Shown here: in pieces, positions 1 to 64,000 of the stretch
Position numbering within the stretch: the stretch's first letter is position 1
Layout: every line of letters begins with the position of its first letter
From: Panopea generosa
Lineage: Eukaryota; Mollusca; Bivalvia; Adapedonta; Hiatellidae
Assembly: GCA_029582155.1 (NCBI GenBank)
Contig: CM055901.1
Coordinates: 7,296,874-7,360,873, forward strand
DNA length: 64,000 nt
Direction: 5' to 3'
Position numbers and translations under genes: made by a program
Notes under the pieces: model-generated
Seen by the model: the letters and a program-made list of their open reading frames with translations, nothing else
Told to the model about the DNA's origin: nothing
Database searches by the model: none

Positions 1-7
1 CCTCTAT

Positions 8-10
<3 letters not shown>

Positions 11-69
<59 letters not shown>

Positions 70-70
70 A
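11..70. repeat. (AC)n/(AT)n microsatellite
   Basis: Uninterrupted AC dinucleotides run to about 54 and are followed by AT dinucleotides. Confidence 0.95.
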
Positions 71-535
71 TATATTCTAAACATATTTTTTTTCAAAATA
101 CACAAATACATAATGTGGTAACAAAACATTGATGTACAATTACAGAAAAGGGATAAGAACAAAAGCATAATGCTTAAGGAATTTTTCTCCTAGCCATTTA
201 TAAATTACACGTTTATGGCAAATAGGTTACTCTAGTAAATAGTTTGATTGGCATAGAAGTGTGTGTTAATTCATTAATTTTGGATAAATACTATAATAAA
301 ATCTTGTAAAAATGCAAGGAATGAGGAAAAATGCTTGTATATAAGATGCTGTTTATCCAAGTATACACTTTGTGTTAATATCAAAAATGAACTACATAAA
401 TTGGTGAAGAGTGTCTTCCTCATTATGTGCACTTCACAGATTTATAATTGGTCAGTAAGTAATGAAATGTCAAACAAATTTCTGACCATTAATCAAAGTG
501 ATTTAGTAGCCAGAAAAAATATTCATTTTGTTTTT

Positions 536-895
536 TAAAATCACTGCAGATCTCTGCAGAGGGGTAGGAATCCTCCGAATGGGTGTCATGTTCATTTTAT
601 CTTTTTTTATCATGTTCACTATTGTGGTTAAATTATCAACCCCTGTGTGGTTTCAGGGAGCCATTTGAGTGATGGCAAGAATAGGACCACTGTGGCTCAT
701 ACATGTCGTAAGAAGCGACACTTTGAATAATACGATAGCATTCTGCATATTCATTTGTTGGTGTGTTTTTTCTAAATCTGTATGTTAATTTGTTGTTTTT
801 GTACATGTAGAGTGAACCTGGAATCTTCCTTCCTATTGGCGTCGATTAACCTATAATGTGTTGGTTACGCCGTAAAACCCTATTCATTCATTCAT
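536..895 (+). mobile_element. SINE-like repeat, family A (ATTC tail), full-length-like
   Basis: This sequence recurs at 52017-52415 in the same orientation, and its 3' part recurs inverted at 54353-54460 and 57122-57297. All copies share the segment before the tail (GTGAACCTGGAATCTTCC), a GCCGTTAAACCC-like end, and a simple ATTC-repeat tail. A short element with a tetranucleotide tail and several dispersed copies fits a SINE. I did not find a clear internal promoter in the head. Confidence 0.65.
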
Positions 896-1139
896 TTTAG
901 TTTGTATTTTGTATGTTTAATTTCTTTAAAATGATACCCTTTGAGGTGAATACAGTGCATGTTTATTGATTTTTCATCATAATACAAATTTTATAACAAA
1001 AGTCAAATAGTTTACCCATGTGTACGTACAGTACTTGTGTTTTTTTTTAACATCAATATGCAAACACTCTGTTTTACTATGTTTAAATGTATAATGTATT
1101 GGTCCTTCTGATAAATGTAATCCTAATATAAAAAGATAC

Positions 1140-1247
1140 CTGGAACTCAAATTGTCTGTTGGCACCACAGCTGCAGCTTGGTATATCGTTCGGGACAGGA
1201 TCATGTGCTATCCAGAGAGGACTTCCTCCTTTCTCATAGCGTAAAAC
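1140..1247 (-). CDS. PDCD2: PDCD2-type protein, one internal exon (C-terminal domain)
   Basis: The 108-nt exon is phase 0 at both ends and encodes 36 residues reading VLRYEKGG.PLWIA...DIPSC.CGA.R.FEFQ. That matches the start of the PDCD2 C-terminal domain (human: QILRYGRG..PIWIS...DIPDCPCGAKRILEFQ). The acceptor is TTCTTCAG at 1248-1249 and the donor is CAG|GTATCT at 1139-1138. PDCD2 and its yeast relative Tsr4 act as chaperones for ribosomal protein uS5 (RPS2). The next exon should begin MPQLL; I could not find it in 1-1139, so it probably lies left of the window. The MYND zinc-finger exons expected at higher coordinates were not found either. This is therefore either an exon of a large-intron gene or an isolated fragment. 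Confidence 0.75.
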
Positions 1248-1249
1248 CT

Positions 1250-2250
1250 GAAGAATAGTAAACATTTTGTATAAACCAGGATCCTTATAAACCATGATAT
1301 CAAACCTTTTATTTGAAATTCAACAAACAATAAAATCGGTAACAGATTATTTAAAAAAATGTCAGAAAAGATTTACATTGCCATCTTTTCTATATTAATT
1401 CTATCAACGATGAGTTGATGACTGAACTATACCTAAAGATGACAGGCTTGCTAAAGATAACTTGTGGCAATATATTCCTGAGCTTTGATAATATTACTTC
1501 AAACCATAATCAATTAATTATCAATTATTATCAATGAAATGCAAAAAAGAAATGAACATTAGTCACACTATAATAATAATTTATATCAATTTTTTTTTTA
1601 CAACAACAAAGTTTCAATTAATGCATTAATTAGGTATACGGTACATGTTACTTATATATTTATTCATTACTCAAAAAATATATGCAGCATAATATTATTC
1701 ATAAAACATATGAAGTATACCGCTATTAGTTTTGTCCGACCTCTATTGTGACCTCGTGAAGCTATTTCCTTCTATTTTAATATGCTTAATTTCTCATAAA
1801 GTTTGTTTATTGCTCATAAGAGAAAGCTAATGATTTAAAGTCGTTTTAATATACACTGGTATACTACTTAATACGTTGTTATATAAAAATGATATTTGTT
1901 AGAATGCAGAAAGTAACTATTCGGATAGCATGCATTCCAAAAGCCTGAATCATAGTGTGACTATCAATGATTAAGTACCATTGCAGTGAAGAATTGGGAA
2001 AGTCAACAAGTTAAAATCGACATTCAATAATTCAGTCTTTGTGGTAGAGTTCCTAAATCATACAGCCCTAGCAAGTGGCAGAGGTACTAAGGACAACTTG
2101 TGTTTCAGCACAGAACCAATTTCTACATTTCAGCTAGCATTTACAGCTGACAAAGATATGTTTAAACGTTTAAATGTTTAAAAGACTCTGAAGTAGTTGT
2201 TTGTCATCTTTAGTAACCTGAACTTTCTGCATGTTTTAAACATCATATAT
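1250..2250. other. AT-rich non-coding stretch
   Basis: I see no exon, RNA gene or element end here. It would be intronic if the PDCD2 exon belongs to a longer minus-strand gene. Confidence 0.4.
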
Positions 2251-4020
2251 CAACGCAAATGTTTTGGGGAGTTTTTCTTCAAAGGATCATACTCAGAAAA
2301 TGTCAAAATCATCCATTTGTTTGATCAAAACTTGAACATCAGACTCATTAAGATCAGTTTCTAAAGGCAGACAATCATATCTGGTGTAGGTATGGTCTTC
2401 CTTTGCACCACTTTCTCCTTATAGTGACTTCTCTAATACATCCGACTGAGTTGTCAAAGTGACACAGAATTTGTCTCTGCTTGGTCATTTAATGTTATTC
2501 CTATTTTCCTATTGTTCATTTTACAAATGTTTTCATCCATCTTGTTGCTTGGTCAGTGTTCAGTGATTTTGCTCCTTTTGACTATAAAAAATCCTATCTT
2601 TAAAATTCCTTATACATATCTGGTGCTGTCTTTCGAGATACTTCATATCATCTATGTAAACAGGTCCTGATTGCCGCAAACAAGTTTGTTTTTTTAAGAA
2701 TAGAGTGGCTGATCTGCTGTGATAATGGTGTTGCTTTGACCAATATGATTTGAAATTGCTTCAAATGTTTGCACATCATTTTGACTGTTTTGCTAAAAAT
2801 CTATTTAAATATTCCGAATATGTGCTGTTTAACGTGTTTCATTATTGTTTGTGTACCATCTACTTGCATTTATGTTGTCAGGTCCATGTATTGGATATAG
2901 CCTACCATCATTGCTTTATCTAAGTGGATAGTTTTCATAGTATCAGCAGAAGCAAGTTTGCCCATTTCACAAATTCTGGTATTAGTACCCACATAATATT
3001 CTCTAGAGTTTGATTATATTTCCCAACCACCTTATTGTGCTGTTAACTATGTTTCTTTTATCTAACGTTGCTTCAACAGTACCAATATTATCACAGGAGT
3101 AGTGAGCAAATGTATCATTTTCTATATTTTCATGGGCATAAACAGATCATATCCATTTTTTATATACATCCCAAGACTGTCATTTGTAATTAAGTTGTCA
3201 ATTCGACTGAAATATTTATTTTCAAGAGTGTGGTTGACAGCATGAAAAAGACTGACACTCATTTCAGAACGAGTTGTCTTGTGAAGAGCATGTCCAAGGC
3301 CAACATGTTGTGATTGTATATGCCGTTAGATAGGCCAAATACTATATCTCCTGCGCTAGTATACAAACTTTACAGTTCTCCGCATAGGTTCCAACTTCAG
3401 CATTGCCGTCTAGAATAATCGTCATACCACCAAATAGCAGGCGAGATAGAGAAAGAACCTTCCAGGATTTACCTTGTCTACATAATCAATGTATATTCCT
3501 TCCAATCTCAACTCTTACTTGTTGAGCAGCAGTCAACACTTTCCTGTATAAGTATACTTTCATATGTCTCTAGAATACTTGAATCATTATCAGATAAATC
3601 AGTATATGACCCAAAATCAGACGCATAGATGGTGGTCAATAAACTGTGCTTTTGGGCTAGTAGCTTTTTTGATGTCTTTATAGAACGATCCTCATATTTG
3701 CTTGGAACAGACGGAATTAATACCCGCGTCCTTGTAAAATAGCTACTCAAGTCGCTACCAATATTCACTGGAGCTAAACCCTTTTCCAGTTCAAATCATA
3801 ATTCTGTCATAAGTGTATCATCTTCGATAGTATCCTTATACTTTACAATTTGTTTAAACTTTGACAGACATTTTAGAATGTATCTTACTTCAGACGCAAT
3901 AAGGTCATTTACAGCCGCAATACATATTCTTGAAAAATATCACTCTTATACAGTGTAACTTTTTTTACATCTTCCGACTGAAATGAAATACTCCAATCAG
4001 TGGGTAATATTTTGCTCAAG
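2250..4020 (-). pseudogene. Decayed coding-like tract, unknown repeat-associated family
   Basis: On the minus strand, short open stretches in several frames have coding-like composition. The longest is 3508-3768. One stretch near 3060-3130 reads HYSCDNIG...EATLD. I recall a similar D-N-I/V-D...TLDG motif in multi-copy hypothetical proteins of bivalves and cnidarians; this is memory, not a search. The tract looks like a broken copy of such a gene or of a mobile element's gene. No functional assignment is made. Confidence 0.35.
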
Positions 4021-4111
4021 TTGCTGAACGGACAGGAGCATTTTTTAACACTTCTGCAACACTACTAAAAGGAGGTCCAGGAGGTCCCATTTTTCCTTTT
4101 GGTTTATCAAT

Positions 4112-4404
4112 TTTTTTTTTGGAATTGATTGATTGAATATTTAGCGTCATTTTTATGCCATCGAGGGCTAACAGATGATCAGTTAACCAACCACTGTTTC
4201 CTGGGATTAACCAGTACTCGAGCACACCCCATCTCCGCAAGTAACTGATAACTTTCCCACTTGAATCAGTGGTGAGAGACGAATGATAATGAGACACAAT
4301 GTCGTATATCAATCATCACGGAGACTGTTGCCGGGCGGGGGATTCGAACTCACGACCCTTAAATTGGTAGTCAGACGTGTAACCGACTGAGCTAATCGGG
4401 CCCG
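4112..4404 (-). mobile_element. tRNA-derived SINE, family B
   Basis: The minus strand starts at 4404 with a tRNA-like head. It has an A box (TAGCTCAGTCGG), a B box (GAGTTCGAATC) and a closing GCCCGGC stem, followed by a body of about 200 bp and a GATT-rich tail. A near-identical copy lies at 30338-30627, with decayed copies at 53985-54275 and 61452-61735. Confidence 0.8.
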
Positions 4405-5126
4405 GCTTTTGTAATTGAATGCACTATAACAAATTTTATGCCATAAAATGTTTCAATCTCGCCAAGTGTCACGATCAAAACTGTCAATTCTGTCAAGAAC
4501 TTCTATACTGGAGGTAACAAGTAATATTCTACGAATCTCAGATACTTTGTATGGCATCTTTATATATGTGGTGACAACTTTTACTAGTTGTACGTACAAT
4601 TAAGGTAATTTGATTACATCATAACATGAACTCTCTTTCTTTTACATTTACTTTTAATTTCAGGTATATATATTCGTAATTGTTATTTCTCCTTGAATCG
4701 CATTTCAATTTGAAAAGAATAAATGATAAAAAAATATGCACCACTGTGTATTGTCGTAATGTGTAGAACATACGGACGCTCAAGCGTACACATAACCTTA
4801 AGAGTTAATTTAAGTATTTAAGTTCAAAGATATGTATAATATTGAAGGTTAATAAAAAATTACAGATTTGCAATAAACAACAACTACTGAAATTGTCTAC
4901 ATTTTAAATGCACTAATTGAACTTTCGGCTCGTATAAAAACAAGCAGAAAGACAGGCGTGCTTCAATATCCTTTAAATAGATGCTTCATAGTCCTTTACA
5001 CTGTTTCATTAGACTATTAACAAGATGTCATTACAGAAAAAAATATATAAAGCAACATATATAATTGTAACATTAGTGACAATAACTTATATACATTACC
5101 GTTTTATTAATATTTTTGCACCTGAT

Positions 5127-5139
5127 TGACCTTTGACCT
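5127..5139 (-). promoter_or_regulatory. Perfect DR1 nuclear-receptor-type motif
   Basis: The minus strand reads AGGTCAAAGGTCA, a perfect one-base-spaced direct repeat as bound by HNF4 or RXR-type receptors. No nearby gene start is visible, and molluscan dispersed repeats often contain GGTCA runs, so function is doubtful. Confidence 0.25.
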
Positions 5140-5430
5140 CAACTGTGACCTTAAAACGCAGTTTCATGAGTGGCATTCATCATCACACGATGCTAAACAT
5201 ATTGGGGAATGTTGTTATGGTACTTAAAAAATTCTGCTAAAAATTGCCATCAACAGTTAAAATATGGTCATTTTGCTTTTTTGCATTGTGCCTACTATAA
5301 GTCATGTCATGGTCGACACCAAATTTATTGGTTTGGCAGAGGCCTTGATATTGTATCTATGGTTTGCATTGTAGCTATGCACACTCGCCGTAGTCTGATC
5401 TGTACATTTATGTCTTGGTTATTCACAAAT

Positions 5431-5432
<2 letters not shown>

Positions 5433-5484
<52 letters not shown>

Positions 5485-5492
5485 CTCTCTCT
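5433..5492. repeat. (CT)n microsatellite
   Basis: About 60 bases of CT dinucleotide with one interruption. Confidence 0.95.
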
Positions 5493-5919
5493 ACATATAT
5501 ATATATATTATCTGCGGAACTGTATTGTTTTCTGTATCATGCTGGTTTATGAGTGTAGTTTTGCACTAAAACGTTAAACTTTTGCAAAATCCAGAGGGAT
5601 GTTAATTCGACGAGTAGCTTATCATTGATATAAATTAGATACGTTATTCACAGCTACTAAAGAGGCACTCCCAGGGGTTTTGGAAATCTGGGGAACATGG
5701 CCAATTACTTTAGAGAGCTGGACAATACATTAGCCATTACTTTCAAAGATAAGAGATCTAGGGAAAAACGTTTTAGGAACTATGGCAAATACTTTTTGGG
5801 ATCTGGGGAACAGGGACCCCCTGGGAGAGCCGCACTAAAACTTCTTCACACTCTATTGTAAACGTCGTTGTTTCGTAGTAGAATTTTCTATGTTGCAGCC
5901 TTGCCGACGATGGTAATCG

Positions 5920-6345
5920 TTTTTAAAGAAAATATATTAGGATTTTTTCAAACTTTTAAAATTGCCGAAACTGTTTTATTCCAATATATCATGCCTATTA
6001 TATACTTACTGGCCTCGAATTGTGAACAGATTATCTATTTAAACGTGCCATTTATATATATTGAAAATGGTTTCCTAACTTGGGCTATGCGCCAACGTCA
6101 GAATAGAATAGAATTCCCGTTTGAAATTGCAACACATTCAAGCAGTATATCAGTGCTGTCTAGTTATAGAATGAAGATTTCGTTCCAAGTTTACCACTCT
6201 AATTAAAATATCGATTTTGTCACGTTTTGGTGGATTTGACGTACCCAACCAATCGGATTTAAATTATCAATAGTAATGAGATCATTAATATCCATTTTAA
6301 TATATTGTTTTAAAGATATTTAAAGCGTTTTTATTTATATAGATT
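5920..6345 (+). repeat. Dispersed AT-rich repeat with TTAA-like 5' edge
   Basis: It is alignable by eye with 59147-59660 (shared TTTTTTCAAA.CTTTAAAATTG start, later a GATTTCCTTACTTGGCT-like block, then a TCACGTTTTGGTGGATTTGA-like block). The distal part also matches 57405-57560. The partner copy begins TTAA-AGGAAGTATATCCC, suggesting a TTAA-inserting non-autonomous DNA element. The open frame across it is not convincing as a gene. Confidence 0.5.
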
Positions 6346-6437
6346 TATTCCCTTTAAAAGAAACTGCTGAGCATGATGACCCTGTCTATGATGTAGCTTA
6401 TTATGATGAAGATTATGGAGAAGAAGAAAACGAAAAA

Positions 6438-6560
6438 ACTTATTTATTTAACTTCGATTGTGAAACAAGTTCTCACACTCGAAATCTTTATGATGGAACC
6501 AGTACTAAGTATATACGGATAAAGTGTCTTTCTCAAGGACACCACACATAGCCGTAGGGT
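6438..6560 (-). mobile_element. SINE fragment, family C
   Basis: It matches the tail half of the fuller copy at 9905-10128 (shared TTCGATTGTGAAACAAGTTC and AAGGACAC.ACACATAGCCGTAG). The tRNA-like head is missing where the sequence runs into a GT/G-rich tract. Confidence 0.6.
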
Positions 6561-6569
6561 GGGGGTGGT

Positions 6570-6581
<12 letters not shown>

Positions 6582-6600
<19 letters not shown>

Positions 6601-6611
6601 GGGGGGGGGGG
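6582..6611. repeat. Poly-G tract
   Basis: About 28 consecutive G. Length is unreliable in assemblies. Confidence 0.85.
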
Positions 6612-6676
6612 TCGATTCCACGAACACACATTGTTTGAGATGCAGAAATGAATTCCAAATATACTATTTTACTTAC

Positions 6677-6811
6677 TTGTTTCCACATGCGTAATGTCCG
6701 TTCTATGGCCGTTAGTCACATGATAGCCTGGGCCAGTTCCATAAAGAAGACTGGTGTATGGGAGACCGTCTGATGCGCGGGCAAGACCTCCTTGGCCGTT
6801 GTCCACCTTGC
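6677..6811 (-). CDS. Alkaline phosphatase, downstream exon
   Basis: The 135-nt exon (phase 1 in, phase 1 out) continues directly from the exon at 8294-8485. It encodes GKVDNGQGG..., then a DGLPYTSLLYGTGPGY segment, matching the DGKPYT..YGNGPGY region of animal alkaline phosphatases. The acceptor is TATAG|GC and the donor is A|GTAAGT at 6676. These enzymes are GPI-anchored, zinc-dependent phosphomonoesterases on the cell surface. The next expected segment, with the zinc-binding HGGEDV motif, was not found on the minus strand between here and the window start. A PDCD2 exon intervenes, so the gene may be truncated or a pseudogene. Confidence 0.8.
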
Positions 6812-7079
6812 CTATACACGGTGTGGGTAAAAAAGAGAATACAATATTATTGGAATTATTAACAAAAGACATCCACAGAATCAAGTGTCTCGCCTATATT
6901 AACGCTCTATCACAAGTCAGGCAATGGACAATCTAGATAACGAAGCAAGACCAAGGCTTGGTAAGTAACATCAAATAGAGATTCAATACCATTTCACGAT
7001 ATTTGTCCATTTACTTTTTATGAAGGATATTTTTGCTTATAAGCAAAGTGTATAATGCATTGCAGCGATTCAATCAGGT

Positions 7080-8060
7080 GTGATACACATATGTAAGTTA
7101 TAGGGGTCAAAGCTTATTAATTACCCGTAGATAACCATGTCTAGGTCATACAAAATACTGCTGCATTATGTCTCGTAATTTGTTGTTATTTTAGCCGCAG
7201 TATACACATTTTGTAATCAGAAGCACATTAACAATTTATTCAGAAATTGCTGGGAATGGTTTTGTTTTGATGAGAATGTCATTCTGCAATGTAAAAATTT
7301 TAGTTTGTGTTCCTGAGATGAATGGAAAATGATTGAAAACGAGATATTGCGAGATTTTTCGTGAATTCGCGAGTGTTCACAATATCTCACCCAGTAGCCT
7401 TTCCTTCTCTATTGAAGAGGTATATGTCATCCGAAATAGGCTGCATCGTTTTGAATCAAAGTTTGCGTCTCTGAGACATTTTTTTCATAACCCCCACTCC
7501 CCCCCCCCCTCCCCCCCAAAAAAAAGTCCTAAATACGAAACATAAGGTGTAGCTAAATCAATTATCTATAAGGTCAAGGTCATCCAAAATTGCTGCATGG
7601 TTTTGAGTAGTTGTACCAATTACATAATTGTTATTACAATTCCGGGAAATGGGGTAAATAGTTGAACAGTTGAAATAAAGTTGAGCTAAATCAAAATTGT
7701 AATATTTTGTGAACAAAGTTCATTTCCTGCATAGGCCAAGGTCAATACCATTAAAAAAGCTAAATAATTTTGAGAGTGACACCCATTACACAACAATGAC
7801 CAAAACTTGTCTCTTGGGAAAACAGTGTTATGTTGATGTAAAAGACTAGGTGCATTTATATATGTTTATTAATCTATCTAATGAGACATGTTCATACACA
7901 TGCATGCATGTAATACTGCCTCCAGTGTATGCTTTCAAACCATAGAGAAACTGGTGGTTTATAACAACACATTAGATAATGTATAAGTATATGTTATTAG
8001 AAACGGAGTTTTATGTAAACATTGTACATATTATGCTATTCATTCGTAGAGGTCAAGGTC
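7080..8060. repeat. Diverged dispersed or tandem repeats with GGTCAAGGTCA-type blocks
   Basis: Blocks near 7110-7165, 7575-7615, 7730-7790 and 8040-8105 each combine AGGTCA-type sequence with a following CATNCAAAA-like stretch and similar spacing. They look like old copies of one repeat lying in the alkaline phosphatase intron. Boundaries are not clear. Confidence 0.3.
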
Positions 8061-8293
8061 ACCCGAAACACTAAGCGCATTTTTCTGAGTATACTAACCA
8101 CAATGCAGAGCTCTATGAACCGAATTATAGTGTTTACAAAAACAAACAATAGCAAAAACAATAACAATAGTTTTAAAAAGTAACATATCGAAATAAGGTG
8201 ACGTCGCACACCAATCTCCCTCGCAGAGTTATCGTTCGTTACACTCATTCACGTAATGTAATGAGTGGAATGTGTTAGAGGTCGCACACTTGC

Positions 8294-8485
8294 CTAAGAT
8301 AGGGTTTCCTCTTGACGCATATCCCGCCATCGTCAACGTATGTGAGTGATTAGCCGTCACAACGATCAGTGTGTCTGATTCTTTCGTAAGTTCAACACCC
8401 TTTGCAACGGCATTTTGGAACGCAACCGTGTCATACAAGGCGAGTTTTGGTGTACTGGCGTGGTGACCACGATCGATGTTACCAC
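8294..8485 (-). CDS. Alkaline phosphatase, metal-site exon with Asp-to-Asn change
   Basis: The 192-nt exon (phase 1 in and out) encodes (G)GNIDRGHH..., then YDTVAFQNAV, LIVVTANHSHT and AGYASRGNPILG. It aligns with the GGRIDHGHH...DTVAF...TLIVVTADHSHT...GY..RGN.I region of animal alkaline phosphatases. The zinc-ligand Asp and second His of IDxGHH are present. The Asp of TADHSH, a zinc ligand in the well-studied family members, is Asn here. The acceptor is TTTAG at 8487-8486. The downstream boundary fits a GC donor (TTAG|GCAAGT, intron from 8293), which keeps frame with the exon at 6811-6677. No upstream exons were recognised, so this may be a decayed or diverged paralogue. Confidence 0.85.
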
Positions 8486-8531
8486 CTAAATATATAATTA
8501 TATCGAAATATTATGTTATTTTGGAAAAATA

Positions 8532-8661
8532 CGAGGGGTGCGATATATGAATTATATAAACATCAATGAAATTTACTTTAATGCTGAGTCAACATTTTGC
8601 TTCAACAACATTATCAGTTATTAAAAGAGCATTTTTCTGGTAACATTTTCAACACCCCTCG
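8532..8661. mobile_element. Short inverted-repeat transposon (mariner-like MITE)
   Basis: The 130-bp element starts CGAGGGGTG and ends CACCCCTCG (perfect inverted ends), flanked on both sides by TA (8530-8531 and 8662-8663). A TA duplication with CGAGGG-type ends is typical of Tc1/mariner derivatives. It has no coding capacity. Confidence 0.75.
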
Positions 8662-8814
8662 TATGCAAATAGAAATTTGTCTGTCTATTTATACATCTTT
8701 ATGAAGTCTGGAATCAAAGAGCATGACGTCAGTTGGTTTGTTTGCTGACAAAAATTAAGTATAACGAGATTTAAATTACTGTTTTTGACATTATGTGGAG
8801 TTCTAAGTTCGGGG

Positions 8815-8960
8815 AGTGTCTAAGCTATATACCACCCTGTCCAACGTATACGTGACATAAACGGCTACTACGCCGCATTTACGGTGATAACTTACACACG
8901 GTAAACCGGTACTTCCTGTTATTTTTGTGCACGCGGTCGAACACTGAGGTAAGAAAACCC
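8815..8960. promoter_or_regulatory. CpG-containing island-like patch, possible promoter
   Basis: It is denser in CpG than its surroundings and ends with a GAG|GTAAGA donor-like site on the plus strand near 8947. It could be a promoter with a non-coding first exon. No downstream coding exon was found to support this. Confidence 0.2.
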
Positions 8961-9904
8961 CTTTATTTTCATATTATTATTTCGTTTTTAAATCAAAGTT
9001 ATAGCCGATACGAGCGGCATTATATTTAAGTTTCAAGCGAACATGTGTTTTTGAATGAGAACATGACCGTTTCCTCAAACATTCGAGAAACGTGACGGAA
9101 TGAACCATTTTCAGATTGAAAACAGCTCAATTTATTACTTCGGAAGCATTTATGGGACTACTTTATATGTTTAACATTTGTTTTATGTATCAATATACCA
9201 AATGATATCAGTAAAATTACAAGCTGATGTTATAAGGCTGGTAAACGTAAAAAATGTGCTTAGTACGTAGCATAAGTAGGTGCCTCGTATATTGTACACT
9301 ACATAAGTCGGTTTATTGTGTCATTTAGCGGTATTATAATAGCATGAAATAATACTACCATCCAACTATTTCAGGGTTGTTTTTAAGTTGTATCGTTGGT
9401 AACACTTCACACATTAACTAAGCATTTTTTCCGTTTTAGAACTTTATTGTCCATCTCACTTTTTTGTATGACATATCACAGCTGTTTCAGATCCATAGAC
9501 CATTACCTGTTCTTCATGTAATAAATGTACAATATTTCCATTGTTCTATTCGTCTATAAGCCTTCGGTGGCATACACTGACGCTAAATATTCAAACAAAA
9601 CATTGTTCTAATAATCTTTCTTTTAGCTGTAAAGAGTCGAAGATTATAATTATATATTAGCCTCACTGAGGAAAACGGAGGCACTTGCCTCCTGTAGAAT
9701 GTGTGGAGTTTCACACGAGATAAATATTACGCCTTTTACAAAACTCAATATTTTACGTGGATACACGTACGTCAAATTTTTGCCGTTATATCAACTTTTT
9801 ATTGCAAATGACGGGGAAAAATACTCAAATTATGACGTATCAAGATAAAAACCCTGCACGTTTCAATATATCAATGTAAAAAATTGATAAAATGGTTAGT
9901 TTAA

Positions 9905-10128
9905 ATTTATTTATTTTACTTCGATTGTGAAACAAGTTCTTACAACTTAGACAAATCACGCTCGAAGTCTTCCTGGGCAGAACCAGTACAAAGCATATGC
10001 GGAAAAAGTGTCTTGCTCAAGGACACTACACATAGCCGTAGCGGAGGATCGAACCCACGACCCTCCGATCATGGATTCGGTGCTCTACCACTGGAACACG
10101 CGCTTCACATCCACGTGCTTCACATAAA
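9905..10128 (-). mobile_element. tRNA-derived SINE, family C, fuller copy
   Basis: Minus-strand head near 10100-10030 carries an A box (CCAGTGGTAGAGCA) and a B box (GGGTTCGATCC). The body and tail match 6438-6560. The tail is AT-rich (TTTATTTATTTTA on the plus strand). Confidence 0.75.
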
Positions 10129-10139
10129 ATGGTTGATAT

Positions 10140-12130
10140 AGTTATTAAAATTGACCTAAAAGTGCTTTTAATGCACATTTAGGGGAACATATAATGTTGA
10201 CCCCCATCCCCTTCTCAACAACCTACTAAGTTTTATTTTACAGTTTGAAAAAGTGTATAATTACAATGTCACATTACAATACTTAGATAAAAAAACGCAT
10301 TAAAAAAAGCGAAAAAAACAACACAAAAACACAAAAAAAAAAAAAAAAAAAAAAACAAAAACAAAAAAAACTAAAGAAAAATAGTTTTACATACAGTAGC
10401 TTTGGTGATTTTTCATTAGGGGGTAAATTTTTATAAAATGGAAAATTCACTGAAAACTCGCTCCGGGGTGATTGGGGGGGGGGGGGGGAATTTTCAATAC
10501 GACACCCGGATCAAACCAGTGACCCTCTGTTTTCATACCTCAGCGCCTTAGTTAAAATGGGTGACGGTCACTTCGTCAACATGCCATCTCGTCAACATGG
10601 AGATTGTGCACAAAGGGGGTAGTCAGGTCGTCAACCTGGCAATTGTGTATAGATCACACTTGATGGGGTGATAATTGACGATAATTGTCGTCATTACTTA
10701 TTTAAATAACGGTTGATGTTTACGATTAGATAAATTAGGCTTATAATATAATTGTTTGGATGCCAATCTCGCATCCGTCACACTGCAAGGCATGCATCCT
10801 CTTCGTGATAATTCTCGAGCATCTGATACAGTCCGCATCCATGATAGTTTTTGATTTTCGTCCTCATTTTTGCCGTTTATATACAAAACCTTGGTTGAAG
10901 TTTGAATTTCTTTAATTACAATTAACCTTTAATTGTAATTATAAAGATAATCCGCCGAAGATGAACAAGAATTCATGTTCACTTTAATTACTAAATTACC
11001 CAATTAACAATTATTCAATTAATTGATTAAGGTAATTATTGTGATTTCACGTGGAAGAGGTCAGGGTCTACACTGTTTGCATAGTATGTTTTAAAAAGGT
11101 ATCCGAACTATAGAGGCGCCTCAAAGGCGACAGTCGTCAAGGTGTGATAAACTGTTTCACGCATAGCCCATCCCGCCATTGTTTTGACGACTCTATGCCC
11201 AAACATCAGTTTGACGAGGTTTGACGAGGTGACTTATTTTTTGCTATATATTATCATTTTGACGAGATGGCATGTTGACGAGGAGACCCGAACCCGTTAA
11301 AATGGCCACCTAGACCGCAGTAGGCTGCATGCATGTTGATAGATTTATGAAAGCAAAAATAATTAAAAAAAATTATAAGCACTTGCGATTTTACAAATAC
11401 CCATAAAAACAGTATTAGCTTTTACAATTTTACATTACCCGTGTGTCCGCCATGCTCATCCAGATGCAGACCTTCCAGGATTTTGTCAACTTCGCCAACC
11501 TTCACTACTCTCAGACTTTTTTTGTTCTCTTTTTTTTTTCTCTAAAAAATAAACAATTCCTCCTATGACTACAAATCTAGAACACTTTTTCCTAAAGTTA
11601 GCCTTTTCGCCTTTGCTTAAATTGCTCCCCCGATGGAAACCTGATCCATGCTTGCAAGTAAAATCGCTCGGAATAAAACTGTTTTTATACTGACTATTTC
11701 TTTGAGCAATGCCGACAAAAACAAAGTTATTGCTGCGGTCTCATTGACAGGCTATGTTACGCATAGTACCATACAATCAGCGGATAAACAAGTAGTTTGA
11801 CACTAAAAGTTCCCCTTTTTGAATGCCTTTCAAGTTTAACATTGTACCGACAAAGCGCCTGGGTTCCTATTAAAGTGACCTTAGCCGCAAAGAACAAAGG
11901 GAGATAGCAGAGACGCCGACAGGATGAAAGCAGCTCTACTATAGCAGCAAGCAATGGGGAAATCGCAACAACAGATACAGAAATGAATAGTGGCAACTAT
12001 TAGATAAATCTCTCTGTTACTTAATTGCTATTAAAATCGTTTCTGAAATACCACGAAACAACTGTAATCAATGACTAGGCTGTTTATATTGTATTTTTAA
12101 ATGTATATAAGCATTTTTTTTTATCTTATC
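10140..12130 (-). mobile_element. Integrase-element fragment, copy A (Ginger1/Ty3-type integrase family)
   Basis: This is a fossil fragment. Read on the minus strand it parallels copy B (25430-26615) for over 1 kb. It shares an upstream region with a TATA-type box (11683-11689), a short first-exon-like coding piece (about 11649-11455) and an AT-rich presumed intron. The coding piece ends in an LH...EHGGHTG sequence that resembles the start of an integrase zinc-binding region. The distal end (about 10150-10260) also matches 34605-34690 in copy C. It contains a tRNA-like SINE (about 10440-10550, also present in copy B) and a later transposon at 10559-11295. It is incomplete and broken, with most of the integrase absent. 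An intron-bearing gene argues for a Ginger-type DNA transposon or integrase-derived gene rather than an LTR element. Confidence 0.6.
10559..11295. mobile_element. 737-bp non-autonomous DNA transposon with 8-bp target duplication
   Basis: It is flanked by direct repeats GTTAAAAT (10551-10558 and 11296-11303). The ends form inverted repeats of about 40 bp, starting GGGTGACGG at the left and GGGTTCGGG at the right end read inward, then sharing CTTCGTCAACATGCCATC-like sequence with few mismatches. Copy B preserves the empty site (near 26290) with one copy of the target. The family is undetermined. Eight-bp duplications occur in hAT, P, Merlin and others, and GG-starting ends lean towards Merlin. 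No transposase is encoded. Confidence 0.9.
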
Positions 12131-13110
12131 TTAATCAAACTTAAATAGTAGTGAGATTATCATATTATCTCAGGCTAGGCGAATCAGGTCAAGAATGAAT
12201 TATGATCATTGCATGACGAAAACATGCTTAAGTTCTCACTACACAGTTGAATATTTTTAAGTTTTTTTTCATAGCAGGAATGTTAACCCACATAAAAGTG
12301 CACAATAACTGGTAGGTTGACAACGTTGTTTTTTTTTTTAAAAAAAAGAAGTCCTCAAATGCTCATGTCATACATGCATATGTTGAAATCCTATAAAAGT
12401 CACTTTTTTAACACCAGTGATGTCTTATTGCAGTATATACTATACCAACTGTTGTTATACTTATCTGCAGCAAGAAATCACAAGTGCTATGAACAATTCT
12501 AAAAAATATTTCAAAACCAAATTACATAGGCCTTGTTTTTAAGCGTAAAAATCATGTTACCATGGGGAAAAGGGGCGTAACTGTGTAGTGAGACGTAAAG
12601 ATGACCTTGACTCTTACTTCACATGCGATATATTTAGTACCAAAGTTGTTTCGCTGAAAATGAACGAACACAATGCAAATTATTTTTAATTTTGTCCTTT
12701 TCTCCGTTTTACCAATGACTTATAGCTGTGTGTGTATATCATGAAGTATATATTTAAACATTCACTATCAAATGGGAAATGCATCTTATAACTTGTGAAG
12801 AACACTTAAAGTAAACTATTGTCCAATTGTCCATTGTTTCGAGTGATCGTCTAATGGTGTTCAGTAGTACTTTCATAGAAAAGTAAATGACAAATACACA
12901 TACATGTAAAATGGTGAAGGAAAGTTATAATTACATACATGGTGTTGTCAATGAGTTTTAGTCAATTGTTGTGTAACAGGAGGAAGTGTACTTCAAAATA
13001 AAGAGAACATTTAGATTGATATTATATAAGTAAGCATCCTAGTACCAACGCGTTTCCAACGTAATATGGTTCTATAATCAGATATAAAGAATTTAAAAAG
13101 TACGTTTTCA
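12131..13110. other. AT-rich stretch, no gene recognised
   Basis: Nothing supportable beyond poly-A/T runs. Confidence 0.4.
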
Positions 13111-13114
13111 TCTT

Positions 13115-13762
13115 GGTATATATACCTGTCGGTACATATGTGTCGGTATATATATATACATGTATAACCTATTGGTACCTATGTCGCGGTAAATATAAAT
13201 CACCTATCGGTACCTATGTGGCGGTCAATATATAGCACCTATCGATACAAATGTGTCGGTTAATATATAGCACATATCGGTACATATGTTGCGCTAAATA
13301 TATAGCACCTATCGGTACCTATGTGGCGGTAAATATATAGCACATATCGGTACATATGTGTCGGTAAATATATATAAAATATATCGGTACCTATGTGGCG
13401 GTAAATATATAGCACCTATCGGTACATATGTGTCGGTAAATATATATATAAAACATATTGGTACCTATGTTGCAGTAAATATAAATCACCTATCGGTACC
13501 TATGTGGCGGTCAATATATAGCACCTATCGATACATATGTGTCGGTAAATATATATATAAAACATATCGGTACCTATGTGGCGGTAAATATATAGCACCT
13601 ATCGGTACATATGTGTCGGTAAATATATATAAAACCTATTGGTATCTATGTTGCAGTAAATATAAATCACCTATCGGTACCTATGCAGCGGTAAATATAT
13701 AGCACCTATCGGTACATATGTTGCGGTTAATATATAGCACCTATCGATACATATGTGTCGGT

Positions 13763-13815
<53 letters not shown>

Positions 13816-14225
13816 TATAAATATCGGTACCTATGTGGCGGTAAATATGTAGCACCTATCGGTACCTTTGTGTCGGTAAATATATACAGCACCTATCGGT
13901 ACATATGTGTCGGTAAATATATATAAAACCAATTTGTACCTATGTCGCGGTTAATATAAATCACCAATCGGTACCTATGTGGCGGTAAATATATAGCACC
14001 TATCGGTACATATGTGTTGGTAAATATATAAAAAGGTATAGGTACCTATGTAACGGTGAATATATAGCACCTATCGATATATATGTTGCCGTAAATATAT
14101 AGCACCTATCGGTACATATGTAGCGTAAAATATAAAGCACCTATCGGTACCTATGTAGCTGTAAATATAAAGCACCTATCGATAGATATGTGGCGGTAAA
14201 TATATAGCACTTATCGATACATATG
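13115..14225 (+). repeat. 35-bp tandem array
   Basis: About 30 units of consensus CACCTATCGGTACCTATGTG followed by GCGGTAAATATATAG, 35 bp. Variants alternate TACCTATGTGGC and TACATATGTGTC. A TA-rich expansion interrupts at about 13760-13825. Open frames across it reflect the repeat, not a gene. Confidence 0.95.
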
Positions 14226-14635
14226 TACATATTATTTACACAAGAAATGTAACCTTAACAATCATGGAAACTATCGGTCTACTTTTTTATCTTTAAAGTC
14301 ATGATAACGAGTCAATCCTTCGTTTCATGGAAAATTGGATAATGGATGTGCAGTTATAATTGTATTTGCATATTTAATAGTATTACACAAAAACAACCTT
14401 ACCAATGTCTCTAAGTCAGTGTAACCATTGTACGTCACTTGTTGCGATTATCATTTGATTTACTATTTACTTAGAAAGTGATAAAGCATGTTCAGATAAA
14501 ATTGCATTGAAAATAATATAATATGATTCCATCGAAGTATCTGTGGAAGCATTAATGCATCATTTCTTAATACTACTTTCTTAACAATATAATCAGTCAG
14601 TCATGTGTTTTATTCTCTTTTATTTCAGTCTGTCT

Positions 14636-14706
14636 ACCTGGCTGCCTGCCTGCCTGCCTGCGTGACAGCTTGCTTGCTTGTCCCTGCCTGCCTGCCTGCC
14701 TGCCTT
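14636..14706. repeat. CTGC-type tetranucleotide microsatellite
   Basis: CTGC repeats with short interruptions. Confidence 0.85.
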
Positions 14707-15082
14707 CATGACTGCCCATCTTCACAGTACCATTATTACGATAACGACAACCCTAGCTGCAGACGTGTTGCACAAATTAACCTTCATCACGTGCTTGATA
14801 TATTATATAAAATGAGATCACTTATTTTAAATTACAAATGACTTTTATTGCATCAGTTTTGTCCATTTTTATCTATACCATATTTTAACTGAAACGACCG
14901 CAATAATAAAATGTATTTTGTATAACAGATATAGATTACAGTTAATCAATTAATGAATTAATTAATCAACAGAACCAACACAATGTCAAACACTATTGTA
15001 GTAGTCTGTGGGACGGACAAGGCTTTCCAGATTGAGTCCTTTATTTAATAGTAATGTTGGAAAAGCCACATTGAGCACGTTG

Positions 15083-15121
15083 ATTGGTCAATTGCTTCAA
15101 CAACAAGTTTGAATGACGTCA
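15083..15121. promoter_or_regulatory. CCAAT plus CRE motif pair
   Basis: ATTGG (15083-15087, inverted CCAAT) lies 26 bases before a perfect palindromic CRE, TGACGTCA (15114-15121). Both could mark a promoter, but no gene start is identified nearby. Confidence 0.2.
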
Positions 15122-15518
15122 CAGTTTAGCAAGTGTTTAATTGTTGAATTGTGGGAGCGGTGTATAATCCCCTGTATTTTCATTGGTTAATAGACCTGTT
15201 TCGGGAGACATCGGGTTCTGGGATGGACAAATATTGTAACCGAGTTTATCGAAAGTTAACAGTTCAAAACCAATATAATCACACTCTGTTATGCACTTTT
15301 GTAAGCATCGTGACGGAGATATAAACATGTTTTTGATTATTGAGTAGAAATTAATAATCTCGATAAAATGTATCACAGCAAAAGTCATATCTTCTTTTTA
15401 ATGCTTTGACTATTGAGCCGGTCTAACAAACATGACCTTTAAGTTACGATGTGAACATGGGGGCTAGTCACATATTTTCGAGCATTTCATTATGAACTTT
15501 GGTTAAAACTGTGAAGAA

Positions 15519-18500
15519 GATAACGCTCATTCTTTGTCCACCAACGGTACGGACCTGGGGGTAGTCACTTAGTCTCCGTCCACCAACGGTACGGACCTGG
15601 GGGTAGTCACTTAGTCTCCGTCCACCAACGGTACAGACCTGATGTCATTCACTCATTCTCTGTCCACCAACGGTACGGACCTGATGTCATTCACTCATTC
15701 TCTGTCCACCAACGGTACGGACCTGATGTCATTCACTCATTCTCTGTCCACCAACGGTACGGACCTGATGGCATTCACTCATTCTCTGTCCACCAACGGT
15801 ACGGACCTGGAGGTCAGTCACTCATTCTCTGTCCACCAACGGTACGCACCTGGGGGTAGTCACTAAGTCTCTGTCCACCAATGTTACAGACCTGGGGGTA
15901 GTCACTTAGTCTCCGTCCACCAACGGTACGGACCTGGGGTTAGTCACTCATTCTCTGTTCGCCAACGGTATGGACAGGAGGCCAGTCACTCATTCTCTGT
16001 CCACCAACGGTACGGACTTAGATGTCAGTCAATCATTCTCTGTCCACTAATGGTACATTCCTGGGGGATAGTTACTCATTTTCTGTCCACCAACGGTATG
16101 GACCTGGGGATAGTAACTAAGTTTCTGTCCACTAACGGAACGGACCTGGGGATAAGTCACTCATTTTCTGTCCACCAACGGTACGGACCTGGGGTAGTCA
16201 CTAAGTATTCTTCCATTAACGGTACGGACGTGGGTGTAAGTCACTTATTCTCTGTCAACCAACGGTACAGACCTGGGTATTAGTCACTCATTCTCTATCC
16301 ACCAACGATACGGATGTAAGGGTTAGTCCTCACTCTCTACCCAACGACGGTACGGATGTAAGGGGTAGTCACTTTTTTCTCTGTCAACCAACGGTACAGA
16401 CCTAGGGTTTGTCAGTCATTCTCTGTCCGCAAACGATACGGATCAGGGGATTAGTCACTCATTCTCTGTCTACCAACGGCACGGACGTAAAGGTTAGTCA
16501 CTTATTCTCTGTCCGTCAACTGTACCGACCTGGGGGTTAGTTACTTATTCTCTGTCCGCCAACGATACGGAAGTAAGAGTTAGTCACTCACTCTCTGTCC
16601 ACCAACGGTACGGACCTGGGAGTAGTCACTCATTCTCTGTCCACAAACGGCACAAACCTGGGGGTAGTCACACCTTCTCTGTCCACCACCGGTACGGACC
16701 TGGTGGTAGTCACTTAGTGTCCGTCCGCCAACGGTACGGACCTGGGGGTAATCACTCGTTCTATGTCCGCCAACGATATGGACCTGGGGGTAGTAGCTTA
16801 TTCTCCGTCCACCAACAATACGGACCTAGGGGTAGTCACTAAGTGTCCGTCCACCAACGTCGCGGACATGGAGGTTAGTCACTCATTCTCGGTCCACCAA
16901 CGGTACGGACCTAGGGGTAGTCACAAAGTATCCGTCCACCAACGTCGCAGACATGGAGGTTAGTCACTCATTCTCCGTCCACCAACGGTACGGACCTGGG
17001 GGTAGTAACTAAATATCCGTCCACCAACGTCGCGGACATGGAGGTTAGTCACTCATTCTCCGTCCACCAACGGTACGGACCTGGGGGTAGTCACTAAGTA
17101 TCCGTCCACCAACGTCGCGGACATGGAGATTATTCACTCATATTCCGTCCACCAATGGTTCGGACCTGGGGGTAGTCACTTAGTATCCGTCCACCAACGT
17201 CGCGGACATGGAAGTTAGTCACTCATTCTCCGTCCACCATCAATACGGATCTGGGGGTAGTCACTAAGTATCCGTCCACCAACGTCGCTGACATGGAGGT
17301 TAGTCACTCATTCCCGGTCCACCAACGGTACGGACCTAGGGGTAGTCACTAGGTATCCGTCCACCAACGTCGCGGACATGGAGGTTAGTCACTCATACTC
17401 GGTCCACCAACGGTACGGAACTGGGGGTAGTCACTAAGTATCCGTCCACCAACGTCGCGGACATTGAAGTTAGTCACTCATTCTCTGTCCACCAACGGTA
17501 CGGACCTGGGGGTAGTCACTAAGTATCCGTCCACCAACGTCGTGAACATGGAGGTTAGTCACTCTTAGGGTAGTCACTCATTCTCGATCCACCAACGGTA
17601 CGGACCTGGGGGTAGCCACTAAGTATCCGTCTATTAACGTTATAAACCTAGGGGTTAGTCACTCATTCTCTGTCAGCCGATGGTACAGACCTTAGGGTAG
17701 TCACTCATTCTCTGTCAACCAAAGGCACCGACCTGGTGGTCAGTCTCTCATTCTATGTCCTCCAACGGCACGGACCCGGAGGTTAGTCACTTATTCTCTG
17801 TGTACCAACGGTACGGACCTGTGGTAGTCACTAATTCTCAGTCCGCCAACGATACGGACCTGTCACTAAGTATCCGTCCACCAACGTCGCGGACATGGAG
17901 GCTAGTCACTCATTCTCCGTCCATCAACGGTACGGACCTGGGGGTAGTCACTAAGTATCCTTCCACCAACGTCGCGGACATGGAGATTAGTCACTCATTC
18001 TCGATCCACCAACGGTACGGACCTGGGGGTAGTCACTAAGTATCCGTCCACCAACGTCGCGGACATGGAGGTTAGTCACTCATTCTCGGTCCACCAACGG
18101 TACAGACCTGGGGGTAGTCACTAGGTATCCGTCCACCAACGTCGCGGACATGGAGATTAGTCACTCATTCTCGATCAACCAACGGTACGGACCTGGGGGT
18201 AGTCACTAAGTATCCGTCCACCAACGTCGCGCACATGGAGGTTAGTCACTCATTCTCGGTCCACCAACGGTACAGACCTGGGGGTAGTCACTAGGTATCC
18301 GTCCACCAACTTCGCTGACATGGAGGTTAGTCACTCATTCTCGGTCCACCAACAGTACGGACCTGGGGATAGTCACTAAGTATCCGTCCACCAACGTCGC
18401 GGACATTGAAGTTAGACACTCATTCTCTGTCCACCAACGGTACGGACCTTGGGGTAGTCACTAAGTATCCGTCCACCAACATCGCGGACATGGAGGTAAG

Positions 18501-21412
18501 TCACTCATTCTCCATCCACCATCAGTACGGACCAAGAGGTAAGTCACTCATTCTCCGTCCACCAGTGGCACGGAATTGGGGGTCAGTCACTTATTTTCTG
18601 TCCACCAACGGTACGGACCTGGGGTAGTCACTCATTCTGTGTCTGCCGACGATATGGACCTGGGGGTAGTCACACATTCTCCGTCCACCATCAATACGGA
18701 CCTAGAGGTAGTCACTAAGTGTCCATCCATCAGTGGCACGAACTTTGGGGTCATTCACTCATTTTTTGTTCACCAACGGCACGGACGTAAGGGTTAGTCA
18801 CACATTCTTTATCCACCAACAGTACGGACCTGGGATTAGTCACTAAGTCTATGTCTGCCAACGGTACGGACCTTAGGGTAGACACTTATTCTCTGTCCGC
18901 CAACGATACGGACCTGGGGTAGTCACTAATTCTCTGTCCGCTAACAATACGGACCATGGGGTAGTCACTTAGTCTCCGTCCACCAACGGTACGGACCTGG
19001 AGGTCAGTCACTCATTCTCTGTCCACCAATGGTACAAACCTGGGGTAGTCACTAAGTCTCCGTCTATTAACGTTATAAACCTGGGGGTTAGTCACTTATT
19101 TTCTGTCTGCCGATGGTACAGACCTTAGGGTAGTCACTCATTCTCTGTCAACCAAAGGCACCGACCTGGTGGTCAGTCTCTCATTCTATGTCCTCCAACG
19201 GCACGGACCTGGAGGTTAGTCACTCATTCTCTGTGTACCAACGGTACGGACCTGTGGTAGTCATTAATTCTCTGTCCGCGAACGATACGGACCTGGGAGT
19301 TGTCACTAAGTCTCCGTCCACCAACGATGCGGACCTGGGGTAGTCACTTAGTCTCCGTCCACCAACGGTATGGAACTGGAGGTCAGTAACTCATTCTCTG
19401 TCCACCAACGGTACGAACCTGGGGTAGTCATTAAGTTTGCGTCTATTAACGGTACGAACCTGGGGGTAAGTCACTCATTCTCTGTCTGCCGATGGTACTG
19501 ACCTTGGGATAGTCACTCATTCTCTGTCAACCAAAGGCCACAACCTGGTAGTCAGTCTTTCATTCTATGTCCTCCAACGGCACGGTTGTAAGGGTTAGTC
19601 ACTTATTCTCTGTCCATCATCGGTACGGTCCTGGTGTTAAGTCACTCATTCTCTGTCCGCCAACGATACGGTCCTGGGATAGTCACTTAGTCTCCGTCTA
19701 CCAACGGTACGGACCTGGGGGAAGTCACTGAATTACCGTCCACCAACGATACGGACCTGGGGTAGTCACTTAGTCTCCGTCCACCAACGGTACGGACCTG
19801 TGGTAGTCATTAATTCTCTGTCCGCCAACGATACGGACCTGGGAGTTGTCACTAAGTCTCCGTCCACCAACGATACGGACCTGGGGTAGTCACTTAATCT
19901 CCGTCCACCAACGGTACGGAACTGGAGGTCAATAACTCATTCTCTGTCCACCAACGGTACGAACCTGGGGTAGTAACTAAGTTTGCGTCTATTAACGGTA
20001 CGAACCTGGGGGTAAGTCACTCATTCTCTGTCTGCCGATGGTACAGACCTTGGGATAGTCACTCATTCTCTGTCAACCAAAGGCCACGACCTGGTAGTCA
20101 GTCTCTCATTCTATGTCCTCCAACGGCACGGTTGTAAGGGTTAGTCACTCATTCTCTGTCCATCAACGGTACGGACCTCGGGTTTAGTCACTCATTCTCT
20201 GTCTGTCAACGGTACGGACCTGTGGTAGTCACCATTTCTCTGTCCGCCAACGAAACGGGCCTGGGAGTTGTCACTAAGTCTCCGTCCACCAACGATACGG
20301 TCCTGGGATAGTCACTTAGTCTCCTTCTACCAACGGTACAGACCTGGGGGAGTCACTGAATTATCTTCCACCAACGATACAGACCTGAGGGTAGTCACTT
20401 AGTCTCCGTCCACCAACGGTACGGACCTGGGTGTAGTCACCAATTCTCTGTCCGCCAACGAAACGGGCCTAGTAGTTGTCACTTAGTCTCCGTTCACCAA
20501 CGATACGGACCTGGGGTAGTCACTTAGTCTCCGTCTACCAACGGTACGGACCTGGGGTAAGTCACTAAATTACCGTCCACCACTGATACGGACATTGGGG
20601 TAGTCACTACGTCTCCGTCCACCAACGGCACGGACATTAGGGTTGGTCAAGCATTCTGTCCACCAACGGCACGGACCTGGGGGTTAGTCACTCATTCTCT
20701 GTTCGCCAACGGTACGGACCTGGGGGTTAGTCACTCATTCTCCGTCCATCAACAGTACGGACCTGGGGGTTAGTCACTCATTCTCTGTTCACCAACGGTA
20801 TGGACCTGGGGGTTAGTCACTCATTCTCCGTCCATCAACAGTACGGACCTGGGGGCCAGTCACTCATTCTCTGTTCGCCAACGGTACGGACCTGGGGGTT
20901 AGTCACTCATTCTCCGTCCATCAACAGTACGGACCTGGGGGTTAGTCACTCATTCTCTGTTCACCAACGGTATGGACCTGGGGGTTAGTCACTCATTCTC
21001 CGTCCATCAACAGTACGGACCTGGGGGCCAGTCACTCATTCTCTGTTCGCCAACGATATGGACCGGCGGCCAGTTACTCATTCTCCGTCCATCAACGGTA
21101 CGGACCTGGGGGTTGGTCATGCATTCTGTCCACCAACGGTACGGACATTGGGGTTGGTCATGCATTCTGTCCACCAACGGCATGGACCTGAGTGTCAGTC
21201 ACTCATTCTCTGTCCACCAACGGTACGGACATTGGGGTTGGTCATGCATTCTGTCCACCAACGGCATGGACCTGAGTGTCAGTCACTCTTTCTCTGTCCA
21301 CCAACGGTACGGACATTGGGGTTGGTCATGCATTCTGTCCACCAACGGCATGGACCTGAGTGTCAGTCAGTCATTCTCTGCCAACCAACAATACGGACAT
21401 GTGGGATAGTCA
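15519..21412 (+). repeat. 42-bp satellite array, about 5.9 kb
   Basis: Roughly 140 units of TCTGTCCACCAACGGTACGG followed by ACCTGGGGGTAGTCACTCAT and two more bases. Exact spacing at 15661 and 15703 gives 42 bp. From about 16845 to 18500 the array becomes a dimeric higher-order repeat of about 84 bp, alternating a CAACGTCGCGGACATGGAGG variant with a CAACGGTACGGACCTGGGGG variant. Between 21100 and 21380 another higher-order unit (GGTTGGTCATGCATTCTGTCC type) repeats three times. Because 42 is a multiple of three, several frames stay open for long stretches; these are not genes. Confidence 0.97.
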
Positions 21413-21990
21413 AAAAAGGCCCTAACGACATTTGTGTAAAATATTATTCACGTTTGAATAAACATAATTAAACCCAACATGAAATATCACAAAAACACAA
21501 CGATTGGCCTATGACTCAAGTTCTGATCTGTGTTTCAACGATACGAGTGGTTTGCTTTGTTCATTTTCCTGTGTCCGGAAATTAAATAGCAAACAAAACA
21601 AGGAAGTACAATTAATTACATTGACTATACTTAGATAAACATGCCAATGAACACGACAGCATATTTGATATCGGAAAATGAAGCCATAACTTATAATAAA
21701 GGTAAGATAAAACATATTTTAATTTGTTAGTTTAAAACCAAGAGCATTATTATCTATAGTGCATCTTAAATAACTTTAAAAAGTGTTTTTAAATTAGTTG
21801 GAAAGGGGAGTTGTGGGGGTAGCAATGTTGCATGTTTCATATCTCATGAATTCAATCAAACAGTCAATAATTTTCTTATATTTGTTGCTTTATGTTTGTT
21901 CAACGCATCCTATTATCAGATATTAGTAATTATCGTAATGTTATCTATCATTGATATATATATATATAAATAATTTAATCTAATTTTCAG
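21413..21990. other. TLR upstream region with probable 5' UTR intron
   Basis: A TAATTTTCAG acceptor ends at 21990, 42 bases before the TLR start codon. A matching donor candidate (AAAG|GTAAGA) lies at 21702. An untranslated exon ending near 21701, spliced to 21991, is plausible but unproven. Confidence 0.35.
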
Positions 21991-22032
21991 AATAAAAATA
22001 ATAAAAGATGCGCATCTATCAGATTTAAGACA

Positions 22033-24126
22033 ATGGCGTATGTACATGACTTCTCGTTTACGCTTGGTGCTACGCTGTTGGTTGCTTTGTGTTTCTGCGA
22101 TGTATCAGTATCTCACACTAACATTACCGTACCAACAACCAGAAAGTTGTGCCGTATACATATGGACATAGCGAACTGCTCTGGACAAGGACGTAATCTA
22201 ACGTACATTCCGAAACTTGGACAACGGATACACCGTCTGATATTTAACAAAAACTACTTGCCGTTTGTAAGCAGTGTGACATTTGAAAACATCAGTGTTG
22301 AAAACATTGAAATATTGACACTGGAACATGACGGTATACAACATATCACAGCCAACGCGTTCAACACATTTGCAAATTTACGAAATCTAAGCCTGTCTGG
22401 AAATAACATACCGTTAAATCAACTTGAGAAACTTATGCAATTTTTGTCAAAGAAAGAGAGTTTGAGGCGTCTCTATCTCAACTCAATGTCAATATCACAT
22501 ATCCCTAAAACTTTTTTCTCAAATATAACAGAAAACAATTTAGCTGATCTTTCTCTGGGTTACAATGGTTTAACAACCATATACCAAGACATGTTTCAAA
22601 TGTTTAAAAAGTTAAAAGTTCTTTGTCTTAAAAGCAATCGAGTTACAACATTTCAAGTACCTGCACTGGAACATTTAGAGTTGCTAGTACTATCGTCTAA
22701 TGACCTCCAGACCTTTCCTAACTTTTGCGATAACATTTTGCAAAAAACTTATACACCTTCAATCTCAACTTTATTCATCCAGAGAAACAAAATCCGCTCT
22801 GTCAATTCTACAAATTTCAAATGTCTTAAAACTTTAGTTATTCTTAACCTCGCCGAAAACTATATAGTTGAATTTCAAACCGATTTGTTATCTGAGTTAA
22901 ATAATTTAGCAATTCTTCTCTTATATAATATGAGACTGCCATATTTAAAAATATACCCAAAGGCGTTCCGGTCTACGACGTTACGATATCTTAATATTCG
23001 AAATGACGCCAAAGCAATAGATATGTTTGTAAATCCAAACGAAACATTTATGCACATTCCCCATTTAGACCATTTAGATATAGGTTATATCAATTTCAAC
23101 GGTCAAACCGACGACTGGTTGGCGAATTTGTTAAGTAATTTGTCAAATTTGACAAAACTGGGTATGGTGAATTGCCAATTACGATATTTTCCTATACAGA
23201 TAGTAAAAAACAGACCAATGTTACATTACGTGAGGCTTTCTAGTAACAAAAATACTTCAATCAACCTTTCAGCATATAAACATGTGTCGAAACTGTTTTT
23301 AAACAATAATCAAATAATAACAATAAATCAAAATGATCTGCCTGGTAAGAACTTGCAGATACTTGATATGTCAAACAACCCATTTGTTTGTCAATGTACG
23401 TTAAATCCATTTATCAGTTGGCTACGTAACCATATAAAAATTGTAAACATTAAGAACTATCCAAATGGTTATGTTTGCGCTATGCCATCGCACATGAAAG
23501 GTAAACTTCTCTCAAATATGTCATTTACGTACAATGAGTGTCATCCATGGGGCGTAGGAATTTGGGTCGGAGTTGTCGGTGGACCTCTAGTAATTTCATT
23601 TATCGTTATTGCAATTATTGTTTACAAATATAGATGGAGTATCAAACATTATATGTTTCTTTTACGGAAAAGACGACAGTATCAACAGTTAGACGGGCAT
23701 AATTTTGGCTTCGATGCTTTTGTCGGATATAACCAAATCGACCACGAATGGGTCTACGATCATCTTCTTCCGATTTTGGAAGAACAGAACGGATACAAAC
23801 TTTGTATTCATGATAGGGATTTTAGACCAGGTGTTTATATTCATGATAACATAACAAAGTGTATGGAAGACAGTAGGAAAATCATCATTATTCTCACTAA
23901 TGAATTTGCTAAGAGCGGATGGTGCACGTTTGAGTTAAAGATTGCGCACACTAAACATATAGAGGACGGAACAGAGCTTATTGTCATCATGCTTCAAAAA
24001 CCGGAAGCACGTTATATCAACAAATCTCTGAAGTTGCTGCTGCAGACAACAACATTTATAGAATGGTCAGACGACGAGGTAGGGCGCTTATTGTTCTGGG
24101 AGAAACTGGCAGACGCGATGAAGTGA
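22033..24126 (+). CDS. TLR: Toll-like receptor (single coding exon, complete)
   Basis: It encodes 697 residues in one exon, a type I membrane receptor of innate immunity. A signal peptide spans about 1-27 (hydrophobic LGATLLVALCFCDVSVS). Leucine-rich repeats fill about 60-445, seen as repeated LxxLxLxxN units. A single C-terminal cysteine cap follows (about 448-505, NNPFVCQC then two further Cys). The transmembrane helix is about 508-531 with a basic stop-transfer (RKRR). The cytoplasmic TIR domain is 558-697. It keeps box 1 (FDAFVGY), a BB loop with the family Pro (C.HDRDFRPG), and box 3 (FWEKL). One cysteine cluster makes it the single-cluster type. The ligand is not predictable. The start sits in a good context (ACAATGG), and the gene is intact. 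Confidence 0.97.
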   Translation: MAYVHDFSFTLGATLLVALCFCDVSVSHTNITVPTTRKLCRIHMDIANCSGQGRNLTYIPKLGQRIHRLIFNKNYLPFVSSVTFENISVENIEILTLEHDGIQHITANAFNTFANLRNLSLSGNNIPLNQLEKLMQFLSKKESLRRLYLNSMSISHIPKTFFSNITENNLADLSLGYNGLTTIYQDMFQMFKKLKVLCLKSNRVTTFQVPALEHLELLVLSSNDLQTFPNFCDNILQKTYTPSISTLFIQRNKIRSVNSTNFKCLKTLVILNLAENYIVEFQTDLLSELNNLAILLLYNMRLPYLKIYPKAFRSTTLRYLNIRNDAKAIDMFVNPNETFMHIPHLDHLDIGYINFNGQTDDWLANLLSNLSNLTKLGMVNCQLRYFPIQIVKNRPMLHYVRLSSNKNTSINLSAYKHVSKLFLNNNQIITINQNDLPGKNLQILDMSNNPFVCQCTLNPFISWLRNHIKIVNIKNYPNGYVCAMPSHMKGKLLSNMSFTYNECHPWGVGIWVGVVGGPLVISFIVIAIIVYKYRWSIKHYMFLLRKRRQYQQLDGHNFGFDAFVGYNQIDHEWVYDHLLPILEEQNGYKLCIHDRDFRPGVYIHDNITKCMEDSRKIIIILTNEFAKSGWCTFELKIAHTKHIEDGTELIVIMLQKPEARYINKSLKLLLQTTTFIEWSDDEVGRLLFWEKLADAMK

Positions 24127-24213
24127 AACGATTGCGACTTTTGTCAAAATTGAAAGGGTAAACAATGTCCTAGCTTTTATGATATGGACAAATGTTTTAA
24201 TGATCAAACTTTG

Positions 24214-24219
24214 AATAAA
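24214..24219 (+). terminator. Polyadenylation signal of the TLR gene
   Basis: AATAAA 88 bases past the stop codon, the first canonical signal downstream. Confidence 0.6.
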
Positions 24220-24620
24220 AAATGAATGTAAGGACACAAACGTGGTTTTCAATTGTAAGTAAATTATACATACAGTTTCATATTTGTAGGCACATTTCTT
24301 GTTTATTTCCTTAACATTCATTTCACTACTGAGATATGCCTTTTGTCTCACTAGGAACTCTCAAAATGAAAATATACGTGCTTAAATACTTAATCGATAC
24401 TGTAAAACGCTGACATGTACTGAATGAAATATACACTCAGGGACTTTGAAAACTTACTATTTACATACATTTTATTTTTATGCAGAAAATTTCATCTGAT
24501 TTCCAAGAAAGTTTATATACGTTAAGAGTGAAATCTCTGTCTTCTACTGTCAAAATTTCATGAATGAGACTTGATATTTTTTGAATTTCTTTTCGATATA
24601 TTCGAAGCTACCCTCAAAAC

Positions 24621-24703
24621 TGAAAATTCGCAGGCGTCAATAATCGGTGTATGAACCGTTCTCCTTGATACATACACTCGTTATTGACGCCTGTATATTT
24701 TCA
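24621..24703. repeat. Short inverted repeat / hairpin
   Basis: Two arms of about 33 bases, starting TGAAAAT, contain a near-perfect CAGGCGTCAATAA core and enclose a loop of about 17 bases. It is either a tiny foldback element or a transcript hairpin downstream of the TLR gene. Confidence 0.7.
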
Positions 24704-25254
24704 CTTGAATAAAATAAAAAAGGCATCAAAAATTCAATTCTCAGTCATGACCTTTATTTGCCTAAAGCAACTTTGAAGTATGTCGCTTTTTTAAAACGGC
24801 AATATAATGAAAAGTGAGAAACAAATTTTATTGACAAATATCCTCATAAGATAATCAGGTTAAATATATAGATTAAATGGTCGTTTAATCTAAAATTCCT
24901 AAGGAATCGTACACAGTCTGGCATGTCTGTTTAATACATGCTATTAACTGTGAAAACTGGTGTGATGTTTAAGAGTTGACTAAAACAATTGCATTATTAT
25001 GTGAAAGTAACCAAGGGATCCCAGACACCATGCCAATAAATGAATAAAAGAAAACAAAATCAGATCATTAAATTACAGTAAAAATAGTGTGTATCTTAAA
25101 AATGATGACATAAGACATACCTTGCTTAATTCGTATGATATATTTTCTTATTTAATATCATAGTTGAGACTGCGGTGTGATATAGATAACTTGATATATT
25201 CTGTATTTTGATACGTTGAAATTGAGCACTTGTTAAAAATATTTCGGACCAGTG

Positions 25255-25372
25255 TAATGAAGAATTTGTACTCCATAGAATATGTACTTCCCAGTCCGTA
25301 TTCTACGTAGAATTTGGACTCCCTGTCCGTAGAATATGGACTTATTCTGAACAATAGTGACACCCTTAGGGG
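25255..25372. repeat. Short palindromic repeats (GTAGAATNTGGAC units)
   Basis: Several direct and inverted copies of a GTAGAATATGGAC-type unit lie here, including an imperfect palindrome centred on CTACGTAG near 25305. Confidence 0.5.
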
Positions 25373-25429
25373 AGTCATTATTCTACAAGCTATCTGATTT
25401 CAATGAAATCACACCAGCATCTACGCCAT

Positions 25430-26615
25430 ACAATATAACTGAATGCTATTGTTTTTTATTTGTTAATATACATTTAAAATTGCAATACAAACATCCTGGT
25501 CATAGAATGCAGTTGTTTCGTGTTAATTCAGAAACGACTTAAACAGCAATTGAGTAATAGAGAGATCTATCTAAAAGCGAAACGATTTTTTGTTGCCATA
25601 ATTCATTTCTGTATCTGGTGTTGCGATTTCCCAATTGCATGCTGCTATGGTAGAGCTGCTTTCATCTTGCCGGCGTCTCTGTGTTTTTCTTTGTTCTTTG
25701 TGGCTAAGATCACTTTAATAGGAACCCAGACGCTTTGTCGGTACAATGTTAAACTTGAAAGGCATTCAAAAAGGGGAACTTTTATTGTCAAACTACTTAT
25801 ATATCCGCTGATTGGTTGGTACTATGAGTAACGTAACCTGTCAATGAGACCGCAGCAATATCTTTGATTTGTCGGCATTGTTCAAAGAAATAGTATAAAT
25901 GAAGTTTTATTCCGAGGGATTTTATTTGCAAGCATGGATCCCCAAACATATGAGGATATTAAACCATTTGTATTGCATAAGATGTCTCCATCGGGGAGCA
26001 AGTTAAGCAAAGGCGAAAAGGCTAACTTCTAGATTTGAAGTCAAAGGCGGAATTGTTAATTAAAGAGAACAAGAAACTGCTGAGAGTAGTGAAGGATGGC
26101 GAAGTTGACAAAATCCTGGAAAGTCTGCATCTGGGCGAGCATGGCAGGCACATGGGTATTGTAAAATTGTTAGTGCTAATACTATTTAAATGGGTATTGT
26201 AAAATCGTAGTGCTTATATTCTTTTTTTAAATTGTTTTTGCTTTCATAGATCTATCAACATGCATGCAGTCTACTGCGGTCTAGGTGGCCATTATAACTA
26301 AGGCGCTGAGGTACGAAAACAGAGGGTCACTGGTTTGATCCGGGTGTCATATTGAAAATTCACCGCCACCTCCTAAAACACCCCGGAGCGAGTTTTCAGT
26401 GAATTTTCCACTTTATAAAAATTACCCCCCCCCCCCCCCCCCCCCAATGAAAAATCACCCTGGCTACTGTATGTGAAACTGTGTTGTTGTTTTTTTAATT
26501 TTTGTGTGTGTGTTTTTTGGGGGTTTTTTTTTGTTGTTTGTTTTTTTTTATGTTTTTTTTTATGTTTTTTTTTCTAAGTATTTTAAGGTGACATTATAAT
26601 TATACACTTTTTCAA
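25430..26615 (+). mobile_element. Integrase-element fragment, copy B
   Basis: It is inverted relative to copy A and clearly homologous. It has the upstream block with TATAAAT at 25894-25900, a first-exon-like coding piece (about 25934-26158) and the start of a presumed intron. That intron holds the same tRNA-like SINE (about 26270-26420) and a C-rich tract. Homology to copy A ends near 26615 at TACACTTTTTCAAACT. It is an incomplete, broken fossil. The coding piece ends in a LH..EHG.H.G sequence resembling the N-terminal edge of a His-Cys integrase zinc motif. The rest of the integrase is missing here but represented by copy C. Confidence 0.6.
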
Positions 26616-28230
26616 ACTAAGCTTTAAGCTCTTTTGGTGTAACTTCACTTACAAACGGAAATCGACTAAAGGAAGCTACAATTCTTTGGTCAATTATGCA
26701 GACTCCCGAATAAGTATATTGCTAAGCAATTATTTGTTAATCATCTGTTAGTGATGATAAACAAACATTAGGTTTTATTTTCTGATATCTATAGAACGTT
26801 TTATTTTCTGATATCTATAGAACATTAACGAAGTATGATCTATATAATTATTTGGTTAATTATTCTAAAACGGCAATATTTCCATCCAAGTATGCATGGT
26901 AATATGTTCTTAGACAAAAAGTGCTAAAACATTACTCAAATACAATGTTAATGAGGTTAGGTGACAAAATGGGTCCATCATATGTCATGAATATGTTTAG
27001 CATAAATAGGCCTTGCTTCCTATGGCAATTAAGTAGGAAAAATTAGTATGTAAAAGCACAATGTTTTACAGAAGTGTCACTACTAAGTAAACTGCAATCG
27101 CTTACAGCTGTACAGCTATGTAACAAATGTAATACGCTTGTAAATAATTTATTACTACATATTGTTCATTTTTGTATTGCAAACACTGTCGAAAGAAATA
27201 AGCCTTGAGACGCAGTTATAACGACTTGTGGTCTTCAGGCCTTTAATTCATTTATTAAAAAGACGCCTAAAGATCAGATTTATGCACTGCTTTCCGGGTT
27301 TAATGAATATTTATCTGACATTGAACAGATTGAAGATATATTATTGTTCAATATTGGGATAATTCACAGTATGTTAAAGTAATTTTTATCGATACTGCTA
27401 ATGTTTACTGTTTGTTACTCAGTGTGTGATCAATTTCTTACATTTCGTTTCGGTAAGATACAAAAGGTTCATCGTTGTCATTAGTCTATCACTGGGTCTT
27501 GCATGTTATTCCGGTAAGATTCATTATAGATGGACAATGTTATTATTTCACTTATATTAGTGTAAGGTATACTATATGACAGTTAAAAAGCTATACTGAT
27601 TTTTATAAAATCATAATTTATTTAGTTATTTTAACAAATCCATCATGTTATGAATACTTTTACAATATTACATCATAATTATTAGGCGTATCGTATGTTC
27701 ATTCTTCACTTGTAACTCATTGTATATTGTTCATTTATATGTAATTATTTACTGCAATTTGTATATATGTTATTATATGCTCTCCAATTATGGAGGAAAT
27801 ACAGATTATATTATATGTTTAGGATAACATTGCAGATGTTTCCATTATATATTTAATATGTATTATGTTTATCATAAATAAATCACTTATTATATGATTG
27901 AAACTTTATTCAAGGAACTATATTTCTAATTCCTTGGTTTGCAAAACAAAAGCAAACGTAATTAGCATCATAAATGGTAGTGCGACATACTGCACATCTC
28001 TAGGAGCCTTTTATTTTTTTTTATTTTGCGTCTCCCGAATTATGGACAACAGAAAGGATATCCAAATAATAAAGAAGCTGTCCATTCACGCCTTATTTAA
28101 TTAAGCTACATAAATGGATGCTGGTCACAAAATACCGTTTGACGTGGGTTTTTCTTCGGTTACAAATGTTTCTTGCATAATATAAATGTCACCATGTGGA
28201 CCTAAACTGTTAGGAGAGAAACATATGTCA
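26616..28230. other. AT-rich stretch, no gene recognised
   Basis: Only small direct repeats are visible, such as a 27-bp duplication near 26775-26825. Confidence 0.4.
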
Positions 28231-28235
28231 ACGGT

Positions 28236-28312
28236 TTGGTTAGTTCAGTCGGTATAGCACTTGTCCTGTAAGTGAAAGGTCCCGAGTTCGAGTCTGCAAT
28301 GGCTGCATATTT
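28236..28312 (+). mobile_element. tRNA-like SINE head or tRNA pseudogene
   Basis: It has an A-box-like TAGTTCAGTCGGTATAGCA and a B-box-like GAGTTCGAGTC at tRNA spacing. The acceptor and T stems do not pair well, so a functional tRNA is unlikely. Confidence 0.5.
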
Positions 28313-29204
28313 TTCTTGCCTTATTACATAAACATAATACATGTCTATACTATAGTTTACATTGTGCAGATAGCCATGTATTTTTACTGGGGTTTCAAAA
28401 CAATTTCAAAACAGACCTAGAAGACAAAGGAACAAATCTCAGTACAGCCACCGTCCTTCTGTAAGTAACTTTAAATTTCTCACAAAATGTTTTTAGACTA
28501 CCGGAGCGAGGATTGATCCGACAACTTCGGCAGTGAGAAGTTAATGGTTATTTGACAACAACACTATGGACATCACTGTCACAGAAGGAACCATTTGTAT
28601 AATTCTAAACACCAGACATTCATACTGTATTCAAGCATAAATCGAGTTCTTGCAGTTTAAATGTTAAAATATGACTTAACCAAATGTATATTTCTGGACA
28701 AATGTTGGAAACGTCTAGGAAACAGGACTAGACTAAAATTGAGGAGAAGTCTCTGGACTTGGCAATAATTTGAACCTCAATCTCCCATGTACCAAGAAAA
28801 AAACAACAGCATTGTGCATGACTGCATACATAAACCAACACATTTACTTATGTTCCCAAATTAGCAGCTGAGACATCCAAATATATATGATATATACAAT
28901 CTGGACATAGGTTCCCTTCAGTTCTTGTCCAGACACTTCTACAATCTGGTTGTAATACTAAACAAATCAAACAAAATAGACAAAAAATATAGACCAAGTA
29001 TGATTATAAACTGCAGTCCACGGAAAATATACTTTTCGAATGTAAGGCAGTCAGAAAGAGTAAGCATCAGTTAGTAGCATTTTGTCCATTCAGCAGCAAA
29101 CATTATAAAAAAATATACATTTTTTAAAAGAGAATAATTTCTTTAAAAAATAAAACAGACATTTCTTTTTTCACCATATCTAAGCCATCTTTTTTCATGT
29201 TGTT

Positions 29205-29280
29205 CGCAACTGCTGGGATTCGAACACAGAATTTCTACAAAAGTGTAGATGTGTTTGCCAGTTACACCACAGAAGCATAT
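29205..29280 (-). mobile_element. tRNA-like SINE head or tRNA pseudogene
   Basis: The minus strand has GTGGTGTAACTGGCAAACAC (A-box-like) and GTGTTCGAATCC (B box) at tRNA spacing, with a poor cloverleaf. Confidence 0.5.
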
Positions 29281-29784
29281 CATATTATACTAAGATAATG
29301 GACTTAAATATTTACCAAATCAAATTATGTAAATTAATAGAAATTAATATCTAAAATAGCCCAAATTTCTATTAATAAAATGCACTCTTGTAACACAGCA
29401 CTACATTTTTTTTTTTCTAATACTATATACATGTAGTATAATACCGAATTTTGTGAAATTAAAAATCAGGTTGACTCCCTTTTTTTATGGGGGGAAAACG
29501 CTTCAACAATCTGGAAGCTAGTCTTTAATCGAAATATACAGGTATTAATTTCAAGTCAGGTTGAAACATCCAAAGCATCAGCTGTGTGTTTTATGGTATT
29601 TTTTACATAAATATATGTACTTTATAAATTGGTTAAATTTTGATATCTCGGTCACAAATAAATGCCCCCCTTTGTAAAATGAATCACACCTTGGGAGTTT
29701 ATTCATGTTATACGTTAAGTCTATAATGTGTCTAACTGTCAACTCAAGGGTTGTGAGTTCCAATTGATTGTACTTGCGCGTGAA

Positions 29785-30135
29785 GTTTTATTATGTCAAA
29801 TAAGGGCAATACTTTGCATTTTATTCAGGCAAGAGTAATCTTCAATGTAGTATGTTTTATGAATGGGAAGTCTTACGTTAAGTTTAAATCAAATCAAATA
29901 CATTTAGTGGTTGATGAAGTATCGACAAGATGGTACTTGCAAGCAAAACTAATCAGAATTTCTAAGTCAAACAAGGGCAATAATTTGCATTATATTAATC
30001 CAAGAGTTATCTTACTTAGTTATCATAGTATGTTTGATGACTGGGAAGTGTTGTGTTAAGTTTCAAGTCAATACATGCAATGGTTATTGAGATTGGGACT
30101 TGCACACAAAACTTCAACAAAGGTGGGACGCTGAT
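29785..30135 (+). repeat. Two diverged tandem units of about 165 bp, mollusc-type dispersed repeat
   Basis: Both units carry AAGGGCAATA.TTTGCATT, then a CAAGAGT.ATCTT.. block, AAGTTTAAATC/AAGTTTCAAGTC and GACTTGCA.ACAAAACT. A GACGCTGATATTCGGGTGAAC.AGAATAGCTC end follows. I recall similar repeats as abundant in bivalve genomes. Confidence 0.6.
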
Positions 30136-30337
30136 ATTCGGGTGAACAGAATAGCTCTCTTTATTCTTCGAAAAGTCAAGCTAAAAACAATTTGAAAATT
30201 GTTTACAGTAACAAAGACAACTCCGTCAGAATTTACAATGTATTTACCAAAGCTCTAATAAAAACAAAGCAAAAGGCCAACTAACAATAAATGTGTGTTA
30301 TAAATACTGTTCTCTGATTGAAATAATTACATCATGA

Positions 30338-30627
30338 CATGATTGATTGATTGAATATTTAGCGTTATATTTATGACATCGAGGGCTAATAGACGACCAG
30401 TTAATCTTACCACTTTTTCCTAGGATTAACCAGTACTCGAGCACACCCCATCTCCGCAAGTAACTGATAACTTTCCCGCTTGAATCAGTGCTGAAAGACG
30501 AATGTTAATGAGACACAATGTCGTATATAAATCATAACGGAGACTGTTGCCGGGTGGGGGATTCGAACTCAAGACCTCTGGATTGATAGTCAGACGCGTA
30601 ACCGACTGAGCTAATCGGGCCCGGCAT
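30338..30627 (-). mobile_element. tRNA-derived SINE, family B, near full length
   Basis: It matches 4112-4404 closely over the tRNA-like head (A box TAGCTCAGTCGG, B box GAGTTCGAATC), body and GATT tail. Confidence 0.8.
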
Positions 30628-31211
30628 CATCATGACATGGACAGGGAGGTTACCGACTTATATTTATATAATTATATGAAAACATACATCATTGGAAACC
30701 GTAATTTATAATGTGTTTTTAAACAAGAAGCCCATAGGACTAAACAGTCATCTGATTATCCAAAAAACATTCACATAAATCTATTCAGTCGTAAGAAATA
30801 ACTTTTTGTCAATTTCTCTTATATAGATTTAGTAAAGTAGGCCTCACTCCAAGGGCAAAACCGTGTGACCCAGGGACATGCAATTCCCATTTTTTATAAT
30901 TGACCCATATACATGTATGTCCATAATCATGCTCACTATTTGTTTCCCAGTGGTTCTCCTATATTGAGAAAAAGATTTTCAAAGTTTACCTTACTATGAC
31001 CGTTTTCACAATTTTGATTCACCCATGTGTACCAAAGCTGCATACAATATATCATTACAATTACGGTTACGGTTTGTAGAAGGAACTAAAAAAAGGAAAT
31101 TGTTTAAGGACGCATGGTGATGGACAAAAGGTCCGTTCAGACAAAGTCTCAGGTGACCTAAAAGGACCGACTGAGATTAAAGTTGAGGGCGTAATGGTAG
31201 ACTGAATACAT

Positions 31212-31452
31212 TTAAAGGGTCCTCTGTGGTCGAGTGGTATAAGGCGTCATCTCAAAATCACTTACTTCTCACCACTAAGGTCGTAGGTTTGAATCCCGCT
31301 CCAAAAACTGTATGTGAGAAAGTTTCCAGTTACTTGCAGAAGGACAGTAGTTGTACTCAGTCTCAGGTCTTCTTCTACCAGCAAAACTGGATAAGCCATA
31401 TATAACCTGAAATGTGTTGAAAATGGCGTTAAACCCGATTTAAAAAAAAGAA
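31212..31452 (+). mobile_element. Ser/Leu-tRNA-like SINE, family D
   Basis: The head GGTCGAGTGGTATAAGGCG and the B box GGTTTGAATCCC are separated by a long variable region as in class II tRNAs. A body with CCAGTTACTTGC follows, then a GGCGTTAAACCCGATT end and poly-A. The second copy is at 56463-56695, inverted. Confidence 0.8.
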
Positions 31453-32547
31453 TGCATTTAAATCACTGTTCTCATTAATTAAAGTTTTATAACTATTATA
31501 TCAACTATTATAATATGCATCCGCACCATGTGTATCAACACAATTGTTTGTTATCATCAAGATTGACCTAGCTATTTTGCCATATTTGGCCAGGTCATCC
31601 TAAAAGAATGTTTGATTGCTGTGTCTCTACTCAGTATTTTAAAGAAAAATGGACAGATATCATGAAAAAATAAAAAGTTAACGCTTTGAAAGGCAATAAA
31701 AAGTTTAAGTAGCTGCAATATTTAGCGAGTAGGTAGGAGCACAGCAAACACATACCCTACGTATTTTATTTTGATGCCAGAGTGCAACCCTCCATTACTG
31801 AGAGCACTACGGTCACATGTGAAGTTGTTGGTTCAAGTCAAGCTATATACATACAATTTCTTAGAGTTAACCAATGTCCCCTGAAAGGTTCTACTCAGAC
31901 TTTTGTTACTTTTTGGAATATACAGGAGACCTTACGATACCTTTTTATGTTTTTGTTCATTATTGCACCTAGAGTACAGCTTGCATTGTCACTACAAGGC
32001 AATGTTCACCCATTATCAACTTCCACATGCCTCCTTTTCCCCCATGCCATTAACTCTTGCCCGGGGCTGTTATCAAAATTAGGATTCTGGGTAGTGATAA
32101 TGCCCTGCCTAAATGAATTCTGAGTAGTGATAACATTTACGCCCTACTAATCGGAATTATGCAAGGAATGTGAATATATGCCCAATGTAAGTGATAATAG
32201 ACAATATTTAGTATAGAAATACTATATTTAGACTTTTAGTACCGTGCCTAAAAATGTTGTTAAAATACCTTCCCCTGACAGTGCTGTAAAATCCTATAGC
32301 CAGATGTTCTGAACAAGTAGAAACTTGTACAAGTCATTGGCCAAGTAGAAATTTGTAAAAGTCACCATTTACAAAAGTTTAGTCTCTTTAATAACTTTAA
32401 TTGGTGCACATACACATGGGGATTAATTATCACTCACCAGTTAATCACTACTCTGGATTAATTATCATCGAATTATCTCAAGGCAGTATTCGATAAGATG
32501 TCCAAAAATACAAAGCTGTTTTGATGGCAGCATTACCAGTATAAGCT
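31453..32547. other. No gene recognised
   Basis: AT-rich sequence. The 113-residue open frame at 31782-32123 has no recognisable domain or splice context. Confidence 0.35.
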
Positions 32548-32628
32548 GGTTAGTCCCATTAGCTCAGTCGGTAAATCACAAAACTACTAGCATCGAGGTT
32601 GCGGGTTAGATCCCCGGGGCTGGCTAAT
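32548..32628 (+). mobile_element. tRNA-like SINE head or tRNA pseudogene
   Basis: TTAGCTCAGTCGGTAAATCAC (A box) and GGGTTAGATCCCC (B box) lie at tRNA spacing. Confidence 0.5.
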
Positions 32629-32794
32629 AAAAAACAGTCGTTCCGATGGGTATTTAAATCGAGGATCCATGTGGCTTTGCTATACACTGAGCACAGTGAA
32701 GAACCAGAAGAAACATACAGTTGGTTTCAATCTATAACCTGCACTATCCCCCTGGAACCTAAAAAGATCAACACTCTTCTCGGGTAATCGGCAA

Positions 32795-33975
32795 TATGGG
32801 ATGTTTATGTCTGTAAAAGTAGGTAAGCTACTTTCGCGCCAAACACCATGACAACTACACATATTAAAAAAAGTGTTGATGTTTACAAGGACTTGTATAG
32901 AAGGATAGGAAACTTTCATCTCCTGACTAAATGTTGATAAAAAAGCACACGAAGTATTACTAATTTGGCATGAGCGTTCACAAAATCTCAACTAGTTGCC
33001 TTTCCATCTCTATATAATTCCTTGATGTTTATGTCCATAAATTTTAGGTTAGAAACTTTCGCAGCACACACTGACAAATACAGATATTTAAACATATGGT
33101 AGATGTTTATGTCTGTAAAATGTTGAGTTAGTGACTTTTGTGCCACACACCATGACAACTACAGATATAAAAAAAAATTGGTTGTGGTTTATGTTCTCTC
33201 AACACACTTTGAGTTTGGGTCCGACTGAAGCTTCAATTTCACATGCTGTGGCCCACGGGTGATGGTGGTTTCATCAACCTACCAGTTCATCTACTTTAAT
33301 CTTGTGTTAAAAACAGGTCACAGTAGTAGTTTCGTCAACCTTAATTTAGTATAGTGTTATGTGGCACGCCAAATATACAGCAAGAACACTGACAATTGTG
33401 GATAGGTGAGAACCAGTTATGGTCTGAGTAATAAAATATTTAGCATAAGTTCATTTTAATTTAATTAAAACAATTTTAAGCAAAACACTAATCAATATCA
33501 TATATATCACAAACATTGCCGATGAAACAATCAACCACGTGGATACTATTTGTAAATATTGCCAATTGTGCAGGAAATTGAATACCATACCCGATGTAGT
33601 GAATGTACAATGGTCACTTACAACAGTCTTGCTGTTAAGCTAGCTTTTACAGCGATGTAGTTAAAGTGCACTGACTTTATTTGAAGTTGAGCAACGATGT
33701 ACAGTGTCAGGGGAGTGTTAGTACTTAGATGGGTGACTGGTTACTTTAATGGCAACGAGGATAAACTTTCGAACCTGTGCCTGCACTAATCTCTCTTTCT
33801 TTGGAATGGGATGGGATATGGCAATGAACTGCTGAAAGCCACAGGCTGTGCTGTTGGGTATAAGCCCTAAAGGTAAAGAGGGGAAGAGTGTAATGAGTGT
33901 ACATATAGGTCACTAACAACAGTCGTCTTTTCTGTTAAGCTAGCTTTTACAGCGACATTGTTAAGCAACGATGTA
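32795..33975 (+). repeat. Diverged local duplications
   Basis: Three units start GATGTTTATGTC.GTAAA and contain CACACACCATGACAACTACA-like sequence (near 32797, 33025 and 33102). A second pair shares GTTAAGCTAGCTTTTACAGC at about 33632 and 33938, roughly 300 bp apart. Confidence 0.6.
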
Positions 33976-34539
33976 CAAGGTAAATACTTGGACTGTTGAC
34001 CGATGTCACTTGAGCGATATTCATAATTCTCGGAAGTGATCGAATTCAGGTCATGATCGAAAATACGTTACAGGACCATACAATTGTAAACATCAAACAA
34101 TTGTTCATTTATTTTCTACTCTCGCAAGATGGACATGGTTATTTTTGATAGCCATTTCCAGGAAAAAAATGATACGATACTACGCAACAATTATCTATAT
34201 AAGTATATTTACCTTTGATAGTTCACCAGCGAACTGTTGAAAACGCAAAAATATATAAACAGCAATCGGAATACTTTTCATTTTACCCGCAATTGCTTTG
34301 ACCGAAACTTTGCGAAACATATTTACTGCAGAGCAATGACTTTGTCGTCTGGTTTGGTATTTTAATTATCAACTAAAGCTTAGAATTTTATTTATCAAAA
34401 ACGTTTAATTATTTTAATATTATTATTACAGTAATTTTTTTGAAACAATATTTTGTTAGTTTTATTTTATTTGGAATGATAGTCACGAGGCAACGTATGG
34501 GTTAAAGGTCGTCGTGTTGTTGTTTTTTTAAATGCACCA

Positions 34540-36900
34540 CTTCTCGCTGAGTTCTAGATGTCGCTCGAGTGATACCATAACGGGTTCGTAAACGGGTTTC
34601 GACCACTATAAAATAAAACTTAATAGGTTGTTGAGAAGGGGATGGGGTGAACATTCTATGCTCCCATATGATGTAAGCAGTTTGGATCGCGATATAGATA
34701 TACGGAACGTGTAGGAGAAAGAACTGTGTAAAAAATTGATATTCCCGTCATAGGACATTTTTATGTTATTTTTTTGAGTAGTTTGCTTTAAATTGTATAA
34801 AATGTATAATTGTATATTCGTAATTTTGTTTCGTGTAAAATTAAAATTGCAAATTGTAAATTTTATTTTGAGTATACTTGTATTCTACCCTCATGAGTTG
34901 TCAACCCTTGATCATTTTGCTACACTGTACGTACGATTGGTACACTTTATGATATCGTAAAATCGTTTCTGTGTTTTCCAGATGGAAGAAAATCCGGGAA
35001 AGATATTATTGGAAGGGTTCGTTTGAAGATGTGAAACGCTCTGTAGAAAAGTGCGACAAATTCCAGAAAAAGGGGTCTCATCAGAAGGCAAAGCAACCAC
35101 TAAGGCCGATAGCAGTCTCATATACTGCATTCCAGCAAATCGGGATGGATTTAGTTGGACCATTCGAAGAAACAGCAAACGGTATGTATATATCGCAACT
35201 CGTCAGTTATTAAAACCATTAATGCGTTTTACCTCTGTTTAACATAATACATTCATTAGAATCAATTACATTCCGCATAGTAATACAATGCCTTAAAGAA
35301 GAATTTGAACGAACAAAAAAAAAAAGGAAATAAAAATCGTTTTAATCCCTGTGTTATGTCATAGTCTGGTTAACCGAAGATAGTATGTTTTATTTTTTAG
35401 ATGACTATCTGCTCATCAATCTGTCTGACATAATTTAGATTTTGTAGATCTATGTATAATTTCAACTTGGCCAATACATCAAATATAAAGAAAATGGTCG
35501 GATAAATGTGCTCTATATGGTCGAATTTTTTTAATTATCATATCTGAAAAAATTGACATTTGTGGGAGAATGAGGTCATTCGTCACCCTACACGTGGGAA
35601 TGTTATCATTTACTGGTGGAGAGTGTGTGATTGAATACTGGTTAAACTTCACATACTCACACATATATACATACACACATTCACAAACGCAGACATACAT
35701 ACATTAACACATACATACAAAGACATACATACATACATCGTACGTACGTACGTACTTGCGTGCATGCATGCATAGATATACACATACAAATGTACGTACA
35801 TACGTACATACATAAAAACACACACACATACAGACACATAAACACATGCTTTTGATGGTTTATATGAACGATTCTGTTTGGACATATTATCTTGCATGTA
35901 ACAAGTAGATTATGATCTTGACCGAATACTTGACGAATTGGGTAGAGGCCGAGGCTATCGTGGACAAATCCGCGACCAGCGTGCTGAATGTTCTGGTCAA
36001 ATTTATATCCAGGCATGGATGTCCAGAAGTACCTATTACCGACCAAGGACGGGAGTTTTGCAATTCTTTGAACGATTTGTTTTGTCAAAAATGGGCATCG
36101 ACCATCGCGTGGCTTCAGCATATCATCCACAGAAAGGAGGCCACACGGAACGCTATAACAGAACACTATGTACCATGCTCTCTACATATGTAAATGATAA
36201 GCAAACGGACTGGGAAGATAAGTTGCCGTACGTTTTATTTGCAAACAGAACAGCGGAACATTCATCGACCAAGGCGACTCATTTTCATCTCGTTTATTGC
36301 AGACAAGGACGGCTGCCAGTAGAGCTAGAATGTCAGCAGCACCCACAGCAGCTGTGGACACGTTGGACAATTTGTCAGTTATGTGCAATGCCTTCGTGCA
36401 ACTGGATTGCTGCAGAGAGGTAGCAAGCATCAATATCAAAGCTGCGCAGAAGAAGCCACATTTTTGAAATTGGAGAAAGGGTTCTTTTGCATAATACAAG
36501 AAGACGTGCAAGGAAAGGCGATAAACTGGGAGCAAGATGGACGGGGCCTTACTCTGTCATGGTATTGAACAACAATGGAACATACGCTCTCGATGGACTG
36601 ATTACGGTTATTAATGGCACTAGGTTGAAACTGTATCAGACTCTTGACAATGAAAATGATCACAACGATTGCAAACGACCCAGTGACAACAACTGTGAAA
36701 AAGAACTGCCGTTCAAGAAGAGAAAATCAGTACAAGAAGCTGAAGTAGTGATCACCCGGTGTGAAGAAGCACAAAGCCAATGTCTCATGAACTTTAAGAT
36801 AGCAATTGGCAAGCAGAAAAATCATTGCTGTTCGGTCACAGCGTCCGGGATGAACATTGTAACAAAGCGAGTACTCGCAAGATGAACGAAATTCAAAACC
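34540..36900 (+). mobile_element. Integrase element fossil, copy C (Ginger1/Ty3-type integrase)
   Basis: This is a broken element with about three to five breaks. 34605-34690 matches the distal end of copy A. Parts in order: the second half of a His-Cys zinc-binding region with RERYYWKGS.EDV and a Cys pair (about 34980-35090); the start of the integrase core ending MDLVGPFEET (about 35180); a non-coding, microsatellite-bearing stretch of about 720 bp that is probably an intron; the rest of the core with TDQGREF and SAYHPQ.GGHTERYN (about 35910-36330), holding the second Asp and the Glu of the DDE triad; and a C-terminal region (to about 36890) with a GPY-like WTGPYSV motif. No reverse transcriptase, gag or LTRs were seen. 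The closest matches from memory are KRBA2/GIN-like integrases and Ginger1 transposons. Divergence suggests an old copy. Confidence 0.75.
35654..35845. repeat. CATA/CGTA tetranucleotide microsatellite
   Basis: Mixed CATA, CGTA and CATG repeats within the presumed intron of copy C. Confidence 0.9.
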
Positions 36901-37044
36901 ATCGAAGACTGTGGGAATGAGAGGGGATGGCAACTGTTTGTTTTGGACATTCAGTTACATTCTATTTGGCGTACAGTCTTAGAGATCAAGCTGTGGCATT
37001 TATCTGGGGAAACGAATGTTTGCTGTAGTATATAAAACGCAAAC

Positions 37045-37365
37045 AACAGCATGACTACCTTGGTCGAATGCAACAACTTGGAACATGGGGAACAGAACTT
37101 GAAATCTTTGCCTTCGTCACTATCACACAGACCACTGTCTATATCTACAGTATTTATGGATCAGAAAAAGGAAAAGAAAGGTGGTTGTGGTCAGCGTATG
37201 AACCTATGACAACTACAAATATGAGCACAACACCGTCTGAGTCGGCAATCTACACTGAAAACAAAAACGGGCACTTTGAGCCAGTGTTTGATGTGCAGGA
37301 TGTACAGTTGTCCAGATCCCCATATAGGTGTATCCGAGACATTGTCCCTCAAACATACTGGTAAT
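37045..37365 (+). mobile_element. OTU-like cysteine protease remnant downstream of the integrase
   Basis: An open stretch reads GTWGTELEIFAF..ITQTTVYIYS, then W...YEP and IYTENKNGHFEPV. That is the C-terminal half of an OTU deubiquitinase-like fold, ending in the NGxHF motif that holds the catalytic His. It lies about 150 bp after the integrase fossil on the same strand. OTU domains are reported in some Ginger1-type and retroelement polyproteins, so it is treated as part of the same broken element. Confidence 0.6.
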
Positions 37366-38330
37366 ACATTACTGACGAGGCGTTGAATGAGGCACTTGTT
37401 GACAATCAAGAGGACGAAATAATCTAGAAGAGGAAGGAATTCAAACAGTATTTGTACACACTTTAAAGACGCACCATGTGACTTGAAAGGTCTGCCAAGA
37501 AAAGCCACGAAGATGGACCCAAATATGTTGAACTTCCTTTGTGACTGGGAAAACCTTGAAGACAAACTGAAGTGCTACAGCAATTTGGACCTGTAAAACT
37601 GGTGTATAATTATCAGGTGATAATCATTGTCGTTTTCAGTTAGAGATTAGAATCAAGACAGATTAATTGTTTAATTAATTATTTTGACTTCTTCCTTCTA
37701 GCCTCATTGTAACGTTGCATTTGCTTTATAAATTACTTTTATGCATTGGTGGCTAAAGGTCTGTGGAATTCAGCTTGTTTGAATAACCACGTTCGAAATT
37801 TATGTTCATTCCGTATTGTTCATTTTCATATAATGATTCAACGTGTGGAAAATCCCGAAAAACAAATCAGAGCACTTAAAGTACTGGTAGCAGGTGTGCT
37901 TGTGAGTATGTGGTGTCCTGTTTTGTACAGAGTGTGTGAAATTGGTTTTGGGCTTATCAATTTTCTGGCGGACCAATCAAAATGCCCGTTACATTAAAGA
38001 ATTTCTTGTGAAACTATTGATAAAAATAATGTTTATTTATCTCATCAATAGTTTATTCACCCGCGTTTCTCTCTCTCCAAAGCTTACATTTCTCTCCTCA
38101 ATCTTCTTTTCTCTCTATTCGGGGACTCCATCGATCTCCAATAGTTATGCTTGACACTGTATAGTTTTAGATAAAGTCGTTCCTCGACTTTGCAATAGCA
38201 ATTTAACAACAGTGTGTATTAAATCATACACAAAATATATGCAATACTAATTAGTCTACTGATTTACAGAAGAGCTATATTAAATGAAGAAAAATTTCAA
38301 GCTATGTGTGAAAGAAAAAAAACGTTAAAA
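37366..38330. other. No gene recognised
   Basis: This is the tail of the element and flanking AT-rich sequence. The element's right end could not be located. Confidence 0.35.
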
Positions 38331-38334
38331 AAAT

Positions 38335-38405
38335 CGAAGCGGATGAGATTCGAAATACCGTGTGCCACCACGTTGGATTGTAAACCAACTGACTTGACCT
38401 CTACG
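38335..38405 (-). mobile_element. tRNA-like SINE head or tRNA pseudogene
   Basis: The minus strand has a plausible anticodon arm (GTTGG...CCAAC) and a TTTCGAATCTC B-box-like T arm, but its stems are mismatched. Confidence 0.45.
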
Positions 38406-38859
38406 ACAACTGCTCTGCTCTGGAGGTTAAACACAATGATATTATCTGCACACAGTGAATGATTAGGGTTAATCGGCGTAGAAATACATAATGTCTGACT
38501 GGCATTATATCCAGTGTAATCAAAATATTTCAATATGTAAACTGTGTAATTTATATTTAGATCACGAATGCCAAGTAGTTGTCTGAGTAAGAAACCTTCA
38601 TATCACCCAAATGTGTATCCATGTCAGCAGAGCTATTCCTTCCACATGCACATTTTTACTTGAAGTGTTTGGTATCAGCAGATTGGCATCTGAGTGCTCT
38701 TAAATTGTGCGTTGTACAAATTCTTTTGTGCAAGAATACCTGCTTAAACCAACAATAAAACAACAACAAAAAATCAGAAAACAGCAAAAACAATATCGCC
38801 TCGGCTCTCACAAAATCACTTTAGTCGACTTCTTCCGGTTGTTTGTTTGACTGCATTTG

Positions 38860-38863
<4 letters not shown>

Positions 38864-38907
<44 letters not shown>
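38864..38907. repeat. (CT)n microsatellite
   Basis: An uninterrupted CT run. Confidence 0.95.
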
Positions 38908-38908
<1 letters not shown>

Positions 38909-39367
38909 GTGCGTCTGTCCAATTATCCATCTATCTATCTATATATTTAACCCTTTTGCCTTAAATTGAATTTGACTTATATGCATGATGAATATAATTG
39001 TAATATGTGTTTAATTTGGCAATAAAATATGTTTAAACTAAAAATCTATCTATCAAAATAAAATGTATACAGCATATAAAATATAAAAAATCCCACCTGT
39101 TCTAATAATAGTTAGATTGTTTACTATTGTTTACTGAATATATTTTTATGTTCAAGTTGTATAAGTGTCCATATATTATGTATGGAAGTCTGTTTTGCCC
39201 ATGGTATATGAGCTTTCTTGTGTGTACAGGGATAATGCTCTTAATTTTGCTTTTTATTTACTGTTGGTTAAGTATAGGTACATTACTGAGGTCCCGGGGA
39301 AAGTTTGGATTACTCCAACCAGGCAACCTCAATAATTAACGACAATAGATCTATAAAAATTACGCTG

Positions 39368-39662
39368 GGAAACTATCTAGTGAGTTGCTGAACGTGTATT
39401 GAACGTTCAATCAATACACGTTCAGCAACTCACTAGATAGTTCAATACACGTTCAGCAACTCACTATATAGTTCAACACACGTTCAGCAACTCACTAGAT
39501 AGTTCAATACACGTTCAGCAACTCACTAGATAGTTCAATACACGTTCAGCAACTCACTAGATAGTTCAATACACGTTCAGCAACTCACTAGATAGTTCAA
39601 CACACGTTCAGCAACTCACTAGATAGTTCAATACACGTTCAGCAACTCACTAGATAGTTTCC
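39368..39662. mobile_element. Inverted-end element filled with 31-bp tandem repeats
   Basis: The first 37 bases (39368-39404) are the exact reverse complement of the last 37 (39626-39662). Between them sit about eight direct copies of a 31-bp unit (GTTCAGCAACTCACTAGATA plus 11 bases). The inverted ends are themselves one unit plus flank. No clear target duplication is visible. Confidence 0.8.
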
Positions 39663-40597
39663 GAACCGAACTACTCTGTAGGACTACAATTGTTCACTAG
39701 CACCTATCTGGAAGAAAACTGATGTTGAGATTCAAACAAATTACATTACCGAGTGAAATCACGACAACACAAAAACTCGACAATACTCGCCATAGCTGTC
39801 TCAGGTGTTCCATTTTATTTATGTTATGTGCTTTCTTTATTATATCATTTATATTCATCATTATACTGTGTGCTCATCTTATTTCATTATTTTTGTTTGT
39901 TTAATGATATTGCAGGAAAGTTTCCGATTTTATCAAAGTATTTCAGAAAGCAGGTGAAAGTATATAAAACTGTAGCTCTTCTCAGCCAGCAATACCTCTC
40001 AGCCTATGTGGTGGGACCGGGAGTCTAGAGGTTTTCTACGAAGTTTTAAGACACTTCAGAATAAAAAATAACTTACATGATTTTATTAATGCATACAACA
40101 AAAAGCATTTATGTATGTATCATTTTCTACCTGCGTTATTGACAGTAAGTATCCTTGTATATGTTTTTTTTGTTTTGGTGATCAGTCATTGCCAACAATA
40201 CACGGTAACAGGGTATGGTATATTAAATAATATTAAAAACAGATAGTTAATGATTTTGAATGTTGATGATCATCTCATGTTTACCTTGGCAAAGCTTATA
40301 CAAGGTTTAGCAGTCGCGTTTCGAAGCTTCATAGGACAGATGCTCTATAAAAAGTAACAACCTTCAAAAACCGAAGGACGTCTTGAAATATTAGCAGTTT
40401 CACAGTTGAGTTCCGAATCGCCGATTATTCCAATTCAAATTGGAGATATGGATCTGTTTTCGGTTCTTTCTAATTTTGTTATTGTATATTTGATTAATTA
40501 CTTATTCTTTTCATATTCATTTATCTAATAAGCCAAGCGGTGGTTAAGTTTTCAAAAATCAATTTATAAACGTAACTATAATTGCATGTATGCAACC

Positions 40598-40672
40598 AAC
40601 CTCCATGGCGTAATGGATACAGCCGCCGGTTGTGGCCCTGGCGACTCGGATTTGAATCCCGTGGGTGGGAAT
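40598..40672 (+). mobile_element. tRNA-like SINE head or tRNA pseudogene
   Basis: GGCGTAATGGATACAGCC (A-box-like) and GGATTTGAATCCC (B box) at tRNA spacing. Stems are imperfect. Confidence 0.5.
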
Positions 40673-40719
40673 TGTTTTGTTCATTTCACTAGCAATAGAA
40701 CTTCATAATGACTATCCTA

Positions 40720-40897
40720 TTAACATGATAAAAGTAGGTTAAAAAAATAAAATAAAAATAAACATGATAAAAGTAGGTTCCAAAAAGAAAACACAAAACA
40801 AAAATTAACATGATAAAAGAAGGTTCCAAAAAGAAAACACAAAACAAAAATTAACATGATAAAAGAAGGTTCCCAAAAAGAAAACACAAAACAAAAT
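40720..40897 (+). repeat. Short tandem repeat of about 46 bp, three to four copies
   Basis: Each unit carries AACATGATAAAAG.AGGTTC followed by CAAAAAGAAAACACAAAACA. Confidence 0.85.
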
Positions 40898-40899
40898 GA

Positions 40900-42046
40900 T
40901 TTGTCAATGTTTGCATTTGTACAGTTGCATATTGTATATTTAGCAATCGTTCTTTGTTAATTTTTATATTATTTGAATACTTCAACTACAAGATTAACTT
41001 TTTTATAAAAAAAAAGTATTACTGTATACATATCAGTATATTTGCTCTAAGCTAACGATGTGCTTAGCGCAAAAGCTTTCTTCGAAATACATGATTCAAC
41101 TTTGAGATAAAACTTTTTAAATACATGTATATGTCACCTGGAAGATTAACTTTCTGTAAACTATATTATAATTCAACTTAGCTATTCAGTTTTGTATATA
41201 GAATTTATATATCAGCTTGAAAATAATTGTTCAACATTTTTATAGAAACATTTATATAAAAACAAAAAAATAAATCTAGATCTTGCAGATTGGACTTTCT
41301 TTGAAATACAGATTTCAATTCGGAGACTGGACTTTTTTTAACAGATGAATACAATGTACATGTAGATTGGTATATCATTCAACATGGAGGTTGCACTTTT
41401 TTCACAATATGTACAATAAATAAACTTAGAGATGTAACTTTTTTAAAATTAAATTTAAAGATGAGATATATACATCCAGGTTTTAACTTTGAAATAAATA
41501 ATATAATTTGAGGATGGGCTTTTTAAAAAGATAATTGAACTTGAAGATTGACTCTTTACAAAATATATATAATACATGTATAAAAAGTTTAATTTAGGGA
41601 CAGGACTATTTCTTTTTGGATATACATCTAAATACCATTTTACAAGAAGTTCTTCCGCGGAGTTACGGTGTCTCGCAGTTACCCGTCAATATCTTTTATC
41701 TATTAAGCATTTCTCCTATTTTATGGCCATTTATAATTTTAATATTACATGATATGTTTTATATTTATCGCTTCTTTTCGTAAAATATTTATTTTTATAT
41801 TGTAACACCAAAACTGATGACTTTTCATGTTGACGTCGATTCCATGACTACGACGTTATTGTCCAAGTCATGTATTGCGCATCAAGGACGCAGTACCTGT
41901 ATTTTTTGTATAATTAAATTTCACAGTGTTTCTATATTTTATAATGGGCATCTGTTTAGGTAAACGTTCTAAGAGCAACCAGGTGTCGCCTGACCCGACG
42001 CGGTATGAGCAATTAGACGTGTCTGGGGTTATTGGATTTTTTCCAA
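40900..42046. other. AT-rich stretch, no gene recognised
   Basis: Loose repetition of 'AGATT..ACTTT.T' blocks from about 41100 to 41600 suggests an old, highly diverged tandem array. Confidence 0.35.
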
Positions 42047-43245
42047 GAGTACCGGAGTAATACGTGTTCATGTAAATTACCAGAGCAATACGTGCTCGAG
42101 TAAACCACCTCACTAACAACATGAGCAATACATGTTCAAGTAAAAACCTCACTGACAACCAGAGCAATCCGTGTTCAAGTAAAAACCTCATTCAATTACC
42201 AGAGCAATACGTGTTCAAACCCTCACTGATAACCAGAGAAATACGTGATCAAGTAACATACCTAACTTAACAACCAGAGCAATACCTGATCATGTAAAAT
42301 ACCTCATTTAGTTACCAAAGCAATCCGTGTCCAAGTAAAATACCTCACTAAATTACGAGAGTAATACCTGTTCAAGTCAATATCTCACTGACAACCAGAG
42401 CAATACGTGTCCAAGTAAAATACCTTACTTAATGACCAGAGCAATGGTTCTTCATGTCAATACCTCACTGACAACCAGAGCAATTCGTGATCAAGTAAAA
42501 TATCTCACTAAACTACCAGAGCAATACGTGCTCCAGTAAAATACCTCACTAAACAACCAGAGCAATCCGTGTTCAAGTAAAAACCTTACTAAATTACCAG
42601 AGCAATACGTATTCATGTAAAAACCTCACTGACAACCAGAGCAATTCGTGGTCAAGTAAAATACTTCATTAAACAACCAGAACAATACATGTTCAAGTTA
42701 AATACCTCACTAAATTACCAGAGCATTACGAGTTCAAGTAAAATACCTCACTAAACTTCCAGATTACGTGCTTCAGTAAAATACCTCACTAAACTACCAG
42801 AGCAATACGTGTTTAAGTGAAATACCTGACTGAATTACCAGAGCAATACGTGTTCAAGTTGAAACCTCACTGAACTACCAGATTAAAACTAGTTCAAGTA
42901 AAATACCTCACTATACTACCAGAGCACGTGCTCATGTAAAATACCACCGCACTGAACTACCAGAGCAATACGTGTTAAAGTAAAATGCCTGACTAAACTA
43001 CCAGAATAAAACGTGTTCAAGTAAAATACCTCACTAAACAACCAGAGCACATGCTTGCGTAAAATATCTCATTAAACTACCAGAGCTATACGTGTTCAAG
43101 TACAATACCTAAAAAATACCTGACTGACAACCAGAGAAACCCGTGTTCAAGTAAGATACCTCACTAAACAACCAGAGCAATACGTGTTCAGTAAAAAAAA
43201 CTCGCTGACAACCAGAGTTATATGTATTCAAGTAAAATACCTAAA
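42047..43245 (+). repeat. 41-bp tandem array, left part
   Basis: Units of ACCAGAGCAATACGTGTTCA followed by AGTAAAATACCTCACTAAACT, moderately diverged. It continues at 44262 after an insertion of about 1 kb. Confidence 0.95.
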
Positions 43246-44261
43246 AAATCATCTTCAACCATAAATTAAATAAAAAAGAACTCTGTTTAACAAACTTAAA
43301 ACATTATATTCGAAATCTTAATAACACAGAAAGATATATAGCAAAAGTAAATTTTAATTTGGTAAGATTTGATGCTCTTTGGGAGGTCTATAAACCTCTT
43401 GTAATCTAAGATATGTTTATTGATTCCCCTCCGGGTTTTTGTGGTTAAATTGCTTTAAATATTTATACAATCAAGTACAGTAGACTTGGTCCTTTCAATC
43501 TGTTTTTTTTTTCATACAATTAGTATTATTATTATAAAAAAATGCTATTATTAAGTATTTAAAGAACATGGAAAAAAAGCAGTTTTATCAATCTCAGATG
43601 ATTTTAATGTCTATAAATAAGTAAATGTTACATAATTTTTTGAATTAGAAATACATAATGTTACATGGTCATTCTTCGAGATTATATATAGTGTACAAAT
43701 ATGTAACATACAACATATATGTCTATGTTGAATACTTCAATGAAGTTATCTTATTTTGTATACAACGCACGTAGAGCGGGTTTCTATTTTACCAGCAAGA
43801 AATTTGCTTTGGTTTACCGTTTTAACCGATTGTAGAATGGTGATTCAACTATTCAGTAACCGCTGGGAATTAAAAGTAACGCAGTTTGTTTTAATCCAGT
43901 GCAAGCCACCACGGTTACATATATTTCTTTAAACTTAAGTTTATTATAGTTACTTCTACGAATACCCGAGTGTGTTGATGAAACATAAGCCTGCTCTCTG
44001 TTGTTTTTGTTGTTTTTTTTAAGGGTTTTTGTTTGTGAGGAATGTATATAGTCATTGTTTAACTTATTTGATATCAATAACAAATATATATATATATATA
44101 AAGTATTGGAGTTAACAAATTCACTAAAAGACTTGGAAAGTTTGCCCTTAATTTTACAAATGTGAAAATGTTGAATTCTGTATATATTATGATATAATTG
44201 TGCTTCTTTACGTCTAGTATTGTTAAACTGTTACAATGAAATAAAAAAATACAAAAAATAA
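43246..44261. other. About 1 kb AT-rich insertion splitting the 41-bp array
   Basis: Unrelated to the flanking repeat. Both sides carry TAAAATACCT, but that string belongs to every array unit, so a target duplication cannot be proved. No inverted ends or coding region seen. Confidence 0.6.
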
Positions 44262-45892
44262 AATACCTCAATAAACAACCAGAACAATGCGAGCTCAAGT
44301 AAAAACCTCACTGAACTACCAGAACAATACGTGTTCAAGTAAAATACCTCACTTAACTACCAGAGCAATACGTGTTCAAGTAAAATACCTCACTAAATTA
44401 CCAGAGCAATACATGTTCTAGTAAAATACCTCACTAAATTACCAGAGCAATACATGTACAAGTAAAATACCTTACTAAATTACCAGAGCAATACATGTTC
44501 TAGTAAAATACCTCACTAAATTACCAGAGCAATACATGTACAAGTAAAATACCTTACTAAATTTCCAGAGCAAAACATATTCAAGTAAAATACCTTACTA
44601 AACTACCAGAATAATACGTGTTTAAGTAAAATACCTTACTAAACTACCGGAGCAATACGTGTTCAAGTAAAATACCTGCCTGGCGACCAGAGCAATACGT
44701 GTTCAAGTAAAATACCTGCCTGACGACCAGAGCAATACGTGTTCAAGTAAATACCTCACTAAATTACCAGAGCAAAACGTGTTCAAGTAAAATACCTGCC
44801 TGACGACCAGAGCAGTACGTGTTCAAGTAAAATACCTGCCTGACGACCAGAGCAATACGTGTTCAAGTAAAATATCTGCCTGGCGACTAGAGCAATACGT
44901 GTTCAAGTAAAATACCTGCCTGGCGACCAGAGCAATACGTGTTCAAGTAAAATACCTGTCTGACGATCAGAGCAATACGTGTTCAAGTAAATACCTCACT
45001 GAACTACCAGAGCAATACGTGTTCAAGTAAAATACCTCACTAAATTACCAGAGCAATACATGTTCTAGTAAAATACCTCACTAAATTACCAGAGCAATAC
45101 ATGTACAAGTAAAATACCTTACTAAATTATCGGAGCAATACATGTTCAAGTAAAAACCTCACTGAACTACCAGAGCAATACGTGTTCAAGTAAAATACCT
45201 TACTAAACTACCAAAGTAATACGTGTTTAAGTAAAATACCTTACTTAACTATCAGAGTAGTACGTGTTCAAGTAAAATACCTTACTAAACTACCAGAGTA
45301 GTACGTGTTTAAGTTAAATAACTCACATAATTACCAGAGCAATACGTGTTCAATTAGAATACCTCAATGAACTACCAGAGCAATACGTGTTCAATTAAAA
45401 TACCTCAATGAACTACCAGAGCAATACGTGTTTAAGTAAAATTCCCCACTTAACTACCAGAGTAATACGTGTTCAAGTAAGATACCTCACTAAACAACCA
45501 GAGCAATGCGTGTTCAGAAAAAAATCTCGCTGACAATCAGAGTTATACGTGTTCAAGTAAAACCCTCAATAAACTACCAGACCAATACGTGTTCAAGTAA
45601 AATACCTCACTAAACAACCAGAGCAATACGTGATCAAGTAAAATACCTCACTTAACAACCAGAGCAATACGTGATTAAGTAAAATACTTCACTAAACAAC
45701 CAGAGCAAAACGTGTTCAAGTAAAATCCCTCACTAAATTATCAAAGCAATACGTGTTCAAGTAATGTACCTCACTAAACAACCAGAGCAATACGTGCTCC
45801 AATAAAATACCTCACTAAATTACCAGAGCAATACGTGCTCGAGTAAAATACCTGACTTACTACCAGAGCAATACGTGTTCAAGTAAAATTCA
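44262..45892 (+). repeat. 41-bp tandem array, right part
   Basis: The same unit as 42047-43245, spacing 41 bp (for example 44360 to 44401). It is more homogeneous in the middle (44640-45000), where a CCTGCC/CCTGACGACCAGAGC variant dominates. Confidence 0.95.
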
Positions 45893-46283
45893 ATTACAGT
45901 GCCATTATAACATGCCTACATGTTTCACTGGCAGTGTCATTTAGCATCGCTATGTCTTTCAATGGCAGTGTTATTTAGCATCGCTACGTGTTTCACTGAC
46001 AGTGCCATTTAAAATTTCTGCGTGTTTCAATGGCAGTGTCATTTAGCATCTCTACGTGTTTCAATGAGAGTGCCACTTTACATTTCTGTGTGTTTCAATT
46101 GCAGTGTCGTTTAGATATTCTGCGTGATTCAATCGCACTGTCATTTAGCATTTCTGCGTGTTTTAATGGCAGTGTCTTTCAAATTTTATGCATGTTTCAA
46201 TGACAGTGTCATTTAATATTTCTGCGTGTTTCAATGAAGTGTCATTTAACATTTCTGTGTGTTTCAATGGCAGTGTCATTTAA
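45893..46283 (+). repeat. 34-bp tandem array, left part
   Basis: Consensus CATTTCTGCGTGTTTCAATGGCAGTGTCATTTAA. It directly abuts the 41-bp array and is split by the palindromic element. Confidence 0.93.
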
Positions 46284-49200
46284 GGAGGAATATACCTTTT
46301 AAATTATTTTCGAAATCAGTGGAATATTTGGTATGTAATGAAACTAAAAGTAATTTCCAATTTGAATATGCTTTTTTTCTGCGGTAAATATAACACTTCT
46401 TAACCTATGATGTCTTAAACATGGCCATGTTTGGTCTTTTTGACGTCCCGATTTATAGCAGCAAAATCGCGTATTTGTCGGCCTGTCAAGTTATACCGAA
46501 TGTACAGAATCGAAACACATACCACCACGTACACATTCAACGGATATATGAATTTACATATGCAATAATTACGACGAACGCCAAATTCTGAAAATATTAG
46601 CGAAAAACGGAAATTATTATTTTCTCGATTTTTTCGAAAAAAATGCTTCAAATCAAAATTACCAAAAAACAAACAGAGCGATTTTGGAATAATTTTTATT
46701 TGATTTCTAACAATATGCTTCACAGTGATTGTGAGATTTTTAAAACAATTGACGAACTAGATTTTTTTGATTTTTAATTATTTAACCCCACCCTACGTCA
46801 AAAAAGACGTCAACATATTGCATAATTCTACACGTTTTCCATAAGATTTTCGGTAGTTGATTAAGGTTAAATAATCTTCTAAATCAGCGGTTCAATAAGT
46901 ATATTATGAAACTAGAAGAAATTTACAATGTGAATATGTGTGTTTTGCAGCGGTCAATAGAATATATATTAATATGTGACGTCGTAAACATGGCCATGTT
47001 CAGCATTTTTGACGTCCCAATGTATAGCAGCAAAATCGCGTATTTTTTCGACCTCAGTTGATTTATTCCTTATACACAGAATAGAAACATATATCACCAT
47101 GTACACATTTGACGGATGTATGGATTTACAGATGCAAAAATTATGACGAACGCCACATTTTGAAAATACTAGCGAAAAACGGAAACTATTTTTTCTCTCG
47201 ATGTTTTCGTAAAAACGGCTTCAAATAAAAATTACCAAAAATCAAACCAAGCGAATTTTGCATAATTTTTATATATTTTCATACTATTATGTTTTCATAC
47301 TATATATTGTACAATAATTGTGAGATTTTTAGAAACATTGACAAACTAGATTTTTTTATGATATTCAATTATTTAACCCTACCCTACGTCAAAAACGCTT
47401 TAAAGCAAACGTCAACGTCGGTATAGCGCATGAGGTATACGTTTTGTGATAATTAAACAAGTTTGTTCTTACCATTATATTAGTATTTTGTGCACACTAG
47501 TTATAAATACTTCTGCTGTTTAGTGGCAACTAATTTGTCTATAGCATTTATGATAGCGTGTCTGTTTGGTGCACGTACAAAACCGTCATTTTTTTTTTCA
47601 CTTACAGGGAACTGGATTCCAAAACAATATTCTCATTTCTGACTAGCTCCGCGACTGCTAGTGAAATGTGGACATCACGGTTGTCAGTTATTAGAACAAC
47701 AGGTCTGGCCTTTCTAAAATTCGGAGCAAACTGTTACACATACATAAAATGGGTTTGAAACAATACTGTCTATGATGAGCAGTGAAAAGCCACGATCCAG
47801 GTATATTGTCATTGAACGTACGTGGGAGCATGGGGCTGGGTGGAAGGGTGGCTTTTTACTGCTTTAGTGGGTATTGTTTCAAGCTCATTTTATAAATGTG
47901 TACTAAACAGATTGCTCCGAACTTTAGAAAGACCAGACCTATTGTTCTAATAATTGACAACCGTGATGTCCACATTTCACTAGCAGTCGTGGAGCTAGTC
48001 AGAAATGAGAATATTGTTTTGGAATCCAGTTCCCTGTAAGTGAAAAAAAATGACGGTTTTGTACGTGCACCAAACAGACACGCTATCATAAATGCTATAG
48101 ACAAATTAGTTGCCACTAAACAGCAGAAGAATATATATCAAGTGTGCACAAAATACTAATATAATGGTAAGAACAAACTTGTTTAATTATCACAAAACGT
48201 ATACCTCATGCGCTATACCGACGTTTTGACGTTTGCTTTAAAGCGTTTTTTGACGTAGGGTAGGGTTAAATAATTGAATATCATAAAAAATCTAGTTTGT
48301 CAATTTTTCTAAAAAGCTCACAATTATTGTACAATACATAGTATGAAAACATATAAAAATTATGCAAAATTCGCTTGGTTTGATTTTTGGTAATTTTGAT
48401 TTGAAGCCGTTTTTACGAAAAAAACGGGAGTCAAAATAGTTTCCGTTTTTCGCTAGTATTTTCAAAATGTGGCGTTCGTCATAATTTTTGCATCTGTAAA
48501 TCCATACATCCGTCAAATGTGTACATGGTGATATATGTTTCTATTCTGTGTATTAGGAATAACTCAACTGAGGTCGAAAAAATACGCGATTTTGCTGCTA
48601 TACATTGGGACGTCAAAAGGGCTGAACATGGCCATGTTTACGACGTCACATATAAATATATATTCTATTGACCGCTGCAAAAAACACATATTCACATTGT
48701 AAATTTCTTCTAGTTTTATAATATACTAATTGAACCACTGATTTAGAAAATAATTTAACCTTAATCAACTACCGAAAATCTTATGGAAAACGTGTAGAAT
48801 TATGCAATATGTTGACGTCTTTTTTGACGTAGGGTGGGGTTAAATAATTAAAAATAAAAAAAATCTAGTTCGTCAATTGTTCTAAAAATCTCACAATCAC
48901 TGTGAAGCATATTGTTAGAAATCAAATAAAAAATATTCCAAAATCGCTCTGTTTGTTTTTTGGTAATTTTGATTTGAAGCATTTTTTTCGAAAAAATCGA
49001 GAAAATAATAATTTCCGTTTTTCGCTAATATTTTCAGAATTTGGCGTTCGTCGTAATTATTGCATATGTAAATTCATATATCCGTTGAATGTGTACGTGG
49101 TGATATGTGTTTCGATTCTGTACATTCGGTATAACTTGACTGGGGTCGACAAATACGCGATTTTGCTGCTATAAATCGGGACGTCAAAAAGACCAAACAT

Positions 49201-49343
49201 GGCCATGTTTACGACATCATAGGTGAAGAAGTGTTATATTTACCGCAGAAAAAAAGCATATTCAAATTGGAAATTACTTCTTGTTTCATTACATACCAAA
49301 TATTCCACTGATTTCGAAAATTATTTTAAAGGTATATTCCTTC
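46284..49343. mobile_element. 3,060-bp palindromic (foldback) element inserted at TTAA
   Basis: TTAA flanks both ends (46280-46283 and 49344-49347), and the empty 34-bp unit carries a single TTAA. The ends begin GGAGGAATATACC and, read inward from the right, GAAGGAATATACC. Each arm is about 1.5 kb and the two are near-exact reverse complements, leaving a central loop of about 50 bases (roughly 47795-47845). Within each arm, a unit of about 575 bp appears twice in tandem, each with an AACATGGCCATGTT palindrome. TTAA duplication suggests a Kolobok or piggyBac-type non-autonomous element. No transposase is encoded; the mirrored 66- and 86-residue open frames near the centre look incidental. Confidence 0.92.
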
Positions 49344-51150
49344 TTAACATTTCTGCGTGTTTGAATTACAGTGACATTTAACATTTCTACGTGTTTCAAT
49401 GGCAGTGTCATTAAGCATCGCTGCGTGTTTCAATGGAAGTGTGGTTTAACATTTCTGTGTGTTTCAATGAAAGTTTCATATAACATTGCTGCGTGTTTCA
49501 ATGAAAGAGCCATTTTACATTTCTGCGTGTTTCGATGGCAGTGTCGATTAAGTATTCTGCGTGATTCAATCACAGTATCATTTAGTGTTTATACGTGTTT
49601 GAATGGCAGTATCGTTTAAATTTTCTGCGTGTTTCAATGGCAGTGTCATTTAGCATTTCTGCGTGTTTCAATGGTTTAATGGCATTGTCGCTTTATATGT
49701 CTCCGTGTTTCAATGACAGTGCCATTTAACATTTTTGCATGTTTAAATGGCAGTTTCATTTAAATTTTCTGTGTTATTCATTCGCAGTGTCATTTAGCAT
49801 TACTGTGTGTTTCAATGGCAGTGTCGTTGAATTTTTTTGTGTGTGTTCTAATGGCAGTAGCATTTAACATTTATGCGGTGTTTCAGTTCCATTAAACATT
49901 TCTGCATGTTTTAATGGCAGTGTCGTTTTATCATTTCTGCGTGTTTCAGTGGCACTATCCTTTACCATTTCTGCGTGTTTCAATGACAGTGTCCTTTAAA
50001 TTTTCTGCGTGTTTCGGTGTTAGTGACATTAGACATTTCTGTGTGTTTCAATAAAAGTGTCGTTTAGCATTTCTGTGTGTTTCAATGATAGTGTCGTTTA
50101 ATATGTCTGTGGTGTTTTAATGGCAGTGTTATTGAACATTGGTGTGTGTTTCAATAGAAATAGCCTACAACATGTTTTAACGATATTGTCATTTAAACTT
50201 TCTGCGTGTTTCAACGATTGTGTTGTTTAACATTTATGTAGTATTATATTTCATTTGTAGTTTCGTTAAACATGTCTGCGTGACAGTGCCATTTGACATT
50301 TCTGCGTGACAGTGCCATTGGACATTTCTCCGTGTCAGTGTCACTTTACATTTTTGCGTGGCAGTGCCATTTAGCATGTCTGTGTGACGGTGTCATTTAA
50401 CATGTCTGCGTGACAGTGTAACTTTATGCATGAGTGTCACTTAACATTTCTGCGTGTCAGTGTCACTTTACATTCTTACGTGGCAGTGTCATTTAACATG
50501 TCTGCGTGGCAGTGGCATTTAACATATCTGCGTGTCAGTGTCGCTTAACATGTCTGCGTGACAGTAGCATTTAAAGTTTATGCGTGTCAGTATCATTTAA
50601 CATCCATGCGTGTTTCAATGGCTAAGTCGTTAAACATTTCTGCGTGTTTCAATGATACTGTCGTTTAACACTTCTGTAGTATTTCATTGGCAGTTTCATT
50701 TAACATTTCTGCGTGTCAGTGTCACTTAACAGTTTTGCGTGGTAGTGGCATTAAACATTTTTGCGTATGTGTCATTTAACATTTCTGCGTGGCAGTGGTA
50801 TTTAACATTTCTGCGTGAGTGTCATTTAACCGTTCCGTGCGAGTGTCATTTAACATTTCTGCGTGGCAGTGGTATTTAACATTTCTGCGTGAGTGTCATT
50901 TAACCGTTCCGTGCGAGTGTCATTTAACATTTCTGCGTGGCAGTGGTATTTAACATTTCTGCGTGAGTGTCATTTAACCGTTCCGTGCGAGTGTCATTTA
51001 ACATTCCTGCGTGGCAGTGGCATTTAACATTTCTGCGTGAGTGTCATTTACCATTTCTGCGTGGCAATGTCATTAAACATTTCTACGTGGCAATGTCATT
51101 GAACATTTCTGTTTGTTTCAATGGCAGTGTCATTTAGTTAACATTTTCAG
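49344..51150 (+). repeat. 34-bp tandem array, right part, with derived shorter units
   Basis: It starts as the 34-bp unit and from about 50270 changes to shorter units lacking the TTTCAATGG segment. From 50791 to 51012 a 74-bp higher-order unit repeats exactly three times (starts at 50791, 50865 and 50939, with the next unit at 51013). Confidence 0.93.
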
Positions 51151-52016
51151 GATATTGTCAATGACACGCAAAATAATGTAAGATAATACTGCAATTAACA
51201 CGTTTCAAACCATTGTTCAACTTATGGTAATAGAGGTGAAATATATTTTTAATCGGTTTCAAATTCGAAATATTTGTTTGCACCATTGACCTAATATACA
51301 CCAGTGACCTAATCACATGTTTGTATGTCTCTATTTGCACCAATCACTTTGTAAAGTAAATAAATACGTATTTCTTGCTATACGTTTTTTGTGTTCTAAC
51401 ATGCACACAAATTTACTATACAGGTATGAGGTGAATGGTAGTCTGAAATAACTGCGTATATAGTTTTGGAACAAAATTAACGTGCGTAAATATGAACATT
51501 CAAGACGGTATATTCTTAGTATAATGTGGTTTGCTTCAATGATTCTAGAGTGCACGTATTACATTATTCAACTCGAGATGCTCTGGGCATGCCAAATATA
51601 TGTGCATGTTGTCAAAGGTGGATCAGTGTTGTTCGTGCGGATTGGTTTATACTTATTTATTGCGAAGTAAGTTCCCACATTCTGTGAATCGCTCTGGTGT
51701 CCATTTCCTCGGTAGAGCCAATATTGGGTGATGTCTATGAGAAGTCATCAAGCCAAGCCTGGAATCGAACCCCGGCGAACTCTGATGCGAGCCACTAACA
51801 TATCATTTACTGTACCATTGACTTTATTACGCTGTAATATGAGGTTCATTACTTAATTGTAATAGAGAACACACATTGTATAGTGCCTTGTATTTTTTGT
51901 GTTCAATGTGCAGCCTGACTTAGACTAAATGTTGTATTCACGCTCTCAAAAACATAATATTTTATTGTACACAATGATAGTATTAATTACTTTTTAAGGC
52001 CGTGTGGTTCCGGCTT
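51151..52016. other. No gene recognised; one tRNA-like B box
   Basis: AT-rich. The minus strand at about 51790-51735 has a GGGGTTCGATTCC B-box-like element of a decayed SINE. Confidence 0.35.
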
Positions 52017-52415
52017 ACAATAAAATCACTGTCGATCTCTGCAGAGGGGTTGGAATCCTCTGAATGGGTGTCATGTTCAGTTTATCATTTTTTGTCATGT
52101 TCATTATTGTGGTTAAATTAGCAACCCATGTGTGGTTCCAGGGAGCCATACGAGTGATGACAAGAATAGGATCACTGTGGCTCATGCATGTCGTAAGAAG
52201 CGACAATTTTGATTAATACAATTGAATTTGATGAAACTCTGCAGTTCTGCAGGTATCAACGTTCTAGGTTCATTTGTCAATGTTTTTTTTATCTGTATGT
52301 TTATTTGTAATTTTTGTACATGTAGAGTGAACCTGGAATCTTCCTTCCTGTTTGAGTCGAATAACCCATGTAATGTGTTGGTACGCCGTTAAACCCCATT
52401 CATTCATTAATTACT
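52017..52415 (+). mobile_element. SINE-like repeat, family A, full-length-like copy
   Basis: Extensive match to 536-895, ending GTACGCCGTTAAACCCCATT and a short ATTC tail. Confidence 0.7.
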
Positions 52416-52742
52416 TTTTTAATAATTACATAAATTGCTACTCTTGCCTTTGACTTAACACAGCATGACAACATTGCTCAAGTTTACAATATCACACCCC
52501 TCCCCCCACACCCAGCCCTCATCCTGGATCCTCGTATAAAAACACTACCAATTGATTTGTAACACGCAGATTACACGACATAATTCCGCAATACTAACTT
52601 TAAAGAAATGTCGAAAAACTGGTCGACATTTTTCGTCTGCTTTTATCTTCGCGTTCACTTTATGGCTCATGAATAAGTTTTCGGTTAACGCTGTGGAAAC
52701 TGTGCGTAGTTTCAGTCATAAACAGCTGATTGAAATAAACAA

Positions 52743-52894
52743 TACCCACGTGATCTTGAGAAAAATACCACGTGGGTACTTAATATTCATAAGTTCAGCC
52801 AATCGACGAATCGTGCAAGAAAACCTCATCCAATGAAATCACTCAAAATTATTCAGTCCGACAAACTTGACCTGTTTCCTGTAAAATGTAAACA
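52743..52894 (+). promoter_or_regulatory. Probable core promoter of the FBXO25/32-like gene
   Basis: Two CACGTG E-boxes form an inverted pair (TACCCACGTG at 52743-52752, CACGTGGGTA at 52769-52778). CCAAT boxes follow at 52799-52803 and 52830-52834, then a forkhead/FoxO-type GTAAACA at 52888-52894. The coding start is at 52966. Clustering within about 220 bp of the ATG supports a promoter. The binding factors are inferred from motifs only. Confidence 0.5.
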
Positions 52895-52965
52895 CGGTGC
52901 GCAAATCCAAAACAAAGAAGACAGGAAAATATAAATGTTAAAGAAAAATATATTTTAGCTTCATT

Positions 52966-55900
52966 ATGCCATATCTGGGAAGAGATTGGCGTTCCCCTGG
53001 GGATGAATGGGTGAGGACGAACCAGGGATGGGAAAAACTGAGACTTTGGCGTGTCAAAGTCTTCGAAAATCTGAATTCTCATTTTATTTCGAGGTAAGTG
53101 ATCCCTTTCATTTTTCTCCAGTTGAAGATCGATAATCTGAATAAGACATAACATAAATCGAATATAAATTATTTTACAGATATTTATGAATTAATGAAGT
53201 TTGTTGCATGAATATTTTTGATGACATCTGTGCTAATACAATATTAAATCATATTTTCTCTCTGAATTGTGTTTCAAATTTAATCGTTTACAGGCTCGTG
53301 TAGTTGGCATAGTGCCCCACTTACAGTAGCCTTGTAATTAATTAAAATAACACTGAGCAAGGAATGAGAGAGAAAATGTCTTCTTCTTTAGTTCCTTACA
53401 TTGAGTAAGTGAACTTCCTTAGAATGTGCAGGGGCGTTTCTAGATGTTTTTTGACTATATGCCTGGTGGTGAGAAGGGGCAACGTCCCCCTCTTATATGT
53501 ACTTGTGAGGGGGGTGGTAGTGGGGTTTGGGGGTCCTCCCCCGAGATTTTTTCTTTGATAGAAATGCAAATGAGAAGTTTTTAGTGACTGTGTCATTGAC
53601 TGTGAAGTCATTCAAATTGCCCGAAAGTATCCAGGTGCAAATCAACCCCTCACCCTGTAGCCACATTGGGCTTCATTGTTTTTGCATTTTAAACTTTTTC
53701 TTAATTTTCCACATTCATTTAGAGTTATACACTGGGGCGTATAGGAGTATGCCTAAGAACGCCTCTGATGTATCAATATTTCATATTTTGTCAATTTCTT
53801 TAATAACAAATTTCTGATAAATGTTTAATATGTCCATGTTTAATAATTTTGTAAAAAAAAAATTACTGTGTTAATGCTAATGTCAGTCAATAGCCAGACA
53901 CATCTATTGTTATCTAACCTGTAACAAACTAAACATTATTGTCGGTACCCTGCATTGTATCTCTCCTTACTGCAGTTGCAGAGTTTGAAATCCTCAGTAA
54001 ATATCCTCATGCCCCAGGTAAGCTTAGATGTTAGTTCGAATTCCCGTCTGGCCATAATCTCTGTGATAATTGATATACAACTTTTCATCTCATTATATTT
54101 GTCTCTCACTGTTGATTCAAGTCGGAAAGTTATCAGTTACTTGTGGATATGGATGTGCTCGAGAACTGGTTAACGCAAGAAATAGTGATTAGGTTAAATA
54201 ATTGTCTGTTAGCTCTTGATGGCATAAATATGGTGCTGATTATTCAATCAATCATGAATAAAACATATTTGCAAAGTCTGAAACTTACTAAATGACAAGG
54301 TCATAATGTGCACAACCTTGCATTGCAAAGAATGATGAATCCAGATGCTTTTGAATGAATGAATGAATAGGGTTTTACGGCGTACCAACACATAGGTTAT
54401 TCGACGCCAACAGGAAGGAAGATTCCAGGTTCACTCTACATGTACACAAACAACAAAGGGTTCATGTATTTAATTAATATTCGGTGTGTAGCAGTATAAT
54501 TATAATTTACAGGTTGAGCTCAATCATTGTAAACGTCTTTATATTTTTACAAAAGTTTTAGACTTTGATTTTCGTAAAGTTTACAAACATAAACTAGAGA
54601 TGTCCGTGTCTTATGAGCATATATAGATATTGGATAATTGACTGGCTGTGTCTCAGGAGGTGTAAAATAAAAAAAGAAGCATCAAATGGCTTCTCAAAGA
54701 CCTGCAATATGTTGCACTAGAGTAGGAACACAATAAAATTTAATTCATACAGGTTCAAATGATGTCAGAGAAAGTTTAAAATGATTTTTCCTAAGACCAG
54801 CCACTTTCTGTATTTACATCTCTGCTCAGGCCATAGAATTCAAACTGATAATAATAACTGATAATGATAATAATGCATTGTCATTCACTAGTCTGGTATA
54901 TATATATATATTATTGTGTCAATTGGGTTCTGACTACCCCATTTCGTTTCCCTCTTCCCAATAATACACAATGTGTAATCATTTATATGTTCATAACTTT
55001 TTCTGATATGTTTTCAGATTGCTGCGTCTCGCCTTTGAAGAATGGGACAAAGAATGCGAGGACCTTCGCTATGTACATCAGCCATACATACGCTTTATCA
55101 AATGTACGTCAAAGGAGGTAAGTCACCATATATACGCTTTGTCATGGGAGATAAGTCACTATGTACATCAGCTACTCATACGCTTTATCAAGTCATGTCA
55201 AGGAAGATAAGTCACTATGGCGTGCACATCAGCCATACATACAGTGTATCAAGTCATGTCAAGGGAGGTTAGTCTGTATGTACATCAGTCTTACATATAC
55301 TTTATCAAGTCATGTCAAGGGAGGTAAGTCTCTATGTACATCAGCCATACATAATTATACTTTATCAAGTCATGCCAAGGGAGGTAAGTCACTATGTCAA
55401 CCATACATACACTTTATCAAGTCATGTAAAGGGAGGTAAGTCTCTGTGTACATCAGCCATACATATACTTTATCAAGTCATGTAAAGGGAGATAAGTCTC
55501 TATGTACATCAGCCATACATATACTTTATCAAGTCATGGCAAGGGAGGTGAGTCACTCTGTATACATCAGCCATACATACACTTTGTCAAGGGAGGTAAG
55601 TCACTATGTACGTTAACGAAACACACTCTTTATCAAATCATGTCAAGGGAGATAAGTTACTTTGCCTAGATTGTATCAAGACAAATCCTTATATACAAAT
55701 AACTTCCATGTCTAAACTAAGCCTCGAAATTGTATACGCATCTTCTGTGTAGACTGAAAATGCATCATCATTATTTTATGCACATCTGATGTTCTGAAAA
55801 TGCATCATCATTATTTTATGCACATCTGATGTTGTTATTTTAGAGGAAGGAGTTGACGAGTATAAGTGAAGCATTACTGCACCTTGATATATCCACTGCC

Positions 55901-58900
55901 GGCAGGGACCTTCGACGATTCAACTATGTGTGCAAGGTAACCATCTTGAACAGCATCAAGAAGAAAATTACAACTTTAAACTAGTTAATCATTTGTAATA
56001 TATTAATGTACATCATACAAGAATTTTTTATCTAGAATTTTTTTATTTAGAAAATAAGTGAACATTAACATAGGAGAAAAAATACAAAATCTTTGAAGTA
56101 AAACGCCTTTCAAGAAACTTTTTTTTCACACAAATAAATTGGCTTTTTTATGGCAATCCAATATAAAAATGTTATAGGATCTCAGAAGGAAACAAGATTC
56201 ATAGATCATTCTCAATTTACAAACACATGAATATAGCATATCATAGAGTCTAAATACACGCAGAACTGCCAAGTTTAATAAATACACGCAGAACTGCCAA
56301 GTTTAATAGTGCATATGTTACATGAATGATACCACTCCTGATATAAAGTTTGATTTCAGATGTTGAGAATCCTTCTGTGCGACAAGCTACCCTCATTAAG
56401 TGGTACAGCTCAGAAATACATCTTCAATATTATGGAAGAGATGGTGAACCATGGTACGCCACTTTTTTTTTTTTGTAAATGGGGTTTAACAGTCATTTTC
56501 AACTCATTTCAAGTTATATATGGCATATCCATTTTACTGGTGGAGGGAGACCTCAGACAGATTCAGACAAGTAACTGGAAGTTTTCTCACATAAAGTTTT
56601 TGGAACGAGCGGGACTCGAACCTACAACCTTTGTGGTGAGAGGTCAGTGATGATAAGACGGCGCCTTAGACCACTCGGCCATCGGGGACCCTACATCACT
56701 TCTAGATCTGGTTATTGAATAGTGTGGTGTATATTATGTTTTTAGCTCTCTTTATGCTGTATCAGAAATAGAAAAAAATTTATGCTGAACAAGAAGGACA
56801 ACTTGCTGTATCACAAATATGACAGATGTCTATTTCTTTTAGCAAGAGGCCCATAAGTTGTCCACCTTATTCACCTGTCACTTATTTTTCTAATTTTGAT
56901 AATTATTTGTGTTTACAGTATTCCTGTGCAAAAACCAAGTTCCAATAAAAACTAGCTCCCTTATTTGAACAAACTTAAAACCAATCATTATCAAATACTA
57001 ATGATTTGGTATTTTAAATCGGCCAAAACATGAATAAACAAGTGGTGAAATGAAACGAAATCTCCATTCTAAAAAATAGAAAACAGGCAAATCTATTTTT
57101 CTCTAATATGGGTGCATAGGCCAATGGATGAATGAATGAATAGGGTTTTACAGTGTACCAACACATTATAGGTTATTCGACGCCATCAGGAAGAAAGATT
57201 CGAGGTTCACTCTACATGTACAAAAAACAACAAATTAACATACAGATTAAAAAAATACACCAACAAATGAATATGCAGAATGAACCTAGAAGTGCATAGA
57301 CCAAGTTATAAAATGTCTTTTCAATATATTACTTTGGCAAGTTTAACTAATAGATATTGTTATGGCAATATGAGATTAATGAGTATATATAGACATGATG
57401 TAATTTTTGTCTATTTTAAGAATGAAGATTTCATTTTAAAAAAATAAAGATTTATTGTCACGTTTTGATAGATTTGAAACACAAAATCATTTGCATTTTA
57501 TCCATTAATTTGTATCCATTGTAAAAATAGTTTTAATTTTTAGACACTTATAGTGATTTTATCTGATATACAACTGCTACTAATGGTGTACAGAATTAGG
57601 AATCAAACTGGCTGAATTTCTAAATGGGAATCTTCCACAATTGATTTTTGGACAATTTCACCATCACTTGTAGGGGATGTTTGTGAGACTTTATTATTCT
57701 TTACCGTCTGTTAAGGTTATAAACACTTTTGAACAGTTGACCAAAATTTAAGAATAATTTGATTTTATTGACAGTTATAAAATCGCAGTACAATGTGGGA
57801 GAGATGAGAATGTTGGTGAATTTCGCAGCTAACTCTCTAAAAGAGAACCACTTTGGCCACATCGGTAGCTCCTGCCTGTGGAACAGTCATTGTCAGGCTG
57901 TCAACAGAATGTCCACAAAATTATGCAAGTTCAGAGTAATGGAGGTAAGTACAAGGTTATCCAAAGGCTAATGGACAAATCTCATAAAACATTCACACAC
58001 CCTTTCGTTGATTAGCCAACTAAAATATGGTGTTTCCGTTTCTCATTATAGTAACAATAAGTGCATGTGACTGATATTGATCATTGAAAGATGGTGTTAT
58101 GTATCATTGTTTTGAAAAGTAAGTCATAGTAGGATATATTCAATAAATTAAACATAAGGTAAATGGAGGGTAGTCGCATAATGGCGGTTATAAATAATCC
58201 TTGTTTCTTCTTTTTTAAAAATTCATTTTTCTTATTTTAATGCTCATTTTTTTATTTGAATGGCATTATTGATGTATTTTGGACATTTTGAAAGCATTGT
58301 CATGTTTGAATTGTGAATTTAGAAAAAAAAACTGATGCTTGGAATACATCATAACATGATTTCTAAAGTCTACTTTCGCTTTGTCAACAGTTTACACACT
58401 GAGCAGAAAAAAAATCTCTTATGTGACACATGACCTCTACTTTTCTCATCATATTCTGGTATTGCAGAGGTTGACAAACAGTAAAATGTAAATTTCTCTT
58501 GTTTCATTTTGGTCTCTCTATGAATGACAAGCCTTCAAACTTTTATTATTTATTATATAATAAAGAACAAAAATCAATGGTGGGATTACACCTGTAAAGT
58601 ATATCTGGGAACGGTGCATTATTATACTTCATGTCAATTAAATATACCAATGGCAGGCAAGGTAGAGAATGATCAGGAAATGCTATTTCATAGAGATTGG
58701 GAGATTGCATGAAAGAAAAGTTTTAAAATACATGTAGTTATTACCTAAAAAAATATTCAATCTCATATGCCTAGTAAATCCATGCTCTTAACTTTTTGTA
58801 AACAAACATGACCATGAACTTTTAGAGATCAGAGGATGGTAAATTGACCTTCAGTGACCTCCCAGAAGAATGTGTTTTCTCGATTCTGTCCAAAATACCA

Positions 58901-60721
58901 GATCATGCAGATATTCTCCACCTCGGACAGACCAACACAAACTACAATGATATTGCAAATGACAGGTTACTATGGAAGCAGATGTGCCTTTTCAATTTTT
59001 CGAAGCGTCAATTGCTGACCTTTATCAATCAGAATGAAGACGAATATCAAAACGACTGGAAATACATTTATAAGAAATGCTGCTTGTAAGTAATTTTATA
59101 GCAGACTTTTTTACCTCAGCATAGTGTCCACAACAAAACAGTTTTAAAGGAAGTATATCCCAATTTTTTCAAAACTTTAAAATTGGCTAAAAAATTTCAA
59201 TTTATTATGCTTATATATACTCACTGATCTCATATTGCTATATAAGAATATCATTTTAACATGCTAAATATTATATTTAAAATGGATTTCCTTACTTGGC
59301 TTAAGCACACAGGTTAGATTAAATTATTAAAATTGCATTATATTTTGTGATGTATTAAATGAGTCACATGATTTCATTTTGATTTCAATTCAATCTGTCA
59401 TACTGGTTTTGTTATAGAATTTGTTTCATCTTAGAAAGAGTCTGAATGACATGTGAAAGTGTTCATGCAGTATTTAATTGTTGTCTTTTTTTAAATTGGG
59501 GATTTCCCTTCATCACTTCAACTAAAATATCATTTCCATCACATTATGGTAGATTTGAAAAAATGAAATCATTTGTATTTTATTGATTTAATTATATTTT
59601 ATTTATTTTAGAAATTTACAGAGTTTTTTTCTGATATTCTGCCAACAATCTATTATACACTAGCAGGCTACATTTAATACTGGTGAATAAGTACTCGTGA
59701 AGATGTTACAAGTAAAATTTCTTTAAGTAAGTTGTTTAGTCAAGTAACATATCATACAAATTGTAACTATAAGATATAACTTCTTCCTTGATTATTTTCT
59801 TGTTACTAGGAGGTTTGGCAGGAAAGAAATCTACGCAGACATGATCGCCATCTGCTGCAACTGTAGTCATCTCTTTTGGCAGGTAATCACAAACATTGTT
59901 ATGTAACATTTGGAAAGTAGCAAGTGTTTTTTTTAATCATTCTGGCTTCATACTCAAATGGATACACAGCAATTCTGACAAATATTCACATAATTGAATT
60001 TTTTTAAAATCATATCTCCATGTTGCTAAATTTATCTCTATTTTTGAAAAGGGACATAACTGTGGTAAATGGTTGAAAGACCTACTATTTTGTCATTTGT
60101 GGTCATCTAGATTATATGGTTACTACAGATTATAGCCAATTAACTATTTGATAATTATGTGACATGAGCGGGGAAGGACGACTTCCGTCATACCATTACA
60201 GAAACAATTTCCACACCTCAACCAGGAATAATTCCAATGCTGTTTTCCTTTTATAATATTGGTAGTGCAGTCTTGTCAGATACAACTGGAATTTTACGCT
60301 TCAATAATTGCCCCACCCCCCGAAAAGAAACTTTTTTTGTTTGAAATTTAAATGCTAAGATGTGCAAACTATGCCAAGTAATGCTGTCTGGTTTGTGTCC
60401 AATTTGTGTTCAATTTGGAAAATTTACTCCAGGAAAAACTAATTAAATCCCGTAATGCTCTGTGTTTAGCATATTTGAAAATACATGTTAAGAAATAAAT
60501 TAAATGACTTCATAATTTAGCTTTTATTCCTTGTATTTAACATTTAAAAAGGCCGATTCTTAGTAATAAAATATTATCTGAACAATGAACATATCTGTAA
60601 AAATTTTGTTTTGTATAAAATCTGTTCCTTTCAGTCTCTGGGTCATCCTTGTACAAGTAAACTGTCTCCTAGACACACAACCCTCAAGCCAGAGGAATTC
60701 ATCAGGTTGTTCCAGTTCTAG
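52966..60721 (+). CDS. FBXO25/32: F-box protein of the FBXO25/FBXO32 (atrogin-1) family, eight exons, complete
   Basis: Substrate adaptor of an SCF (Skp1-Cullin1-F-box) ubiquitin ligase. Exons: 52966-53093, 55018-55117, 55844-55936, 56360-56453, 57775-57944, 58826-59085, 59810-59882 and 60635-60721. All introns are GT-AG and in frame, giving 334 residues. The N-terminus [17 protein letters not shown] is diagnostic (human MPFLGQDWRSPG). Other family marks are RRFNYV (end of exon 3), [13 protein letters not shown] (exon 4), the F-box at about 202-250 ([11 protein letters not shown]...DRLLWKQMC, exon 6), the C..C...W..LGHPCT region (exons 7-8) and the C-terminal LFQF. Human members are about 355-367 residues; this one is shorter between exons 1 and 3 and lacks the basic KKRKKD stretch. 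A small missed exon in intron 1 is possible. It probably represents the invertebrate gene ancestral to both vertebrate paralogues. Confidence 0.95.
53985..54275 (+). mobile_element. Decayed SINE, family B, in intron 1
   Basis: A B-box-like TTAGTTCGAATTCC is followed by the family body in forward orientation (GTTATCAGTTACTTG, CTCGAGAACTGGTTAA) and an ATTCAATCAATC tail. Confidence 0.6.
54353..54460 (-). mobile_element. SINE-like repeat, family A, 3' fragment in intron 1
   Basis: The inverted 3' end of the 536-895 family, including the ATTC tail and GGAATCTTCC block. Confidence 0.7.
55060..55660 (+). repeat. 56-bp minisatellite derived from the exon 2/intron 2 boundary
   Basis: About eleven units, the first being the last ~45 bases of exon 2 plus its donor (CATCAGCCATACATACGCTT ... 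AAAGGAG|GTAAGT). Later units repeat the block CATCAGCCATACATA..CTTTATCAA and end in AAGGGAG followed by GTAAGT, ATAAGT, GTTAGT or GTGAGT. Exact GTAAGT donors recur at 55324, 55384, 55436 and 55596. The array extends into intron 2. Reading on from exon 2 reaches a stop at 55208-55210. Confidence 0.9.
55754..55833 (+). repeat. 40-bp direct duplication
   Basis: Two copies starting CTGAAAATGCATCATCATTA, just before the exon 3 acceptor. Confidence 0.9.
56251..56309 (+). repeat. 29-bp direct duplication
   Basis: Two copies of AATACACGCAGAACTGCCAA plus 9 bases in intron 3. Confidence 0.9.
56463..56695 (-). mobile_element. Ser/Leu-tRNA-like SINE, family D, in intron 4
   Basis: Minus-strand head from 56695 has GATGGCCGAGTGGTCTAAGG (A box), a long variable arm and GGTTCGAGTCCCG (B box). 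The body matches 31212-31452 and ends with GTTAAACCCC and a poly-A tail. The tail begins only 9 bases after the exon 4 donor. Confidence 0.85.
57122..57297 (-). mobile_element. SINE-like repeat, family A, 3' part in intron 4
   Basis: An inverted copy with ATTC tail, GTTAAACCC-like junction and GGTTCACTCTACATGTAC on the plus strand. It extends further into the family than 54353-54460. Confidence 0.7.
59147..59660 (+). repeat. Dispersed AT-rich repeat with TTAA edge, in intron 6
   Basis: It starts TTAA-AGGAAGTATATCCC. It aligns by eye with 5920-6345 and, in its distal part, with 57405-57560. The start also resembles the ends of the palindromic element at 46284-49343. Confidence 0.5.
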
Positions 60722-62060
60722 TGCCCATCTCCACCACAGTTCAAGCTGCAGTTACCATGGAGACATATCTAGTTACCATGGAGACATATCTAGTTACTAT
60801 GGAGGAGAGGCTGCCAGTCATATATTATGTGAATATTATGATCAATGAACCTTAACAGATACTAAAACCAACAGTGGGCTCTCCTTGATATAAAGACAAC
60901 ACTGGGGCAGGTATGTTCCATGTAGTGGTAAATGGCAGTCGTTATGCTCTCAATTGATGATGGCGTGAACGTTGCCTGAAGAAGTGCTAGAGTGCAGTAT
61001 CCTTTCTCTAAGGTCGAGTGAACGTTGCTTGAAGATTTCTTAAGTCCATTTTTGACAAGACATTTTCTGGATCTCCAACAAGAATCTCTGGTTGTCTTCA
61101 AGTTCTGTAATTTACATTAAGAAGTTAGATAAATATGTTAAAAGGAAATCTGCGGTATTTAAAATTAAATTGTACACATCACATATTTATTAATTTATAT
61201 CATCTACCATATCTTTACTACACTCAATAGGTCTGAAAATGCAAGACAGGAATAGATATGAAAACATATTTAGCACAAGTGTATATGTCCATATTGTACA
61301 GTTATTATTGTCTGTTGATGTTATTGGTTGTTTTCTTGAGATATTACTGAATAATTTGGTACCTCTTGCATTTATGTCACCTTTTCATTTCCAAATAACT
61401 CCCTGTAAATTTTAATCAAAGGACTCAAGATCCTGAGAGGCGCCGTTTGTTTTTTTGTTAGTTTGAATATTTAGAGTCATTGTTATGCCATCTAGGACTA
61501 AAAGATGATCAGTTAGCTTCTCTTTCCTGGGATCTTGGAAGGTTAACCAGTACTGGAGTACACCCATCTCAGCAAGTAAAGAATAACGTTCCCACTTGAA
61601 TCAGCAGTGAGAGACGTGACAATGAGACATAATGTCGTATATCAATCATCACAAAGACTTTGGCCATATGGGATTCAAACTCATGAACCAAGGATTGATA
61701 CGCTCACCACAGGGACCATTATGAAGCAAGTCTTGTTAGAAAATTGTAGCTAATTCAAATAAAAAACATAGATACATTGCAGTGTTTCTCTTAGAAACAT
61801 ATGTAATAAGAAATGAGATTGGATGGGTACCCAGTGGTATCCAACGATACATAAATAGTGCATTTCAAGTATATGTTTTTCTATTCTATATTAAAATATT
61901 GTTGCCATAAAATAATAATAAACAAGTTTTTTTAATGGACAACTTGTCATATTTCAAAGTTAATACAATTGATGAGTTTGTATTTTTAATGTTTGATACT
62001 GTAATGAAGAAAATTTCATTGGGTATCTGTGTATTTCGAAATAAATATATTTTTCATAAA
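60722..62060 (+). other. Probable 3' UTR and flank of the FBXO25/32-like gene
   Basis: It begins just after the stop codon. A 21-bp unit (AGTTACCATGGAGACATATC) occurs about three times at 60750-60805. AATAAA signals lie at 61758, 61917 and 62040; the site used cannot be told from sequence. It contains a decayed family-B SINE at 61452-61735. Confidence 0.45.
61452..61735 (-). mobile_element. Decayed SINE, family B
   Basis: The body matches 4112-4404 in the same orientation (TTGAATATTTAG.GTCAT, CAGTACTGGAGTACACCCATCTC). The tRNA-like head is degraded. Confidence 0.65.
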
Positions 62061-62581
62061 AGCAGACATTAATAGTTAAGTCTTAAAACATCCCTAATAA
62101 ACGGGACTGCAGTAATATATGCGCCGACTTTTAGAATCCAACTTTTGAAGGCGTCCACGTTTAGACGGGGTTTCTCAAAACGAACAACCTCCAGTATTTC
62201 GTATTTTTTGCTTCAAACAAATTCTACAACTTATTGACAAAATAAACTGTTTCAAGTGGTGATTTTATGCTATATTTGTCGAAATTAGAATCTGAGAAAG
62301 CCCTTTACGATTGCATTGTTTTGTTTACTTGTAAAATGCTCTCAATAATACACTACAATTAAATTTAGTTTGACAAAAGAGGCGATCTTCCAGAGAAACT
62401 ACTCCACGACTTTATTACAAACTTTTAAATGGACTGACCAGAATCTATACAACAAAGGACCTATTACAGCATATTACACAACTTTTCTGTAATAATGTTT
62501 AACATTTATGAATCTAACATCAATTCGAAATCAACCATGATTGACGACAGGCAGAAAGCTGGAAATTGTACATTTGCTTCA

Positions 62582-62693
62582 GGGACTATTTTCATTGTTG
62601 ATATGCGATATGCTAATTAGTATGGACACTCCTACAAGGGACTATTTTCATTGTTGATATGCGATATGCTAATTAGTATAGACACTCATACAT
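62582..62693 (+). repeat. 56-bp direct duplication
   Basis: Two adjacent copies starting GGGACTATTTTCATTGTTGA, differing by very few bases, so recent. Confidence 0.92.
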
Positions 62694-64000
62694 TTCAGCG
62701 TAGTTGTAAATAGCAATTTTGTGCAGACATCAAATATCAAAAGTAAAGACTCAAACAAATTTTCACGTCATTAGTTTATTTTTCGTACATTGAAAAGTTA
62801 CTTTCATCTGACAGACAAACATATAAAAAATCAAGAACTACTTTCTCTTGAGCAGTTGGAGGGTGCTTGTGAAATGAGCTAAATTTTCCAACATACTATG
62901 ATACTATTGAGACACCAGAAAATCCGGTGCCTCAAAAATACAAGAAAAAGTGCTGTGATAATATTCGTTTTAAAGTTGATATTACTTGCATAGAGGTTCA
63001 AGTTGATACATTGATATCACTAGCATTGAAGTTCTATTTGATACAGATATCATTAGTTTTTTAAGATATTAAAATAATCACCTTCAGACTATATAAACCA
63101 TTAGTATACTATAAAAGCATACTGTGAAATCATTAATTTTCATGGGGACTAATTTTCGTTGATTTCACGGTGGCCTCAACAACGAATTAAAACCCAAAGA
63201 AATGGTATTGGGCAAAATTGTGTTGCATCTGTACTGCATAGCATTTACCTGTACATAAACGCAGACCTACCTTTCTCAGCTAGATCTAAATGGTATCCGA
63301 TAATTTCTAGTGTTTGCATTTTGTTATTAGATCTTTTGAAAGTTAATCTAAATTTTAAATCTTTAATTTAGTACATTGATTTAGTTAAATTATGGTAAAT
63401 GTATTAATATGTCATCCGTTTTATTACTTAAGATATGCAAGTCAATATCACAGGTTGTTTGTTTACTCACATGTATTTTATTTTTATCACTGTGGAACAT
63501 TCTAAAAATTATTTTATAGAAAAATATGTCACTCAATGAGACTAGTAGACAACACATTTTACATCAGCGGGACTAATTTTTCCAGCATTCTTTTAAAGGG
63601 ATTATAATGGCAAGTTACACAAACACGCTGTTAATCCAGACTTTCCCTGTTTGCAGTGTGCACAAAATAATGCTTATGTATTGACGTATAACCTTTATTT
63701 ACTTGAAAGTTATCAAATTAACAGTAATTGAATATTGGCCAAACTTTAATATGTCCCGCAATAAAGTATTGCGCAATGTTTATATTGAACTTTGTTAACT
63801 TCCCGAACAAAGCCTCGGAAACGAGATAAGGAATGAGTCTTCATGATGTTATCCGATGATTGGTCGGAAACCTGAAAGTGGTTCGTTAAAAATGGTGAAT
63901 GTAAACAAAAACAAAAACGTGGCTTCAGAAATCCGATGTTTGTAATAAAGAGGTTATGCATTTAGACATGTGTATCTTCATGCTGGGCGTGTGTATTTAG
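62694..64000. other. No gene recognised
   Basis: AT-rich. A GGGACTAATTTTCGTTGATTT-type block near 63143-63180 resembles short dispersed palindromic repeats I recall from bivalves. Near the right end an inverted CCAAT (ATTGG, about 63859) precedes a short open frame, but nothing supports a gene. Confidence 0.35.

Follow-up and report, generated by a model that had tools for sequence, protein, structure and literature searches.

The 64,000 nucleotides of Panopea generosa DNA analyzed here (the window) contain a palindrome of about 3 kb within a minisatellite, which raises the question whether such a structure is a mobile element, to which group of transposons it belongs, and how two arms of this length arose and stayed alike. 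The original prediction described a nearly perfect palindrome with arms of about 1.5 kb and a loop of about 50 bases, inserted at TTAA, and this geometry was confirmed: the arms are identical in 1,443 of 1,502 aligned columns (96%, plus 56 gap columns), and the self-palindrome score was 4,655 bits, compared to at most 39.2 bits in 50 mononucleotide shuffles. The inverted repeat makes up ~98% of the element, which has no transposase or exonuclease coding domains and conforms to the foldback type, in which long, internally repetitive terminal inverted repeats represent most of the element. The following features were recognized, with L035 and L036 denoting two larger elements that are described below.

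46284..49343: entire palindrome, 3,060 bp, boundaries exact to the base
46284..47793 (+): left arm, from self-comparison and arm alignment
47794..47847: loop, 54 nt, length counted by eye
47848..49343 (-): right arm, inverted copy, from self-comparison and arm alignment
46284..46296 (+): left terminus GGAGGAATATACC, read from the sequence
49331..49343 (-): right terminus, GAAGGAATATACC on the minus strand, read from the sequence
46280..46283: left TTAA target-site duplication, from window sequence, genome copies and empty site
49344..49347: right TTAA target-site duplication, from the same three sources
45889..46283: left flank, host minisatellite with 34-bp units
49344..50155: right flank, host minisatellite with 34-bp units
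46284..46866 (+): left arm outer unit, collinear with the left end of KolobokD-like L035 and L036
46867..47395 (+): left arm inner unit, collinear with the reversed right terminal repeat of L035/L036 minus its terminal ~13 bp
47396..47622 (+): left arm inner part, resembling the final ~60 nt of the L035 open reading frame (ORF) plus its 3' flank
48759..49343 (-): right arm outer unit, from arm alignment
48246..48758 (-): right arm inner unit, from arm alignment
48019..48245 (-): right arm inner part, resembling the final ~60 nt of the L035 ORF plus its 3' flank

Insertion site and genomic distribution

The insertion into the 34-bp minisatellite is clean: when the flanks are joined with a single TTAA, the 34-bp units on either side are in phase, so that the empty site is restored, and Tandem Repeats Finder recognizes one array of 35.2 units. 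In the window, the target duplication is ambiguous (TA, TTA, TAA or TTAA) because the bases beside TA are symmetric, and the three shorter versions were rejected because the genome copies fit TTAA. All 28 complete copies, including the one in the window, have TTAA on both sides and variable bases further out; they represent 25 distinct sites, as L009–L011 have common flanks and likewise L014 and L015. The informative test comprises 21 of these copies (18 distinct sites), which were fetched by sequence match and whose ends were placed with a mismatch-tolerant motif that includes TTAA, whereas the other seven (L029–L035) are no test because they were picked from exact TTAA-plus-terminus places. 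Outside this count are L025, L027, L037 and L038 with one end each, the first two being the only ones among 20 initially fetched regions with a single recognizable end, as well as L040–L042. The duplication is the 4-bp TTAA of Kolobok elements, in contrast to the 8–10 bp or 7 bp of Mutator-type foldbacks and Galileo, respectively.

Several other repeats and genes were noted in the window. Past the 34-bp array, 26/24-bp variants of a similar motif occur (49344–51111), and on the left the last of the 41-bp arrays (44259–45889) runs straight into the array bearing the palindrome. Further minisatellites are located at 42073–43242 and at 15526–21412, the latter consisting of 42-bp units over 5.9 kb at ~46–52% GC. 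At 21979–24126 (+), a single open frame of 715 aa contains leucine-rich repeats together with a TIR domain (Pfam LRR_8, TIR) and represents a Toll-like-receptor-like gene. Two adjoining open frames at 35902–36885 (+) resemble by eye the integrase end of a Gypsy-type retroelement; they had no Pfam match at E 0.001.

In the assembly from which the window originates (1.47 Gb, 39 contigs), TTAAGRAGGAATATACC had 937 exact matches (485 + 452) and its reversed control none, while a 30-mer covering part of the loop had 323 matches with up to 3 mismatches (172 + 151; control 0); both numbers refer to places and not to proven complete elements. Using the first 601 bases as query yielded at least 81 matches, with 40 of 1,658 candidates scored. 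Among the first 100 listed terminus places, 23 facing pairs were found by eye and 54 termini had no exact partner; the spacing was 3,052–3,067 bp in eight pairs and ranged from 640 to 10,425 bp in the others. Besides the window copy, 11 of 20 fetched copies, chosen for strong matches, were full length, and all 12 share the same centre in the alignment. The window copy differs by 1.6% from a consensus built on 11 full-length copies, within a range of 1.2 to 3.5% for the 12 full copies. The palindrome is a mobile element and not an assembly error, as had been proposed from the TTAA duplication and the matching GRAGGAATATACC ends, and the proposed genome search for TTAA-flanked ends recovered many further copies, so that it belongs to a large family of mobile DNA.

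Relation to Kolobok transposons

L035 (5,168 bp) and L036 (5,127 bp) have the same ends as the palindrome, are flanked by TTAA, and their terminal repeats are 88–90% identical to the outer unit of the palindrome. In a 592-aa frame of L035, Pfam searches detected PF20700 (E 1.4e-22, residues 2–128), RNase_T (E 6.8e-8) and PML_C (E 2.3e-6); of three frames further upstream, one matched PF20700 above the cut-off (3.6e-10) and two below it (2.7e-4 and 0.023). The solved structures closest to the 592-aa frame are annotated as exodeoxyribonuclease III and TREX1, and a DISH motif was recognized in it by eye. Both a DDD/E transposase with C/DxxH and, downstream of it, the DEDDh exonuclease of KolobokD were found in L035 and not in the window element, which has GG or GA at both ends in agreement with the 5'-RR…YY-3' termini of Kolobok. 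According to PMC9587614, Kolobok elements have TTAA target duplications and RR…YY termini, and KolobokD, which occurs in molluscs, arthropods and cnidarians, additionally carries a DEDDh exonuclease. Because of the TTAA site, the RR…YY ends and the exonuclease, we read PF20700, which Pfam labels as 'Mutator', as a Kolobok domain, and since L035 combines PF20700 and the exonuclease with the published traits of Kolobok and KolobokD, we call the palindrome family KolobokD-like. An autonomous relative with the same ends had been expected to be of either Kolobok or piggyBac type, and the transposase-bearing relatives with such ends are Kolobok-type.

An intact transposase gene with the ends of the palindrome was not found among L035, L036 and the partial genome matches of at least 70%. 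In L035, the C-terminal 592 codons are open and the N-terminal part is distributed over separate frames, due to introns or decay. L036 has the next-best genome match (86%), with six stops in the matched stretch; the other matches of at least 70% are partial and mostly contain stops, and more distant matches (~30% identity) include open frames. Neither L035 nor L036 is the direct master, because their ends are just 88–90% identical to those of the palindrome. The 5,998-bp copy L021 was rejected as an autonomous element, being a palindrome with an insertion of ~2.95 kb in its right arm. Frames in this insertion (L021:7392–7741, minus strand) look by eye like what we take to be a P2X7-type cysteine-rich domain; they had no Pfam match up to E 1. 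Capture of a foreign DDE transposase was considered for an inner frame of the palindrome (47896–48036) with a weak match to DDE_3 (E 0.042, 14.1 bits vs a cut-off of 28.6), and its mirror frame had no DDE_3 match in the Pfam search. This idea was dropped because alignment, complemented by reading by eye, placed the downstream part of the frame at the 3' end of the ORF region in L035.

We consider it very likely that the palindrome is a KolobokD-like member of the Kolobok superfamily, namely a foldback-type DNA transposon that is non-autonomous and would be moved in trans. Direct support exists for insertion at TTAA, the high-copy family, the ends in common with elements containing transposase domains, the anatomy of the arms and the common centre. 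The enzyme would most likely be borrowed from a larger Kolobok-type transposon. It is very improbable that the element belongs to piggyBac or another group targeting TTAA and merely resembles Kolobok: piggyBac has a CCC-type terminus, whereas the palindrome termini are GR…YC, and the same-ended L035 contains PF20700 and an exonuclease domain. The argument for this assignment is that a TTAA target duplication is a hallmark of piggyBac as well, as stated in PMC9587614. That the palindrome originated from faulty assembly or from just one local inverted duplication has a negligible probability in view of 323 loop matches across the genome, many distinct flanks with TTAA, the restored empty site and arm-specific differences that are common to several copies, even though long inverted repeats are a classic problem in assembly and cloning.

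Anatomy, similarity and decay of the arms

Each arm had been described as a tandem duplication of a unit of about 575 bp. This holds for the outer ~1.1 kb, to which the doubling is confined, with offsets of 569–591 bp and two units that are 77–91% alike by piece and 78–82% overall, but not for the innermost ~0.4 kb, which is single. The outer unit tracks the left end of L035/L036 beyond the point where their left and right ends diverge, up to a fixed junction at arm position ~582. Beyond this junction, the arm tracks the reversed right end, starting ~13 bp inside the right terminus, and continues through the 3' flank into ~60 nt of the 3' end of the L035 ORF, the match to this coding end plus flank having ~75% identity. 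The 'tandem duplication' is therefore composed of two different ends, with the left end placed outside a right end lacking its own terminus. The same junction is kept in all five non-palindromic relatives compared (L029, L033, L040, L041 and L042; 85–93% identity), which count as four insertions because L040 and L029 have common flanks. As far as they were fetched, such relatives combine a doubled arm on one side with a single unit on the opposite side, with the doubled arm of L041 extending beyond the fetched stretch, and L030 has loop-side sequence beside a single arm. As the non-palindromic relatives have the same fusion, it probably occurred before the inverted duplication, and the doubled arm is probably older than the palindrome, which would be its inverted duplication. 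The interior of the relatives (query L029:1316–2460) itself belongs to a large repeat family with at least 55 matches (40 of 6,549 first-look candidates scored), of which those listed mostly have 80–90% identity and several are located on contigs C25 and C27.

We infer the following sequence of events. In a KolobokD-like lineage, the left end may have been attached, in inverted order, to the outside of a right end that lost its terminus, so that the resulting doubled arm would have had one usable terminus. Within a non-palindromic relative of ~4 kb, this arm would then have been duplicated in inverted orientation around the ~54-nt loop, through a process such as fold-back priming or template switching in gap repair. 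The resulting palindrome with two good termini could have spread by cut-and-paste transposition with transposase supplied in trans, and deletions would later have removed the centre or the greater part of one arm from some copies. L009–L011, L019, L020, L023, L031 and L039 fit such deletions, with junctions ranging from one extra base (L023) to an overlap of 8 bp (one junction of L031), and L034 is a palindrome derivative with an insert that resembles a reverse transcriptase by eye. The one-arm derivatives L019 and L039 have mirror-equivalent breakpoints at arm positions ~73 and ~1418–1423, the latter near the end of the homology with L029, L040, L041 and L042 (~1402–1406), and it is possible that this breakpoint position is recurrent.

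The high identity of the arms had been attributed to recent insertion or ongoing correction. In 11 full-length copies (22 arms; L015 was left out as a duplicate of L014), compared without a model of their relatedness, the two arms within a copy diverged on average by 4.4%; across copies, the mean was 4.9% for left against right arms, 3.7% for left against left and 4.3% for right against right. Left and right arms are separated by 27 columns, each in at least 8 of 11 copies, and 21 of these are in the innermost ~115 columns, where some are gaps at the arm ends. The remaining six are less clean, with the right state in the left arms of L016 and L022 at three columns and the left state in the right arms of L024, L026 and L028 at several. 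Given the small difference between 4.4% and 4.9% and the near-loop left/right differences common to the copies, the similarity of the arms is mostly inherited from one founder palindrome. A minority is due to arm-to-arm conversion, so that some correction did occur. This is indicated by the outer ~600 bp, where no column separates the arms and arm-to-arm distances are about as large as copy-to-copy distances, by alleles present in exactly two of the 22 arms, of which 22 were shared within a copy (2.00 per pair) and 12 by a left and a right arm from different copies (0.11 per pair), and by a randomization in which all 10,000 random pairings of arms were less close than the true pairing. In addition, 22 private substitutions occurred in both arms of one copy, where ~3.5 were expected by chance, compared to 335 in one arm.

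That continuing gene conversion keeps the arms alike, making the palindrome an actively maintained structure, would agree with this allele sharing, the pairing test and the unseparated outer part, but is unlikely considering the small overall effect, the many substitutions confined to one arm and the persistence of near-loop differences across copies. Still less probable is a role as source of hairpin RNA for small RNAs of the host or the element. By its geometry, a read-through transcript would fold into a hairpin of ~1.5 kb, and both arms contain the piece of the KolobokD-like ORF 3' end and flank; however, transposition by itself accounts for the abundance, and the coding match is short and diverged. 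Founder inheritance with some conversion remains our preferred explanation for the similarity of the arms. As a speculation to which we assign a slightly lower probability than to the hairpin source, the 3-kb palindrome itself could be the successful replicating form of a Kolobok-based foldback lineage, with read-through giving double-stranded RNA related to the family that moves it. If true, a hairpin with inverted copies of both ends and a bit of the 3' coding end would be a natural analogue of maize Mu killer.

Comparison with known elements

PALTTAA elements of Caenorhabditis are palindromic and inserted at TTAA. They were compared by name and label, the label PALTTAA2/PiggyBac being attached to a component in a table of PMC1431705, and differ in this label. 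KolobokD, as characterized in PMC9587614, shares the TTAA duplications and RR…YY termini and, through the same-ended L035, PF20700 and the exonuclease domain; the window element differs by lacking these domains, by its high proportion of inverted repeat, and by arms that fuse both ends of such an element. T2-MITEs of Xenopus, which are presumed Kolobok elements, are likewise non-autonomous, target TTAA and have an RR terminus within an AGGRR motif (PMC6004289), whereas the window element is 3 kb long and nearly all stem; the main text of PMC6004289 contains neither 'palindrom' nor 'foldback'.

The closest structural parallels are found in other superfamilies. In PMC3573991, Galileo of Drosophila mojavensis (P superfamily) includes 2-TIR and recombinant-TIR copies, i.e. 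derivatives without transposase that have long, internally duplicated terminal inverted repeats (TIRs), and the copies with the longest TIRs are never the nearly complete ones. The longest Galileo TIRs given there have 1,260 and 1,241 bp, compared to arms of ~1.5 kb around a 54-nt loop here, and the element described here is Kolobok-type with one founder recurring across the genome. Tetris and other foldbacks similarly are non-autonomous and have repeated units inside long TIRs, and foldback structure may arise independently in different lineages (cited in PMC4079207); for Tetris, the authors of that article suggest the Mutator superfamily and report target-site duplications of 8–10 bp and internal repeats of ~220 bp. 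Galileo and Tetris show that the same kind of element is already known in other superfamilies, and T2-MITEs are known as presumed non-autonomous Kolobok elements. Judged by title or abstract opening, searches of the open-access literature yielded no Kolobok foldback.

The window element adds a Kolobok-type member to the foldbacks. DNA palindromes are in many cases fragile sites that break readily (PMC7999016); in contrast, many copies of this family keep one founder centre, and the window copy and 11 of the 20 copies fetched for strong matches are full length. Since one genome contains non-palindromic relatives side by side with full palindromes and their shortened derivatives, it offers a stepwise record of how a palindromic transposon is born and decays, in which sites specific to one arm make conversion and deletion measurable.
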